42,522 nt of DNA from a virus. The DNA lies in IMG/VR virus record IMGVR_UViG_3300012209_000012, positions 1 through 42,522 of that record; one strand, 5' to 3'. Positions 1-42,522 of this stretch are shown one piece after another (position 1 is the stretch's first letter; each line of letters opens with the position of its first letter). Made by a program: the position numbers and the translations under genes. The notes below the pieces were generated by a model. It searched no databases. It was not told where the DNA came from and saw nothing but the letters and a program-made list of their open reading frames with translations.

Positions 1-5
1 GAGCG

Positions 6-233
6 GTGACGCGGGTGGCCAGGAAGAGCTCCGGGAAGCGGTCCAGGACCAGGCTGGCGGACATGTCGCTGCCGGCGGAGGAGCGGGGCCGCCGCGGGCA
101 GGGGAAGCGGCACCGCAAGGTGGTCGGCGGGACGCCGGCGGCGCAGATGGGTCACGCGACGGGCGGCAAGGCGCGCAAGAAGCAGCGGGAAGGCGAGGCC
201 AGGATGAGACGGAACCGGGGCGGTGAGGCATGA
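6..233 (+). CDS. Small basic protein, possibly 5'-truncated
   Basis: A 75-residue reading frame rich in Arg, Lys and Gly that ends in an ATGA overlap with the methyltransferase gene, which suggests translational coupling. The frame is also open to the left edge, so the real start may lie outside the window and the GTG used here is only the first one visible. I recognise no family; the charge suggests nucleic-acid binding, but composition alone in such GC-rich DNA is weak evidence. Confidence 0.4.
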   Translation: MTRVARKSSGKRSRTRLADMSLPAEERGRRGQGKRHRKVVGGTPAAQMGHATGGKARKKQREGEARMRRNRGGEA

Positions 234-1981
234 GCGCCGTCGTGCTCCGCGGCGACGCCCGGGCGCTCCCGCTGCCAGATGAATGCGTGGATTTGATCGT
301 GACCAGCCCGCCATTCTGGGCGCTCCGCAGCTACACCGACGGCGGCATCCACTATGACGGGCAGATCGGCAGCGAGCCGGCACCACGCGAGTACATTGAT
401 TCGCTGCTGGCCTGCACCCGGGAATGGGTCCGCGTCCTCAAGCCGTCCGGGTCGCTGTTCGTCGAGCTCGGCGACAAGTATGGCGCCAGCGGCCACGGAC
501 CCAGCCGCGGGAACGGCACCGGCCGCGGCCCGCAGGGAACGGCGCTGCGGCAGACCCGCGGGCCGATGGAGAAATCCTTGCTGGACCTGCCGCACCGGTA
601 CGTGATCCGCTGCATGGACGAGCTGGGTCTGATCCTGCGCGCGGAGATCGTGTGGCACCATGCGAACGGCTTGCCCGAATCCGTGACGGACCGGGTGAGG
701 CGGGCGCATTCGGCCGTGTTTCACCTGGTGCGGCAGCCGCGGTATTACGCCGCCGTCGACGCCATCCGCGAACCGCACACGGGCGGAACGCACGCCCGGC
801 GCAAGGACGGCCGGCACTCGCCCAAGGAGCAGGCGACCATCGAGAACGGGTTCCGGCGCGGCTACTTCCCGGAGAACCTCGAGAACCCGCTGGGGAAGCT
901 GCCGGGCAGCGTGTGGGACATCCACGAGGGCGAGTCCACGATCCGCCTCATCCTGCAGGCCGTAGCCGCTGACGCACTCACCATCGATGAAGCCGAACGC
1001 CTCATGAAAGGGATTCAGTGGACTGGATCGAACGGTTCAACGCCAGCATCGAACGCACCGACGGCTGCTGGCACTGGACCGGCTTCATCGACGACGAGGG
1101 CTACGGGCACCACCGCAGGACCCGCGACGGCCACCGGGCAGTCCACCGGCTCGCCTACGAGCTCTGGGTCGGACCCATTCCCGACGGATTCACTATCGAC
1201 CATCGCTGTCACACCCACGAGTGCGAGGGCAGCGGAAGGGGATGCCTCCACCGCCGGTGCGTCAACCCCGATCACCTCGAGCCTGTCACCATCGGTGAGA
1301 ACATCCGGCGAGGACGTGAGGCAACCAAGCCCGCCTGCGTCAACGGGCACGACTTCACACCCGAGAACACCCATGTCCGGGCCAACGGACACAGGGAATG
1401 CCGGGCCTGCATGCGAGTACGAGCACGGGCTTACCGGCGACGTCTGGTCAATACCTAGTCAGCCGCTGGTGGTGCCCGCGCACCTCGGCATAGACCATTT
1501 CGCCAGCTTTCCCATGGAGCTGCCCCGCCGCATCATCCTGGGGTGGTCGCCGCCGGGGATCTGCACCGCCTGCGGCGAAGGACGACGCCCGGTCAGCGAG
1601 CGCGTGACGCCGGGGATCTACCGCAGGACCGACAACGGCTGGCCGCTGTCTAACACGCAGCGGAAGGGCGACGGGCCATCTGGCAACGGGCTCAACGTGC
1701 AGCCGACTACCATCACCGGCTATGCGTGCGCCTGCCCGCAGCCTGACGCGCCCGTCCGCCCCGCCCTGATCGTCGACCCGTTCGGCGGCACCGGCACCAC
1801 CGCGCTCGTGGCCGCCATGCTCGGCCGCACGGGCGTCAGCGTGGACCGCTCGGCCGACTACTGCCGCCTGGCCCGGTGGCGCGTCAGCGACCCGGCCGAG
1901 CGCGCCAAGGCGCTGCAGGTGCCGAAGCCGCCGTCGGTGCCGGACGGCCAGGCGTCCCTGTTCGATGACCTTCCGGCCTGA
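230..1981 (+). CDS. DNA amino-methyltransferase (N4-cytosine/N6-adenine) with internal HNH-gene insertion
   Basis: Type II-style DNA methylase. The catalytic motif IV TSPPFW is at residues 25-30 and the SAM-binding motif FGGTGTT at residues 518-524. Catalytic before SAM-binding is the permuted order of beta-class amino-methyltransferases. The two halves of a familiar phage methylase are separated at residue about 232: the left side ends GSVWDI and the right side resumes GDVWSIPSQPL. Between them lie about 175 codons of Ser/Thr/Pro/Ala-rich sequence, which is the out-of-frame reading of an HNH gene. The frame stays open, so the protein could be made with a low-complexity insert, or it may be inactive. 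Likely role: modification of phage DNA against host restriction. Confidence 0.85.
   Translation: MSAVVLRGDARALPLPDECVDLIVTSPPFWALRSYTDGGIHYDGQIGSEPAPREYIDSLLACTREWVRVLKPSGSLFVELGDKYGASGHGPSRGNGTGRGPQGTALRQTRGPMEKSLLDLPHRYVIRCMDELGLILRAEIVWHHANGLPESVTDRVRRAHSAVFHLVRQPRYYAAVDAIREPHTGGTHARRKDGRHSPKEQATIENGFRRGYFPENLENPLGKLPGSVWDIHEGESTIRLILQAVAADALTIDEAERLMKGIQWTGSNGSTPASNAPTAAGTGPASSTTRATGTTAGPATATGQSTGSPTSSGSDPFPTDSLSTIAVTPTSARAAEGDASTAGASTPITSSLSPSVRTSGEDVRQPSPPASTGTTSHPRTPMSGPTDTGNAGPACEYEHGLTGDVWSIPSQPLVVPAHLGIDHFASFPMELPRRIILGWSPPGICTACGEGRRPVSERVTPGIYRRTDNGWPLSNTQRKGDGPSGNGLNVQPTTITGYACACPQPDAPVRPALIVDPFGGTGTTALVAAMLGRTGVSVDRSADYCRLARWRVSDPAERAKALQVPKPPSVPDGQASLFDDLPA
1018..1458 (+). CDS. 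HNH homing-type endonuclease nested in the methylase gene
   Basis: A 146-residue HNH nuclease in a different frame from the methylase that surrounds it. Visible signatures are GCWHWTG near the N-terminus, the HRLAYELWVG helix, the IDHRC catalytic His segment, CVNPDHLEPVT, and a C-terminal zinc-like cluster (CVNGHDFTPEN, CRACMR). GAAAGGG lies 6 nt before the GTG start. Its last residues overlap the DNA that encodes the resumed methylase motif VWSIP. The layout fits a free-standing homing endonuclease that invaded a conserved methylase motif. I see no group I intron core around it. Confidence 0.8.
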   Translation: MDWIERFNASIERTDGCWHWTGFIDDEGYGHHRRTRDGHRAVHRLAYELWVGPIPDGFTIDHRCHTHECEGSGRGCLHRRCVNPDHLEPVTIGENIRRGREATKPACVNGHDFTPENTHVRANGHRECRACMRVRARAYRRRLVNT

Positions 1982-1990
1982 AGCCAGCAA

Positions 1991-2632
1991 CTATGCGACA
2001 TCCCCGGCAGATGCCCTCGCCAGGACGAGATGACCGCGCTGCCACTGATACGCATCCTTCGGCGTCGCCTTGATGAGCTTGCGGAGTTCGGTCACCGGCA
2101 GGATGTCCAGGCCCTGCGTCTTCTTGTGCCGTTCGGTTGACCGGGTGCTGAGAATCCAGTTGAGCAGCGGCCTGGCTGGCCGGAACCATTCGCTGCCCCA
2201 TCCGCCGATCCGGTAGACGTCGAACTTCTGGTGTATCGCGTGCTCGTCTTTGGCGGCGCCGCCGTGTGTCAGGAGGATCTGGATCTCGCCGTGCTCGCGG
2301 CGGTGGGTCGCCATGCGCCGCCGGAACACCGTGATCGTCCCGATCTTGATCATGCCGTCCGAGGTGCGGCGGATGTAGTAGACGACGCCGCGGGCCTCGG
2401 CGGCGGCCCGGGTCGCCTCGGCCGCCCGCCGCATCGATTCCTCATGCGCGCGCTGGTGCTGTTCGGGTAGCCCGATCTTCCGCTTGTAGAACCAGTCCAG
2501 GGCGCGCTTGTAGTGGTGCGGGCATACGTCACTGTCGCCGACCTGCTCGGCGGCGGGCTGGCCGCAGAGATCTCCGGCGCGGTGGCTGCCGTTCCCAGCA
2601 GCCCATCTGGCGGTGCAGGCGGGCTCCGTCAT
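1991..2632 (-). CDS. GIY-YIG nuclease (T5orf172/MUG113-like) with N-terminal zinc motif
   Basis: A 213-residue protein. The N-terminal part has Cys/His spacing (CGQPA...CPHHYKRALDW), and residues about 105-190 form a GIY-YIG-type nuclease domain: YYIRRTSDGMIKIG as the GIY...YIG equivalent, a basic helix RRRMATHRREHG, and GSEWF near the end. It shares this two-part design with the gene ending at 3049, so the two are paralogues. It starts in an ATGA overlap with the Phd-like antitoxin gene upstream and converges on the methylase. It may be a homing endonuclease or a toxin-like partner of the antitoxin. Confidence 0.8.
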   Translation of the reverse strand: MTEPACTARWAAGNGSHRAGDLCGQPAAEQVGDSDVCPHHYKRALDWFYKRKIGLPEQHQRAHEESMRRAAEATRAAAEARGVVYYIRRTSDGMIKIGTITVFRRRMATHRREHGEIQILLTHGGAAKDEHAIHQKFDVYRIGGWGSEWFRPARPLLNWILSTRSTERHKKTQGLDILPVTELRKLIKATPKDAYQWQRGHLVLARASAGDVA

Positions 2633-2790
2633 TCTGCCGCGGCCTTTGCCTGCTCATACCAGTCTGCGGGCACGATGACGGCTGATGGCTTGCCGTAGCG
2701 GCTGATGGCGATGTGCTCGCCGGCGACGCGGACGCGCTCGATGAGATCCCCGAGCTGGTTCCGGGCTTCCTCGATGCCGTAAGACTCCAT
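2629..2790 (-). CDS. Phd/YefM-family antitoxin-like protein
   Basis: A 53-residue protein with the standard Phd/YefM outline: an N-terminal segment EEARNQLGDLIERV, then HIAISRYGKPSAVIVP, then a short C-terminal helix with DWYEQ. In this family the N-terminal part binds operator DNA and the C-terminal tail binds the toxin. The tail is short here. The usual RelE or Doc toxin is absent; the coupled downstream gene encodes a GIY-YIG nuclease instead. A TAGGCT box ends 7 nt before the ATG and overlaps an inverted CTAG repeat, which would suit autoregulation. Confidence 0.8.
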   Translation of the reverse strand: MESYGIEEARNQLGDLIERVRVAGEHIAISRYGKPSAVIVPADWYEQAKAAAE

Positions 2791-2820
2791 GCCCCTAAGC
2801 CTAGCAGTCCTAGAGGTCTG
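2791..2820 (-). promoter_or_regulatory. Promoter/operator of the Phd-GIY-YIG pair
   Basis: On the minus strand TAGGCT (2798-2803) lies 7 nt before the ATG at 2790, the spacing of leaderless actinobacterial promoters. It overlaps CTAG-N5-CTAG (2801-2813), a short inverted repeat that could be the site for the antitoxin. No clear -35 box is seen. Confidence 0.45.
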
Positions 2821-2855
2821 TAGGGTGCTTCAGAACGGCTTGCCGAGGGCCTCTT

Positions 2856-3085
2856 TGACCGCAACGCTGACCGCAACCCGAAGGGCGGACCTGAGGCGAC
2901 CAGGACCGTCAAACCGGTCAGAAGTCGCAGGTCAGGGGGCCAGGTCTACTCCTGTCTGCCTGCGCCCAGGACTACGGATCAGAAGGCTGGGGGTTCGAGT
3001 CCCTCCGAGCGCGCTTCCCTGAACTGGGAGAATCCAGATCGGCCAAAGTCAGATGGTCATCTGTGACCGCAACGCTGACCGCAAC
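2856..3085. other. attP-like site: tRNA-Arg(ACG) 3'-half core with flanking integrase arm repeats
   Basis: The core (about 2970-3014) is the 3' half of a tRNA-Arg: anticodon loop CTACGGA, the 3' anticodon strand TCAGA, a T-arm with GGTTCGAGTCC, and acceptor GAGCGCGC. The upstream side lacks the matching TCTGA strand, so it is not a whole tRNA. The same 22-bp block, made of two tandem GACCGCAAC units, occurs at 2856-2877 and 3064-3085 on either side. Direct repeats flanking a tRNA-derived core are typical arm-type sites of a tyrosine integrase. Both arms on one molecule indicate attP rather than attL or attR. Confidence 0.8.
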
Positions 3086-3621
3086 GCTTCTGGGCCGTCG
3101 TTTTGCGCTCTGAGATCGCGGATCATCTCGCGGAGTTCTGCGCGGCTCATCCGCGGCGGCATCCCGTCGTTCTCGTACTCCAGGTTGCCCATCGTCTTTC
3201 GTATCTCCACGATGTGCTCCAGCAGCGGCAGGCCTGGCCTGAACCACTCGCCCTCAACGCGCAGCGCCTTGAACGCCCGGTGCGCGGCAGCCTCCTCCTG
3301 CCGGCCGCCGCCGTGGAACGCCATGAGGCTGAGCGGGCCGTACTCGCGGGCGAGGTAGGCCAGCCGGGAGGCGGTCGTGCGGGACGTGCCGATCTTGATC
3401 AGCCCATCTTCCCGCTGGACGTAGTAAACCGTCTCGGCCTGGCAGCGGGCGGCATCCTCCGCCCACTTCAGAGCGCGCCGGTAGTGGCAGTCGCACAGGA
3501 AGGTGTCGGCCGCCTCGTGCGGGGCGGGCTCGCCGCATGTCACCGTCATGAGGATGCCGTCACGGGTGCGCCGGTAGGCAGCGCAGGTACGTGCGCTGGC
3601 GGCGATGGCAGAATTACTCAC
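3049..3621 (-). CDS. GIY-YIG nuclease (T5orf172/MUG113-like), second paralogue
   Basis: A 190-residue paralogue of the nuclease at 1991-2632. The N-terminal zinc-like motif is CGEPA...CDCHYRRALKW; the nuclease part has VYYVQREDGLIKIGTS, an RLAYLAREYG helix, GGGRQEEAAAHRAF and GEWFRPGLPLLEHI. Its C-terminal ALRSALRS is simply the translation of the tandem arm repeat of attP, so the gene reads into the integrase-binding arm. The GTG start directly follows a two-hairpin leader that is shared with the nuclease at 37672. Confidence 0.8.
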   Translation of the reverse strand: MSNSAIAASARTCAAYRRTRDGILMTVTCGEPAPHEAADTFLCDCHYRRALKWAEDAARCQAETVYYVQREDGLIKIGTSRTTASRLAYLAREYGPLSLMAFHGGGRQEEAAAHRAFKALRVEGEWFRPGLPLLEHIVEIRKTMGNLEYENDGMPPRMSRAELREMIRDLRAQNDGPEALRSALRSQMTI

Positions 3622-3701
3622 AGCCGGACTCGCTTCCGGTCAGGGCCGGGTAGCGGTGTTAGAGCACCGTCCGGCCCGCTTGAACGTCAATCCCGATTTT
3701 A
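3622..3701 (-). promoter_or_regulatory. Promoter and structured leader of the GIY-YIG gene
   Basis: Minus-strand TAAAAT (3696-3701) is followed by a leader of about 70 nt with two hairpins. The first has outer stem GGGCCGG (3643-3649)/CCGGCCC (3671-3677) and inner stem CGGTG/CACCG (3654-3658/3665-3669). The second is CCGGA/TCCGG (3624-3628/3635-3639) and ends 2 nt before the GTG. The same architecture with different stem bases precedes the endonuclease at 38325, so pairing seems conserved. Confidence 0.6.
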
Positions 3702-4040
3702 CCTGCCAGGACTGGTTAGCCTCCGCATGGCCTTCCGGAGATCCCTGACTGTCTTGCGCGCTGACCGCCGTTGCGCCTTCCGCGCACGGTCCTCCTGTTT
3801 GCGCCATGACCAGTCCGCAGCCCAGTCGTGAACCCAGGACTGAACGTACCGGCATCCCGGCTCGGTGCAGTGCAGCCCGCCAGCGTCAGCGGCCATCGGC
3901 AGGCTCTCATCGCCCCAGTTCAGGGACGGGCAGGCCGGCGAGCCGCAGGTGTACGGGTGGACTAGCTCGCTCTCCTGGTAGGCGTTCAGGCTCGCTACCT
4001 GTTCCGGCGTGAACGGCACGTAAACACCGCCGGCGCTCAC
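3699..4040 (-). CDS. Conserved phage protein with Cys pairs
   Basis: A 113-residue protein beginning VPFTPEQVASLNAYQES, with Cys/His residues (YTCGSPACPSL and LHCTEPGCRY) that could bind zinc, then WVHDWAADWSWRK and a basic C-terminus. It resembles a small protein common in actinophage early regions, whose function is not known to me. The GTG start overlaps the stop of the upstream gene, so it is the last gene of the leftward integrase operon. Confidence 0.7.
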   Translation of the reverse strand: MSAGGVYVPFTPEQVASLNAYQESELVHPYTCGSPACPSLNWGDESLPMAADAGGLHCTEPGCRYVQSWVHDWAADWSWRKQEDRARKAQRRSARKTVRDLRKAMRRLTSPGR

Positions 4041-4288
4041 GTCTTCCTCCTCAGTCCCTCGATGATGCCGTCCGTGGCGTGCCGCAGCTTGCGGTTCAGC
4101 TCATCCCCGAACGCCTTCTCGCGGGCCCGGGCACCGGCCACTGCGGCAAGAGCCTGCTCCTGCGGCAGCTGCCAGATCGGGCAGCCTTCAGCGTGCCACT
4201 CCAGGCCGCCGCACGAGCAGCCCTCAACCTGGGTGACCTCGCGGGGTATCTCGATGGTCCGCAGCGGCAGCGGATCGGGGACGTTCAC
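4037..4288 (-). CDS. Small Cys-containing phage protein
   Basis: An 83-residue protein with CSCGGLEWHAEGCPIW, a probable single zinc site, followed by a helical segment. It ends ATDGIIEGLRRKT, nearly the same tail as the integrase (DTIIEGLRGKS). The DNA behind this tail carries the purine-rich ribosome-binding site for the next gene, so a junction segment seems to have been copied between operon members. It overlaps its neighbours at both ends. Function unknown. Confidence 0.65.
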   Translation of the reverse strand: MNVPDPLPLRTIEIPREVTQVEGCSCGGLEWHAEGCPIWQLPQEQALAAVAGARAREKAFGDELNRKLRHATDGIIEGLRRKT

Positions 4289-4548
4289 GGCTTCCTCTCA
4301 TCCGGCAGGCGGACATTGCTGGCCCATTCGTCGAACTCGGCCTGGAGCGCGGCCATCCGCTCATCCCATTCGGGAGTGTGCACCAGGCCGCGCGCCCTCT
4401 CGCCGTTGTAGCGCGCCAGGGCATGGAACGGGCCGGGCATCGCCTCGGCCTGCGGCCGCCGGGCCGGTCTCGGCGGCGGGCCAGCCGGCGGCCCGCTCTC
4501 AGGAACGTTGAGGTCATACCAGGCGCGGCGGCGGCGCATCCAGCTCAC
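4285..4548 (-). CDS. Small hypothetical protein
   Basis: An 87-residue protein: a basic start, a Pro-rich middle, then a segment with ARYNGERARGLVHTPEWDERMAAL that looks folded and helical. The GTG start lies just after GAGAGGGAA, supplied by the fossil copy of the integrase 3' end. Its stop overlaps the next start. No family recognised. Confidence 0.6.
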   Translation of the reverse strand: MSWMRRRRAWYDLNVPESGPPAGPPPRPARRPQAEAMPGPFHALARYNGERARGLVHTPEWDERMAALQAEFDEWASNVRLPDERKP

Positions 4549-4550
4549 GG

Positions 4551-4624
4551 TTCCCTCTCAGTCCCTCAATGATCGTGTCCATGGCGTCCGCCCCGGAGCG
4601 GGGGCACTTCTTCCAGCGCGTGCA
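4551..4624 (-). repeat. Fossil duplicate of the integrase 3' end
   Basis: A 74-bp segment that matches 4897-4969, the true 3' end of the integrase, with few mismatches and one extra base. The extra base breaks the HALEEVP...IIEGLRG reading frame. It still provides the GAGAGGGA ribosome-binding site for the gene at 4548. The direct repeat frames the 88-residue ORF at 4627-4893, so that ORF appears to have arrived together with a fresh integrase 3' end. Confidence 0.8.
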
Positions 4625-4626
4625 CG

Positions 4627-4893
4627 TCAGCCGGGAATTCTCCTCTGAATCTCCTCTTCGGAGTACAGTCCGGTGTCCCGTAGCCATGTCCGGCGCACCT
4701 CTGCGGGCGCTTGCCAGCACACGTGTCCCGCATCCTCCGCCCGGGCACCGCAGTCTGCCACGCAGGTGCACGGGGAGCGTGCGCCAGCGCAATACCAGCA
4801 CGACGCGGGCGGTGACGCGGAAGCCCGTCCAGGCGGTGCAGCAGCAGGCTCATCGGGGCCATAGCTGGGCTGATAACCTGCGCCGTCTTTCAT
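4627..4893 (-). CDS. Small Cys-rich protein between duplicated integrase ends
   Basis: An 88-residue ORF whose ATG overlaps the integrase stop (ATGA). It has a Pro/Ala-rich N-terminus, then CWYCAGARSPCTCVADC, a cluster that could hold one or two zinc ions, and a short charged tail. Other frames here are also open. I prefer this one because of the ATGA overlap, the GAGAGGGA site before it, and the resemblance to neighbouring Cys-rich proteins. Function unknown. Confidence 0.5.
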   Translation of the reverse strand: MKDGAGYQPSYGPDEPAAAPPGRASASPPASCWYCAGARSPCTCVADCGARAEDAGHVCWQAPAEVRRTWLRDTGLYSEEEIQRRIPG

Positions 4894-6170
4894 GATTTCC
4901 CTCTCAGTCCCTCAATGATCGTGTCCATGGCGTCCGCCCCGGACCGGGGTACTTCTTCCAGCGCGTGCAGGTACATCTGGGTGGTGGACCCGTGGGCGTG
5001 CCGCAGCGTGGCCTGCACGGTCTTGAAGTCCACCCCGGCCGCCAGCATGTACGATGCGCAGGCGTGCCGCAGGTCATGCAGCCTGACGCCGGGTACCCGG
5101 GCGCGGGCGCACAGCCGCTCCCACGCCCGGTCCATGGTCCTGGGCTCGATCGCGGTGCCGAGGCCGGTGGTGAACACGAGGTCGAGGTCCGCCCACGCCC
5201 GGGCGGCCATGCGGGTCTTGCGCTGCTCCCGCTGCCACCTCATGAGTGCTTCTGCGGCCGTCTTGGGCAGGGCGACCGCGGTGGTCGACGCCTCGGATTT
5301 CAGCTCCTTGGCGACCAGCTTCCCCTTCCGCCGTCCCGTCTGCGGGTCGGGCTCGCCGCGGATCCGCTGCACCGACTGCCGCGGCGTCCACACCCGCCGC
5401 TCGAGGTCGAGGTCGGCCCACCGCATGCCGAGGCCCTCGCCGCGGCGGAACCCGAGCGTGAACGCGGCCAGCCAGTAGCACCACATCCGGTCGGCGGCCA
5501 TGGCGGCCAGCAGGGCGGACGCCTGCTCCGGCGTGATGGTGGGGCGCGCTTTCTTCTGCCGTTCCCGGGGCGGCTTGACCAGCGTCACCGCGTTGCGGTC
5601 CAGCCCGGCCGTCTCGTCCCTCAGCGCGTCGGCCAGGGCCTTGTGCAGGATGGCGCGGCAGTAGGCGACGGTCCGGGGTGACAGGAGCTTAGGGGGCGGC
5701 AGGGCGCGCTCTCCCTTGCGGAGCCTGCGGCGGGGCCGCCCGGACGGCTTGCGGCCGAGCTGGTGCTGCCATTCGCGGACCATCGGCGCATCCAGCTTGC
5801 GGAGCTTCACGTGCGCCAGGGTCGGCGCGCTATCGCCGATGATGTGGAGGGCGGCGTTGTCCCGGTAGGAGTCCATGGTGGAGGCGGCCATCTCCCCGGC
5901 GGCGACGTACTGCGGCAGGGTCACGTCAAGCCAGCGCGTCAGGTAGTCACCGACGGTCTGCTCCGGGTCCCTGGGCAGTCCCCGGGCCAGCCTGGCTTCG
6001 AGCTCGGCGCGTTTCGCCATGGCCTCCTTGCGGGTGCGGCCGTAGACGTAGCGGGCCCTGGGGTCGAGGGTGCCCTCGGGCGGCCAGGCGCGGGCGGTCC
6101 ACCGGCCGTCGCCGCGCTTCCACGGCTTGCCCTCTCGGTTGGGCCGCGCCCCGGCCGGCTTACCGGTCAC
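4890..6170 (-). CDS. int: Tyrosine-family phage integrase
   Basis: A 426-residue site-specific recombinase. It has an N-terminal arm-binding part (VYGRTRKEAMAKRAELEA), a core-binding domain (PEQTVGDYLTRWLD, then VREWQHQLG), and a catalytic domain with box I LGFRRGEGLGMRW, box II LHDLRHACASYML and nucleophile TTQMYLHA near residue 400. The GTG at 6170 is preferred because it overlaps the upstream stop (GTGA); the frame runs back to 6236 but would intrude into the neighbour. It should act at the attP-like site, whose core indicates tRNA-Arg(ACG) as the bacterial target. Confidence 0.93.
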   Translation of the reverse strand: MTGKPAGARPNREGKPWKRGDGRWTARAWPPEGTLDPRARYVYGRTRKEAMAKRAELEARLARGLPRDPEQTVGDYLTRWLDVTLPQYVAAGEMAASTMDSYRDNAALHIIGDSAPTLAHVKLRKLDAPMVREWQHQLGRKPSGRPRRRLRKGERALPPPKLLSPRTVAYCRAILHKALADALRDETAGLDRNAVTLVKPPRERQKKARPTITPEQASALLAAMAADRMWCYWLAAFTLGFRRGEGLGMRWADLDLERRVWTPRQSVQRIRGEPDPQTGRRKGKLVAKELKSEASTTAVALPKTAAEALMRWQREQRKTRMAARAWADLDLVFTTGLGTAIEPRTMDRAWERLCARARVPGVRLHDLRHACASYMLAAGVDFKTVQATLRHAHGSTTQMYLHALEEVPRSGADAMDTIIEGLRGKS

Positions 6171-6430
6171 GGCCGGGGATTGCCGGACAGCGCCATCTCG
6201 ATGCGCCAGAGCGCGTCTTCGGCCGCCTCGGCCCACCGGATGTGTGATTCGGGAGCGCCGCCGTCCTTGACCTCGGCGCGCGTGCCGGCCGCGAAGTCCC
6301 CTAGCGCCGCGGTCAGCACAAAGTAGTAATCGGGATCGTCTGACATGAGATCGAAAGTCACGAGTCGCTGACCGGTCGTAGCAGGTGCTTCCGTCTGGCT
6401 GACCTTCTGTGTGTCGTCCATGCCGGTCAT
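6167..6430 (-). CDS. Small acidic hypothetical protein
   Basis: An 87-residue protein with conserved-looking FDLMSDDPDYYFVLTAALGDFA and a helical C-terminus (IRWAEAAEDALWRIEMAL). The internal ATG at 6421 starts MDDTQKVS, nearly the same N-terminus and DNA as the next upstream gene, so that may be the true start. It overlaps the integrase start. Function unknown; the position suggests early or lysogenic expression. Confidence 0.6.
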   Translation of the reverse strand: MTGMDDTQKVSQTEAPATTGQRLVTFDLMSDDPDYYFVLTAALGDFAAGTRAEVKDGGAPESHIRWAEAAEDALWRIEMALSGNPRP

Positions 6431-6638
6431 CGGCTTACCCGAACATCTCGGAATAGTCGTCCCGGTAGTAAGGGTCTGCTGCTATCTCGCTGCGCGTGAC
6501 CTCCTCGCGGCAGTTGCCGCAGACGGGGCCTGTCGCTGATTCTGGCGGCGGGCAGGTGAGGCAGTACGGACCGTGCTGGCAGTAGATGCACTTTCCGTTG
6601 TGCCCGCGGTTTTTGCTGACCTTCTGTGTGTCTTCCAT
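6398..6638 (-). repeat. Duplicated 24-bp gene-start segment (6398-6421 and 6615-6638)
   Basis: The two segments differ at one position (23/24 identical) and encode MDDTQKVS and MEDTQKVS at the N-termini of consecutive genes. The rest of the two genes is unrelated, so the start segment has been copied or recombined at the gene junction. Confidence 0.75.
6435..6638 (-). CDS. Small zinc-ribbon-like protein
   Basis: A 67-residue protein with four CXXC-like pairs (CIYCQHGPYCLTCP and VCGNC), probably one or two zinc sites, then an acidic tail ending EMFG. It is the first gene of the leftward integrase operon, just after the divergent control region. Its first 24 nt are repeated at the start of the next gene. 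Confidence 0.6.
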   Translation of the reverse strand: MEDTQKVSKNRGHNGKCIYCQHGPYCLTCPPPESATGPVCGNCREEVTRSEIAADPYYRDDYSEMFG

Positions 6639-6779
6639 GGCGTGAGCGTACCCCGGGTGTTTCGCTCTGGTCTAGCCATGTCTCCTCTTGTCTCCTGTTA
6701 TCGTTGACTTCGACGGCCGTTCAGGGCATCCTGTGGTGGAGGCAAACGGAGACAGGTCCCAGTATCGTGAGGGCAGCAC
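6639..6779. promoter_or_regulatory. Divergent control region between integrase operon and rightward operon
   Basis: An intergenic stretch between divergent operons. GTCTCCT occurs at 6680-6686 and 6690-6696, and its inverted form GGAGACA at 6748-6754; these are candidate operator half-sites. A rightward TTGACT (6704-6709) could be a -35 box, but no good -10 follows. It is the natural place for the lysogeny switch, yet no repressor gene is seen beside it. Confidence 0.45.
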
Positions 6780-7292
6780 ATGACTGACGCAGGTCCCGAG
6801 GGCATTGATGTAGGCCTCGAAGCCCTCCGCCTCTACACGCTCAAGGAGGTGGGGGACCTGTTCGGCTGCTCGGCCAAGACCATCGAGCGCCTGACCGCCG
6901 ACTGGGATGAGAACCCCGGTACCGGCCTGGAGTCCATCAAGATGGGCAAGCTGCGCAGGGTCACCGCGGAGGCCATCACCGTGTTCAAGAAGCGCCTGGT
7001 CGCCGATGAGCGGCACCGCGCCGAGGCCAGGACCGGTGCGGCCTTATGGGGATCGTCGCACTTCGCGGCAAGCTCGCGGCCGGGCGTGTCGCGGTCATCG
7101 ACGATGAGGACCGTGACCTTGTATCCCGCTACCACTGGCACGCATGGGAGCGCCGGCACGCTAACGGCCGCATCGAGGGTCCGTATGCAGCGGCGCACAT
7201 CTGCCTCGGCGGCGGCCGGTGTACGAGCATTTTCATGCACAAGCTCATTACCGGCTTGCCCGCGACCGATCACCGCAACGGTGACGGCCTAG
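6780..7292 (+). CDS. Excisionase/MerR-like HTH protein with run-on C-terminus
   Basis: Residues 1-90 look like an excisionase-type winged HTH: LYTLKEVGDLFGCSAKTIERL, a GKLRRVTAEAITVFKKRLV wing and strand, then a basic end. After about ARTGAALWG the frame runs through an HNH gene in another frame and becomes Ser/Thr/Ala-rich filler, so the original stop was probably lost when that gene arrived. As the first gene of the rightward operon, opposite the integrase, it is the best candidate recombination directionality factor or early regulator. Which role it plays is inference. Confidence 0.6.
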   Translation: MTDAGPEGIDVGLEALRLYTLKEVGDLFGCSAKTIERLTADWDENPGTGLESIKMGKLRRVTAEAITVFKKRLVADERHRAEARTGAALWGSSHFAASSRPGVSRSSTMRTVTLYPATTGTHGSAGTLTAASRVRMQRRTSASAAAGVRAFSCTSSLPACPRPITATVTA

Positions 7293-7552
7293 ATAACCAG
7301 CGGTCCAATCTCAGGCCCGCGAATGCGGCGCAGAACAACCACAACCAGCGCCCGCAGGTCGGCCACTCGTCGCGCTTTAAGGGCGTGACCTGGCACAAGA
7401 AGGTTCGCAAGTGGCAGGCAGCCATCAAGGTCTGCGGCAAGACTCATTACCTCGGCTGTTATGTGTCCGAAGAGGAAGCCGCAGCCGCCTACGCCGCTGC
7501 CGCGCTTGCCTTCCAGGGTGAATACGCCTATGCAGCCCGAGGTGCCGCGTGA
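7046..7552 (+). CDS. HNH endonuclease with C-terminal AP2-like domain
   Basis: A 168-residue homing-type nuclease. The N-terminal part has VAVIDDEDRDLVSRYHWHA. The HNH core is FMHKLITGLPATDHRNGDG and LDNQRSNLRPA. The C-terminal AP2-like DNA-binding part has SSRFKGVTWHKKVRKWQA, KTHYLGCYVSEEEAAAAYA and FQGEYA. It overlaps the 3' part of the excisionase-like gene in another frame and ends GTGA into the next gene. No promoter of the TANNNT type precedes it, so it probably depends on the operon. Confidence 0.88.
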   Translation: MGIVALRGKLAAGRVAVIDDEDRDLVSRYHWHAWERRHANGRIEGPYAAAHICLGGGRCTSIFMHKLITGLPATDHRNGDGLDNQRSNLRPANAAQNNHNQRPQVGHSSRFKGVTWHKKVRKWQAAIKVCGKTHYLGCYVSEEEAAAAYAAAALAFQGEYAYAARGAA

Positions 7553-7701
7553 CCCGGTATGACTGCTGCGAGCACTGCGAGCACGGCATCAACGACCCGC
7601 CGCACGAACTGCCCTGCCCAGAGGGATGCCCTGACGAGCGCGACCCGGACTGGTGGTCAAGCGGGCCCAGCCTCATCCAGCTAGACGCGGGTCAGTCGTG
7701 A
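7549..7701 (+). CDS. Small Cys-rich protein
   Basis: A 50-residue protein starting TRYDCCEHCEHG, with CPEGCPDE later: five or six Cys/His ligands that could bind zinc. It overlaps the upstream stop and the downstream start by GTGA, so it is part of a tightly packed operon. Function unknown. Confidence 0.55.
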   Translation: MTRYDCCEHCEHGINDPPHELPCPEGCPDERDPDWWSSGPSLIQLDAGQS

Positions 7702-8321
7702 CCGCCGACCTCAGCGGGTCCTGCGCGGACCTGGCCCGCTGGCTTCCCGTCGCCGCCGCCCTCATGGCCGAACCCGACGCTGATGGTGCCATGGTGCACG
7801 GCCAGCCCGCCAGCCGCCCCCCGTGGAATCCCTCCGCCGCCATGGCCGCCATGGACGCCCACGAGGGCCTGCGCCGCCTGGAAGCATCCTGGCGCATCCT
7901 GGTGAACGGTCACCCCGGGCAGCGGCGCGGCGGCTCCGACGATGCCACCGCCGCGGCCGTCAAGGCCGTCGAGAACCTCGGCTACGGCCTGCCTGTCAGG
8001 CACATCGAGGAGTACGACACCGGCGGCAGGCTCAAGCCGTGCCGGTGCCCGCACTGCTGCAGCATCCGGTACATCGGCCGGCTCATCCGCCCGATCGAGC
8101 AGCTGCCCGCCGTCGACGAGGCCGAGCCATGGTGCAAGAGGCCGGGTACCTGCCCGTACTGCGGGTTTGCGATGCTCCGCGTCAAGGTCAGGGCGGGTGA
8201 GGTGACCTGCCTCCGGTACGGCGCCTGTTTCGATGCGGACGGCCAGCATCCGAAAGGGACGATGGAGGTCGGGCGCCTAGGTCCCCAGGTGCGCTGGAAA
8301 GACGGGCTGGTGGCACCGTGA
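7698..8321 (+). CDS. Phage protein with zinc-like C-terminal half
   Basis: A 207-residue protein. The N-terminal half is helical (LRRLEASWRILVNGHPG, AVKAVENLGYGLPV). The C-terminal half carries CRCPHCCSIRYIGRLI and CPYCGFAMLRVKVRAGEVTC, which look like rubredoxin-type knuckles. GTG 7698 is chosen because it overlaps the previous stop. The arrangement resembles a conserved early actinophage protein of unknown role. Confidence 0.7.
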   Translation: MTADLSGSCADLARWLPVAAALMAEPDADGAMVHGQPASRPPWNPSAAMAAMDAHEGLRRLEASWRILVNGHPGQRRGGSDDATAAAVKAVENLGYGLPVRHIEEYDTGGRLKPCRCPHCCSIRYIGRLIRPIEQLPAVDEAEPWCKRPGTCPYCGFAMLRVKVRAGEVTCLRYGACFDADGQHPKGTMEVGRLGPQVRWKDGLVAP

Positions 8322-8551
8322 GCGGGCTCCTGACGGAATTCGAGGGCTGCCCGTGCGGCGGCAGGCACCTCATGGCCGCGCAGGCTGCCGCCGCATTCAG
8401 GAGCGTCACGGCCGGCCTGGATCTCGCGGTAGCCGTCAGGACGCCGGACGGCTGCTGGCTCGTTCCCCGCCTGTACATCGCCTGCCATGGGCTGAAGGCG
8501 GCCGAGCTGCCGGAGCTGGCGGGGCGCTACGGATTCGAGAGGGCGCCATGA
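8318..8551 (+). CDS. Small hypothetical protein
   Basis: A 77-residue protein with CPCGGRHL at residues 11-18 and otherwise mixed alpha/beta composition ending LAGRYGFERAP. GTGA and ATGA overlaps at the two ends show it belongs to the same coupled operon as its neighbours. Function unknown. Confidence 0.6.
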   Translation: MSGLLTEFEGCPCGGRHLMAAQAAAAFRSVTAGLDLAVAVRTPDGCWLVPRLYIACHGLKAAELPELAGRYGFERAP

Positions 8552-8742
8552 CGCCGTCGTGGCCGTTCGGGCCGCCTGTCGTGGCCGCCCCGGAGCCGGC
8601 GGCGGAGGTGCGCCGCCCGTGCGGGTGCCTGTGCGATCCGCTGGTGTTCGGGCACCTGTGCCGGGGCCCGGTGCGGGCCCCTGTCCTGCCGTGCGGGTGC
8701 GGGCATCCCGGCTGCCACATCGGGCGGCCATATGATCTTTGA
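8548..8742 (+). CDS. Small Cys-rich hypothetical protein
   Basis: A 64-residue protein, Pro-rich at the start, then CGCLCDPLVFGHLC and CGCGHPGCH, consistent with zinc binding. The ATG at 8548 overlaps the upstream stop; longer readings of this frame are shadows of the preceding gene. Function unknown. Confidence 0.5.
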   Translation: MTPSWPFGPPVVAAPEPAAEVRRPCGCLCDPLVFGHLCRGPVRAPVLPCGCGHPGCHIGRPYDL

Positions 8743-8851
8743 CGTGCTCAGCGTCCTGGTGGTGCTCGCCGCGGTCGGGTCCATCCTCCTGCTTATCCTC
8801 ATCCTCATCCTCCTGTTCATCATCGCGGCGTGGCTGACCCTGCCATGGTGA
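8732..8851 (+). CDS. Small single-pass membrane protein
   Basis: A 39-residue protein that is almost one transmembrane helix: VLSVLVVLAAVGSILLLI followed by LILILLFIIAAW. It overlaps the previous gene by 11 nt. The run of (ATC CTC)-type codons is internally repetitive. Small membrane proteins of this type are common in phage early operons; no specific function can be given. Confidence 0.5.
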   Translation: MIFDVLSVLVVLAAVGSILLLILILILLFIIAAWLTLPW

Positions 8852-8901
8852 CGCCGTGAACGATTCCCGTCTCGTGAGCCGCCTGCGGCACCATAGGCGT
8901 C

Positions 8902-9114
8902 ATGCCTGCGGCGGTCGCGCTCACCCTCGCCGAGGCCGCGCAGGTGCTCGACCCGCCGGTGACCGAGGCCCAGCTCCGCGCCATCGTCCGCGCCCTCGGC
9001 TGGCAGCCCGACGATTGGCGGCGCACCGGCAAGCCAGGACGCCCGGTGCCGGCCTACGATTCCGCTGACCTCATGCGGCTGCACGCCGCGCTAACCCCGT
9101 TCATGTGCCGGTAA
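8902..9114 (+). CDS. Small putative DNA-binding protein
   Basis: A 70-residue protein with LTLAEAAQVLDPPVTEAQLRAIVRALG, then RRTGKPGRPVPAYDSADLMRLHAALTPF. The pattern (degenerate helix-turn-helix, basic Gly/Pro loop, second helix) suggests a MerR-like DNA-binding fold. The N-terminal 70 residues of the HNH protein at 9154 have the same layout (EAAATLDPSVTE, RTGRAGRPAHLYDHDAIMRVHAA), so the two share an ancestor. Confidence 0.65.
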   Translation: MPAAVALTLAEAAQVLDPPVTEAQLRAIVRALGWQPDDWRRTGKPGRPVPAYDSADLMRLHAALTPFMCR

Positions 9115-9153
9115 TTACCTCAAAAACGGGTACCACCTGCTAAAATAGCAACC
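9113..9153 (+). promoter_or_regulatory. Leaderless-type promoter of the HNH gene at 9154
   Basis: TAAAAT (9141-9146) stands 7 nt before the GTG start, placing the likely transcription start at or next to the start codon. TTACCT (9113-9118) could be a weak -35 but lies 22 nt away. The segment is noticeably more A+T-rich than its surroundings. Confidence 0.5.
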
Positions 9154-9783
9154 GTGGAAGTGACTAGGCGCGAGGCTGCCGCCACTCTGGACCCCTCCGT
9201 GACCGAACGGCAGGTGGCCGTGCTCATCGTCATAGCAGGCATTCCGCCGCTCGGCTTCCAGCGCACCGGCAGGGCAGGCCGCCCGGCGCACCTGTACGAC
9301 CACGACGCCATCATGCGCGTGCACGCCGCCGAAGCCGCCCGCACCCCCAAGCAGTTCACTGACAATGACTGGATAGCCTCCGCGCTGCTCGGCCGCGGCC
9401 TGATCATCGCCGACCCTGAGGCCGGGACGCTGCACTGGCCGGACGGCACCAGGGCCGAGACCCTCACCCTGGACCTTTACGGCTACGTCGAGGTAGGCCC
9501 GGAGAAGGTCGCCGCGCACCGGGTCATCTGGATAGCCGCCGAAGGCCAGATCCCGCACGGCGTCCAGATCAATCACCGCAACCGGCTCAAGTGGGACAAC
9601 CGCCGCGCCAACCTTGAGCTCGTCACGTGGATGGAGAACATGCGCCATGCTCACGGCAAGCTGTACCTGACGCACCCTGAGGCTGTCAGGCAGCTTGAGA
9701 GCCTTGAGCCGGAACCAGCTGCCGCTCCCTCGCCATGGGACGGGATGAGGCGTACGGGCGGCGCTTGGCGCGTTCCTGGATGA
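9154..9783 (+). CDS. HNH endonuclease fused to a MerR-like domain
   Basis: A 209-residue protein. Residues 1-70 match the small protein at 8902-9114 in layout. Residues about 75-175 are an HNH_3-type nuclease: HRVIWIAAEGQIPHGVQINHRNRLKWDNRRANLELVTWMENMRHA, here split by eye into the INH catalytic His, the DNRRANLELVT segment and the final helix. The fusion gives the nuclease a domain copied from its neighbour, probably for DNA recognition. It has its own TAAAAT box and no Shine-Dalgarno sequence. Confidence 0.85.
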   Translation: MEVTRREAAATLDPSVTERQVAVLIVIAGIPPLGFQRTGRAGRPAHLYDHDAIMRVHAAEAARTPKQFTDNDWIASALLGRGLIIADPEAGTLHWPDGTRAETLTLDLYGYVEVGPEKVAAHRVIWIAAEGQIPHGVQINHRNRLKWDNRRANLELVTWMENMRHAHGKLYLTHPEAVRQLESLEPEPAAAPSPWDGMRRTGGAWRVPG

Positions 9784-9859
9784 ATTACGTAAGAGCAGTT
9801 AGCATAAACCGCATGCGACAGCACTGCCCTCAAGCGGAGACAGCCGGAGAGGACTGACC

Positions 9860-10033
9860 ATGGTTGAGCGGGTCAGCGGCACCGTCCGCGAGCCCGGCTG
9901 GTACCGGCTCACCGGCCGCGGCTGGGAATCCGTTGACGCCAGCGACGCAGCGGAAGAGATCAAGGCCGGCGGCGGCTGGGATCTCGTCTGCGTCGAGACC
10001 CGGGCAGCCGGGACCGAGACCCTGCTGTTCTGA
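9860..10033 (+). CDS. Small hypothetical protein
   Basis: A 57-residue protein: VERVSGTVREPGWYRLTG, then an acidic helical part, ending TETLLF. GGAGAGG lies 6 nt before the ATG. The start context TGACCATGG is reused by several following genes. Function unknown. Confidence 0.55.
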   Translation: MVERVSGTVREPGWYRLTGRGWESVDASDAAEEIKAGGGWDLVCVETRAAGTETLLF

Positions 10034-10046
10034 GGAGGAGGCAACC

Positions 10047-10139
10047 GTGCCGCGCTGGCTGATCTGGCTGATCGGCGTGCTCGCCGTCCTGGCCATCGCC
10101 GTCCTGCGGGCCGGGCACGTCCGCGTCAGCGTGCACTGA
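10047..10139 (+). CDS. Tiny membrane protein
   Basis: A 30-residue protein with one transmembrane segment (WLIWLIGVLAVLAIAVL). It has one of the best ribosome-binding sites in the region, GAGGAGG, ending 7 nt before the GTG, which supports real translation despite its size. Function unknown. Confidence 0.5.
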   Translation: MPRWLIWLIGVLAVLAIAVLRAGHVRVSVH

Positions 10140-10142
10140 CCC

Positions 10143-10418
10143 ATGGCTGAGGTGGATGTCTACCCGGTCGGACTCTGGCGGGACCTGCGCCAGTTCGCCC
10201 ATGGTGCGCACCGGCCGCGCCGCGCCCGCCGGCTGCTCCGTGCCCTGCGGTACCCGTTCCGGCAGGCCGGGAACGGCAACTGGCGGGCAGTGCGCAACTA
10301 CTTCAACGGCTACCTGGCCGAGCCCCTCTCGTGGCCGGAGGGCGTGAGCAGGTGCGGCAAGGGATGGACGCGCCATGGTGCGCTCCGGGACTGGCGGCGG
10401 CTGACTGACCATGGCTGA
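10143..10418 (+). CDS. Small basic hypothetical protein
   Basis: A 91-residue Arg- and Trp-rich protein: VYPVGLWRDLRQFAHGAHRPRRARRLLRALRYPF, then NYFNGYLAEPL and a charged tail. The starting DNA ACCCATGGCTGAG is nearly that of the next gene. Positive charge suggests nucleic-acid contact, but no family is recognised. Confidence 0.55.
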   Translation: MAEVDVYPVGLWRDLRQFAHGAHRPRRARRLLRALRYPFRQAGNGNWRAVRNYFNGYLAEPLSWPEGVSRCGKGWTRHGALRDWRRLTDHG

Positions 10419-10707
10419 GCTCGTCGTCACCGATGGGATGCCGCCGCCAGCGGACCTGCCGGACGGCGAGTTCATCGTCCACCGCGTCGGGGACAGCATC
10501 TGGATTGAGCGCGCAGACCCGCGCATCCTGATCAGCGACGGGCTGCTGGAGGCCATCGCCGTGCACGGCACCATCGCCGACGGCACGGAGGCTCTCGCGC
10601 TGAACGCGCAGCTGGACATATCTGGATGCATGCCACCTGAATGGCCATCACGATTCCTCACCGGCGCTGTCCTGAAGATCAGCGGCGCCAACCGGCAGGT
10701 TAGCTGA
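10411..10707 (+). CDS. Conserved small phage protein, paralogue of 24696-24977
   Basis: A 98-residue protein. IERADPRILISDGLLEAI in the middle and LKISGANRQVS at the end match VERADPVVAISEGLIRQI and LVIDGANRQVA in the gene at 24696. The family is shared by an early-side and a late-side gene of the same genome. Role unknown. Confidence 0.6.
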   Translation: MAELVVTDGMPPPADLPDGEFIVHRVGDSIWIERADPRILISDGLLEAIAVHGTIADGTEALALNAQLDISGCMPPEWPSRFLTGAVLKISGANRQVS

Positions 10708-10771
10708 GCGGCCATGGCGCGCACCCGGCGGGACTACCAGCGGTGGGCACGTACCATGGCTGACCTGCGAA

Positions 10772-10782
10772 TATACTGAACC
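10772..10782 (+). promoter_or_regulatory. Leaderless-type promoter of the HNH gene at 10783
   Basis: TATACT at 10772-10777, five bases before the ATG, in an otherwise GC-rich segment. No Shine-Dalgarno sequence is present. Confidence 0.5.
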
Positions 10783-11598
10783 ATGGCACGTTACCGGGGC
10801 ACCACTGAGCAACGCGGGCTCGGCGCTGCCCACGCCGCTGACAGGAAACGCCTCCTTGCCCTGCACCGTGACGGCGACCCGTGCTGGCGGTGCGGCCAGC
10901 CCATGTACAAGTGGCAGAAGCTCGACCGCGACCACGTCGTTGACCGCGCGCTCGGCGGCACGGCCGGGCCTGCCGTCCTAGCGCACCAGTCCTGCAACCG
11001 CGCCGCCGGCGCCAGGCTCGGTAACCAGCTCCGGCCGCTGAGCCTGCCCCGGCCCGGCGTGGGCCATGACGTCACCTGCCCTGTCTGCGGCAAGGTGAAC
11101 GGCCGCAAGTCCCGTAAGTGCGAGATATGCGGCGCGCACTACCATCCGGGTTACAGCGGGCAGCGCACCTGCAGCCGCCCCTGCGGCGTGGCGATACGGC
11201 GGCGGATCTACGGGCCATCGGGTAGCAGCCGCGCAGCTAAGCCGAAACCACTGCCGAAGCCACGGCATGCGGCCGAGCCGTACGCACCACGCTCGGCAGT
11301 GACGTACTACACCTGTCGGTACTGCGGCGAACTCGGCATAGCGCACGGCACGAACCAGCAGCGGCGAGAGGTGTGCCCGGCACGGGCCTGCCAGCTGGCG
11401 AGGCTGGCCGCTAATCACCTGGTCGCGCGCAAGGGCATGACCCGCGAGCAGGCGGACGCCGCGGTCGTGGCCTATCGCGCGGAAGGTGACCATCGCCAGC
11501 TGCGCAGCACGCCGGGACAGATAGCAGCGGACAGACGGTGGTCACAGACGGTCGCTGCTTTCCGGCGTGCGACTGAGCGTGCGGCCCGGGACTGGTGA
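10783..11598 (+). CDS. HNH endonuclease with zinc-knuckle extensions
   Basis: A 271-residue protein. The HNH core is CWRCGQPMYKWQKLDRDHVVDRALGG with LAHQSCNRAAGARLG. After it come zinc-like elements: CPVCGKVNGRKSRKCEICGAHYHPGYSGQRTC and a later CRYCGELGIAHGT...CPARAC. Phage HNH proteins next to terminase genes can assist DNA packaging, but this one also looks like a free-standing homing gene: TATACT (10772-10777) stands 5 nt before the ATG, giving it an independent leaderless promoter. Confidence 0.8.
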   Translation: MARYRGTTEQRGLGAAHAADRKRLLALHRDGDPCWRCGQPMYKWQKLDRDHVVDRALGGTAGPAVLAHQSCNRAAGARLGNQLRPLSLPRPGVGHDVTCPVCGKVNGRKSRKCEICGAHYHPGYSGQRTCSRPCGVAIRRRIYGPSGSSRAAKPKPLPKPRHAAEPYAPRSAVTYYTCRYCGELGIAHGTNQQRREVCPARACQLARLAANHLVARKGMTREQADAAVVAYRAEGDHRQLRSTPGQIAADRRWSQTVAAFRRATERAARDW

Positions 11599-11737
11599 CC
11601 GCCGACCATCCAGGATGGTCAGGCTGTTCGAATTAATGCCTTGACCTGGATCGCTTCTCCAGCGACCATCGGTCAGCCGACTCTCGCAGCCATCCGCGCG
11701 TACTGGCCGGTAACCCGTAACGTTACGGAGGGTGATT
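11599..11737 (+). promoter_or_regulatory. Pre-terminase intergenic region with hairpin and 14-bp palindrome
   Basis: Directly after the HNH stop is a perfect inverted repeat GACCATC-CAG-GATGGTC (11604-11620), terminator- or operator-like without a T-run. TTGACC (11641-11646) could be a -35 box with a weak GACCAT 17 bp on. A perfect 14-bp palindrome CCGTAACGTTACGG (11715-11728) sits 9 bp before the terminase start. This is where late control or a packaging site would be expected. Confidence 0.45.
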
Positions 11738-12043
11738 TTGGCGGATTCCGGGGCTCTCCGGGTCCGCCGGGCCCGGGCGCATAAGGCGGGCGACCATTCG
11801 CTGTGCAAGCGGTGCGCGGTGCTCCGCGCGGATCCGGCCGTGACCGGGACGGCCGTCCCGGTGACTGACCCCGCGGCGGGCCTGCGGCTGCTGGCGGGGC
11901 AGCTCACGGCGGCATACGGGGCCGACCCGGGTAATTCGCTGCTGGCGAGGGAGCTGAGGATGACGCTGCAGGCGCTGATGGCACCTGCCGGGAGTGTGGA
12001 CGGTGAGCTCGCGGAGTTTCTCGCCGGGTTCAGCCAGGCCTAG
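11738..12043 (+). CDS. terS: Probable terminase small subunit
   Basis: About 101 residues from a TTG start 6 nt after GGAGG (GTG 11732 is possible but too close). The N-terminus ADSGALRVRRARAHKAGDHSLCKRC and the helical C-terminus (LLARELRMTLQALMAPAG...ELAEFLAGFSQA) resemble short actinophage proteins found directly before the large terminase. The assignment rests mostly on position and size. It overlaps the large subunit gene. Confidence 0.6.
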   Translation: MADSGALRVRRARAHKAGDHSLCKRCAVLRADPAVTGTAVPVTDPAAGLRLLAGQLTAAYGADPGNSLLARELRMTLQALMAPAGSVDGELAEFLAGFSQA

Positions 12044-12917
12044 GTGGGCGACCCCGGCGACTCCCGGCCGGCCGCACCTGGCGGGGAAGGTCGCGTGGAC
12101 CGCGACAGCGCTCGGGTTCGACGGGCTGATGCCCCACCAGCGGCAGATCATCGCCACCGGCACTGAGCAGCGCGGCGGCAGGCCCGCCTTCCGGCAGGTG
12201 GTCGTGGAGGAGCCGCGGCAGCAGGGCAAGAGCGTGTCCATCTTGTCGCTGATGCTGACCCGGGGCATTGAGAAGCCGGGCACGATGATCGCCTACTCGG
12301 CGCAGACCCGGCTAGCCGGCCGCCGCCGGATGCTCGACGTGTGGTGGCCGCGGATCCGCCGGTCCCGCGGCCTGCGGAAGCTGGTCGACGTCCGCAAGGC
12401 CTACGGGTCCGAGGCGTTCCTGTTCGCGAACGGGTCTATGCTGATGCTCGCGTCGGGGACCCAGACGTCCGATCACGGCGACACGCTGGACCTGGCGGTG
12501 ATCGACGAGGCCTGGGCTCAGCGCGACGACACGATCGAGCAGGCCGTCAAGCCGGCGATGATGACCCGGGAGGGTGCGCAGCTGTGGGTGGTCTCCACGG
12601 CGGGGACGGAGTTCTCCGCGTATTTCCGCGGCAAGGTCGAGGACGGCCGGGCGATGGCCGAGCTCGGCGCTACCGACACGGCCGCCTATATCGGGTACTC
12701 GGCGCCGGATGACGCGGACCCGGGTGACCTGGCGACCTGGTACGGGTGCATGCCCGCGCTGGGGATCACGGTGACCGAGGAGACGGTTCGCGCTGACTTC
12801 GGGACCATGCCGCTGGCGGAGTTCCGCCGTGCGTACCTGTGCCAGTGGCCGGAGGTGGCCAGGCCGGGCTGGGAGGTTATCTCGCAGCAGACATGGGAGA
12901 CGCTGGGCTACGGGTGA
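12003..12917 (+). CDS. terL: Terminase large subunit, ATPase part (split gene)
   Basis: The N-terminal motor half of TerL, about 304 residues. It shows MPHQRQIIATG, the Walker A-like EEPRQQGKSVS, a long motor domain, Walker B LAVIDEAWAQ and the coupling segment WVVSTAGT. It ends WETLGYG and stops exactly where the nuclease half should follow. GTG 12003 is preferred (GGGAG 8 nt upstream); GTG 11994 is possible. The nuclease domain resumes as a separate ORF at 13272. Together the lengths add up to an ordinary TerL of about 470 residues. Confidence 0.9.
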   Translation: MSSRSFSPGSARPRWATPATPGRPHLAGKVAWTATALGFDGLMPHQRQIIATGTEQRGGRPAFRQVVVEEPRQQGKSVSILSLMLTRGIEKPGTMIAYSAQTRLAGRRRMLDVWWPRIRRSRGLRKLVDVRKAYGSEAFLFANGSMLMLASGTQTSDHGDTLDLAVIDEAWAQRDDTIEQAVKPAMMTREGAQLWVVSTAGTEFSAYFRGKVEDGRAMAELGATDTAAYIGYSAPDDADPGDLATWYGCMPALGITVTEETVRADFGTMPLAEFRRAYLCQWPEVARPGWEVISQQTWETLGYG

Positions 12918-12933
12918 GCGCGCGTCCGTGCGT

Positions 12934-13244
12934 CTACGCCGGGGCCTGAACCGGGGCAGGTACGTAGGACGCTTGCTTGGCGCCGTCGCTGGTCAGCACC
13001 TCGAACGCGAGGTCCTCGTCCGGCTCGGTGCCGAGGTGTCCGACCCAGATGATGCGTCCGCACATCGCGAACCTGGACAGGTTGTAGGTCACCTGCCGGG
13101 GCTCCTCGTACGGATTGAACGGGGGCTGAACGGGTCAAGGGAAATCTCGGGCGGCTCAAGGGCGCATACGGCCCTCGTGTGGTCATCGGTCGTCAGCGTC
13201 GTGCCGTGCAGCGGGCCGCCGGCGAACAGCACAGTTCGGCTCAT
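12934..13244 (-). pseudogene. Frameshifted small phage gene inserted within the terminase locus
   Basis: Minus-strand reading begins MSRTVLFAGGPLHGTTLTTDDH and continues to LEPPEISLDPF, then needs a frame change near 13117-13135, at a CCCGTTCA/CCCGTTCAA repeat, to continue PPFNPYEEPRQVTYNLSRF and AMCGRIIWVGHLGTEPDED to a TAG at 12934. Both parts read like one roughly 100-residue phage protein. TAAACT (13251-13256) lies 6 nt before the ATG, the same leaderless signal as on other inserted genes. It separates the two terminase halves. Confidence 0.6.
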
Positions 13245-13271
13245 GTCCGCAGTTTAGGAGGCCCTGCTGCC

Positions 13272-13775
13272 GTGAGCGGCGAATGCGCGTTCGGGATGGA
13301 GATTTCCGAGGACCGGTCGCGGTGCGCGATCGCGAAGGCGTGGCGTGAGGGTCCGGGGCGGATGGCGGTGAAGGTGGTGTGGCACGGGCCGCCGCCGGTG
13401 GCGCCGACGGTGATGGATGCGCTGTACGTGGCGGATGACCCGGTGGAGGTGGCGCTGGATCCGAGGTCGCAGTCGTCGACGTTGTGCCATCAGCTGGGTG
13501 AGCTGGGGATCATCGTGAAGCGGCTGGGCGCGGAGGACGTGGCGGTAAGCCATGGCGAATTCATGGATCTCGCGGCGACGGGGCACCTGCGGCATTTCAA
13601 TCAGCCGGAACTCACCGCCGCCGTCCGAGGCGCCCAGCAGCGGGCGCTGGCGGGCGGGCGGGCGCTGGAGCGTCGGGTGGTGACGGATCAGTCGCCGCTG
13701 ACGGCGTCCGAGTTCGCGGTCTGGGCCTATTTGAGATGGGAAGAGGTCAGCAGCCCCAGCGTGTATGTGGTCTGA
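13272..13775 (+). CDS. terL: Terminase large subunit, nuclease part (split gene)
   Basis: 167 residues, the RNase H-like nuclease half of TerL. It starts CAFGMEISEDRSRCAIAKAW, where the usual first acidic residue of FG-D-V-S appears as Glu. VEVALDPRSQSSTL, then VSHGEFMDLAATGHLRHFNQPEL and PLTASEFAVWAYLR complete the usual C-terminal pattern. AGGAGG is 11 nt before the GTG, so it is translated on its own. The first bases of this gene (GTGAGCG...GCGCGT) are mirrored at 12914, overlapping the ATPase-part stop codon. Confidence 0.85.
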   Translation: MSGECAFGMEISEDRSRCAIAKAWREGPGRMAVKVVWHGPPPVAPTVMDALYVADDPVEVALDPRSQSSTLCHQLGELGIIVKRLGAEDVAVSHGEFMDLAATGHLRHFNQPELTAAVRGAQQRALAGGRALERRVVTDQSPLTASEFAVWAYLRWEEVSSPSVYVV

Positions 13776-13888
13776 CCAGAATCCGCCGAGTGCCTACGCG
13801 CCAGCATCCATGGAGCGGACTCTAACCGGCGTTTGCTGCGAGCCGCCCAACCCTGACGCGAACTCTGGCCAGACCTGGAGGGTAACTC

Positions 13889-14206
13889 ATGCGCCTGTCC
13901 GTCGAGCGGGTGGTGTGGCGTGCGGTGGCGGCGCAGTGGCGTGCCCGGCTGGCGTCGGCCCGGCAGCGCGCGGCCCGGTCCCGGCATGCGCTGACGTCGG
14001 CGGTGCTGGTGATCGCCGGCGCGCTGGGGATGCTGGGCGGCGGCGCGCTGGTGGGCCGCTGGTGCCTGGGGCTGGTGCTGATCGGCGAGTCCGGGTTCGC
14101 GGTGTGGCTGGGCCTGCAGCGGGATGACGGGGCGGGGCGGGTGCCGTCGGCGCATGAGCCGCCGACGCTGGCGCAGATCCTGGAGCGGGGGCGGCGGGCG
14201 TCGTGA
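13889..14206 (+). CDS. Small membrane protein
   Basis: A 105-residue protein with a basic amphipathic N-terminus (RVVWRAVAAQWRARLASARQRAARSRHA), two hydrophobic segments (LTSAVLVIAGALGMLGGGALV and LGLVLIGESGFAVWLGL), and a cytosolic-type tail. It is the kind of membrane protein found between terminase and portal in actinophages. Function unknown. The 113 nt before it hold nothing recognisable. Confidence 0.6.
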   Translation: MRLSVERVVWRAVAAQWRARLASARQRAARSRHALTSAVLVIAGALGMLGGGALVGRWCLGLVLIGESGFAVWLGLQRDDGAGRVPSAHEPPTLAQILERGRRAS

Positions 14207-14406
14207 ACGCGGCAACGAGGCTGGCATTCAGTCACCTGAAGAGCTTCCGCCGCGAGGACGGCGCGCCCTACGGCCAGTACGCGTGGATCTACTCGCGCGT
14301 TTACGGGACGGCCATGCGCGCGCTGCACCGCTGCGGGCGGCACTGGTTCCGGCAGCGGCTAGGCGGCCGGTACTGCAACTGGTGCGGTGCGCATGCGGCT
14401 GATTGA
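14203..14406 (+). CDS. Small basic protein with C-terminal Cys pair
   Basis: A 67-residue protein that starts in a GTGA overlap and runs into the portal gene. It is rich in Arg and aromatic residues and ends YCNWCGAHAAD, half of a zinc site, with HRCGRHWFR before it as a possible second half. Function unknown. Confidence 0.55.
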   Translation: MNAATRLAFSHLKSFRREDGAPYGQYAWIYSRVYGTAMRALHRCGRHWFRQRLGGRYCNWCGAHAAD

Positions 14407-15826
14407 CCGGCTGATCCGCCGTGACGCCGGCTACTGGGAGGGCCAGGCTAGCGGCGCGGCGGTCCTGACGACGACGTACGGCAGCCCGGACAGGGAGGCG
14501 ATCCTGCCGGGCGTGGCGTCGGCCGCCCAGCAGGCGTACGGCACCAACGGGGCCGTGTTCTCCGCGATCCTGGCCAGGATGGTCCTGGTCAGTGAATGCC
14601 GGTTCTCGTTCCAGCGGGTCGCGGACAAGAAGCTGTTCACCGACGCGCGGTTGGGGGTCCTGCAGCATCCGTGGCCGGATGGCACCGAGGGGGAGCTGCT
14701 GGTCCGCGCGGAGCAGGACGTGTCGCTGGCGGGGAATTTCTTCTTGTGGGATGCGGGTGACCGCCTCGTCAGGTGGCGGCCGGAGTGGGTGACGATCATC
14801 TCCCGGATCGTGTCCGCGCCGCGCGGCGGCCATTACCGGCAGGTGATCGGCTATGACTATTCCCCGCCGAGGCAGCTGGAGCCGGAGTACGGGGAGCCGC
14901 AGTTCGCGCTGGCCCGTGAGGTCGTGCACTGGCATCCGCTGCCTGATCCCGCCGCGGAGTTCCGGGGCATGTCGTGGCTGACCCCGGTGATACGGGACGT
15001 GCAGGCGGACAGCGGGATGACCACGTACAAGATCCGCTACCTGGAGCATCATGCCAGCCCTAACCTGCTGCTGAAGTACGCGCAGAGGCTGGCGCCGGGC
15101 ACGATCGATGCGATCCGGGAGCGGGTGAACGCCCGGTACGGCGGCCCGGAGGGCGCCGGCGGGACGCTGGTGCTCGACAGCGGCGCTGACGCGACGATCA
15201 TCGGGTCGAACCTGGCGCAGATGGATTTCTCCGGGGTGCAGGCCGCCGGGGCGGAGCGGGTGCTGGCCGCGGGGAACGTGCCGGGCGTGATCGTGGGCCT
15301 GGAACCTTTGCGCGGGGCGGGCCGCGGCTACCAGGAGAGCATGCGGAAGTTCGCGGACCTGTTCGGCCGGCCGCAGTGGCGGTCGTTCTGCGGGGCGCTG
15401 CAGAAGCTCACCCCCGGCAACGACGTGGATGCCGGGGCGGTGCGCCTGTGGTTCGACACGGCCGACATCGCGGCATTGCAGGAAGGTGAGCAGGAACGCG
15501 CGCAGATGTCGCTGATCCACGCGCAGGCGGTCCTGACGTACCGCAACGCCGGGTCCACGTTCGATTCCGCGGTGAAGGCGGTGCTGGCGAACGACGTGTC
15601 GCAGCTCGAGGTGGACCCGGCCGCGGCGGCGCCGCAGCCGCAGACGTCGCAGCACCTGGTCCCGCAGCCGCCGGGCAGCGGCCCGGGCGTCCCGCCGCTG
15701 CCGGAAGGCAGCCAGCTGCGGATTCCGGCCGGGACTGTTTCACCAGGTGACGGCGGAAACTCAACAAGACCGGGGATGCGGCCGGCGTCGGTGCGCAGGG
15801 ACATGAACGGAGCCAGTCATGGCTGA
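14387..15826 (+). CDS. Phage portal protein
   Basis: Forms the dodecameric vertex through which DNA enters and leaves the capsid. About 479 residues (ATG 14393 is an equally good start). HK97/SPP1-type portal features are visible: AYGTNGAVFSAILARM, LLVRAEQDVSLAGNFFLW, REVVHWHPLPDPAAEFRGMSW, RYLEHHASPNLLLKY, RGAGRGYQESMRKFADLFG and a Pro/Gln-rich C-terminus. Its place between terminase and protease is standard. Confidence 0.92.
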   Translation: MRMRLIDRLIRRDAGYWEGQASGAAVLTTTYGSPDREAILPGVASAAQQAYGTNGAVFSAILARMVLVSECRFSFQRVADKKLFTDARLGVLQHPWPDGTEGELLVRAEQDVSLAGNFFLWDAGDRLVRWRPEWVTIISRIVSAPRGGHYRQVIGYDYSPPRQLEPEYGEPQFALAREVVHWHPLPDPAAEFRGMSWLTPVIRDVQADSGMTTYKIRYLEHHASPNLLLKYAQRLAPGTIDAIRERVNARYGGPEGAGGTLVLDSGADATIIGSNLAQMDFSGVQAAGAERVLAAGNVPGVIVGLEPLRGAGRGYQESMRKFADLFGRPQWRSFCGALQKLTPGNDVDAGAVRLWFDTADIAALQEGEQERAQMSLIHAQAVLTYRNAGSTFDSAVKAVLANDVSQLEVDPAAAAPQPQTSQHLVPQPPGSGPGVPPLPEGSQLRIPAGTVSPGDGGNSTRPGMRPASVRRDMNGASHG

Positions 15827-16187
15827 GACCGTCACGGTGGACGTCCGCATCGCGGACCTGCCGCAGATCCAGAAGTTCAACGCATCTGTCATTGCCCTGC
15901 TCGAGGCACTGGGCGATTGCGCCGGCCTGCCGGAGCCGGTGACATCGGCGATGGAACGGCTGTGGCGCGACGTCGCCGCGCTGTCTCCGGACGCCCCGTC
16001 TGAGGAGGAGCTGATCCGCCGGAGGGCGGGGACTTTGACCGCTGCGTCCGGCTGGCGGTGGACGAGGCGCACATGGACCCGGAGCGGGCGAAGGGGTTCT
16101 GCGCTGAGCGTCATCACGCCGCGCTGGGCATCTGGCCGGCCACGCACGCGGCCATGGAGAAGCAATCGACCAGGAGGTCCGCAGTGA
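15819..16187 (+). CDS. Small head-region protein
   Basis: A 122-residue ORF overlapping portal by ATGA. The first 70 residues (VDVRIADLPQIQKFNASVIALLEALGDCAG, then MERLWRDVAALSPD) look like a real helical phage protein found between portal and protease. From about residue 72 the frame overlaps the protease start region, and its Arg/Trp/Ser-rich tail is probably meaningless. Real end and function uncertain. Confidence 0.5.
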   Translation: MAETVTVDVRIADLPQIQKFNASVIALLEALGDCAGLPEPVTSAMERLWRDVAALSPDAPSEEELIRRRAGTLTAASGWRWTRRTWTRSGRRGSALSVITPRWASGRPRTRPWRSNRPGGPQ

Positions 16188-17314
16188 CGACACCGGCATC
16201 CGGCGATTACGACGCCGACGGCCTGGACAGCTCCTGGGACGGCGACCATTCCGACCTGCCGGACCTGACCGGCCTCGGCGTGTCCCACATGGAGGCCGCG
16301 GAGAAGGCCATGGGCATGACCCCGGCCGCCGGGGAGCAGGCGTCCCGCGCCGCGCCGAAGCTCGGCACCGGCGCGCGGTTCGCGAAGCTGAAGTCGTCGC
16401 TGGCCGCGAAGGGCGCGACGGACCCGGGTGCGCTCGCCGCGTACATCGGGCGGAAGCGGTACGGCAAGGCCGCGTTCGGCAAGCTGGCGGGCAAGGCCCG
16501 CAGCGGCGGCAGCGCCGCGCGCGCCGCGGGTGAGATCTTCCGCTACTACCCGCTGGATGACATCCGGGTCATGCGCGCGGCCGACGGGGAACCCTCCGGC
16601 CGGGTCGTCGAGGCGTACGCCACCGTGTTCGACGAGCCCGCCGAGATCCACGACGCCCAAGGCCACTACACGGAGGTCATCGACCGGTCGGCGTTCGACG
16701 CGGTCCTCGCGAAGATCGCCCGGTCCCGCGGCGGGTTCGGCGGCGCGGTCCGCGTCCTGTTCAACCACGGCAAGACGATGGAGGGCGTCCCCGCCCCGGA
16801 GTTCCAGCGGCCCATCGGCAAGGCGCTCGACATCCGCCCTGACGGGCGGGGGCTGCTGACCCGCACCGAGTACGCGAAGAAGCCTTTCGCCGAGGAGATC
16901 CTCGACGACATCCGGGAGGGCCGCATCACCGGGCAGTCCTTCGTCGGCGGGATCCACCGGTCCGACCCGGAGCTCCGTGGCCCGGGTGACAAGTACCGCG
17001 GCCGCAACGGGGTGCTGCAGACGGTGCGGCGGATGGCCCTGGGGCTGCGGGAGTACGGCCCGGTCCTGTACGGCGCGTACACCGGGGCTGAGTTCCTCGG
17101 CGTCCGCATGGCCCTGCCCGGCACGGCCGGGGACCTTGAACTTGACCTGCCCGAGGACGAGGAGAGCACCCCCGCAATGGAGGGGGATGCCGCCGGCGGC
17201 ACGCCCGAAGACGTGACCTCGACTCCCCGGTATCACGCCCACCGGCTGCTCGCGCTCCGCATCGAGGAGATGTGCCGCGAGACCGGTATCGGACCCCTGA
17301 GGAGTCAGTGGTAG
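16058..17314 (+). CDS. HK97-type prohead protease
   Basis: A 418-residue ORF. The S14/S78-like protease domain starts near DIRVMRAADG and includes VVEAYATVFDEPAEI, the catalytic His in VLFNHGK (H237) and the catalytic Ser in GQSFVGGI (S294), then LREYGPVLYGAYTGAEF. Upstream is a long extension with ALAAYIGRKRYGKAAFGKLAGKAR and an N-terminal AHMDPERAKGFCAERHHAALGIWP segment that may belong to another small protein read in the same frame. It cleaves scaffold and capsid N-termini during head maturation. Confidence 0.88.
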   Translation: MDEAHMDPERAKGFCAERHHAALGIWPATHAAMEKQSTRRSAVTTPASGDYDADGLDSSWDGDHSDLPDLTGLGVSHMEAAEKAMGMTPAAGEQASRAAPKLGTGARFAKLKSSLAAKGATDPGALAAYIGRKRYGKAAFGKLAGKARSGGSAARAAGEIFRYYPLDDIRVMRAADGEPSGRVVEAYATVFDEPAEIHDAQGHYTEVIDRSAFDAVLAKIARSRGGFGGAVRVLFNHGKTMEGVPAPEFQRPIGKALDIRPDGRGLLTRTEYAKKPFAEEILDDIREGRITGQSFVGGIHRSDPELRGPGDKYRGRNGVLQTVRRMALGLREYGPVLYGAYTGAEFLGVRMALPGTAGDLELDLPEDEESTPAMEGDAAGGTPEDVTSTPRYHAHRLLALRIEEMCRETGIGPLRSQW

Positions 17315-17317
17315 CAA

Positions 17318-17920
17318 ATGGCAACCCTGGATGACATCATCCGCGAGCAGAACACGATCCACGAGGAACTGGAGCGGATCGCCTCGGACCCGGACACCAC
17401 CGAGGACAAGGACGGCAACATGCGGGACACGCTGGTGTCCCGGTGGAAGGAACTCGACGAGGACCGGGCGAAGATCGTATCGCGGATGGAGGAGCTGGAG
17501 CTGATCCGCAAGGCTGCCGCCGACCCGGCCAACCGCGAACCCGGTGACGGCGGCGGCGGGCCCGGCCGGTGGGAGGGGCGCTCCCCGCAGTTCATGATGC
17601 GCCCGGACCCGTTCGGCGACCTGGACCAGGTCAAGCGGCACCTGGTCACCGGCAGCGACATGGTCGCCCGCGCGCAGACCGCGGTGGAATACTGCAACCG
17701 GGCCGGGCGGCTGGCTGACGAGTTCGCGGAGGAATCCACTCGCAAGGCCACCTCGGACCCGAAGATCGCCCGGCACATCCTGATGTTCGGCAACGACGAG
17801 TATTACGAGGCGTTCCGCGACTACCTCAACGACCCGCTGGGGGAGGGCGTGCAGCGTGCCGCCGGGGCGCTGTCGCTGGTACTGGCCCAGGGCGGCTACA
17901 TGGTTCCTTTCACGCTCGAT
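17318..17920 (+). CDS. Major capsid protein, exon 1 (joins 18888-19745)
   Basis: 201 codons: a helical scaffold-like N-terminal region (DDIIREQNTIHEELERIA, WKELDEDRAKIVSRMEELE) and the start of the HK97 capsid fold, ending ALSLVLAQGGYMVPFTLD. The usual sequence at this point in HK97-type capsids of actinophages is GGY...PF.LDPT. Joining codon 201 (GAT, ending 17920) to CCA at 18888 restores LDPTIVLTTDGTTNPYRR exactly in frame. Without splicing the frame ends at 17935 after four foreign codons. Confidence 0.92.
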
Positions 17921-18887
17921 CAAATGGTCGCCTAGCACCGTAAGGTGCTAGTGAAAATCCCGAGAATTGCTGGAACGTCCTGATAGACGGTCGCACCACA
18001 GCGTGACGCGAAAGCGTGAGCGCGACGGTTTGAGAAGCGGCCGGTAGGGATAATCAGCAGCCGAGCTTGCCTGGGTCCGCCCCGACAAGAAGGTTCAACG
18101 ACTATGTACGGGATATCCCACTTCCAGTCATCCTGTACTCTTGGTTCGTGCCGGACCGAGAGTGCGTAATCTGCGGGGAGATGTTCACCCCGCGACGGCA
18201 GGTCGACAAGACCTGCAAGATGGAATGCCAGATCCAGTGGCGCCGTCACCTGAGCCGCGAAAGGGCCAAGCGCCACTACGAGCCCCGGCCGCAACGCCCG
18301 GATACCAAATGCGAGTCCTGCGGGGCACGCATTCAGGTACGCCGGGCAGGTCCGCTGCCCCGCTACTGCCCAGAATGCAGGGCCGCCCGGGATGTGGCCC
18401 GGAGCCGGGACCGGACAGGCGTCAGGCGCTGCCATAAGTGCCAGGCCGCCCTCTCCGAGACGGTCCGCAAACCCGGCCTGGCGGTCTGTGACAACTGCCG
18501 GGCTGACCGCCGCGAGCGCAGCCGCGATATCGAAGAACGGCGACGGCTCCGCAGGTACGGGCTAACCCAGGAGGAGCATGACCGGCTCCTGGCCAGCCAG
18601 GGCGGTCGCTGCGCAGGATGCGGGACGGACCAGCCAGGGCGCAAGAACTGGTGCATCGACCACTGCCACAAGTCCGGCCAGGTCCGGGCGCTGCTGTGCT
18701 ATCGGTGCAACCTGGCGCTTGGCATGGTAGACGAGAACCCCGGAACCCTCCGGGCGCTGGCCGGCCTGGCGGAGCAGTTCAAAACGGCACAAGTGGGATA
18801 AAGATATAGTCTGGCCTCCGCGGAGACGCGGAGAGGCTGGCAGAAATGACCAGCCCCGCGCCCTGCCTGGGCGTGAGTAACAAAGCG
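17921..18887 (+). ncRNA. Group I self-splicing intron (td-like, IA type) in the major capsid gene
   Basis: A 967-nt intron with recognisable core. P1 pairs exon CGAU with GUCG (17927-17930), with U-G at the splice site. P2 is CTAGCACC-GTAA-GGTGCTAG (17932-17951). P3 is ATCCCG (17957-17962) with CGGGAT (18109-18114). J3/4-P4 lies around AATTGCTGG (17965-17973). AATCAGCAGCCGAGC (18052-18066) is the conserved P6/J6-7 block. P7 is GACTA (18100-18104) with TAGTC (18807-18811). P9-like CTCCGCG-GAGA-CGCGGAG follows. The last base is G (18887). An endonuclease ORF fills the P8 loop. The blocks closely match the phage T4 td intron as I remember it. Confidence 0.93.
18148..18801 (+). CDS. Intron-encoded endonuclease VII-like (HNH/His-Me) homing nuclease
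   Basis: About 217 residues from GTG 18148; the frame is open back to 18067 but that part is intron core. The N-terminal half carries zinc knuckles (CVICGEMFTPRRQVDKTC, CESCGARIQV, CPECRAARD, CHKCQAALSE, CDNCRADR). The C-terminal recombination endonuclease VII domain has LLASQGGRCAGCGTDQ, CIDHCHKSGQVRALLCYRCNLALGMV and NPGTLRALAGLAEQF. TACTCT (18136-18141) lies 6 nt before GTG. It presumably cuts intronless capsid genes to spread the intron. Confidence 0.9.
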   Translation: MPDRECVICGEMFTPRRQVDKTCKMECQIQWRRHLSRERAKRHYEPRPQRPDTKCESCGARIQVRRAGPLPRYCPECRAARDVARSRDRTGVRRCHKCQAALSETVRKPGLAVCDNCRADRRERSRDIEERRRLRRYGLTQEEHDRLLASQGGRCAGCGTDQPGRKNWCIDHCHKSGQVRALLCYRCNLALGMVDENPGTLRALAGLAEQFKTAQVG

Positions 18888-19745
18888 CCAACCATCGTGC
18901 TCACCACGGACGGGACGACGAACCCGTACCGCCGTCTGGCCAGCGTGAAGCAGACGACGACGAACGCGTGGCAGGGGGTCAACTCGGCCGGGGTGCAGGC
19001 CGCCTACCTCGACGAGGCCGCCAGCGCCTCCACCGCCGCCTATTCCGGCGTCGGGCAGATCCAGATCGGGGTGAAGAAGGCCGCCGCGTGGATCTACGGG
19101 AGTCTCGAGGCGAACGAGGACACCAACTTCGCTGACCAGCTCCCCCGCCTGCTGCAGGACGGCAAGGACATCCTGGAGGAGCAGAACTTCGCCGCGGGGA
19201 CCGGGGGGACCGCGCTGAACGCCGGGGCGCCGTCCGGGATCGCGTTCAGCCTGGGCACCGCGCAGCGGGTCGTCCTGGGCACTCCCGGCGGCCCGTACGT
19301 CGCCCAGGACATCTACAACCTCGAGGCCGCGCTCGGCCCCCGGTTCCGGCTCAACCCCTCCGTGGGGTTCGTCGGGAACATCGGCACCATCAACAAGGTC
19401 CGGGGCCTGTCCCCGTCCGGCGCCGGATCCTCGTTCTGGGCGACGCTCGGCGATGGCACCCCGTCCCGGCTCCTCAACCACGTCATCGAGGAATCCCCGT
19501 CGGTCACCACCGCCACCGGCACCACCGGCACCGCCGCCACCGGCACCGGGTCCGCCGCCCTCATCTTCGGCGCGTGGGACCACTTCATCATCGCGGACCG
19601 CATCGGGGTCAGCATGCTGTTCGAGCCCATGATCAAAGACAGCTCCACCGGAGCGCCCAAGGGGCAGCAAGGCTGGTTCTATTATTGGCGGAGTGGCTCA
19701 GGTGTAAGTTCCACCAACGCATTCCGGCTACTCACGGTCGGCTGA
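18888..19745 (+). CDS. Major capsid protein, exon 2 (joins 17318-17920)
   Basis: 285 codons plus stop. It opens PTIVLTTDGTTNPYRRLASVKQTTTNAW and includes IGVKKAAAWIYGSLEANEDTNF, LPRLLQDGKDILEEQNFAAGTGG, HFIIADRIGVSMLFEPMIKD and the terminal WFYYWRSGSGVSSTNAFRLLTVG, a typical HK97-fold capsid of actinophages. With exon 1 the protein is 486 residues. The ATG at 18846 is inside the intron and should not be used as a start. Confidence 0.93.
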   Translation, partial: PTIVLTTDGTTNPYRRLASVKQTTTNAWQGVNSAGVQAAYLDEAASASTAAYSGVGQIQIGVKKAAAWIYGSLEANEDTNFADQLPRLLQDGKDILEEQNFAAGTGGTALNAGAPSGIAFSLGTAQRVVLGTPGGPYVAQDIYNLEAALGPRFRLNPSVGFVGNIGTINKVRGLSPSGAGSSFWATLGDGTPSRLLNHVIEESPSVTTATGTTGTAATGTGSAALIFGAWDHFIIADRIGVSMLFEPMIKDSSTGAPKGQQGWFYYWRSGSGVSSTNAFRLLTVG

Positions 19746-19804
19746 TGACCTGCTGAGATAAGCCGGTCCTGGTTTTACTCCAGAAGCAAGAGGAATCCTG
19801 CGGG

Positions 19805-19831
19805 ATGGCCGTCACCTCCGGGTGCGGCCAT
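19805..19831 (+). terminator. Hairpin after the capsid gene
   Basis: ATGGCC...GGCCAT with an inner CACC-TCCG-GGTG stem. There is no T-run, so it may be a processing or mRNA-stabilising hairpin rather than a true terminator. Confidence 0.4.
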
Positions 19832-19854
19832 TCTGCGAGAAAGGGCGAAGCTCA

Positions 19855-20031
19855 GTGAGCGAGCAGGATGCGGGGGCGGTGCACGCGGCGGGGGAGGCGG
19901 CGGCGCAGCAGCGGCAGGATCATTACCTGGCGAACATCTCCGGGCAGGGTAATCCTGCGGGGGATCCGGCGGGGGCGCCGTCGACGCAGATGCCGGATGC
20001 GCCGCCGCCGCCTGACCGGAGCACCACCTGA
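19855..20031 (+). CDS. Small Ala/Pro-rich protein
   Basis: 58 residues from GTG 19855: SEQDAGAVHAAGEAAAQQRQDHYLANISGQGNP, then a Pro-rich tail. It overlaps the next gene by one base. It lies just after the capsid gene, where small head proteins are common; no function assigned. Confidence 0.5.
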   Translation: MSEQDAGAVHAAGEAAAQQRQDHYLANISGQGNPAGDPAGAPSTQMPDAPPPPDRSTT

Positions 20032-21638
20032 TGGCGGGGATGACCGTGACGGTCCCGGATGACATCCCGACGGGGGTGACGGCGGAGGAGGCGGCCCGGC
20101 TGGCGACCCTGGCGCGGGGCGGTGACGTGCTCGAGCTGGGGGCGTGGTTCGGGTTCTCCACGGTGGTCCTGGCGCAGGCGGCCCGGCGGGTCACGTCGGT
20201 GGACTGGCACCGGGGGGATGCGGGGACGGCGGACTGGGACCGGGACGCTGGCCTGGGCGAGGCGGGGACGTGGGACGCGTACCGGGGAAACCTGGCCCGG
20301 TACGGGGTCGCGGCCAAGGTCGATGCGCGGCGGGGCCGGTTCGAGGACGTGCTGCCCGCCCTGGCCCGGGAGGGGCGGCTGTTCGACGGGGTGTTCCTGG
20401 ACGCGCAGCATGACGCGGCGGCGGTGGCGGCGGATCTGACGCTCGTCCTGCCGCTGGTCCGGCCGGGCGGGTGGGTGGCGTTCCACGACTACGGGCGGGG
20501 CGAGGCGACGGGCCACCCCGGGTGGGGGGTGACGGAGGTCGCGGACGCCTTCGGGGTCGCCGGGGTCACCGGTCACCTGGCGTGGGGCATCGTCCCCGGC
20601 CCCGCCGCGGCGGGCGGGGCCGCGGACCGGACGCTGACGATCGTCGGGATGCCCTACCAGGCGGACGGGTCCGGGTACCACCGGCTGTACCAGCCGTTCA
20701 GGCACCTGACCGCGAACTCGCGGCACGTGTTCGGCATACCGGCGCCGGGCGCCAGGCTGCCGCACCCGACCCCGGCGGACGTGGAGGACATCGACGTGCT
20801 GGTGTTCCAGCGGCCGACGTTCGCGCTGGGAACGCGGCTGTTCGACCGGCTCGGCGGGCACGTCGCCCGGGTGCATGAGACCGATGATGACCTGATCACC
20901 ACGGACACGTCGAACCTGCCGTTCACCACGGACCCGCGGGCGGCGGAGTCGGTGCGGTACTGCCTGCGCCGCGCGGAGATGGTGACCGTGTCCACGCCGT
21001 ACCTGGCGGACCTGTACGCCCCGTTCAATTCCAATATCGTGGTGCTGCCGAATTACGTGAAGGCGGGGCTGCTGGAGATGCCGCGCAAGCGCAGGGACCG
21101 GGTGACCATCGGGTGGCAGGGCGGCACGTCGCACCTGATCGACCTGTGCGTCATCCAGGACCCGCTCCGCGACGTCCTCGACGCGCACCCGGATGTGGAC
21201 ATGCACTGGATCGGGGTGGACTATTCGCCGATGCAGTGGATCAAGGCACCCTGGCTGCGGTCCCGGTGCCGGTTCACTCCCTGGGCGGATGACGTCGGTG
21301 ACTACTACAAGGCCATCGACTTCGACATCGCGATCGCGCCCCTGGCGGACATCCCTTTTAATAAATCGAAATCGTATTTGAAATGTTTGGAGGCGGCCGC
21401 CCGGGGGATCCCGGTCGTGGCGCAGGACTCCGAGCCGTACCGCGAGTTCGTCCGGGACGGGGAGACGGGGTACCTGGTCCGCACCCCGGAGCAGTGGCAG
21501 GCCCGGCTGACCGAGCTGATCAACGATGCGGCGGCGCGGGAGGAGATGGGCGCGAAGGCCAGGGCGCTGGCGGCCGGGTACACGATCCAGGAGCACTGGG
21601 TGCGCTGGGAGAAAGCCTATGAGGCCGCGGCTCGCTGA
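20031..21638 (+). CDS. SAM methyltransferase-glycosyltransferase fusion
   Basis: A 535-residue two-domain protein. Residues 1 to about 215 form a class I SAM methyltransferase (VLELGAWFGFSTVVLAQAA, SVDWHRGD, FDGVFLDAQHD, LVRPGGWVAFHDYG). Residues about 225-535 form a GT-B glycosyltransferase (ARVHETDDDLI, VSTPYLADLY, VTIGWQGGTSHLID, IAIAPLADIPFNKSKSYLKC, ARGIPVVAQDSEPYREFV). Phage glycosyltransferases encoded among structural genes are known to decorate virions; here the methyltransferase may cap or modify the glycan. About 30 bases near 21357 use A/T-rich codons unlike the rest. Confidence 0.88.
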   Translation: MAGMTVTVPDDIPTGVTAEEAARLATLARGGDVLELGAWFGFSTVVLAQAARRVTSVDWHRGDAGTADWDRDAGLGEAGTWDAYRGNLARYGVAAKVDARRGRFEDVLPALAREGRLFDGVFLDAQHDAAAVAADLTLVLPLVRPGGWVAFHDYGRGEATGHPGWGVTEVADAFGVAGVTGHLAWGIVPGPAAAGGAADRTLTIVGMPYQADGSGYHRLYQPFRHLTANSRHVFGIPAPGARLPHPTPADVEDIDVLVFQRPTFALGTRLFDRLGGHVARVHETDDDLITTDTSNLPFTTDPRAAESVRYCLRRAEMVTVSTPYLADLYAPFNSNIVVLPNYVKAGLLEMPRKRRDRVTIGWQGGTSHLIDLCVIQDPLRDVLDAHPDVDMHWIGVDYSPMQWIKAPWLRSRCRFTPWADDVGDYYKAIDFDIAIAPLADIPFNKSKSYLKCLEAAARGIPVVAQDSEPYREFVRDGETGYLVRTPEQWQARLTELINDAAAREEMGAKARALAAGYTIQEHWVRWEKAYEAAAR

Positions 21639-21863
21639 TCAGTCACTATCTGGCGCGGAAAGTATCCGCGGGTCCGCATATTTGAAGATGCGCGCGATGC
21701 GCTTAGCCTGCTCATCGGTCATCCGCGGTGCGCGTTTGACGATCTCGTCGATCGCGCGGTCGGTGCGCTCCCGTTCGAGATCTTCGGGATCGGCGCCGGG
21801 ATGGTGGCGGGCGTCGGCGGCGTTGCGGGCGCGGATGCGGCGCTGCTCAGCGGTCAAGGGCAT
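21639..21863 (-). CDS. Small helical protein on the opposite strand
   Basis: A 74-residue protein: PLTAEQRRIRARNAADARHHPG, then DRAIDEIVKRAPRMTDEQAKRIARIF. Similar short proteins occur widely in actinophages, function unknown to me. It is antisense to the late operon; its stop abuts the stop of the glycosyltransferase fusion. TAGCAT (21870-21875) lies 6 nt before the ATG, predicting a leaderless transcript of its own. Confidence 0.65.
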   Translation of the reverse strand: MPLTAEQRRIRARNAADARHHPGADPEDLERERTDRAIDEIVKRAPRMTDEQAKRIARIFKYADPRILSAPDSD

Positions 21864-21897
21864 GCACCAATGCTAACTAGCTACCGGCAGGGAGACG

Positions 21898-22113
21898 ATG
21901 ATGGCGCGCAGGATCGTCAAGGAGGTCACCCATCCGGTTCACGGCCCGGGCGGTGAGGTGCTGTACGCGCCGGGCGATCAGTTCGCGGAGGACCGTGAGC
22001 TGCCGCCGGATGTGCCGTGGCGGCTGGTCATCGCCGAGGTCCCCGACGAGCCGGAGGCGAAGCCCGCGCCCGCCAGGCCCGCGGCGAAGCCGGCGTCCGG
22101 CAAGGGCACCTGA
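21898..22113 (+). CDS. Small head-region protein
   Basis: A 71-residue protein: MMARRIVKEVTHPVHGPGGEVLYAPGDQFAEDRELP, then an Ala/Pro/Lys-rich tail. The folded first half suggests a small beta-rich virion protein. ATG is preceded by GGGAG. No specific function. Confidence 0.55.
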   Translation: MMARRIVKEVTHPVHGPGGEVLYAPGDQFAEDRELPPDVPWRLVIAEVPDEPEAKPAPARPAAKPASGKGT

Positions 22114-22680
22114 GTGCACCCGTCCGCGTACGAGTTCGGCTCGACGGCCCTGTCCGAGGCGGATGTCAAGGGCCGGCGGGTCGTGGAAGTCGGCGCGTAC
22201 AACGTCAACGGCAGCGTCCGGGACGTGATCACGGCGATGGGCCCGGCGCGGTACCTGGGGACCGATGAGCGGGACGGCCCGGGGGTGGACCTGCCGCTGC
22301 CGGCGGAGCGGCTTCCCTGGGTCCTCGGCTACGACAGCGCGGATGTGGTGGTGTGCCTGGAGATGCTGGAGCATGCCCTGGACTGGCGCGGCGCGGTCAC
22401 GGGCATGGCCCGGATCCTGGCGCCGGGGGGGCTGCTGCTGCTGACGACCCGCAGCGAGGGGTTCCCGTTCCACCCGCACCCGGTGGACTGCTGGCGGTAC
22501 TCGGTGGATCATATGGCCGCGGTCGCGGCGGCGTGCGGCCTGCAGGTGCTCCGCCTGGAGCCGGACCCGGATCCGGCGTCGCCGGGGGTGTTCCTGCTGG
22601 CCCGCAAGCCGGCGCAGGGGTGGGTGGAGGCGGGGATGGCGGAGGGCCTGGCCGCCGTCGAGCCCGGCCCGCCCCGGTGA
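22114..22680 (+). CDS. Class I SAM-dependent methyltransferase
   Basis: A 188-residue methyltransferase: RVVEVGAYNVNGSVRD (motif I), YLGTDERDGPGVDL, ADVVVCLEMLEHALDW (motif around the acceptor site) and ARILAPGGLLLLTTRSEG. It resembles sugar- or lipid-modifying Methyltransf_11-type enzymes rather than DNA methylases, since no DPPY/SPPY motif is present. The GTG start follows directly after the previous stop. It forms a cluster with the fusion enzyme at 20031 and the methyltransferase at 22867. Confidence 0.8.
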   Translation: MHPSAYEFGSTALSEADVKGRRVVEVGAYNVNGSVRDVITAMGPARYLGTDERDGPGVDLPLPAERLPWVLGYDSADVVVCLEMLEHALDWRGAVTGMARILAPGGLLLLTTRSEGFPFHPHPVDCWRYSVDHMAAVAAACGLQVLRLEPDPDPASPGVFLLARKPAQGWVEAGMAEGLAAVEPGPPR

Positions 22681-22684
22681 TCAG

Positions 22685-22870
22685 ATGAGCATCTGGGATG
22701 CTACCGAGCCGTGCCCGTGCGGCCGGATGGATAAGTCCCCGGCCTTGTGGCTGTGCCGCCTGTGCTACCTGGAGAAAGAGATCAGGTACGCGGTCCGGGA
22801 GCTGAAACGCGGCGGCGAGGGCTATGACTGGCACGCGGCCGGGCTGGCGCGGCTGGGGAAGCTCGCGTGA
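22685..22870 (+). CDS. Small zinc-like protein
   Basis: A 61-residue protein with CPCGRMDKSPALWLCRLCYLEKEI, a probable four-Cys zinc site, then a helical segment. It overlaps the next methyltransferase by GTGA and so may be made in step with it. Function unknown. Confidence 0.55.
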   Translation: MSIWDATEPCPCGRMDKSPALWLCRLCYLEKEIRYAVRELKRGGEGYDWHAAGLARLGKLA

Positions 22871-23415
22871 GGTTCGCGACCGACAAGGTCACCCACGGGT
22901 ACCTCCCGGCGTATCTGCGGATCGCCGCGGAGCTCGGCCCGGCCGCAAGGGTGTGCGAGGTGGGGGTGCAGGATGGTCACGGCCTGGACCTGTTCCAGGC
23001 CCTGTTCCCCGCCGGCACGGTCGCCGGGGTCGACGTGAACCCGGGGTGCCGGTGGCCCGAGGGCTGTATAGAAATACATGCCCGCCAGGATGACCCGGGC
23101 CTGTTCGTCCTGCTCGGCAATTACAGCCTGGCGTGGGACCTGGTCGTCGACGACGCGTCCCACGACGGGAAGCTCACCGCGGCGACGTTCGGGTTGCTGT
23201 GGCCGCTGGTGGCCCCGGGCGGCTTCTACGTGGTCGAGGACTGGATGGTGGCCCTGGGCTGGCCGGGTTACGACGACTCGATGCTGACCGCGGTGGCGGG
23301 GCTGCTGCCGCTGCTGAGGCGGGACGGTGACGTGGAGGAGATCACGTACAGGTACGGCCTGGCCGTGCTGCGCAAACGCCGGGCCGGGCACATGAAGACG
23401 ACGATGCTGACCTGA
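22867..23415 (+). CDS. Class I SAM-dependent methyltransferase (TylF/macrocin O-methyltransferase-like)
   Basis: A 182-residue enzyme: RVCEVGVQDGHGLDLFQALFP (motif I), VAGVDVNPGC, LVVDDASHDGKLTAATFGLLW and LVAPGGFYVVEDW. The DDASHDG and VEDW motifs are typical of O-methyltransferases that act on sugars of natural products. It supports a glycan-modifying role for this cluster in virion decoration. The acceptor is unknown. Confidence 0.8.
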   Translation: MRFATDKVTHGYLPAYLRIAAELGPAARVCEVGVQDGHGLDLFQALFPAGTVAGVDVNPGCRWPEGCIEIHARQDDPGLFVLLGNYSLAWDLVVDDASHDGKLTAATFGLLWPLVAPGGFYVVEDWMVALGWPGYDDSMLTAVAGLLPLLRRDGDVEEITYRYGLAVLRKRRAGHMKTTMLT

Positions 23416-23428
23416 GAGCGGGGCGCCG

Positions 23429-24178
23429 GTGTCCTGGTCGTTCGTCGGCAGGCAGGCCGCCGGTAACACGGTCAACGGCGCCACCACGGGGACGGTCACC
23501 CTCCCGGCCGGGGTGCAGGGCGGCGACTTCATCGCCGTCGCCATCAACAACACCACCGGCGGCGCGGCCACCACCTGCTCGGTCGCCGGGTTCACCGCCC
23601 TGTCGAATCAGGCGTCCGGCGGCGGGAACGCCGGCCACGACAAGCTCTGGACGGGGTACCGGGTCGCCGCCGGGGCACCCGGCTCGGCGACCAGCGATTC
23701 GACGTTCGCGGTCACGTTCGGCGCGAACACCTGGGCTGAGTTCGACCTGATCGTCATCCGCTCGACGGCCGGCGCCGGCACGGTGACCTACACCTTGCAC
23801 ACCCAGGCGACGTACACGGCGGCGCTGCCCGACGCCACCCTGTCCCCGGCCCCCGGCGCGGGTGACCTGACCATCTTCGGGTACGGCGGGCAGAACGCGG
23901 CGCTGTCCGGCACGGAACTGATCGCCACCGCGCCCGCCGGGCTGGCTAACTGGCCGTCACCGTGCCCCACGCTGTCCGGGAACGGCGGCGTCTACGGCAT
24001 GGGCTGGGGTACCGGGCTGACCGCGCCGGGCGGGGCCACCTGCACGGTCGGGACCGCGGCCCTGGCGACGCTCGACGCGATGGACTTCGCGATCGGCGTG
24101 ACCGAGGTGGCGGCGGCGGTGCGGCCGGTGGTCCTGGTGGTCCCGCAGGCAGCGGTCATGCAGGCAGCCAACTGGTAA
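23429..24178 (+). CDS. Probable virion decoration/surface protein
   Basis: A 249-residue Gly/Ala/Thr-rich beta protein: SWSFVGRQAAGNTVNGATTGTVTLP, GGDFIAVAINNTTGG, FDLIVIRSTAGAGTVTY. Repeating beta-strand patterns without signal peptide fit a jelly-roll-like head or tail decoration protein. Domains of the same style recur in the giant tail protein at 39165. The tail end VRPVVLVVPQAAVMQAANW is hydrophobic. Confidence 0.6.
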   Translation: MSWSFVGRQAAGNTVNGATTGTVTLPAGVQGGDFIAVAINNTTGGAATTCSVAGFTALSNQASGGGNAGHDKLWTGYRVAAGAPGSATSDSTFAVTFGANTWAEFDLIVIRSTAGAGTVTYTLHTQATYTAALPDATLSPAPGAGDLTIFGYGGQNAALSGTELIATAPAGLANWPSPCPTLSGNGGVYGMGWGTGLTAPGGATCTVGTAALATLDAMDFAIGVTEVAAAVRPVVLVVPQAAVMQAANW

Positions 24179-24197
24179 CAACGGAAAGGGGCCAGCG

Positions 24198-24689
24198 ATG
24201 GCCAAGGCCGGATACAGCATCACGACAGGCGTCGCGGGAACCGCCGGCGTCCCCCTGTCCGCGGGTGTGGTGAAGTCGGTCCTGACGCTCATCGCCCCGG
24301 CGACCTTCGGCATCGACCTGACCAAGATCCGGGTCGGGTTCGACGGGGTGACCGCGTCGGCGGTGCCGGTGATGGTGGAGATGTGCGACAACACCCTGGC
24401 GTCGAACTCGACGCCGGGCACGGCCAACAGCAACGGCAACAGCAGCATCACCCAGGTGTACGGCCGCGCGATCGCGGCGGGGTTCACCGGGTTCTACAAC
24501 TCCACGACGGAGCCGACGATCCTGTCGTCCTATGACCGGTGGACGCTGACCCCGAACGGCGGCCTGGTGATCTACGACTGGCCGCTCGGGTCCACCCACG
24601 ACACGCCCGTGTCGGCGGGCGTCACGATGCGCTGCAACGCGCCCGCCGCGGTGAACTGCACGGCGACTTTCTGGGCAGAAAGGTGCTAG
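24198..24689 (+). CDS. Probable virion decoration protein
   Basis: A 163-residue beta-rich protein: AKAGYSITTGVAGTAGVP, SVLTLIAPATFGIDLTKIRVGF, then alternating strands ending VNCTATFWAERC. Well-spaced GAAAGGGG precedes the ATG. Composition and position suggest an outer virion protein; no enzyme motifs. Confidence 0.6.
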   Translation: MAKAGYSITTGVAGTAGVPLSAGVVKSVLTLIAPATFGIDLTKIRVGFDGVTASAVPVMVEMCDNTLASNSTPGTANSNGNSSITQVYGRAIAAGFTGFYNSTTEPTILSSYDRWTLTPNGGLVIYDWPLGSTHDTPVSAGVTMRCNAPAAVNCTATFWAERC

Positions 24690-24695
24690 CGCGGC

Positions 24696-24977
24696 GTGGC
24701 TGAGCTGATCCGCGAGGTCGCCACGCCGGGTCCGGGGCAGTGCCTGCTGCACGTCATCCGCAGCCCGCAGGACCCGGACGGCCGGGTGTTCGTGGAGCGC
24801 GCCGACCCGGTCGTGGCGATCAGCGAGGGCCTGATCCGGCAGATCCGCGCGGGCGGAAGCCACCCGGACGTGAGTCTGGACGGGAAGACGCTGGTGATCG
24901 ACGGCGCCAACCGGCAGGTGGCCTACCGGCTGAAGGCGTGCGGGCAGCCGGGCTACCTGCTGGGCACGCTGACCTGA
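24696..24977 (+). CDS. Conserved small protein, paralogue of 10411-10707
   Basis: A 93-residue protein with VFVERADPVVAISEGLIRQI and LVIDGANRQVAYRLKAC. The GTG start lies 6 nt after the previous stop, with AAAGG upstream. See the paralogue at 10411 for the matched motifs. Function unknown. Confidence 0.6.
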   Translation: MAELIREVATPGPGQCLLHVIRSPQDPDGRVFVERADPVVAISEGLIRQIRAGGSHPDVSLDGKTLVIDGANRQVAYRLKACGQPGYLLGTLT

Positions 24978-24994
24978 CCGGCTAGGAGGCGGCC

Positions 24995-26143
24995 GTGGCA
25001 CAGCTCGGCCGCGGCCAGCCCGCCCCGGCGGTCATCTCCCGCGGGAGCCTGGCCGACCCGCCGGACCTGCTCAAGCGGGGCCCGGTCGTCATCTCCGGGG
25101 CGCGGGACCGGCTGGCGTTCGCGGTCACCGCCGGGCAGGGCATCCCGGTCCCCGCGGTCATCAGCCGGAACAGCCTGCAGGACGCGCCGGTCCTGACGAC
25201 CCCGGCGCCGCACGTCATCCAGGCCGCGGCCACGCCGGGGTTCGGGCAGCCGCCGGCCGGCCTGACCGCCCGGTCGTCGCTGCAGGACCTCGCGACCCCG
25301 GCGCCGGCGGTCATCCCGGCCGCCGCCACTCCCCGGTGGGGGCAGCCGGGACCTGCGGTCATCACCGCCGCGCCGGCCGTCAGCGCCGCGGCGCCCGCGC
25401 AGGCCGCCCCGGCGGCCGTCGTCATCGCGGCGCAGCCGCCAGCCGTACCGCCGCAGCAGGCGCTCACCTCCCGGTCCTCCCTGGCCGACGCGCCGGTCCT
25501 GACGACCCCGGCGCCGCTGGTCACCGGGCCCGCGGCTACGCCCGGTTTCGGCAGGCCGGGGCCGCCGCTGGTCTCCTCGGCGCCGTTCACCCCTGCTACG
25601 GCCACCCCGGCGCCGCTGGTCATGTGGCGGCAGCCTCCCGCAGTGCCGCCCGGACCGGCGGTCATCTCCCGCGGCTCCTTCGCCGACGCCCCGGTCCTGA
25701 CGACATCGGCGCCCGTGGTGGTCCTGGCCACGGCGGTCACCGGCTGGGGGAAACCGCAGGCGGCGGTCATCTCGGCGAACCCTGCCGCACCCGCCGCAGC
25801 GGCGGCGGCCACGCCGCAGCCGGTCATCGTCGCTGCCGCCGTCAAGCTGGCCGCGGCGCAGCCTCCGGTCATCCTGCGTAACACGCTCGCCGACCCGCCG
25901 GTCCTGACGACGCCGCGGCCGGTCGTGGTGATGACCCAGCTCCGGCCGCCGCCCACGACCACGGTCATCAGCGGCGCGCCGTTCATCCCGCCCCCGCCGC
26001 CGTTCACCGTCGGCGCCCTGACCGCCGCAGACGTCCCCGGCGCCGTCCTGACCGCGGCGGGAGCCAGCAGCGCGCTGACGGCCGCCACGGCGGCGTCCGG
26101 GACGCTCACAGCCACCGACCAGCGGACGGGAGGGCCGAGTTGA
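24995..26143 (+). CDS. Repetitive Ala/Pro/Val-rich protein
   Basis: A 382-residue protein built of degenerate repeats of about 40-60 residues. Recurrent elements are VISRxSLADAPVLTTPAP, a following V-I-x-A-A-A-TP, and a GFGQP or RWGQP turn. Periodic Pro, Ala and Val suggest an extended fibrous structure on the virion. The TGA stop is embedded in TTGAGCCGGTACCCC, the fossil start of the connector gene now found at 26834. GTG start follows AGGAGG. Confidence 0.6.
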   Translation: MAQLGRGQPAPAVISRGSLADPPDLLKRGPVVISGARDRLAFAVTAGQGIPVPAVISRNSLQDAPVLTTPAPHVIQAAATPGFGQPPAGLTARSSLQDLATPAPAVIPAAATPRWGQPGPAVITAAPAVSAAAPAQAAPAAVVIAAQPPAVPPQQALTSRSSLADAPVLTTPAPLVTGPAATPGFGRPGPPLVSSAPFTPATATPAPLVMWRQPPAVPPGPAVISRGSFADAPVLTTSAPVVVLATAVTGWGKPQAAVISANPAAPAAAAAATPQPVIVAAAVKLAAAQPPVILRNTLADPPVLTTPRPVVVMTQLRPPPTTTVISGAPFIPPPPPFTVGALTAADVPGAVLTAAGASSALTAATAASGTLTATDQRTGGPS

Positions 26144-26169
26144 GCCGGTACCCCCAGGGTGCCCCAGCT
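26140..26169 (+). pseudogene. Fossil start of the connector gene
   Basis: Read from TTG 26140, which overlaps the upstream stop as TTGA, the sequence gives (M)[10 protein letters not shown]. The intact gene at 26834 begins MSRYPAGQPVT. The two copies differ in DNA (AGCCGGTACCCC against TCTCGCTATCCG) but encode the same SRYP, and they bracket the minus-strand HNH gene. Confidence 0.65.
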
Positions 26170-26776
26170 AGTCCGCTGCCTGGGCTCGCTTGCGTTCCCT
26201 GTAGCGCCGCTGGACCTCCGCGTTAGTTAGCCGGACGCGGCCGTCCCTCAAACGTGACCGGCGGTTGTTCGCCTGTTCAGTTGGCGTAGCCCAGCGGCAG
26301 TTCTCTGGCGAGTACGGACCATCGTTGTCGGGCCAGCGGTCCAGGGTCTTACCCGCCGGCCGTGGCCCCATGTCGGCGAGGAAGACCGCGAAGTCGTCCC
26401 ACTGGGGGCAGATCGTGATACCGCGGCCGCCGTAACGCTCGCGACCGGGGCGGTTCACGTCATTGACTCTCTGGCGCATCGCGCACCAGGAGATGTATGC
26501 CGGGCGGTATTCGGGATCGTGTGACATTCCGTGGGTGCTGGCCATCACGCGGACGCGCTCGGCAGTCACCTCGCGGTTGCGGCACCCGCAACTTGTTGAG
26601 AGGCCGTTCAGGAGATTGCCTGCACAGACTTCGCGTTCCGTGCCGCATTCGCAGCGGCAAAACCAGTAGGCAGCCATCTGGCCGCCGGGCTGGCGACGGC
26701 TAGCAGCGGGTGCGGTAACCGTCCAGCGGCCGAATGTCTCACCCGTGAGTTGCCGTTTTGATCCGTTCGCTCCCAT
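26168..26776 (-). CDS. HNH-like homing endonuclease on the opposite strand
   Basis: A 202-residue protein of a widespread phage family. [28 protein letters not shown] and [11 protein letters not shown] form an N-terminal recognition part. [31 protein letters not shown] and [29 protein letters not shown] form the nuclease part. TAGACT (26783-26788) lies 6 nt before the ATG: leaderless promoter. It is inserted between the repetitive protein gene and the connector gene, exactly at the connector start. Confidence 0.85.
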
Positions 26777-26833
26777 ATCGAAAGTCTACCCGTAGCCAAA
26801 CGGATAACGGGTCACAATAAAGGGCGGTGACAG
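26777..26833. promoter_or_regulatory. Leaderless promoter of the HNH gene and new ribosome-binding site of the connector gene
   Basis: Minus strand: AGTCTA at 26783-26788 reads TAGACT, 6 nt from ATG 26776. Plus strand: AAAGGGCGG before GTG 26834 serves the re-supplied connector start. CCGTAGCCAAACGGATAACGG contains a short imperfect inverted repeat. Confidence 0.45.
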
Positions 26834-27730
26834 GTGTCTCGCTATCCGGCCGGCCAGCCAGTCACCATCCCGGTCACGGTCAGGCAGCGCAACGCGGACG
26901 GCACGTACAGCCTCGTCGACAGCACGCCCGTCATCGTCGTCAAGCTGGCCCAGGCCGACGGCACCATGCTCACCACCGGAACCTACAGCGCCCCCGCCCA
27001 TGACGGCCTCGGCCTGTACCACCAGGACATCCCGGCTGCCGATCTCACCGTCACCGGGCACTACCAGTGGGCCGCCACGACCACCGGAACCGGCGCAGGC
27101 GTCGCCTTCGGCGACTTTGACGTGTTCGACCCGTTCGAGACCGCGGTCCTGCCGCTGGGCGACGCGAAGGACACCCTGAACATCCCGCAGGCCACCACGA
27201 CGTTCGACAGCGAGATCCAGTCCTGGATCGCCACGATCGAGTCCAGCCTGGAGAAGGCCACCGGCGGCCCCCTGGTCAACCGGGTCATCACTGCCGAGCG
27301 CGCCGAGCTGCTGTCCGGGCAGACCGTGATCGCCGTCCGGCAGCGGCCCCTGGTCTCCGTCACCCAGGTCACCGGCGCCGGCGGGGCCCCGATCGACATC
27401 AGCGGCGGCCTGAAACTCGACGTCAACGCGGGACTCATCCGCAGGCCGCTCGGCTTCCCGTTCTACGGGCCGTTCTTCGCCTGGCTGCCCGAGGTGTACG
27501 TCACCTACGTCGCCGGGTGGGGCACTAGCGTTCCGGCGGCGTTCAATAGCTTCGCCCGGATCGTCCTGCAGAATCTCTGGGACGCCCAGCGCGGCCCCGC
27601 CGCCATGCCCATGGGAGGCGGGGAGATGGTGACCCCGCCAGGATTCGGTTTCGCCATCCCGAACCGGGCCGCCGAGCTCCTCAACGGCTCACTCGGAGGC
27701 GTGCCCTTTATCTCGGAAGCTTTTGTCTGA
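26834..27730 (+). CDS. Head-tail connector/adaptor protein
   Basis: 298 residues. The N-terminal 100 residues are beta-rich (VTIPVTVRQRNADGTYSLV, LYHQDIPAADLTVTGHYQW). The C-terminal 190 residues look like an Ad1/gp6-type connector: LGDAKDTLNIPQATTTFDSEIQSWIATIESSLEKATGG, PLVSVTQVTGAGG, PFFAWLPEVYVTYVAGWG and FARIVLQNLWDAQRG. It would sit under the portal and link head to tail. The first nine codons are duplicated upstream at 26140. Confidence 0.75.
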   Translation: MSRYPAGQPVTIPVTVRQRNADGTYSLVDSTPVIVVKLAQADGTMLTTGTYSAPAHDGLGLYHQDIPAADLTVTGHYQWAATTTGTGAGVAFGDFDVFDPFETAVLPLGDAKDTLNIPQATTTFDSEIQSWIATIESSLEKATGGPLVNRVITAERAELLSGQTVIAVRQRPLVSVTQVTGAGGAPIDISGGLKLDVNAGLIRRPLGFPFYGPFFAWLPEVYVTYVAGWGTSVPAAFNSFARIVLQNLWDAQRGPAAMPMGGGEMVTPPGFGFAIPNRAAELLNGSLGGVPFISEAFV

Positions 27731-28274
27731 CCAGCTGAGCCTGTCGTGAGCAGACGCGGCTGCAGAAGCGCTGCCGGTAGTCGCCGGGTTTGTAGGGCTG
27801 GCCGCAATGCTCACACTTCCGTTGCGCTATTGATCTTCTGCCGCGGGCGGCCTTTACCCGGCTGCAGATGCGGCAGTACCTGCCGCCATTACGGTACCGG
27901 CCGGTGTTCTCAGGCGTGTACTCATGATCCTGCGGGCAATGTGTGATCGCCTCGAAGGCTCTCCGGTTGTTCTCCTGCTGGGTGACAGGTTCCAGGTGAG
28001 CCGGATTCACGCACGATGTGACGCGGCACAGGTGATCCAGGTGCAGCCCTTCGGGGATCGGGCCGACAAGCAGGATGTAGGCCACCCGGTACGCCGCAAG
28101 AGGGCGACCCTCGTAGTACATCCACGGGTAACGGCCGTCCCGGCAGTAGCCCAGCCACAGCCAGCACGGGCCGAGTTCGGGACGGTATGCCGGGACCGGG
28201 CCGTTCTTGTTGACCTTCGGCCAGAAGCGCTCGGCGGGCGGGCGGGACGGTCTATATCGATACCGTTTAGGCAT
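27708..28274 (-). CDS. HNH homing endonuclease on the opposite strand
   Basis: A 188-residue protein in the same family as the nuclease at 1018: PCWLWLGYCRDGRYPW, AYRVAYILLVGPIPEGLHLDHLC, CVNPAHLEPVTQQENNRR, then zinc knuckles CPQDHEYTPENTG...CRICSRVK and CEHCGQPYKPGDYRQRFCSRVC. TAACAT (28281-28286) is 6 nt before the ATG. The 3' end overlaps the connector gene on the other strand. It separates connector and tail terminator genes. Confidence 0.88.
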   Translation of the reverse strand: MPKRYRYRPSRPPAERFWPKVNKNGPVPAYRPELGPCWLWLGYCRDGRYPWMYYEGRPLAAYRVAYILLVGPIPEGLHLDHLCRVTSCVNPAHLEPVTQQENNRRAFEAITHCPQDHEYTPENTGRYRNGGRYCRICSRVKAARGRRSIAQRKCEHCGQPYKPGDYRQRFCSRVCSRQAQLVRQKLPR

Positions 28275-28303
28275 AGGTACATGTTACCGGGAGGGCGGGC
28301 GCG

Positions 28304-28777
28304 GTGAGCACCACCCGGTTCGCCGACGCGGTCACCGCGCTCCTCGCCGCCTACGCCAGCGCGTCCGGCCTGGCCGGGGTGCCCGTCTACGACGGGCCGC
28401 AGCCCACCTCGGCCGCCGACCCGGACTTCGTCATCGTCGGCCACGACGCGTCGATGGCCGCGGACGGCACCCTGCAGGCCGCCGCGCTGGCCGGGAACTA
28501 CCTGCAGGACTGGGAGGACTTCGACACCGGGAAAGGCGAACGCGGCTGGGTCCAGTGCCTGATCGTCTCCCAGACCGGTGATGTCACCGACATGCCCGGC
28601 CGCCGCGCCCGCGTCAAGGTGCTCCTGGCCGCCGCCGAGGACGCGGCCGCGGCCGCGCAGGTCACGCACCTGACGTTCGACGGCACGTCCGACGGGCGGT
28701 TCATCACCCGGCAGGGCTCCGCCGGGGTCGCCGTCATGGTCGCCTACCGGGTCACCTACTCCGCGCCGTGGGGCTGA
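28304..28777 (+). CDS. Tail terminator-like protein
   Basis: A 157-residue protein: TTRFADAVTALLAAYASASGLAGVPVYDGP, FVIVGHDASMAADGT, ERGWVQCLIVSQTGD and AVMVAYRVTYSAPW. The alpha/beta layout and position between connector and major tail protein fit a neck or tail-terminator protein that closes the tail tube. GGGAGGGCGGG precedes the GTG. A weak fossil start may exist at 27746. Confidence 0.65.
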   Translation: MSTTRFADAVTALLAAYASASGLAGVPVYDGPQPTSAADPDFVIVGHDASMAADGTLQAAALAGNYLQDWEDFDTGKGERGWVQCLIVSQTGDVTDMPGRRARVKVLLAAAEDAAAAAQVTHLTFDGTSDGRFITRQGSAGVAVMVAYRVTYSAPWG

Positions 28778-29055
28778 CGCCGCACCCACACCCGGACCCG
28801 GTTGCCGCCGAGCAGGTCAACGTGGTCGACCGGCAGCACCCGCTCATTGTCGCCGATCCTGACCGTGAGCGCCGTCAGGAAACCCGCGGCCGGGTTCGGC
28901 TGGTCGCCGGTGTCGATCTCGATGGGCATCAGGTCGGGGACCGGGCCGAGCAGCGCGGTGACATCAACATCGGAGCTGAACGTGCCGGTAAACGTGCCGC
29001 TGGCGTCTAGCAGCCCGGCCACGTAGTCCCGGACCCGCTCGTCATTCATCATCAT
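28756..29055 (-). CDS. Hypothetical protein on the opposite strand
   Basis: A 99-residue protein: NDERVRDYVAGLLDASGTFTGTFSSDVDVTALLGPVPDLMPIEIDTG, split here as a helix then strands, then FLTALTVRIGDNERVLPVDHVDLL and RVRVWVRR. It reads as a well-folded alpha/beta protein, but no family is recognised. TACACT (29063-29068) is 7 nt before the ATG, again a leaderless promoter, and abuts the fossil start of the glycosyltransferase. It overlaps the tail terminator 3' end. Confidence 0.7.
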   Translation of the reverse strand: MMMNDERVRDYVAGLLDASGTFTGTFSSDVDVTALLGPVPDLMPIEIDTGDQPNPAAGFLTALTVRIGDNERVLPVDHVDLLGGNRVRVWVRRQPHGAE

Positions 29056-29068
29056 GCCCGGGAGTGTA

Positions 29069-29101
29069 ATGCGCTGGCTGCTGATCCACCCCGGGCCGAA
29101 C
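29069..29101 (+). pseudogene. Fossil 5' end of the glycosyltransferase gene
   Basis: Eleven codons read MRWLLIHPGPN and then become unrelated. The intact-looking copy at 29901 reads MRWLVIHPGP, and the downstream gene continues with PNFSVADMHVGW. GGGAG before the ATG shows it was once a translated start. The minus-strand HNH gene and about 175 nt of non-coding DNA now separate it from the rest. Confidence 0.8.
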
Positions 29102-29277
29102 GCGAGACCCGCAACTGAGTCTTATGATGTTCGGAACCACGGCCCTGCCGGTGAGAGGGTACGGACTCCGACGGCTAGCCGCACCTCCGCCCAAGCCCCG
29201 TGGTGCGACATGGGGTATCCCTGCCATCGCACGGGCAGGGTGTTCCCGGCAGGGTCATGGCCAGCGGGCGATGACCG
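29102..29277. other. Non-coding segment with a strong hairpin
   Basis: No convincing gene. It contains CCCTGCC (29219-29225)/GGCAGGG (29234-29240) with an 8-nt loop, and a second CCCGGCAGGG close by. It lies between the fossil glycosyltransferase start and the HNH stop, so it could be the 3' end of the HNH transcript or a remnant of the insertion. I could not fit a group I or group II intron core to it. Confidence 0.35.
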
Positions 29278-29865
29278 CTACTCGCGCCACGTCTCGCCGC
29301 GAGTGATGCGGCCGATATTCGGGACGCTCACCCCGAAAGTCAGCGCGAGCGCACGCCGCGACTCGCCAGCCGCATAACGGCGGCGGATATCCCTGACGGC
29401 ATTCCAGGTGAGCTTCGCCGCTGCGCTCCGTTCGCCCCGGGCGTCAACGCCGTCCCTGACCTTATCCCGGGAATTTTCGGCTCTGGTGCCATAAGACAAG
29501 TTGACGAGGCGGTTATCGGATGTCCGGCCGGCCCCATGCCTAGCCTCCTGACCGTCCGGGCACGGGCCGAGGAATGCGCGAGTGACGAGCCAGTGCACAT
29601 CCCGGTACATGCGTTCACCGGCCCGGGTAAGGGACACCCTGAGATGCCCGTGCCGGTTCTTGGGTACGGGCCGCAGCAACTGGCCGCCGCGGATACCGGA
29701 CGCGGTGACCCGTGGCAGGCTCCGTACCCGGCCAAGGTCACTGACTTCGTAGAAGCTTTCCCAGCCGGGGACGGGAAGCCATCGCTCAGTAGGATCGATC
29801 ACAGCCGCACCTCCGATGCGGTCAGGTCCGGCCGTTGCGTTGGCTCGCGCGGCCGGACCGCTCAC
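29278..29865 (-). CDS. NUMOD4/HNH homing endonuclease on the opposite strand
   Basis: Up to 195 residues; a likelier start is GTG 29802 after GGAGGT, giving about 174. NUMOD4 motif: RWLPVPGWESFYEVSDLGRVRSL. HNH part: VHWLVTRAFLGPCPDGQEARHG and SDNRLVNLSYGTRAENSRD. The C-terminal HTH (LTWNAVRDIRRRYAAGESRRALALTFGVSVPNIGRI) is a NUMOD1/IENR-like recognition helix. TAAAAT (29874-29879, minus strand) gives it a promoter. It interrupts the start of the glycosyltransferase gene. Confidence 0.88.
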   Translation of the reverse strand: MSGPAARANATAGPDRIGGAAVIDPTERWLPVPGWESFYEVSDLGRVRSLPRVTASGIRGGQLLRPVPKNRHGHLRVSLTRAGERMYRDVHWLVTRAFLGPCPDGQEARHGAGRTSDNRLVNLSYGTRAENSRDKVRDGVDARGERSAAAKLTWNAVRDIRRRYAAGESRRALALTFGVSVPNIGRITRGETWRE

Positions 29866-29900
29866 CTCCCCCCATTTTACCGTGAGGAGGTGATGTCTTT

Positions 29901-30981
29901 ATGCGCTGGCTGGTTATCCACCCAGGGCCTTTAGCCCAACTTCAGTGTCGCCGATATGCATGTCGGATGGGTAGAAGCGCTGCGCGGCCTCGGCGAAGAG
30001 GTCATGGAATACAATCTCGACGCGCGGCTGCAGGTCTTCGACTCGGCGCTCATGCCCGAGACCGGGGCCGCACCCGACAGCGAAGGGCGCCGGCCGGCCC
30101 GCAAGGCGTTCACCACCGAGCAGGCCGTCGGGCTCGCCACAGGCGACCTGCTGCTCGGCGCGTGCTATAGATGGTGGCCAAGCGTCGTCCTGTGCGTGTC
30201 CGCGTTCTTCACCCCCGCGTCCGTGCTGGAGGTCATGCGGTCCCGCGGCCACACGATCGTGATGCTGTTCAGCGAGGCGCCGTACCAGGCCGGGCAGCAG
30301 CTTCAGATGGCGAAGTTCGCCGATATCAGCCTGGTCAACGACCCGGCTGGCATTGAGGCGTACCGGGCGGCCAGCCCGGTGGCGGAGTACATGCCGCATT
30401 CCTACCGCCCGTCGGTGCACTACCCGGCGCCTGCGGGGACGGAGCCGGAGTACGACCTGGCGTTCGTCGGCACCGGGTTCCCCAGCCGGGTCGCGTTCCT
30501 CGAGCAGATGGACCTGGCCGGGCTGCGGGTCGCGCTCGGCGGATTCTGGGGGCGCCTGGCCGCGGACTCGCCGCTGCGCGGGCACCTGCTGTCCCGCGAC
30601 GCCGACGCGGACGTGTGCGTGGACAACGCCGAGACGGCCGCCCTGTACCGGCGTGCGGCGTGCGGGATCAACTTCTACCGGCGCGAGGCGGAGCCGGACT
30701 GGGACGCGCAGGCATACGCGTGCGGGCCGCGGGAGATCGAGCAGGCGGCGTGCGGGCTGTGGTTCGCCCGCGACAGCAGGCCCGAATCGGACGAGCTCTT
30801 CCCCATGCTGCCCGCCTTCACCACCCCGGAAGAGGCATCCGGCCAGATCCGCTGGGCGCTCGCCCATCCAGATGAACGCGCGGAAGCTGCACTGAAGGCC
30901 CGCGCGGCCATCGCGGACCGGACGTTCACCAACGCGGCGAAGCGGCTGCTGTCGCTGCTCGGCAAACAACCACGGAGGTAG
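29901..30981 (+). CDS. CgeB-like glycosyltransferase with re-supplied, frameshifted 5' end
   Basis: The open frame is 29956-30981 (341 residues): GWVEALRGLGEEVMEYNLD, HTIVMLFSEAPYQAGQQLQM, ADISLVNDPAGIEAYRA, EYDLAFVGTGFPSRVAFLEQM, RRAACGINFYRRE, GPREIEQAACGLWFARD and LLSLLGK. This is a DUF3880/CgeB-type GT-B enzyme. A strong site GTGAGGAGGTGATG precedes ATG 29901 (MRWLVIHPGPL), but one base too many near 29931-29934 puts this start out of frame with PNFSVAD. Either ATG 29956 is used or the gene is damaged. It lies beside the major tail protein, so it probably glycosylates it. Confidence 0.8.
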
Positions 30982-30984
30982 CAA

Positions 30985-31419
30985 GTGAGCCGCGATCATG
31001 GCAGGAACGGCAGGGTCTATTTCGGGGTCACGCAGACCGCCGGGGTGTCGGCGGCGGCGTCGCCGCTGCCGTTCCAGGCGGCCTGGTCCGTCAACCAGGT
31101 CACGGACAAGTCGGAGGTCACTGCGTTCGGCGACCAGAACAAGGTGTACGTCGCGGGGCTCCCGGATTCCTCCGGGGACTTCTCCGGGTTCCTCGACGAC
31201 GCCTCGTCGCAGACGTTCGTCGCGGCGCTCGACGGGATCCCCCGCAACTTCTACCTGTACCCGAACGTCACCGCGTTCCCGAACAACTGGTACTGGTTCG
31301 GGCAGATCATCGCCGACGCGTCGGCGGACGGCGCGGTCGGCGGCCCCGCAACCTTCAAGGCCTCCTGGAGCGCGGCCACCGCAATCACGAGGTACACGCC
31401 ACTGGGTTTGGGCACCTAG
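30985..31419 (+). CDS. Major tail protein
   Basis: 144 residues, subunit of the tail tube: GRNGRVYFGVTQTAGVSAAA, WSVNQVTDKSEVTAFGDQNKVYVAGLPD, GDFSGFLDDASSQTFVAAL, FYLYPN and GPATFKASWSAATAI. This size and beta pattern (a TUBE fold) and the place before chaperones and tape measure are characteristic. GGAGG precedes the GTG. It follows the glycosyltransferase by only 3 nt. Confidence 0.8.
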   Translation: MSRDHGRNGRVYFGVTQTAGVSAAASPLPFQAAWSVNQVTDKSEVTAFGDQNKVYVAGLPDSSGDFSGFLDDASSQTFVAALDGIPRNFYLYPNVTAFPNNWYWFGQIIADASADGAVGGPATFKASWSAATAITRYTPLGLGT

Positions 31420-31571
31420 CCGGGCTGGCGGGGTCCGCTGCCGTTCTCCGCGCCGAGTCCCTTGCGGAGCAGGATCCGGACGGCGTCGGCGAGGGAAATC
31501 CCGTAGATGCCGGCGTAGCCCTGGATCTCGTTCCTCAGGTCCTCGTCGATCTCGAGGCGCAGCTTGGCCAT
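31416..31571 (-). CDS. Ribbon-helix-helix (CopG/Arc-type) regulator
   Basis: 51 residues from the ATG after AAAGGAGG. AKLRLEIDEDLRNEIQGYAG followed by ISLADAVRILLRKGL is a classic RHH fold: the beta strand KLRLEID contacts DNA and two helices dimerise. It is the second gene of the Ltp cassette. RHH proteins bind short tandem sites; three TGTACCC repeats lie over the cassette promoter at 32325-32353, so it is the obvious autoregulator. Its 3' end overlaps the major tail protein stop. Confidence 0.8.
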   Translation of the reverse strand: MAKLRLEIDEDLRNEIQGYAGIYGISLADAVRILLRKGLGAENGSGPRQPG

Positions 31572-31605
31572 CTGGCCCTCCTTTAGTTGCTGACGTGCCC
31601 GGGCT

Positions 31606-32310
31606 CTACAGGCCAACCTTGGCGACGGCATATTCCGCCTGCGCCTCGGTGAATCCCTCGCCATAACTGGAGGTCAGTTGCTCCAGCAGGCCCTGGCGGC
31701 TGAAGCCCTGACCGAGTGCCATGTAGCCCTTGGCGGACTCCATAGCCTGCTCGTACCAGTTGGGATGGAGGTAGGCAATGGCAAAGCTGGCGGTCTCTGC
31801 CGTGAAGCCCTCGCCATAGCTTGAGGTGAGCTGCTTGAACAGCCCGGACTTGCTGAAGCCCTGACCGAGGGACAGGTAACTCTGCGCGGATTCCACGGCC
31901 TGCTGCTGAGCAGCAGACATCACGGGAGCGGCTGGCGTGGCCACGGCGGGGGTGCTGGCCGAGGAGTCAGCAGGAGCAGGCGCGGATGAGGTGTTACTGG
32001 CTGCAGGGACCGCGGCGGGGTCGGCGGGGCAGTAACTGAACCCGTCGGAGATGGTGACGGCTGAGGTCGCGCAGGCGTAGCCGTTCTGGTCGGTGAACGA
32101 TGCGGGTGCCGAGGTGGCGGACGCGGTTGCCTTCGGCGCGGGACGGGTGCCGCCGGACGTGGCCGCGCCGGCGATTCCCGCGGCGGTGATCAGGCTGGCA
32201 AGGCCGATCGCGGGGAAGACGATCCAGTTGCGGACCCGGTGGCGCTTCCTGCGCGGCGGTTCTGCGGACTGGACGGGCTGGGTACTCGGGCTGGGATCGG
32301 TGTAGGTCAT
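31606..32310 (-). CDS. Membrane-anchored Ltp-family superinfection exclusion protein
   Basis: 234 residues. A basic cytosolic N-terminus (PPRRKRHRVRN) is followed by one transmembrane helix at about 28-50 (WIVFPAIGLASLITAAGIAGAA), a Ser/Ala/Pro-rich linker, and two Ltp repeats at about 138-183 and 189-232. Each repeat has the pattern ESAQSYLSLGQGFSKSGL / ESAKGYMALGQGFSRQGL followed by QLTSSYGEGFT. In Streptococcus phage TP-J34 the Ltp lipoprotein blocks DNA injection, and it is reported to target tape measure protein. Here it is anchored by a helix instead of a lipobox, is antisense to the late operon, and is therefore probably expressed in lysogens. Confidence 0.88.
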   Translation of the reverse strand: MTYTDPSPSTQPVQSAEPPRRKRHRVRNWIVFPAIGLASLITAAGIAGAATSGGTRPAPKATASATSAPASFTDQNGYACATSAVTISDGFSYCPADPAAVPAASNTSSAPAPADSSASTPAVATPAAPVMSAAQQQAVESAQSYLSLGQGFSKSGLFKQLTSSYGEGFTAETASFAIAYLHPNWYEQAMESAKGYMALGQGFSRQGLLEQLTSSYGEGFTEAQAEYAVAKVGL

Positions 32311-32324
32311 TTTTGCTCCCTTTC

Positions 32325-32362
32325 TGTACCCGGAATGTACCCGCCGTGTACCCAGCTGTCAA
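32325..32362 (-). promoter_or_regulatory. Canonical promoter with three tandem operator repeats (Ltp/RHH cassette)
   Basis: Minus strand TTGACA (32357-32362), 17-bp spacer, TACATT (32334-32339): the best sigma-70/SigA-type promoter in the window. TGTACCC (plus strand) occurs at 32325-32331, 32336-32342 and 32347-32353, an exact 11-bp period that covers the -10 and spacer. One helical turn between repeats fits cooperative RHH dimers. AGGGAG precedes the ATG at 32310. Confidence 0.85.
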
Positions 32363-32392
32363 AGGACTTTCGTCCTGTTCCCGGGAGGACTC

Positions 32393-32863
32393 ATGGCTGA
32401 TGCCGCGACGGAGCTGGAGGCGCTCGCGTTCCGGCTGCGCCGCCTCGGGGACGGCGGCCTGGTCCGGGAGCTGACCGAGGCGATGCGCCGCGCCGCAGGC
32501 CAGGTGCCGGACGAGATACGCGCCGGGCTGGTGCCAGAGTCACCGAAGCTGCCCAACCGGTACGCCGCCGAGCTGGACGCCGACGTGCGGATCGGCGTCA
32601 ACGTCCGCACCACTGGCAGCGACCCCGGCGTGTCCGTCACCGGCACCACGCGCAGCGGGCGGGCCCGCAAGCTCCGCCGCCTCGACGCGGGCCGGCTCAC
32701 CCATCCCGTCTACGGCAACCGCGAGGTGTGGCGCACGCAGGAGGAGCCGTCCGTGCAACCCGGGTGGTTCACCGGCCCCGCCCGGGACGCCGAACCCCGC
32801 GTCCGCGCCGAGATCGAGCAGGTGCTGCGGGACATCGAAGCAAAGGAGATGCGCGCCCCTTGA
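32393..32863 (+). CDS. Tail-completion/minor tail protein (HK97 gp10-like)
   Basis: A 156-residue protein: LEALAFRLRRLGDGGLVRELTEAMRRAAGQVPDEIRAGL, shown here as two helices, then RSGRARKLRRLDAGRLTHPVYGNREVWRTQ and WFTGPARDAEPRVRAEIEQVLRDIEAK. The long helices with LTHPVYGNR...WFTGP are typical of tail-completion proteins near the major tail gene. GGGAGG precedes the ATG. The TGA overlaps the next start (TTGA). Confidence 0.75.
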   Translation: MADAATELEALAFRLRRLGDGGLVRELTEAMRRAAGQVPDEIRAGLVPESPKLPNRYAAELDADVRIGVNVRTTGSDPGVSVTGTTRSGRARKLRRLDAGRLTHPVYGNREVWRTQEEPSVQPGWFTGPARDAEPRVRAEIEQVLRDIEAKEMRAP

Positions 32864-33288
32864 AAGTGACAGTGGCCGGCGAGACGTTCGATTACGACGG
32901 CACGAAGCAGCCCATGTCCGAGGCGCTGTGGATTGAGGACGTGTACAAGCGGCGGTACGCCGAATGGCAGTCCGACCTGGAGGCCGGGTCCGCGAAGGCG
33001 CTGTGCATGCTCGCCTGCCTCATCTGGCGCCGCGATGGCCGCAACGTGGACACCGCCTACGCCGATCTCCTCGACGGCACGACGGACTTCGACCTCAACG
33101 AGATGCTCCAGTCGATGGTCGCGGCCGCGCAGGCCGCGCAGACCGCGCAGGAGGAGGCCGCCGCGGCGGGCCCTACGACCCCGGAGCCGTCGTCGGCCCC
33201 GGATGGCACACATTTGATCGCAACCGGTACATCGGGGCGTTCTCGGAACGCCTCGGGATCCGGCCGTGGGAAATCGACGAAAACCTGA
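32860..33288 (+). CDS. Tail assembly chaperone (G-type product)
   Basis: About 142 residues from TTG 32860 (TTGA overlap, GGAG upstream) or GTG 32866: VTVAGETFDYDGTKQPMSEALWIEDVYKRRYAEWQSDLEAGSAKALCMLACLIWRR is helix-rich, followed by TAYADLLDGTTDFDLNEML. This matches G-type tail chaperones placed before the tape measure gene. A fraction of ribosomes should shift at 33168-33174 to make the longer product. The last about 40 residues here are Ser/Gly/Thr-rich. Confidence 0.8.
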   Translation: MKVTVAGETFDYDGTKQPMSEALWIEDVYKRRYAEWQSDLEAGSAKALCMLACLIWRRDGRNVDTAYADLLDGTTDFDLNEMLQSMVAAAQAAQTAQEEAAAAGPTTPEPSSAPDGTHLIATGTSGRSRNASGSGRGKSTKT

Positions 33289-33347
33289 GCGTCGCCGACT
33301 TCGAGGCGTTGCTGGACTATATTGAAGAGTCAAGCCGCAGTGACTGA
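32860..33347 (+). CDS. Tail assembly chaperone, -1 frameshift (G-T) product
   Basis: The same start as the G product, then a -1 shift at the canonical heptamer G-GGC-CCT (33168-33174). The reading continues GPYDPGAVVGPGWHTFDRNRYIG, AFSERLGIRPWEIDENLSVADFEALLDYIEESSRSD, which is a folded T-type tail. G and G-T chaperones coat the tape measure during tail assembly. The heptamer, the frame relation and the downstream acidic helix agree with the well-known arrangement of siphoviruses. Confidence 0.82.
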
Positions 33348-33365
33348 AACATCAGGCTGACCTGC

Positions 33366-33441
33366 GACAATGGACAACGTAAGGACCCCGGCGAGGCGGT
33401 AACCTCCCGGGGCGCGGCCGAACCTGTGCGAGAGGTCCGAC
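33366..33441 (+). promoter_or_regulatory. Promoter and structured leader of the endonuclease VII-like gene
   Basis: GACAAT (33366-33371) is about 70 nt before the GTG. A hairpin CCCCGG (33386-33391)/CCGGGG (33407-33412) with inner GAGG/CCTC and a second small ACCT/AGGT hairpin ends just before the start. GAGAGG is 7 nt before GTG and partly enclosed. The plan matches the leaders at 3622 and 38326. Confidence 0.5.
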
Positions 33442-33999
33442 GTGACAGAGCCTAATCCTGCGGCTAAACCTAAGCGTGACCGGCGGCAGTACAACCGCGA
33501 ATGGCTTGAGGCAAACCGCGAGAGAGCCCGCGCCCGGAATCGTAAGCGATATGCAGCTGACGGCCGGCGGCAGCGCGAGTATGCGCGTGAGTATTACGCG
33601 GAGAACCGCGAGAAGATCGCGGCGCAGCGGAAGCTTCGCCGCAAGCCTGATGATCCGCGCGCATCGCGCAGGCAGCACCTCAAGCTCGCGCACGGCCTTG
33701 ATGAGGCAGCGTGGCAGGCAATCTGGGACGTACAGGGCGGCTGCTGTTACCTGTGCGGTGACGCTCTTGATTCGGTGACGACCCATGTTGAGCACTATCA
33801 CGGCTGCGCTGCGCACTCGCCCAAGCGATCCTGCTCATTCTGCCGGCGCGGACTTGCCTGTCAGGCGTGCAACCTGATTATCGGCCGCACCGGCGACGAA
33901 CCCGCCCTTCCCAGGATCATCGCTGACAACCTCGAGCGGGCCAACGCTGACGTCGCAGCACGTCAGGCGGTGATGCCGCAACACATAACACTCTTCTAG
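33442..33999 (+). CDS. Endonuclease VII-like homing nuclease
   Basis: A 185-residue protein. Residues 1-75 are basic and helical (KRDRRQYNREWLEANRERARARN, YAREYYAENREKIAAQRKLRRK). Residues 80-165 are the recombination endonuclease VII domain: WQAIWDVQGGCCYLCGDAL, a VEHYHGC His segment, CRRGLACQACNLIIG and LPRIIADNLERA, ending ITLF. It is inserted between tail chaperone and tape measure genes on the sense strand. It is a paralogue of the genes at 18148 and 37672. Confidence 0.9.
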   Translation: MTEPNPAAKPKRDRRQYNREWLEANRERARARNRKRYAADGRRQREYAREYYAENREKIAAQRKLRRKPDDPRASRRQHLKLAHGLDEAAWQAIWDVQGGCCYLCGDALDSVTTHVEHYHGCAAHSPKRSCSFCRRGLACQACNLIIGRTGDEPALPRIIADNLERANADVAARQAVMPQHITLF

Positions 34000-34006
34000 G
34001 AGAGCC

Positions 34007-37000
34007 GTGGCCGCCAGCATCACGTTCGATTTTTTGAGTAGGGGCGGCCCGGCTCTGGCGGGCCAGTTCAAGTCCGTCGGCGATAACGCCGCCGCCGCGG
34101 CGCGGGGCGCGAAGGTCCTGCAGACGGTCATCGGGGAACTCGGCACCAAGGAGAACCGCACCGCGGCGGAGTCGAAGATCCTGGCCAGTGCCCTCCGGCA
34201 AACCGGGGAGGCGGAGGACCGGGTTGCGGCGAGGGCCGTCCTGGCTGACGCGGCGATCCGCCGTCTTGACGACGCGATGCAGGACTCGTCCAAGGACACT
34301 GCCAAGGCCAGGGGTGAGGTGACCGGGCTGGCCAGGGCGCTGGACGGGCTGAAGGGCCACGCGCTGGCGGGGTCCGCGCTGCTGGCGATCCCGGCGCTGG
34401 CCACCCTGGGCGGGGTCGGCGCGGGGGCGGCGGCCGGGATCGGGGGGGCGTTCGTCGCCGCGGCGGGGGGGCTGGCCGCGTACGGGGCGGTCGCCAAGTC
34501 GGTGCTGTCCGCGTCCGCGGACGCGGCCAAGAAGGTGACCACGGCGCAGGAGAATTACAACGCCGTGATCGCCTCCGGCGCTAAGAAGGCGGTGGCGTAC
34601 AAGGCGGAGCAGGCCGCGATCGCGAAGGCGTACGCGGGCATGTCCCCCGCGCAGATCCAGCTGTCTAAGACGCTCGCCGGGGTCACCGGCCAGTGGGGGA
34701 AGTTCAAGGCGGGCATCACCCCGGTGATCGCGTCGTCCCTGACCCCGTGGCTGGGCGGCGTGACCGGGGGGCTGTCCGCGCTGAAGCTGATTGTCACGCC
34801 GATGGCCGGCGCGGTGGGCGTCCTGGGCGGCGAGGTGTCCGCCCTGGTGAGTTCCCAGGCGTTCAAGACGTTCGCGGGGTGGCTCGGCAAGACCGGGGCG
34901 GGCATCACCGGCACCCTGGGTGAGGCGATGGTCCAGGTCATCGACGGGCTGATCACGATCCTGCCGAAGTTCACCCCGCTGATGACCGGGGCGGCTGACG
35001 CGGTCGGCGGGTGGGCGGCGTCGTTCGACACCTGGTCCGGGAGCAAGAAAGCATCCGATCAGATCAGCGCGTTCCTGGGCTGGTTCAAGGCCAACGGCCC
35101 GGCCGTGGGGGGGCTGATCAGGAACCTCGGGAAGGCGATCGGGAACCTGGCCCCCGGGCTCGCCTCCGGCGGCCTGCTCGAGCTGAAGGTCATCTCCGGT
35201 TTCCTGGGCCTGGTCGCGAAGCTGCCGAAGGGCATCGCCGGGCCGCTGGCCGAGGTCGCCGGGGCGCTGCTGATCCTGAACAAGCTCGGCGTGCTGAAGG
35301 TCGGCGTCAAGATCGTCGGCGCAGCGGTCAAGTGGCTGACCGGCGGCTCCATAGAGATCGGCGGCGGGGCCGAGGCGGCGGCGGCGATGCGGGCCGCGTT
35401 CACCACCGGCGGAGCCGCCGCCGCCGCCGAGATCCGGGCAGCCCTGACGGGCGCAGCCGTTCCCGGCGCCGCCGGAGCGGCCGGAGCTGGAGGCGCGGCG
35501 AAGGGGGGAGCGTTCGCGCTGACGACGCTCACGCCGGTGCTGATCGGCGCAGCCGCCGGGATCGCGCTCGGCATCTACCTCAGGCAGTACCACGCGCAGG
35601 ACCACCCGGCGCCGGCGGCACAGCAGGGACCCCGCGGTACCGGCGGCGCAGCAGGCCCGGCGGCAGCCGGCATCAACGCGTGGAAGACGTACGACCACCT
35701 GCTGAATCAGGCCGGGATCGACGCCGACAACCTCCGCACGAGGAACCTGGTCCCGCTGCTGGGCGAGGTCGGCCGGGTGTCCGGCGGGGTGCAGGGACTT
35801 TCGGGCATCATGCAGAACACCCTCCTCGCCGGGCTGCGGGCGGCCGGCGCGCACTCCGACAACCTCCGCACGAGGAACCTGACCCCGCTCCGCGGCGAGG
35901 TCGGCCAGGTGTCCGGCGGCATCCAGGGCCTCGCCGGCTACATCAGGAACAGCCTCGCCCCGGCGATGAACACGGGCGGGCAGCACGCTGACAATCTCAG
36001 GCTCAGTCATCTGGGCCCGCTGTCCAGCCAGCTTTATAACAACAAGCAGCGTGTCGATTTCCTCGGCAATGCGATCCGGGGGCTGCCTTCCGGCAAGACC
36101 ATCAACGTCGGCGTGCACGCGGCCGGGTCCGGCGGCATGTCGTTCACCGAGAAGGTCGCCGCGTCGATCTCCTCCGGCGGGTTCTCCCTGCGGTCCCTGG
36201 CCGGCGGCGGCATGATCACGCAGGGCACCGGCCCCCGTGCTGATGACGTGCCGATCATGGCGTCCAGGGGCGAGCTGGTCGTGCCCGCCCACCTGGTCCC
36301 GTCGGTCAAGCCGGTGCTGGGCGGGAAGATCCCCGGGTTCGCGTCCGGGGGGATCGCCGGGATGATCCCCTGGACGGCGGGGGCGGAGGCCGGTTTCGCG
36401 CGGTCCGTCGGGGCGGACCTGCTCCGGAAGGAGTTCGCGCACCTGAAGGCGGCCGTGAAGGCAAATGCCGTCGGCCCCGCGTCCGGCGGCGGGCATACCG
36501 GCTGGGTGCCGGGCGCGGGCGTCAACCAGTGGCGGCTGACCACGCTGAAGGCGCTGGGCATGCTCGGGCTGCCGGGCGGCCTGGTCCTCGACGTGCTCTA
36601 CCAGATGCTCACCGAGTCGGGCGGCAACCCGAACGCGGTGAACAGGACTGACAGCAACTGGATAGCCGGCCATCCGAGCGTCGGGCTGATGCAGGTGATC
36701 CGCGGGACGTTCGGCACGTACGCCGGGCCGTTCCGGGGGACCGGCCCGTTCCTGTACGGGGTGTCCACCAACCCGCTGGCGAACATCTACGCGGCGCTGA
36801 ATTACGGCAAGCACAACGGCCGCGGGTTCGGTACCGGCCTCGGCCAGATCGGGTCCGGCCACGGCTATGCGTCCGGCGGCCTGGTGGGCGCGCAGGGCGC
36901 CGCGTACCTGAAGGCGTGGCAGGCCCGGCACGGCGGCGGGTACGGCGCCGCGTGGGGACCCGTCCCGGTCGGCCCGCAGATCGGTGCGGCGGACCGGGTG

Positions 37001-37678
37001 CTGGCCCGCGACGCCACCCTGGCCCGCGCCGCCCTGCCCGCGAGCCAGCACCGGCATTACGTGGCCGCCGCCGCGTGGTGGCGCCGCCACCGTGACGCGC
37101 TCGTGCATGAACGCGGCGTCATGCGGGACTGGCGCGGGCAGCTGGCCGGCTCCGACGCCGCGATCACCTCGTGGATCGGCGCCGCCGGGACTACCAGGGC
37201 GCTGGCGCCGTCCGTGCAGCGGTGGAAGCACACCAGGGCCGTGCAGGAAAAGGAGATCGCGGCGGTCAGCAAGATGCTCGGCCTGACCGGGGCGCAGCAG
37301 GCCGCGGCAGCCAAAGCGCACCCGAAGGCGAAGCCGCCCGCGGGGCCGCCGCTGCCCGCCATCACCCACACTTACGGCGGGATCACCGACGTCATCGAGG
37401 CGTTCCTGGCGTCGGTGGCCGCCCCGTTCGGCGCGGCCCGCGGCGCCCTGGTGGCGGACCGGGGGGCGACGCTGCGGCCCGGGTGGAACCCGCCGATGTT
37501 CAACGCGACCGGCCGGCCGGAGCAGCTCGTGCCCGCCCGCGGCGGCGGCGGCATCATCCGGCTCGAGGTCGCGCCGGGCGGCGGCTCCGAATTCGACCGG
37601 TTCATGACGGGCTGGCTGCGCAAGCACGTTAAAATTAAAGGCGGCGGTGACGCTCAAAGAGCGTGGGGTTCTCATTGA
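34007..37678 (+). CDS. Tape measure protein with lytic transglycosylase domain
   Basis: 1223 residues; sets tail length and spans the tail lumen. A helical N-terminal part is followed by hydrophobic Gly/Ala-rich segments (residues about 125-170) and three repeats around residues 560-665 that share DNLRTRNL-PL-GEVG-VSGG-QGL. An SLT-type muramidase domain (MLTESGGNPNAVNRTDSN, VGLMQVIRGTFGTYAGPF, NPLANIYAALNYGKHNGRGF) would locally open peptidoglycan during DNA entry. GGAG precedes GTG. The TGA overlaps a TTG (TTGA) now followed by the antisense nuclease gene. Confidence 0.93.
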   Translation: MAASITFDFLSRGGPALAGQFKSVGDNAAAAARGAKVLQTVIGELGTKENRTAAESKILASALRQTGEAEDRVAARAVLADAAIRRLDDAMQDSSKDTAKARGEVTGLARALDGLKGHALAGSALLAIPALATLGGVGAGAAAGIGGAFVAAAGGLAAYGAVAKSVLSASADAAKKVTTAQENYNAVIASGAKKAVAYKAEQAAIAKAYAGMSPAQIQLSKTLAGVTGQWGKFKAGITPVIASSLTPWLGGVTGGLSALKLIVTPMAGAVGVLGGEVSALVSSQAFKTFAGWLGKTGAGITGTLGEAMVQVIDGLITILPKFTPLMTGAADAVGGWAASFDTWSGSKKASDQISAFLGWFKANGPAVGGLIRNLGKAIGNLAPGLASGGLLELKVISGFLGLVAKLPKGIAGPLAEVAGALLILNKLGVLKVGVKIVGAAVKWLTGGSIEIGGGAEAAAAMRAAFTTGGAAAAAEIRAALTGAAVPGAAGAAGAGGAAKGGAFALTTLTPVLIGAAAGIALGIYLRQYHAQDHPAPAAQQGPRGTGGAAGPAAAGINAWKTYDHLLNQAGIDADNLRTRNLVPLLGEVGRVSGGVQGLSGIMQNTLLAGLRAAGAHSDNLRTRNLTPLRGEVGQVSGGIQGLAGYIRNSLAPAMNTGGQHADNLRLSHLGPLSSQLYNNKQRVDFLGNAIRGLPSGKTINVGVHAAGSGGMSFTEKVAASISSGGFSLRSLAGGGMITQGTGPRADDVPIMASRGELVVPAHLVPSVKPVLGGKIPGFASGGIAGMIPWTAGAEAGFARSVGADLLRKEFAHLKAAVKANAVGPASGGGHTGWVPGAGVNQWRLTTLKALGMLGLPGGLVLDVLYQMLTESGGNPNAVNRTDSNWIAGHPSVGLMQVIRGTFGTYAGPFRGTGPFLYGVSTNPLANIYAALNYGKHNGRGFGTGLGQIGSGHGYASGGLVGAQGAAYLKAWQARHGGGYGAAWGPVPVGPQIGAADRVLARDATLARAALPASQHRHYVAAAAWWRRHRDALVHERGVMRDWRGQLAGSDAAITSWIGAAGTTRALAPSVQRWKHTRAVQEKEIAAVSKMLGLTGAQQAAAAKAHPKAKPPAGPPLPAITHTYGGITDVIEAFLASVAAPFGAARGALVADRGATLRPGWNPPMFNATGRPEQLVPARGGGGIIRLEVAPGGGSEFDRFMTGWLRKHVKIKGGGDAQRAWGSH

Positions 37679-38325
37679 TCAAAAAGCGTTACTATCTGGC
37701 CAACGGCAGCTCGACGTCGGTTGACTTCCAGTTGCGCGGCCTCCAGTGCGTCTGCTATGCGCCTGAGCCGGGCTGGGTCTTCATATACCATGCCGATCGC
37801 TAGATTGCAGTTTGAGCAGGCGAGCCCGCGTCGGCAGATCATGCAGGACTTGCTGGTGGGGCAGCATCTATGGTCATGGTCAACTGCAATCGCCTTGCTT
37901 TTTACCATATCGAGTTCACCGCCGCAGAGGTAGCAAAGGCCGGCTTGCGCTTCATACAGCGCGGCCCAGTCCCGGGGTCGCATCCCGTGCTTTAGCCGCA
38001 GGTCCTGGACGCGATAATATTCTGGATTTCTCACGCGGTCGTCGCTCCTCCGTGCACTGATCTCGGCAGCATTGGCGGTTTGCCACGTGCGGACACGTTC
38101 TTTTACCTGTTCACGGTGAGCTGCGTAGTGTCGGGCTTTCGCGCGACGTACCCCTTCAGGGTTGTTCTGTCGGCGTCGACGGCCCCGTTCACGCTCGGCC
38201 TCGGGTTTGGCCTGCCGGTAACGACGTCGGTGTTCAGTCCTGCATTCAGCGGTTCGCTGACAGACGCCAGTCTCGGCTCGTGTTGGCTGGTCGCACACGG
38301 CGCAGGGGGTGGCAGACTTGCTCAT
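37672..38325 (-). CDS. Endonuclease VII-like homing nuclease on the opposite strand
   Basis: 217 residues. N-terminal zinc-like CAVCDQPTRAETGVC, then a basic helical region (RRYRQAKPEAERERGRRRRQN). The endonuclease VII domain has LRLKHGMRPRDWAALYEAQAGLCYLCGG, AVDHDHRC, CRRGLACSNCNLAIG and LRRIADALEAA, ending VTLFDQ. It lies between tape measure and the next tail gene and overlaps the tape measure stop by 7 nt. TATAAT (38403-38408) and a two-hairpin leader precede it. Confidence 0.9.
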   Translation of the reverse strand: MSKSATPCAVCDQPTRAETGVCQRTAECRTEHRRRYRQAKPEAERERGRRRRQNNPEGVRRAKARHYAAHREQVKERVRTWQTANAAEISARRSDDRVRNPEYYRVQDLRLKHGMRPRDWAALYEAQAGLCYLCGGELDMVKSKAIAVDHDHRCCPTSKSCMICRRGLACSNCNLAIGMVYEDPARLRRIADALEAAQLEVNRRRAAVGQIVTLFDQ

Positions 38326-38408
38326 AGCCGAGGTTCCTCTCGGTCAGGGCCCGGGTCACGGTGCTGGACACACCGCCGGGCCCGTTCGCGTTCCTGCCTG
38401 CGATTATA
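38326..38408 (-). promoter_or_regulatory. Promoter and two-hairpin leader of the endonuclease VII-like gene
   Basis: Minus strand TATAAT (38403-38408). Hairpin 1 (38347-38383) has outer GGGCCCGG/CCGGGCCC and inner CGGTG/CACCG stems. Hairpin 2, CCGAG/CTCGG (38328-38332/38339-38343), encloses GAGAGG, the probable ribosome-binding site, and ends 2 nt before the ATG. Stem bases differ from the leader at 3622 while pairing is kept. Confidence 0.65.
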
Positions 38409-38432
38409 TCTGAAGAGAAAGAGGTAATCGTA

Positions 38433-38801
38433 TTGTCCGCATTCTCCGCCACCGTCGCCGAGCTGAACCAGACGCTCAGCTCCCTGGTCGGCGTCGGCAC
38501 CAACCAGAAGAACGCTCACTTCATCAGCCTGCACACGGCCACCCCCGGCACGACCGGGGCGAACGAGGTGGCCGGCGGCACCTACGCGCGGGTGGCCACC
38601 ACCTGGGGGGCTCCCTCCGCCGGGGCGGTCACCGGCTCGCAGGTCACCATCAACGTGCCCGCCTCGACCACCATCACCCACTGGGGCATCTGGGACGCCA
38701 TCTCCGGGGTGACCTATTACGACGGGGGGCTTCTCCCCGCCTCGCAGACCTATTCTTCTGCCGGAACTTACCTCCTGACGCCCACACTTACTGCCGCCTA
38801 A
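38433..38801 (+). CDS. Tail-associated protein
   Basis: About 122 residues from TTG 38433 after AAAGAGG: SAFSATVAELNQTLSSLVGVGTNQKNAHFISLHTATPG, then YARVATTWGAPSAGAVTGSQVTINVP, THWGIWDAISGVTYYDGGLL. The pattern H-lHTA-PG...YARV...W-a...THWG-wDA is found in small tail proteins of many phages and prophages. The antisense nuclease gene and its promoter lie directly upstream. Confidence 0.7.
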   Translation: MSAFSATVAELNQTLSSLVGVGTNQKNAHFISLHTATPGTTGANEVAGGTYARVATTWGAPSAGAVTGSQVTINVPASTTITHWGIWDAISGVTYYDGGLLPASQTYSSAGTYLLTPTLTAA

Positions 38802-38844
38802 GCTAACCGGATATGGCAAAATACCATAAACAGAGGGGAATAAA
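38802..38844 (+). promoter_or_regulatory. A+T-rich intergenic segment with inverted repeat
   Basis: TATGG-CAAAATA-CCATA (38812-38828) followed by GAGGGG before the ATG at 38845. Unusually A+T-rich for this genome; could be a hairpin or a regulator site. Confidence 0.35.
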
Positions 38845-39126
38845 ATGTCCACGGCCTTTCAAACCGTCACCGCCAACGGTACTACCGCAGGTGGCTGGGG
38901 CCATTTCTCCACCGACGTAGCCGTGGTCCTTAAAAGCAGGAGCACCAATACGGACCTAGTATGGTTTGGCTATTCTAGTTCTATCGGTGTCGATGGTGCC
39001 GGGGGAAGCATCCCCCTCTTTCCGGGTGAGACGACTCCGGTAATCAGCCTGCTTGCGAACACCTACCTGTATGTTTGTTCTCTCGCTGGTTCGACGGTTC
39101 AGATGGACGCGTACATCACAAGCTAA
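38845..39126 (+). CDS. Small tail/decoration protein
   Basis: A 93-residue beta-rich protein: STAFQTVTANGTTAGGWGHFSTDVAVVLKSR, then TDLVWFGYSSSIGVDG, SIPLFPGETTPVISLLANTYLYVCSLAGSTVQMD. The end resembles receptor-binding or decoration domains in which a value plus unit-like strand pattern recurs. Codon use (AAA, AGC, CTT, TCT) and lower G+C differ from its neighbours and suggest recent acquisition. Confidence 0.6.
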   Translation: MSTAFQTVTANGTTAGGWGHFSTDVAVVLKSRSTNTDLVWFGYSSSIGVDGAGGSIPLFPGETTPVISLLANTYLYVCSLAGSTVQMDAYITS

Positions 39127-39164
39127 CAAGTAGCCGCGCAGCCCTCCTGGCGGGAAGGTCCCGG

Positions 39165-42100
39165 ATGCCGCTGATCTCGGCGAACTCAAAGACGCCTGCC
39201 CTGTATGTCCTGGCCGGGGCGGGCAGCGTGGCGATGACGAACCTGGCGGCGGCGCAGACGGCCACCGGGGTGACGTTCAGCTGCCTGGAAGTGTTCAACA
39301 CCAACGTCCCGACCTGGACCGACTGGGAGCAGCCCTGGTTCGCGAATGACCCGTCGCAGGGGTACACGGCGTGGGTGGCGGCTGACCCGTCGAACCGGCA
39401 GCTGATCGTCTCCTACAACCTGCTGTCCACTGCGGGCGGGTCGATGAGCGACCCGCTGACCTGGGAGACGAACGGGGCCGCCGGGGCGTTCAACAGCCAC
39501 GCGACAGCGCTGGCGGCCAACCTGGTGGCGAACGGGCTGGGCTCCTCGGTCATCCGCATGGGCCTGGAATGCAACGGCAACTGGAACATCGACTCGATCG
39601 GCGGCACCGCCCCCGGCGGCGGCACGGTCCAGATGCGGAACCTGTGGGCACAGACCTTCGCGCAGGAGGTCACCGCGATGCGCGCGGTCGCCGGCGCGAA
39701 CTTCCTGTTCTGCTGGTGCCCCAACGCGGTCGTGGCCGGGGTCCCGTTCGCCGACTACTACCCCGGCGACGCCTACGTTGACATCATCGGGATCGACGCC
39801 TACGACGCGTTCGCCAACGGCACCCAGCCCGCCCCGTCAGCGGCGACCACCACTTCCCTGTTCGGGCAGGCGTACGGGCTGACCGACATCACGAATTTCG
39901 CGCACTCGCACAGCAAGCCCCTCGCGCTGGGCGAGTGGGGCACCCAGCTCGGCGGGACCAGCGGCGGCCTCGGCGACGACCCGTACTACATCCAGGGCAT
40001 CGCGGCGTGGGTCGCCGCCAACAACGTCGCGTTCCACTGCTATTTCGACTCGGCCACCGACGGCATCATCCCGCTGTCCTCCTCCTACCCGCTGACCCTG
40101 AACGCGTACAGCGCGGCGTTCGCGTCCACCCCGGGGGCGCCCACGGTCATCACGTCCGCGGCGACCGGGGTGGCGGCCACGGCGGCGGTCCTGAACGGGA
40201 CGGTCAACCCGCGGACCGCGGCCACGACGTACCAGTTCGAGTACGGCACCACCACCGGGTACGGCACCGCGGTCCCGGCGGTGGCAGGGTCGGCCGGGTC
40301 CGGGTCGGCGGCCGTCGGCGAGAGCTACAGCCTGGCCGGGCTGACCGCCTCCCAGACCTACCATTACCGGCTGAACGCGACGAACTCGTTCGGCACCACG
40401 CACGGCGCCGACCAGGCATTCACCACCACCTCGGCGGGCGGCGGCGGGGTGCCGATGACGGTCACCGCGTCGGTTGATAATTTCGGCGACGGCGGCGCGC
40501 TGAAAGTCTTCGCCGTCACCGGGGTGACGGAGGCGGGCGGGGGATCCGGGCAGCTGCAGGCGTTCGGCCCGGCGGCCGACACGGTGACGGTCACCCCGGC
40601 CGCCAGCGGGTCGCTCATCCTGTTCGGCGTGTTCGAGCGGAACACGGTGGCGCTGACGGCGGCGGCGTCCAACTCGATCACCGATACCGGGGCGATCGGG
40701 ACCGCGTACACGTACGCGGAAGGAAAATACACGGGCACCGTGACGGCCGGGACCCCGGTCACGGCGGGCTGCTCGACGGCGCCTAACGACTGGAACGACA
40801 TCGTCGCGTACGAGCTGAAAGCGTCCGGCTCGCCCCTGATCGACGCGTCCACCCCGGCGGTGGTGACCGGGCTGGCCAGCCCCCTGGTCACCGCCAGTTT
40901 CACGCCGCCCGGCGGGGCGGTGCTGGCCGCGGTCGTCATGTCGTCCTGCCAGGGCACCGCGGCGTCCAATATCACTATCACCGACAGCTCCGGGCTCGGC
41001 CTGGTCTGGACCCGCCGGGCCATCGTGACGCAAACCGGTTCCTACGCCGGGGTGGCGGCCATCTTCACCGCGACCGTCCCCGCGGGCTCCCCGTCCGGCA
41101 GCGCGTCGACGGGCATCACGATAACCCCGTCCGCCGCCGGGTCCAAGGGCGGCGGCTCGATCGGCCGGGGGCAGGTCAGCAACCTGGGCCAGGTCGCCGG
41201 CGGGTCCGGCACGTCCTGCACGATCACCTGGCCGGCCAATCCTGCCGCCGGCAGCTCCATCTTGCTGTTCGTCCAGTCCGGGGCGCCGGCATTGCAGCCC
41301 ACGTCCGTAGTGGATAACGGCACCACGCCGGTCACGTACACGCTGGACGCCAGCAATACCACCGGTGGCACCAGCGGATACGGCGCCTTCATCTACCGGG
41401 CTAACAACATCACCCTCCCGGCGTCCGGGGCTTACACGGTCACCGTCACCGACAGCTCGTCCCGCACCATCCAGGGCGGCGGCATCGAGTACATCGGGAT
41501 GAAAGCCGGCCCGCCCGACGCGACGAACACCGCGTCCAGCGCGGGCAGCACATCCGCGTCGACAGGCAGCGCCACCCCGGCGGCGGCGGGCGGCGTGGTG
41601 TTCGGCGGGTTCGTTGACTTCAGCAGCCTGAGCCCGGAGACCATCACCTTCACCGGGTCCGCGCCGCAGGCCGAGGAGTTCCGCGACACTGACGGCAACA
41701 TCTTCGCCTGCTTCGCCGCGGCGGACGCGCTGACCGGCTCGGCGCAGAACTTCACCTGGACCCTGGGTGATTCGGTGGCCTGGCAGGGTGCCGTCGCCGC
41801 GTACAGCCCGCCGACGGTCGTGTTCTCCGGCAGCCCCTCCACGGGTGTCACGATCGGTCACTCCGCCGCCGGAACCCCGCGGATCGCGGTTACCCGGACC
41901 ACCGGGGTCACGGTCACCCCGTCAGCCGCCGGGACGCGGGGCGGCGCGGGCGCCCCGTCGACCGGGGTCACGGTCACCCCGTCCGCCACCGGGCTGGCCG
42001 GCACGCCCGCCGGGCCGCCCGTCTTCCCCGCCAGGCCCCTCGGCGTCAAGGCCGAGCTGCTGCTGGGCGGCACCTGGACGGACGTCTCCGCGTACCTGTA

Positions 42101-42522
42101 CCAGCGGAACCCGGTGCAGATCACGAGCATGGGCCGCCCCGACTGGACGTCCACGCTGCAGGCCGCGCAGCTGACCCTGACCCTGGACAACCGCGACGGC
42201 CGCTTCACCCCGAAGAACACGGCCGGCGCCTGGTATCCGTTCATCACCCGGAATGTGCAGCTGCGGCTGTCGGTCAGCTCCCAGTCCGTCACAGGCGCCG
42301 CCTACACCGGGTACCGGTTCTGCGGCGAGGTCACCGACTGGCCGCCGAAATGGGATGTCTCCGGGCGCGACATCTACTGCGACATCACCGCGGCGGGGAT
42401 ATGGCAGCGGATGTCGCAGCTGATCACCACGCTGGGCTCCGCGTTCCGCCGCCACTACGCGAACCAGACGGGAACAGCCGCCCCGCGGGCGTACTGGCCG
42501 TGCGAGGACGGCACCGGGTCCA
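39165..42522 (+). CDS. Giant tail protein with GH26-like glycosidase domain (runs off window)
   Basis: At least 1119 residues, open to the window edge. Residues about 1-325: a beta-mannanase-type (GH26-like) barrel with acid/base candidate E135 in VIRMGLECNGNW, VDIIGIDAYDAF, and nucleophile candidate E257 in LALGEWGTQ. Then an Fn3-like module (AAVLNGTVNPRTAATTYQFEYG), two jelly-roll-like modules, and TGVTVTPSA linkers. The last about 160 residues are a tail domain (GTWTDVSAYLYQRNPVQIT, LTLTLDNRDGRFTPKN, GYRFCGEVTDWPPKWD). It probably binds and cuts a cell-surface polysaccharide at the tail tip. GGAAGG precedes the ATG. Confidence 0.85.
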   Translation, partial: MPLISANSKTPALYVLAGAGSVAMTNLAAAQTATGVTFSCLEVFNTNVPTWTDWEQPWFANDPSQGYTAWVAADPSNRQLIVSYNLLSTAGGSMSDPLTWETNGAAGAFNSHATALAANLVANGLGSSVIRMGLECNGNWNIDSIGGTAPGGGTVQMRNLWAQTFAQEVTAMRAVAGANFLFCWCPNAVVAGVPFADYYPGDAYVDIIGIDAYDAFANGTQPAPSAATTTSLFGQAYGLTDITNFAHSHSKPLALGEWGTQLGGTSGGLGDDPYYIQGIAAWVAANNVAFHCYFDSATDGIIPLSSSYPLTLNAYSAAFASTPGAPTVITSAATGVAATAAVLNGTVNPRTAATTYQFEYGTTTGYGTAVPAVAGSAGSGSAAVGESYSLAGLTASQTYHYRLNATNSFGTTHGADQAFTTTSAGGGGVPMTVTASVDNFGDGGALKVFAVTGVTEAGGGSGQLQAFGPAADTVTVTPAASGSLILFGVFERNTVALTAAASNSITDTGAIGTAYTYAEGKYTGTVTAGTPVTAGCSTAPNDWNDIVAYELKASGSPLIDASTPAVVTGLASPLVTASFTPPGGAVLAAVVMSSCQGTAASNITITDSSGLGLVWTRRAIVTQTGSYAGVAAIFTATVPAGSPSGSASTGITITPSAAGSKGGGSIGRGQVSNLGQVAGGSGTSCTITWPANPAAGSSILLFVQSGAPALQPTSVVDNGTTPVTYTLDASNTTGGTSGYGAFIYRANNITLPASGAYTVTVTDSSSRTIQGGGIEYIGMKAGPPDATNTASSAGSTSASTGSATPAAAGGVVFGGFVDFSSLSPETITFTGSAPQAEEFRDTDGNIFACFAAADALTGSAQNFTWTLGDSVAWQGAVAAYSPPTVVFSGSPSTGVTIGHSAAGTPRIAVTRTTGVTVTPSAAGTRGGAGAPSTGVTVTPSATGLAGTPAGPPVFPARPLGVKAELLLGGTWTDVSAYLYQRNPVQITSMGRPDWTSTLQAAQLTLTLDNRDGRFTPKNTAGAWYPFITRNVQLRLSVSSQSVTGAAYTGYRFCGEVTDWPPKWDVSGRDIYCDITAAGIWQRMSQLITTLGSAFRRHYANQTGTAAPRAYWPCEDGTGS

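Follow-up and report, generated by a model that had tools for sequence, protein, structure and literature searches.

The Ltp protein of TP-J34, a temperate phage of Streptococcus thermophilus, is among the closest known counterparts of the protein considered here (PF07553; 4EQQ). The prophage produces it, and it blocks DNA injection; its gene, which belongs to the lysogeny module, runs opposite to most other phage genes and is argued by the authors of the study to be a moron (PMC3952083). Two Ltp repeats lie outside a lipid membrane anchor, with a spacer. Ltp without the lipid anchor acts on more phages, and other exclusion proteins are held by an N-terminal membrane helix (PMC3952083). The tape-measure protein is the reported target of TP-J34 Ltp (Bebeacua 2013, cited through PMC11480721). 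Gordonia phages, too, have lipoproteins annotated as Ltp or 'superinfection exclusion', for example gp76 of Sour.

The DNA analysed here, referred to as the window, is a stretch of 42,522 nucleotides from the uncultivated soil phage IMGVR_UViG_3300012209_000012, in which a minus-strand gene pair and its promoter (31416-32362) lie reversed among tail genes. Like the TP-J34 gene, the first of the pair belongs to a temperate phage, opposes most other phage genes and encodes two Ltp repeats set off by a spacer from a membrane anchor; unlike it, the anchor is an N-terminal hydrophobic segment, the neighbours are tail genes, and the unit adds an RHH gene and three operator boxes. The Gordonia lipoproteins share the Ltp repeats (~51% identity over 90 residues), whereas the annotated genes flanking Sour gp76 include none named as RHH. 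The RHH protein has the predicted fold of the Arc/CopG/AmrZ repressors. Members of that family bind operators repeated at intervals of roughly one helical turn; the window differs in having three GGTAC-type boxes, as putative RHH sites, on a moron promoter. With phage morons the cassette shares an own promoter, insertion between genes and a lower GC3 of the cargo, but it brings an apparent repressor of its own and a conserved operator, and the cargo is exchanged inside the cassette. No description of such cassettes was found in the open-access literature searched. The parts are ordinary and the assembly is unusual: a moron that brings an RHH gene and a matching operator and whose surface cargo can be exchanged.

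Results

The features of the window are listed in Table 1. At the left border the stop of the RHH gene overlaps that of the major tail protein gene on the opposite strand. In relatives free of a cassette at this junction the phrog_11991 gene follows the major tail protein gene after ~8-60 bp: the distance is ~8 bp in both L018 and L025 and 12 bp in L015, and in L012 the matches lie 60 bp apart. In the window the gap is 973 bp. The cassette is inserted, as morons are, between genes that are adjacent in these relatives, and it has a predicted promoter of its own that is conserved in relatives; a simple scan of the cassette region for a terminator, another mark of morons, was empty. GC3 is 0.81 in the Ltp gene and 0.91-0.94 in the RHH gene and the neighbours, so that, judged by composition, the cargo may have joined the phage later than the RHH gene did. 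A tyrosine integrase gene at 4890-6236 indicates that the window phage is temperate.

Table 1. Features of the window, with positions counted from its first nucleotide.
Feature	Position	Strand	Basis or remark
N6/N4 DNA methylase	230-1981	+	
T5orf172 and MUG113 (GIY-YIG-like) proteins	1991-2632, 3049-3621	-	
Methyltransferase-glycosyltransferase fusion	20031-21638	+	
HNH-like gene	26168-26776	-	by eye, no Pfam match
HNH_3 gene	27708-28274	-	Pfam
NUMOD4 + HNH_3 gene	29278-29865	-	Pfam
Large protein without PHROG match	29956-30981	+	conserved before major tail protein in relatives
Major tail protein gene	30985-31419	+	left insertion border; phrog_10528
RHH (Arc/CopG-like) regulator, 51 aa	31416-31571	-	ATG at 31571; fold model, profiles
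RBS of RHH gene, AAAGGAGGG	31577-31585	-	sequence
Membrane-anchored double-Ltp protein, 234 aa	31606-32310	-	PF07553, PHROG, fold match
RBS of Ltp gene, GAAAGGGAG	32316-32324	-	sequence
Operator box 3, across predicted transcription start (~32327, inferred)	32325-32331	-	sequence, relatives
-10 hexamer TACATT	32334-32339	-	sequence
Operator box 2, overlapping -10 hexamer	32336-32342	-	sequence, relatives
Operator box 1, GGGTACA on minus strand, within promoter spacer	32347-32353	-	sequence, relatives
-35 hexamer TTGACA	32357-32362	-	sequence
Late gene, phrog_11991	32393-32863	+	right insertion border
Endonuclease VII family gene	33442-33999	+	

The preliminary description had placed the cassette two genes before the tape measure gene and had taken this nearness as a hint at the target of the Ltp protein. 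Neither point was upheld. At least three genes intervene (32393-32863, the likely tail-assembly chaperone pair at 32866-33288/33347 and the endonuclease at 33442-33999), and the slot directly before the tape measure gene holds unrelated cargo in eight relatives; since unrelated cargo sits closer to that gene, the nearness argument fails. The likely chaperone pair (32866-33347, plus strand) appears to be made with a frameshift: one frame stays open to 33288, and what looks like a conserved continuation extends in a different frame as far as 33347. The late genes are also interrupted by several endonuclease-like genes, which are possibly homing agents that make late junctions into insertion slots.

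The double-Ltp protein consists of a basic N-terminus, a hydrophobic segment at about residues 30-48, a linker carrying the two-Cys motif FTDxNGxxC...YCP, and two PF07553 repeats (~138-182 and ~184-231). The whole protein scores 110 bits with PF07553 (E 6e-32, cut-off 23.2), which places it in the family. There is no lipobox cysteine, the sole cysteines, C79 and C93, both being in the linker; the protein is therefore membrane-anchored, or possibly cleaved, and not a lipoprotein. Its best PHROG matches are 'superinfection exclusion' families (E 1e-36). By fold it matches TP-J34 Ltp (4eqq) best (E 0.02), a result obtained from a single-sequence model that is poor outside the repeats. PADLOC matches to SIR2 models covered only ~30 residues and were judged to be chance. 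Ltp cargo at the major-tail-protein slot was seen only in the window phage and in the near-identical record G001. An anchored double-Ltp protein and an RHH gene, both antisense to the late operon, had been proposed, and the open reading frames, the PF07553 repeats and the predicted RHH fold bear this out.

In the AlphaFold model of the RHH protein an extended N-terminus is followed by two helices, the strand being unformed in the single chain. RHH proteins (VapB, Arc, AmrZ, CopG) make up nearly all of its best Foldseek matches among solved structures, with E values that are weak because the protein is so small. Model and matches together point to the strand-helix-helix fold. The protein reaches no Pfam cut-off, RHH_1 included, the best profile being RelB at 15.7 against 22.4 bits; a relative of class a passes RHH_1 (28.8 against 20.5). 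Identity to other RHH classes is only 31-41%, and no relatives of the protein turned up among 50,697 isolated phage records.

Within the 2.2 kb examined there is a single sigma-70-like match, TTGACA-17-TACATT, which runs from 32362 to 32334 on the minus strand (shuffle mean 0.2). Copies of TGTACCC begin at 32325, 32336 and 32347 and so repeat every 11 bp exactly; no further triple 7-mer with this period occurs elsewhere in the window, and 0 of 60 window shuffles gave one. The pattern scan and the shuffles thus confirm the promoter under three repeats noted earlier. Wherever whole records were scanned the operator is present in single copy per genome; it is therefore not a genome-wide repressor site, and that candidate was rejected.

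When GTAC boxes at 11 bp were sought in related loci, the same promoter-operator was found before reversed genes elsewhere. Scanning 2.9 million viral contigs with the pattern TTG-N7-GGTAC-N6-GGTAC-NNT-NNN-GGTA returned 16 stretches, 11 of them with an RHH gene on the same strand no more than 1.5 kb further downstream. A looser operator pattern returned many unrelated contigs with GTAC repeats and without RHH, and was left out of the statistics. Among 26 relatives chosen by homology of the neighbouring late genes, blind to operator and RHH, 7 had both elements and 19 had neither (Fisher p 1.5e-6); these loci are related and not independent, so the strength of the co-occurrence is below what p-values imply.

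The cassettes occupy three kinds of late-operon junction, with differing genes beside the operator and RHH: between the major tail protein gene and the next gene (window, L056 and, judged from gene order, L046 and L052), between the chaperone and tape measure genes (L010 with its identical copy L012, L013, L015, L018, L023, L025, L043 and L044), and after the g26834/g28304 genes (L011, L050 and, by its neighbours, L111). Every one lies between late genes and opposes late transcription. The suggested search for the cassette elsewhere showed promoter-operator and RHH in related soil phages, with other cargo, and found nothing of the kind in isolated phages; the Ltp-RHH unit that had been proposed as a defence module is one member of a family in which the cargo is exchanged.

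Several further loci were observed around these searches. A sequence search also brought up RHH genes in L105 and L106; these lack an operator and seem to represent another setting. In L072 and L088, contigs not matched to this phage group, the operator stands directly 5' of a short gene that matches the RHH profile (L072, triple GGTAC operator, 872-1010). In L048 (43% GC) a triple GGTAC operator at 6872-6950 precedes a short RHH-like gene without Pfam support. L049 (8905-8931), L055 (8906-8941) and L054 (5162-5197) have triple GTAC-type sites with promoter-like hexamers and no RHH of this family; they could be other systems or chance.

Across 14 cassettes operator identity follows RHH identity (Mantel r 0.63, p 1e-4) and does not correlate with the cargo. 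Within class a, whose six cassettes have six unrelated first genes, mean identities are 84% for the operator, 81% for RHH and 30% for the cargo; between RHH classes they are 69%, 39% and 32%. The third box also differs by class, being GGTATC with class a (6/6) and GGTACAA with class b (4/4). Operator and RHH could instead be co-inherited through linkage or shared ancestry; the cargo sits between them, however, so simple linkage should have kept the cargo too. That the RHH protein reads the triple operator is, on these comparisons, well supported indirectly, and the self-regulation proposed earlier gains support from the co-occurrence and co-variation of the two elements.

By raw count, a membrane segment or lipobox is encoded somewhere in the unit in 13 of 14 cassettes. 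L111, found by RHH sequence alone, shares the anchor of the window protein (RVRNW[IV]VFPAIGL; 57% over 47 aa, E 6e-11), behind which come a domain that matches DUF4352 at 39.9 bits (cut-off 25.9) and then the RHH gene; its operator is out of view because the contig starts inside the gene. L010 and L023 have a more distant anchor and the two-Cys linker motif in common with the window protein, and other ectodomains: that of L010 has no Pfam match, and that of L023, with a weak match to MmpS5 (E 0.14), is possibly MmpS-like. The sister cargo is diverse, comprising DUF4352, ectodomains without a family match and small lipoproteins. L004 encodes a two-repeat Ltp protein, an RHH gene and a lipoprotein, and has no GGTAC operator; a TGTATCC-like 11-bp triple considered as its operator was not significant, as 190 of 2000 shuffles reach it.

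Discussion

The reading we favour, with moderate confidence, is that of an RHH-autorepressed moron whose Ltp cargo probably serves superinfection exclusion. The cassette, which sits in reverse orientation between a pair of tail genes, would be an independently transcribed moron of a temperate phage, with a promoter that would drive the surface protein gene and then the RHH gene behind it. RHH dimers probably bind the three boxes, one helical turn apart, within the promoter spacer, over the -10 hexamer and across the transcription start; so bound, RHH would shut its own promoter and keep the surface protein low and steady in the lysogen. The double-Ltp ectodomain would probably act like TP-J34 Ltp and stall the entry of DNA injected by incoming phages. 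Among relatives the operator and the RHH gene stay together and the cargo is swapped. Exclusion is plausibly the likeliest use of the window protein by analogy, because TP-J34 Ltp acts in the prophage state and the window phage has an integrase.

The same autorepressed moron may carry an Ltp protein that alters the lysogen surface otherwise, by wall binding, adhesion or in stress, with no exclusion. Such a use, which we consider rather unlikely, would suit the diversity of the sister cargo, from DUF4352 and unassigned proteins to small lipoproteins, and Ltp proteins are also carried by bacterial plasmids, so the domain alone is no proof of exclusion. The best PHROG and fold matches, superinfection exclusion families and TP-J34 Ltp, argue against it, as does the injection block by the tested family member (PMC3952083). 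A toxin-antitoxin pair with RHH as the antitoxin is barely credible: the nearest sequence profiles are indeed the RelB and VapB antitoxins, but the adjoining cargo is unrelated between cassettes and matches no toxin family, for which reason a type II system was rejected, and 51 aa leaves hardly any toxin-binding tail.

Morons are often linked to lysogeny control, and the boxes might accordingly be targets of a host factor or of the phage's immunity repressor, RHH acting elsewhere. We hold this to be improbable, given one site per scanned genome, an operator type that follows the RHH class, and the constant co-occurrence of operator and RHH in independently fetched relatives. Still less probable is a lysis-lysogeny device in which RHH also controls the late operon by a roadblock or antisense transcription; all cassettes do lie between late genes and oppose their transcription, but 19 of 26 relatives lack the cassette and the junction varies among relatives.

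Returning to the autorepressed moron, the family as a whole suggests, on a balance only slightly in its favour, a moron platform. In this platform a fixed three-box operator and an RHH repressor would let uncultivated phages, whose hosts are probably actinobacteria, trade surface proteins at several junctions of the late operon; entire ectodomains (Ltp, DUF4352 and others) would be swapped on a shared membrane anchor, and RHH would keep new cargo tolerable. If this is true, the signature of operator and RHH would be a search key for unknown phage surface or defence genes, and any gene beside the pair would be a candidate superinfection-exclusion or lysogenic-conversion protein. The built-in repressor would then explain how new surface genes are taken up by a phage without harm.
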